A stretch of 5,268 bases of DNA, from positions 1-5,268 of the forward strand of contig JAKBRR010000152.1 in assembly GCA_021845325.1 (NCBI GenBank), given 5' to 3'. The first letter of the stretch is position 1. The number at the start of each line of letters is the position of its first letter. Made by a program: the position numbers and the translations under genes. This document shows, in pieces, positions 1-5,268 of the stretch. A model generated the notes under the pieces. That model was not told the origin of the DNA, did no database searches, and saw only the letters and a list, made by a program, of their open reading frames with translations. This DNA comes from Thermoplasmata archaeon. Its GTDB lineage: Archaea > Thermoplasmatota > Thermoplasmata > Thermoplasmatales > Thermoplasmataceae.

Positions 1-1073
1 TCTGATATACTCTCATGTGATAACTTGTAATAATCTATATTCTCATCCTCACCGCGTAGGAACTTTCTGCTATTTGTTCCAAGTGGCACAAAGAATATTT
101 CTCTTTTCACATTGTGATAGGTAAGGTTTACGGGTAACCCAATTTCCCTTAAAGCGCTCTGAATTATCGTTCTCCTGTTTCTAATTCCACTGCCCCATGA
201 TGGATTTTTCTTCCAGGATATCGCTGACTTGCCTATCTTATAAAGCTCATCATACACACCATTAATGAATTGAAACTCACCCGATCCCTTAGTCCATCCA
301 ACGTGTAGAAATTCTGTTCCATTAGGTATTCGTATTCTGTCATATAAGGAGCTCTTACCCAAAGCGGACGCGGTAGTGATTCCAGCAAGTCTCCCATCGA
401 AGACTTTTCCTGATATTCTGGAAACGCTGCCATTGTATTTTTCACAAAATCTTTCCCTTAGCATAGGAGAAGATATCAGAGCTGCGACAAGTTTACCGCC
501 AAGAATGGCCGAGTATGGTGGAACAGCACCTAGTACAAAAGCATCCATAAGATGCCTAAGCTTCTCTTTCTTTACATTGTAAGACCACCCTATATACAAT
601 TCTCTATCGTGCAGGGCAAAAACGGGGTCACCTAAACCTATAATGCCGATAACTGCCTCATTGTTACCATCTTTTACTATATACCGTAGCCTACGTCCAT
701 ATCCACTTGATATAGGCACAGACCAATGAAGCTTGATCCAGTTGAAAAGATCAGCTTTTTCCTTATCATCTACCTCGACAAGAACGGGGTCTATTTTCCT
801 TACATTAAGATTTATTCCATCAATCATATATTTATCTATAAAAAGGTCGTCTTTAAAGATTAAATCAGATTTTTTATTCCTTAAGAAGTCAATAGCCGTT
901 TTGTTAACCTTCCTGTAGTATTCCTTATCATTAGGCACTATAAGTTTGCCGTCTTCACCTATCGTGAAGCCCGTTTTAATAAGACTCTCTATAACAGTTT
1001 CCCTTAAACTTTTGTTGTAAATTGAATCGTTATTAATATATATATTTTTATTTTCCACAATAATCCACTTCAT
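1..1073 (-). CDS. DUF4338 / DruA-like defence-associated protein, C-terminus outside the window
   Basis: Open frame of 357 codons without a stop, cut by the left window edge, so the 3' end is missing. It starts with ATG at 1073-1071, 11 bases after the herA stop, with no clear Shine-Dalgarno sequence, and is the third gene of the nurA-herA operon. The N-terminal part (residues about 22-60) has the family's opening pattern, a basic helix, a 'GF' and a lysine/arginine-rich 'KEYYRKVN' stretch. The core matches what I recall of DUF4338 proteins: GYGRRLRY (124-131), IGLGDPVF (145-152), YIGW (160-163), GAVPPYS (182-188), LGGKLVA (191-197), SALGKSSLYDRIRI (236-249), and near the end VPLGTNS and FLRGE (338-342). 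DUF4338 is the DruA family of Druantia anti-phage systems, whose molecular activity is not known to me. Probably only a few tens of residues are missing. No frameshift or internal stop is seen. Family assignment is by memory of motifs, not by alignment. Confidence 0.82.
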   Translation of the reverse strand, partial: MKWIIVENKNIYINNDSIYNKSLRETVIESLIKTGFTIGEDGKLIVPNDKEYYRKVNKTAIDFLRNKKSDLIFKDDLFIDKYMIDGINLNVRKIDPVLVEVDDKEKADLFNWIKLHWSVPISSGYGRRLRYIVKDGNNEAVIGIIGLGDPVFALHDRELYIGWSYNVKKEKLRHLMDAFVLGAVPPYSAILGGKLVAALISSPMLRERFCEKYNGSVSRISGKVFDGRLAGITTASALGKSSLYDRIRIPNGTEFLHVGWTKGSGEFQFINGVYDELYKIGKSAISWKKNPSWGSGIRNRRTIIQSALREIGLPVNLTYHNVKREIFFVPLGTNSRKFLRGEDENIDYYKLSHESIS

Positions 1074-1084
1074 TACACACTAAA

Positions 1085-2869
1085 CTATTTGCCTAACGAA
1101 TTATAGAACTTAGTCTTTACTGCGAATTCCTTTCCCTCTGAATTCTGTTGAATATTGCCGTTTTTCCTGAGATATCCCTTTTCGTCTTCAGTAAGTGATT
1201 TATATAGTTCTACTGTTTTTTCGGAAATTTCTCCTTTTGATCTTTCAACATTCTGAAATTTAGTTCTTATGTTCTGCATTATTGCATCCTCCTGTCTTAT
1301 TTCTTTTAGTATGGGGCCAAGGAGATCTATTTTAACCCGCTCATTTGATATAGCTTTTTTCACTTTATCCTTGAAATAATCGATATTGACTGGTATAACA
1401 AATGGCTGTGTAGACGTCCACATATAGCATTTACCCTTAATAGGCTCGCTAAGTATCTGTGTAAGTATATCATCTGAATAGTGAGCATTTGCCTTTTTGA
1501 GACTTTCTAAATCACCTCTACTAAGTAGGTGGAATACAAAGAAATTATCAGCCTGACTGAGAATTTCAAATGGTATGCTTCCAGGCTGCTGTGTTATAAA
1601 TATTGCCCCAAGGCCGTACTTTCTCCCCTCCTTTGCAAGCTCTATGAATGAATAGTCACCAGACCGTTCATCCAACACCGATTGCGCCTCCTCCACCACA
1701 AAAGTGGCTTTTATGAGTTCCTTATTCTCATCTGTAAAATGTCTTTGGTTTTCACTGAATATGTATTTGATTATGAGTGAACTTAGTTGTAGTGCGGTAT
1801 GACTATCCAGCAATGAAATATCAAATATTACCACCTCTTCCTTTACAAGCGCTTGGATTATTATATTAAGCAGGTTTGAATCTTTATCATGCATTTTAGA
1901 AATAGGAGTCACGAGATTATTAATCACAGGTCTCATATTCTCATCTTCATCTTTTCCAATAACTATAGCTGCTATTTCCCCTAAATCTGCCTTGAATCTC
2001 TTTTCGCTCAGATAATCCACCAAATCAGACCATTGTTCTTTGCTCATACTCATAAGCTTTGAGAAAAAGATAGTTTCGTGTTTTGCTTGATTTACAATTA
2101 AAGGAATTACCATTTCTGGGTCTAAATCTTTTAGGTTGATCTTTAGATGCCTGTAAACATTAGCTTGATTGGAATCAACAATTCTGTTGGTTATTACTAT
2201 GGCAGGTCTTGAGTCTGTTATACCCGGCTCATTTTTATTTTGAATGGCATATTCCCCCTCTGGATCGAATATGAGCAATCCACCCTCACTCCTAGGCCAG
2301 GCGTTTGCTATGATCTTCATTAAATTGCTTTTCCCATATCCCGCCCGTGCAAAGATGAAAGTTCTCTTAGAGTTCAGATCGGAGACGTTAAATTTTATAT
2401 CAATAGATTCATCCATATAGAATTTACCTATTTCCGTTCCTGCTTGTTGAGCGTCGTTCACGGCGTTGATTATAGCTCTTGTCTGTTCTGCATCGGGTCT
2501 GATAACGTTGCTGGTTATATGCGGAATTCTGGATACTCCTGGCTTAAACTCTCGGCCGTTGAGACTACCAAGAATCTTTATTCTCACATTGTATCTTATC
2601 TTTCTTTCCTTTATATCGAGACCTATCGCCTCTGCATCGTTAGAAACATCTCCAAGCCATTTTTGACCCATAAATGACATTAATTCTCCGGTCGGCTTAT
2701 AATCGGTTACCCTCGAGACAATGTAATCACCAATACTGTCTATTAGGAGATAATCACCGACTCTAATAGAAAAATGTGATTTATATGGTGCTATGATCGT
2801 TGCTATATACTCGTATGTTGCGCTCTCTAATCCAATGAACATACCTATTATGTCACCTTTACTGGCCAT
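1085..2869 (-). CDS. herA: HerA-family DNA translocase ATPase
   Basis: Protein of 594 residues, a FtsK/HerA P-loop ATPase expected to form a hexameric ring that pumps double-stranded DNA, usually into or with a NurA nuclease. Seen in order: an N-terminal HAS-barrel-like beta region (IIGMFIG at 7-13, VGDYLLID at 37-44), Walker A with GYGKSN (K180, S181), the HerA signature FDPEGEY (201-207), Walker B with VVEEAQ (E393, E394) and the sensor-like TQQPG (426-430). A lysine- and glutamate-rich helical tail of about 90 residues follows. I chose ATG at 2869-2867: it follows a G-rich GGTGGTGG stretch, overlaps the nurA stop by 11 bases, and leaves only a few residues before the barrel, as in HerA. 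An upstream GTG at 2887 would add six residues. The overlap implies translational coupling with nurA. HerA normally works in DNA end resection with Mre11/Rad50; neither is visible here, and the DruA-like neighbour points to defence instead. Confidence 0.92.
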   Translation of the reverse strand: MASKGDIIGMFIGLESATYEYIATIIAPYKSHFSIRVGDYLLIDSIGDYIVSRVTDYKPTGELMSFMGQKWLGDVSNDAEAIGLDIKERKIRYNVRIKILGSLNGREFKPGVSRIPHITSNVIRPDAEQTRAIINAVNDAQQAGTEIGKFYMDESIDIKFNVSDLNSKRTFIFARAGYGKSNLMKIIANAWPRSEGGLLIFDPEGEYAIQNKNEPGITDSRPAIVITNRIVDSNQANVYRHLKINLKDLDPEMVIPLIVNQAKHETIFFSKLMSMSKEQWSDLVDYLSEKRFKADLGEIAAIVIGKDEDENMRPVINNLVTPISKMHDKDSNLLNIIIQALVKEEVVIFDISLLDSHTALQLSSLIIKYIFSENQRHFTDENKELIKATFVVEEAQSVLDERSGDYSFIELAKEGRKYGLGAIFITQQPGSIPFEILSQADNFFVFHLLSRGDLESLKKANAHYSDDILTQILSEPIKGKCYMWTSTQPFVIPVNIDYFKDKVKKAISNERVKIDLLGPILKEIRQEDAIMQNIRTKFQNVERSKGEISEKTVELYKSLTEDEKGYLRKNGNIQQNSEGKEFAVKTKFYNSLGK

Positions 2870-3965
2870 GTCCACCACCAAGTACACCCTTATCTACAGA
2901 CTCTTTTAACATATATGAATTCTTGAGGAATTCCTTTGTATCACTGCTCATCATCATAGTCATTTTTTCAATTATTTTATCCTTAATAATACTCGCCGGT
3001 AAGCCCACTCTAGCTGCAGCCTCATGTGCCCTCATTATAGTTTGGGGATAACCAATGACGGGATAAGAATGAGATGAATCCTTTGCCAGATGTCCCATTA
3101 TTCTATTGATATCATCTTTATTATAAATATCTTCATCATTTTTTAAATCCCTTGGAATCTCTACAGTAACCAGCAGATTGCTGTTCCTAGCGAGCTTTGC
3201 AATATAAAGATCTCCGAATGCATAATATATACTTTTATTACTCTCGGATATCTTGCCCTTCCCTGTCCATTTATAAGTCTGAATCTCTAAATCTTTTGGG
3301 ATTTTAATGAAGCCAATTTTGTCTGATGGGATTATATGCTCCACAAAGACTGCTGAGGATAAAAGTGTCAATATCTTCGAGACTTTTGAAACACCAACAA
3401 GCTTGACATAGTTTCTTTTGTCTTTTAAGGTATTGACCAGTATCGGAATTAGTTCAGACTTCAACTTTTTTGTCCTCAAAAGTCCATCCCTCATGATTAC
3501 TATTGGCTCGTCTTTCTGATCCATAATTCTTTCAAATAGGCAGGCCCATTCAGATATTTCCATATAAGTACCGCTATCTGTTAATATTTCTGAGATATCT
3601 TTGAGGCTTTTCTGATTGAGCAAATTTAGAAATTTAGCTATAATAGGTTCATTGTCAAGATAATCGATATTGCCTTCTATATTAACATCTTCGTCCGACT
3701 TAGGAACTAAAAACCTCATTTTCAGATTTCCGTAAGAATCAGCTACTTCTACTAAGTCAATTTCCAATGGGTCAAATGAAATGTTCATTTTTCCTCCATC
3801 TATAGCCTTATACGTCACAGTTTGATAATTTCCTACTGGGTCTATTGGAACAAATTGAAGCGTCTTTACTTTCTGTCTTAACTCATTAAACTTACCCACC
3901 TGATTTTGTATAACTTCATTTATATTGCCTATATTTTCAACATCGGTATCATTAGGGTCAATCAA
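2859..3965 (-). CDS. nurA: NurA-family nuclease
   Basis: Protein of 368 residues, diverged but recognisable as a NurA-domain nuclease (RNase H-like fold, manganese-dependent DNA end processing, partner of HerA). Visible marks: AIDGG with D56 as the first metal-binding aspartate, IVIMRDGLL with D160, LVGVSK with K194, and the C-terminal GYP...RAHEAA segment (305-317) with H314 in the place of the family's conserved late residue. An N-terminal coiled region of about 35 residues precedes the domain. Acidic residues between D56 and D160 that would complete the site cannot be placed without alignment. No ATG lies near the N-terminus (first internal Met is residue 59 or later), so the start is TTG. 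I chose the TTG at 3965-3963 because GAGGA (3979-3975) lies 9 bases before it; another TTG at 3974 is flush against that GAGGA. It is first in the operon and overlaps herA. Family confidence comes from motifs plus the herA neighbour. Confidence 0.85.
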   Translation of the reverse strand: MIDPNDTDVENIGNINEVIQNQVGKFNELRQKVKTLQFVPIDPVGNYQTVTYKAIDGGKMNISFDPLEIDLVEVADSYGNLKMRFLVPKSDEDVNIEGNIDYLDNEPIIAKFLNLLNQKSLKDISEILTDSGTYMEISEWACLFERIMDQKDEPIVIMRDGLLRTKKLKSELIPILVNTLKDKRNYVKLVGVSKVSKILTLLSSAVFVEHIIPSDKIGFIKIPKDLEIQTYKWTGKGKISESNKSIYYAFGDLYIAKLARNSNLLVTVEIPRDLKNDEDIYNKDDINRIMGHLAKDSSHSYPVIGYPQTIMRAHEAAARVGLPASIIKDKIIEKMTMMMSSDTKEFLKNSYMLKESVDKGVLGGGHGQ

Positions 3966-3974
3966 ATAAAACAA

Positions 3975-3979
3975 TCCTC
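3975..3979 (-). promoter_or_regulatory. Shine-Dalgarno site of nurA
   Basis: GAGGA on the minus strand, 9 bases before TTG at 3965-3963 and directly touching TTG at 3974-3972. A ribosome site cannot normally serve a codon it touches, so this decides for the downstream TTG. An in-frame TGA overlaps this site, which excludes a longer upstream start. Confidence 0.55.
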
Positions 3980-3998
3980 AGATTTACATAATATGAAA

Positions 3999-4012
3999 TT
4001 ATATATAAATTT
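3999..4012 (-). promoter_or_regulatory. TATA box of the nurA-herA-druA-like operon
   Basis: Minus-strand AAATTTATATATAA. Its centre lies about 30 bases before the first possible nurA start and about 40 before the chosen one. This suits an archaeal TATA box giving a transcript with a very short leader that holds the GAGGA site. The surroundings form an imperfect AT-only palindrome (3996-4012), which may be chance in such AT-rich DNA. No operator with mixed base content is seen beside it. Confidence 0.5.
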
Positions 4013-4233
4013 ATTTATTTTTATTCATGCTTACGTATTTAATCTTTAATTTTATTTTCCAACAAACATTTGAATATATATTATAACTTATTTCTTATAA
4101 TCAGATAGTTAATCCTTATTTTGTTGAGAATGGAAATAAGCAACAATATTTAAGATACATGAATAAAATAATTCTGGGACTTCTTGGTTCATCTGTAGTT
4201 GCAAGACACATACAAGAACTTTAGTGACCAAAT

Positions 4234-4247
4234 GGAAATATAATAAT
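4234..4247 (+). promoter_or_regulatory. TATA-like promoter element of the HEPN gene
   Basis: GGAAATATAATAAT has a purine-rich BRE-like start followed by a TATA-like core, centred about 24 bases before the ATG at 4264. This distance suits an archaeal gene with a leaderless or almost leaderless transcript. A second TATA-like word, AATATTTAAGATA (4145-4157), would give a leader of roughly 85 bases. Prediction rests on spacing and base content only. Confidence 0.4.
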
Positions 4248-4263
4248 TCCTATAGGATGACTT

Positions 4264-4587
4264 ATGGAATCATTCCTTTTTGACTGGTTAATAATAGAAC
4301 GATATTTGCGGAATAAATGGGAAATGTATTTGGATAAGAAACCTCTAGAAAAGCGTAGAAAAAAGAAATTAAAAAACTGGAACATAAACAATTTGCTAGA
4401 AGAATTATCTTTAAATGAAATCATAGACCAGAGAGCCTATGACGATATATCTTCTCTAAAGGAAATAAGAAATAGTCTTTATCATAAGGGAGCCGAGGTT
4501 TCAAAGCAAGAAGCTATCAAGTGCCACGAAATCAGTGAATTTCTAATTAGAGAGAAAATAAATATAGTAATTCCAGAAAAAAACTGA
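4264..4587 (+). CDS. Small HEPN-domain protein (candidate RNase)
   Basis: Protein of 107 residues, mostly helical and rich in lysine and glutamate, with no signal peptide or membrane segment. The key mark is LKEIRNSLYHKG (65-76), which holds R69-N70-x3-H74, the Rx4-6H motif of HEPN ribonucleases, in the usual place before the last helix. The first helix (residues 4-24, FDWLIIERYL) and the basic loop RRKKKLKNW (31-39) also fit the fold. HEPN proteins commonly act as toxins or as RNases within defence systems. No antitoxin nucleotidyltransferase (MNT) gene is beside it. Start: ATG after an in-frame TGA six bases upstream, with AGGA 7 bases before it. HEPN domains are often part of larger proteins, and in-frame sequence upstream is broken by stops, so this could be a truncated remnant. 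It is read away from the nurA operon and toward hsdM, 37 bases before it. Confidence 0.65.
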   Translation: MESFLFDWLIIERYLRNKWEMYLDKKPLEKRRKKKLKNWNINNLLEELSLNEIIDQRAYDDISSLKEIRNSLYHKGAEVSKQEAIKCHEISEFLIREKINIVIPEKN

Positions 4588-4589
4588 TC

Positions 4590-4603
4590 TAAAGATTTAT
4601 GTC
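4590..4603 (+). promoter_or_regulatory. TATA-like promoter element of hsdM
   Basis: TAAAGATTTATGTC in the gap after the HEPN stop, centred about 28 bases before the hsdM ATG. This is the expected place for an archaeal promoter making a leaderless transcript, so hsdM may be transcribed apart from the HEPN gene. AAGG (4617-4620) lies four bases before the ATG and could be a weak ribosome site. Confidence 0.4.
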
Positions 4604-4624
4604 CATTCAAAACTATAAGGTTCA

Positions 4625-5268
4625 ATGATTAACCCTGATTCAGATCTTGAAAAGAGATTATGGTCTTCAGCTGATAAACTTCGTTCAAACATGGATGCTG
4701 CTGAATACAAACATGTTGTGCTTGGACTCATATTTCTGAAATACGTATCAGATTCCTTCGAGGAGATTCATAAAGAACTGGAGAATGACAGGGAACATCT
4801 TTCCGATCCAGAAGATCGGGATGAATACATCTCAAGAAACGTTTTCTGGGTTCCTCCGGAGGCAAGGTGGAATTACCTGCAGAGAAATGCAAAGCAGCCA
4901 ACAGTAGGAAAGATGATCGACGATGCAATGGAAGTCATAGAAAAAGATAATCCATCCCTGAAGGGAGTGCTTCCAACAAACTACTCCCGTGCATCATTGG
5001 ATAAGCAGAGACTTGGTGAATTGATAGATCTCATAGGAGGCATAGAACTGGGTACCGAAAGCGCAAAGAGCAGGGATCTTCTTGGAAAGGTCTATGAATA
5101 TTTCCTTGGACAGTTTGCAGACGCAGAGGGAAAGAAAGGAGGACAGTTCTACACTCCAAAATCCATAGTCCAACTTCTTGTGGAGATGATTGAACCATAC
5201 AGGGGAAGAGTTCTGGATCCATGCTGCGGTTCAGGCGGCATGTTTGTACAGAGCGAGAAGTTCATTCA
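4625..5268 (+). CDS. hsdM: Type I restriction-modification DNA methyltransferase subunit HsdM, C-terminus outside the window
   Basis: Open frame of 214 full codons cut by the right edge; family members are usually about 480-520 residues, so somewhat under half is present. It would transfer a methyl group from S-adenosylmethionine to adenine in the recognition site, working with HsdS (specificity) and HsdR (restriction), neither visible here. The N-terminal helical HsdM domain is clear (W13, [18 protein letters not shown] at 26-43). It is followed by GGQFYTP (172-178), the usual lead-in to the catalytic domain, and by the cofactor-binding motif [12 protein letters not shown] (197-207). The catalytic NPPF/NPPY motif lies beyond the edge. 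The ATG at 4625 begins the conserved N-terminus directly. GC is visibly higher than in the neighbours (for example about 47% in 4801-4860 against about 35% in 4441-4500), suggesting a separate origin. The hsdS and hsdR genes probably follow to the right. Confidence 0.95.

What the first reader, a model, noticed from the sequence alone, without database searches (positions are those of the whole stretch)
1..3974. NurA-HerA-DruA-like three-gene operon: candidate defence system
Seen: three overlapping or nearly touching minus-strand genes encode a NurA-type nuclease, a HerA-type translocase and a DUF4338/DruA-like protein, next to a HEPN gene and a type I restriction-modification gene. Known: NurA-HerA complexes process DNA ends, HerA with other effectors makes anti-phage complexes, and DruA is a component of Druantia. 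Inference: here a HerA-NurA motor-nuclease takes the place that the DruE helicase has in Druantia, with the DruA-like protein as sensor, targeting subunit or effector. I cannot rule out that this combination already has a name in defence-system catalogues.
Basis: partly seen in the sequence, partly recalled or inferred. Interest (0 to 1): 0.75.

Follow-up and report, generated by a model that had tools for sequence, protein, structure and literature searches.

The report
TdpAB-like nuclease–motor operon with DruA
A three-gene unit found in scattered archaea and bacteria joins a DNA-pumping motor and a nuclease to an acyltransferase-like protein called DruA, and it looks like a defence system that may mark the cell's own DNA and shred unmarked DNA.

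The parts
2859..3965 (-). NurA-family nuclease of the TdpB type, 368 aa (ORF extends to 3974; likely TTG start at 3965)
1085..2869 (-). HerA/FtsK-family translocase of the TdpA type, 594 aa (ORF extends to 2887)
   Evidence: Walker A ARAGYGKSN, Walker B LIFDPEGEY and KEGRKYG present; profile against solved structures, TdpA E 3.2e-42
3..1073 (-). DruA / DUF4338 protein, GNAT fold predicted; 357 of about 390 residues lie in the window
3999..4009 (-). Archaeal TATA-box-like TTTATATATAA about 34 nt before the NurA start: possible promoter of the three-gene operon
   Evidence: read from the sequence; not tested statistically
4264..4587 (+). Divergent neighbour: HEPN-like (DUF4145) gene, 107 aa; not counted as part of the module
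4625..5266 (+). Neighbour: hsdM, type I DNA methyltransferase, 3' open

Best explanation
An accessory, patchily distributed anti-invader module of three proteins. HerA and NurA form a TdpAB-like pump-and-shred nuclease: HerA would thread double-stranded DNA through its ring and NurA would cut both strands. DruA is a GNAT-fold acyltransferase that most likely writes a mark on the cell's own DNA, as phage Mu Mom does on adenine; marked DNA is spared and unmarked viral or plasmid DNA is destroyed. Shown here by computation: operon, conserved linkage, accessory status, TdpAB-type motor and nuclease, predicted GNAT fold of DruA. Inferred: defence function (about 0.85), HerA-NurA as the destroying arm (about 0.8), DruA as DNA writer (about 0.4; the weakest step). 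The stated confidence is for the whole chain with DruA as writer.
For: Linkage: NurA-HerA adjacent in 12 of 12 genome loci and DruA adjacent in 7 of 12, in three gene arrangements. Of the 12 genomes 10 were searched: DruA is the only full-length copy in 7 of 7 DruA-plus ones and absent from 3 of 3 others. In 292 Thermoplasmatota genomes the 3 with window-type NurA are exactly the 3 with a strong DruA match; two of the 3 were found through NurA. Of 120 DruA clusters, 21 share a longest-contig length with a NurA or HerA cluster, against 1.65 (at most 5) for shifted lengths. In Chloroflexota, 12 of 16 DruA loci examined have NurA+HerA. TdpAB type. GNAT fold; DUF4338 was called GNAT before in PMC10853773 (passage). 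Slot swap: a DNA methyltransferase on the same strand within about 330 bp upstream of NurA in 3 of 10 DruA-less pairs. [quoted passage not shown] A Thermococcus HerA-NurA digests both strands of dsDNA (PMC12977600 passages). In two closely related operons NurA and HerA are 93-94% identical but DruA only 63%, as expected of a specificity-bearing part.
Against: No sequence link between DruA and Mom: HHalign probability 0.1%, below the best of 60 column-shuffled controls. The Mom fold match is tied with ordinary acetyltransferases, and Foldseek finds nothing at E<=0.001 among solved structures. Some NurA-HerA pairs show no modifying enzyme that I recognised next door (L006, L008, L111), which a classical R-M nuclease should not tolerate unless the writer lies elsewhere. 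The DruA-plus loci L001 and L004 also carry ordinary methyltransferases, so the swap is not clean. PMC10853773 lists the DndF-fused GNAT among possible suicidal effectors acting on proteins. No experiment on this system was found.
Confidence: 0.37

Rival explanations
1. DruA is an effector or switch, not a writer: a GNAT that acylates a host or viral protein or RNA, either as back-up toxicity or to turn HerA-NurA on or off.
For: GNAT fold without a Mom sequence link. PMC10853773 interprets DUF4338 fused to DndF as a variable effector domain. Some NurA-HerA pairs exist without a recognised modifier.
Against: DruA was found with HerA or DruE in 15 of the 16 Chloroflexota loci examined, the last being at a contig end, so it looks like a core part and not an optional add-on. 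A DNA methyltransferase takes its place in 3 of 10 DruA-less pairs.
Confidence: 0.28
2. One reading: a Druantia variant in which HerA-NurA replaces the DruE helicase and DruA serves as sensor or targeting subunit.
For: DruA aligns with Druantia DruAs; 25 positions are invariant in all 24 compared, five of them Druantia DruAs.
Against: DruA models as a GNAT-like fold, with many invariant polar residues suited to catalysis. Druantia DruAs form one clade (100/100) beside several HerA-NurA-linked lineages. No DruE match in the ten type B loci, nor any ORF over 1,073 aa in the seven type A DruA-plus loci.
Confidence: 0.15
3. A Tdp-type system proper, in which the HerA-NurA reads a phosphorothioate mark made by genes elsewhere, and DruA tunes it.
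For: The closest solved relatives of both HerA and NurA are TdpA and TdpB.
Against: Identity to TdpB is only 19% over 328 residues; no sulphur-insertion gene was recognised among the neighbours scanned, apart from rhodanese genes beside two DruA-less pairs (L006, L008); not every gene was scanned.
Confidence: 0.1
4. A duplicated end-processing repair pair with no defence role.
For: HerA and NurA are ancient repair-linked partners (recalled). No second NurA was found by Pfam in 2 of 9 genomes, G003 and G009.
Against: A separate NurA-HerA operon with an Mre11-like gene exists in the three relatives read. A NurA matching the window family's profile is rare: 14 of 1,284 genomes sampled, some of them distant or picked through it. 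Restriction genes adjoin the window copy and several others.
Confidence: 0.05

Closest known systems
Tdp system (TdpA-TdpB; PDB 8wet, 8wfd; An et al. 2025, title seen only in a reference list)
   Same: HerA-type motor plus NurA-type nuclease; TdpA and TdpB are the nearest solved relatives by profile and, for NurA, by fold.
   Different: No phosphorothioate-making genes recognised among the neighbours scanned; a GNAT-fold DruA is linked instead; NurA identity to TdpB only 19%.
Druantia type I
   Same: Shares DruA (PF14236), with 25 residues invariant across both contexts.
   Different: No DruE-type helicase found; HerA-NurA takes the effector place; gene content otherwise different.
HerA/FtsK capture systems and BREX-related capture (BRC) systems (PMC10853773, PMC12839542; passages read)
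   Same: HerA motor with an effector; BRC adds a GNAT that its authors suggest may modify host DNA; DUF4338 recognised as GNAT.
   Different: The word NurA does not occur in either main text; no HerA-NurA-DruA unit in the passages read; BRC is a seven-component system built around PglZ and HerA.
SIR2-HerA (Nezha) and DUF4297-HerA
   Same: HerA paired with an effector that destroys invading DNA (table passage of PMC12948488).
   Different: Partner nuclease is NurA, and DruA is added; the HerA profile scores TdpA above every other solved HerA.
Phage Mu Mom family
   Different: No detectable sequence kinship.
Housekeeping archaeal HerA-NurA-Mre11-Rad50
   Same: Same two enzyme families.
   Different: Separate paralogous operon in the three genomes read.

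Membership tests
Tdp (phosphorothioate) system | TdpA-type HerA motor | tested here: met
   TdpA best by about 19 orders of magnitude among solved HerAs
Tdp (phosphorothioate) system | TdpB-type NurA nuclease | tested here: met
Tdp (phosphorothioate) system | Phosphorothioation genes in the locus | tested here: inconclusive
   none recognised among the selected neighbour ORFs scanned; not all ORFs scanned and no Tdp modification model used
Druantia | DruA | tested here: met
Druantia | DruE (long DEAD/DEAH helicase) next to DruA | tested here: not met
   BLAST against DruE hits only L099, L100 and the plasmid loci; no ORF over 1,073 aa in the seven DruA-plus loci. The window itself ends inside druA, so its own far side was not seen
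Housekeeping HerA-NurA | Linked to mre11/rad50 and single copy | tested here: not met
   separate nurA-herA operon with an Mre11-like phosphoesterase gene in G294, G001 and G002 (Rad50-like gene seen in G294 and G002); the window-type copy is additional in relatives. The window's own genome is not held
SIR2-HerA / DUF4297-HerA | SIR2 or DUF4297 effector | tested here: not met
   the partner is NurA; neither domain matched
Mom family DNA modifier | GNAT fold | tested here: met
   (predicted fold, tied with other GNATs)
Mom family DNA modifier | Mom sequence profile | tested here: not met
   HHalign probability 0.1%
Restriction-modification system | Self-DNA is modified and the modification blocks cleavage | not testable with these tools
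   needs DNA chemistry

The most novel reading that the evidence does not exclude
A new chemistry class of restriction-modification: DruA proteins are DNA acyltransferases (functional analogues of Mom in cells) that mark self DNA, read by TdpAB-like HerA-NurA shredders. DruA has been exchanged between very divergent HerA-NurA lineages and a helicase system (Druantia type I), which would then also be modification-based. DruA-like proteins in phages and giant viruses would be self-protection.
Probability: 0.3. Interest if true: 0.85.

Novelty: new variant of a known kind. Interest (0 to 1): 0.64.

Why it matters
DruA has no tested biochemical role in the passages I saw. A compact two-enzyme-plus-DruA unit is far easier to reconstitute than Druantia and would make DruA's activity directly testable. 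If DruA writes a DNA mark, it adds an acyl mark to the methyl, deazaguanine and phosphorothioate marks used for self-recognition. It would also show HerA-NurA to be a general destroyer that is plugged into different self-marking enzymes (methyltransferase, phosphorothioation, DruA).

Tried and rejected
Mom kinship by sequence: a nine-row Mom alignment against 56 DruAs with HHalign failed, and shuffled controls scored higher. I therefore keep only the fold-level link.

HerA C-terminal tail as a DruA-docking element: NurA and HerA are about 93% identical between L001 and L033, while DNA identity drops from the HerA tail onwards. But the tail is also present in DruA-less L006, L007 and L008, so I dropped it as a DruA-specific feature.

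Housekeeping repair pair: held unlikely. Carriage by viruses or plasmids: no relative of the NurA alignment in viral contigs; none of the window NurA or the L012 NurA in plasmids; window HerA matches in 205 plasmid records, none covering 80% of it; DruA had no match in the phage records at E 1e-5, although PHROG 19197 matches it. Absences in fold searches are not used as evidence.

Literature: no held paper contains the words HerA, NurA and DruA together, or DruA and HerA. PMC10853773 does hold HerA with DUF4338 (as a DndF fusion), without NurA. The Tdp paper and Makarova et al. 2011 are not held, so 'not found in print' means only these word searches of this open-access library.

Limits: the 3-of-3 co-occurrence in 292 genomes includes two genomes found through NurA. 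In one search the contig lengths were copied by hand from the 120-row lists (119 for HerA, one has no contig). Chloroflexota: 19 genomes with DruA, neighbourhoods examined for 16; G644, G509 and G789 not fetched. The 12 of 16 include two pairs of near-copies (L102/L103 HerA 100%, L107/L108 95%), L103 whose nurA is broken into two frames, and L107 and L108 whose DruA was recognised by Pfam, not by my own profile. L098's 429-aa candidate matched no Pfam family at E 0.01. The DruA tree has long branches and an arbitrary root. Neighbours were scanned only for selected ORFs, with no background rate. Of the ten DruA-less pairs, the upstream side of L034 is not visible.

A mislabelled row had given 5 label changes in the DruA tree; it is 4.

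Full report
WHAT IS IN THE WINDOW. Three minus-strand ORFs lie at 2859-3974, 1085-2887 and 3-1073. Homologues suggest starts at 3965 (NurA, 368 aa) and 2869 (HerA, 594 aa), so NurA and HerA overlap by about 11 bp and DruA follows about 11 bp after the HerA stop. The window ends inside DruA; a near-identical complete protein is 390 aa (P0241). A TATA-like TTTATATATAA lies about 34 nt before the NurA start. The divergent neighbours are a HEPN-like DUF4145 gene and hsdM. No whole genome is held for the window.

WHAT THE THREE PROTEINS ARE. DruA matches Pfam DruA at 9.7e-82 and PADLOC DruA at 6.2e-84. HerA matches DUF87 at 2.3e-18; its Walker A, Walker B and KEGRKYG segments are present. NurA reaches only E 0.0055 with Pfam, below the cut-off; 87 of the 120 listed relatives carry PF09376, but not the five closest. 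D59 (IDGG), D163 (RDG) and H317 are invariant in the 28 aligned rows, and its AlphaFold2 model (pLDDT 81.3) is a NurA.

ACCESSORY, NOT HOUSEKEEPING. Pfam NurA finds a second NurA away from the locus in 7 of 9 genomes searched; G003 and G009 show none. In G294, G001 and G002 the second NurA lies with a HerA and an Mre11-like phosphoesterase gene; a Rad50-like gene is also seen in G294 and G002. A NurA matching the window family's profile at E<=0.001 occurs in 3 of 292, 2 of 195, 3 of 301, 1 of 250 and 5 of 246 genomes of five phylum samples: 14 of 1,284. These include the centre genomes picked through NurA and several distant matches (two at 1e-33 to 1e-27; three near 1e-37 and one at 2e-4), so the window type proper is rarer still.

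THE LINKAGE IS REAL. A genome-collection scan with the NurA alignment gave 12 loci. HerA is adjacent in 12 of 12 (split in L007 and L008, cut by the contig end in L011) and DruA in 7 of 12, in three arrangements: nurA-herA-druA (L001), druA-nurA-herA (L003, L011, L012), and druA convergent behind herA (L002, L004, L005). L033 adds another nurA-herA-druA. Ten of the 12 genomes were searched for DruA: in 7 of 7 DruA-plus genomes the full-length copy is single and is the one at the locus (G005 has an extra sub-threshold fragment), and 3 of 3 others have none. In 292 Thermoplasmatota the three genomes with strong DruA (E below 1e-70) are the three with window-type NurA; one further genome carries distant tandem DruA-like genes and one a sub-threshold match, without it (two of the three were found through NurA). 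Matching of longest-contig lengths in the protein database joins 21 of 120 DruA clusters to NurA or HerA clusters against a mean of 1.65 and a maximum of 5 for shifted lengths; the always-adjacent NurA and HerA give 33 of 120 by the same measure.

A SECOND, DIVERGENT HerA-NurA LINEAGE WITH DruA. PF14236 occurs in 19 of 301 Chloroflexota genomes. Of 16 neighbourhoods examined (15 plus L012), 12 have NurA and HerA beside DruA (L012, L094-L097, L101-L104, L106-L108), 1 has a HerA without a recognised NurA (L098), 2 have the Druantia DruE helicase (L099, L100) and 1 ends at a contig edge (L105). Two pairs are near-copies (L102/L103, L107/L108), so 10 of 14 without them; nurA of L103 is broken. In 11 of the 12 the order is druA-nurA-herA; L106 is nurA-herA-druA. 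Ten form one HerA-NurA type ('B'). Pfam matches their NurA in all 7 scanned, at 3e-9 to 0.0052, over the cut-off in 4 of 7. Their HerA is only remotely like the window's (profile E 1.4e-8 to 3.1e-14), and the solved matches of the one tried are weak and not TdpA, whereas L106's best is TdpA (3.7e-22). In a DruA tree of 25 rows the DruAs of the window type need at least 4 label changes and those of type B at least 2 on well-supported branches, while the five Druantia DruAs are one clade (100/100). DruA has therefore been coupled to HerA-NurA more than once or exchanged between lineages. Long branches and an arbitrary root limit this.

WHY A WRITER. (1) Of ten NurA-HerA pairs without DruA (L006-L010, L034, L035, L109-L111), three have an N4/N6-type DNA methyltransferase on the same strand upstream of nurA, 253 to 326 bp from its first standard start codon (L035, L109, L110), and one has a small GNAT some 650 bp upstream (L010). 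(2) TdpAB, the nearest relative, works with a DNA-marking pathway (recalled). (3) Mom shows that a GNAT can acylate DNA bases, and jumbo-phage Mom domains are fused to nucleases (PMC7824862 passage). (4) L001 and L033 share NurA and HerA at 93-94% but DruA at 63%, the pattern of a swapped specificity component. Against: some pairs (L006, L008, L111) show no recognised modifier nearby, the DruA-plus loci L001 and L004 carry methyltransferases too, and other authors list the DndF-fused GNAT among possible protein-directed effectors. I put the writer step at about 0.4.

DEFENCE CONTEXT. Beside the window's hsdM, selected neighbours include an N6 methyltransferase and GmrSD (L001), a methyltransferase-Mrr fusion (L004) and McrBC (L005), an Eco57I-type enzyme (L096) and an OLD-type TOPRIM ATPase (L102). 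In L002, L003, L011 and L012 the few neighbours scanned were not recognised defence genes. No background rate was computed.

NOVELTY. No paper in the searched open-access library holds the words HerA and DruA, or HerA, NurA and DruA. Rakesh et al. 2024 (PMC10853773) and the BREX survey (PMC12839542) describe HerA capture systems and a GNAT-bearing HerA system, without the word NurA in the main text (passages only). PADLOC's models match DruA and generic HerA separately, and none matches this NurA. I call it a new variant of a known kind: a TdpAB-like HerA-NurA effector with a DruA partner.

Noticed in passing
L099 and L100 against L012, L094-L097, L101-L104, L106-L108: In the Chloroflexota sample the HerA-NurA context of DruA (12 of 16 loci) is commoner than the Druantia context (2 of 16), so naming DUF4338 proteins 'Druantia anti-phage system protein' in databases can mislead.
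   Followed up: partly
BFVD matches to the DruA model; PHROG 19197: DruA-like folds occur in giant viruses (Faunusvirus, Yasminevirus, Dasosvirus; Foldseek E 6.5e-17 to 7.8e-9) and in an uncultured tailed phage (5.8e-8); the matching phage family PHROG 19197 is of unknown function.
   Followed up: no
L109:6684-11128, L110:5628-10057: Methyltransferase-nurA-herA three-gene units in two genomes of the L002 phylum sample: a NurA-HerA pair with a DNA methyltransferase (75% identical between the two), possibly an unnamed R-M type.
   Followed up: partly
L001:421-4576 against L033:7885-12037: Closely similar nurA-herA (93-94% aa) followed by strongly divergent druA (63%), with the drop starting near the end of herA: looks like replacement of druA by recombination.
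   Followed up: partly
L112:2280-4705: Two tandem distant DruA-like genes (E about 1e-20) in one genome of the Thermoplasmatota sample, on a 7-kb contig without HerA-NurA.
   Followed up: no
L032:5669-14726: Haloarchaeal plasmid with a DUF4338 protein, two hypothetical genes and a gene annotated FtsK translocase: another DruA-plus-motor arrangement.
   Followed up: no
L007:2320-4203, L008:4093-6070: In two archaeal loci without DruA, herA is split by a frame break while nurA is open: possible decay, or assembly error.
   Followed up: no
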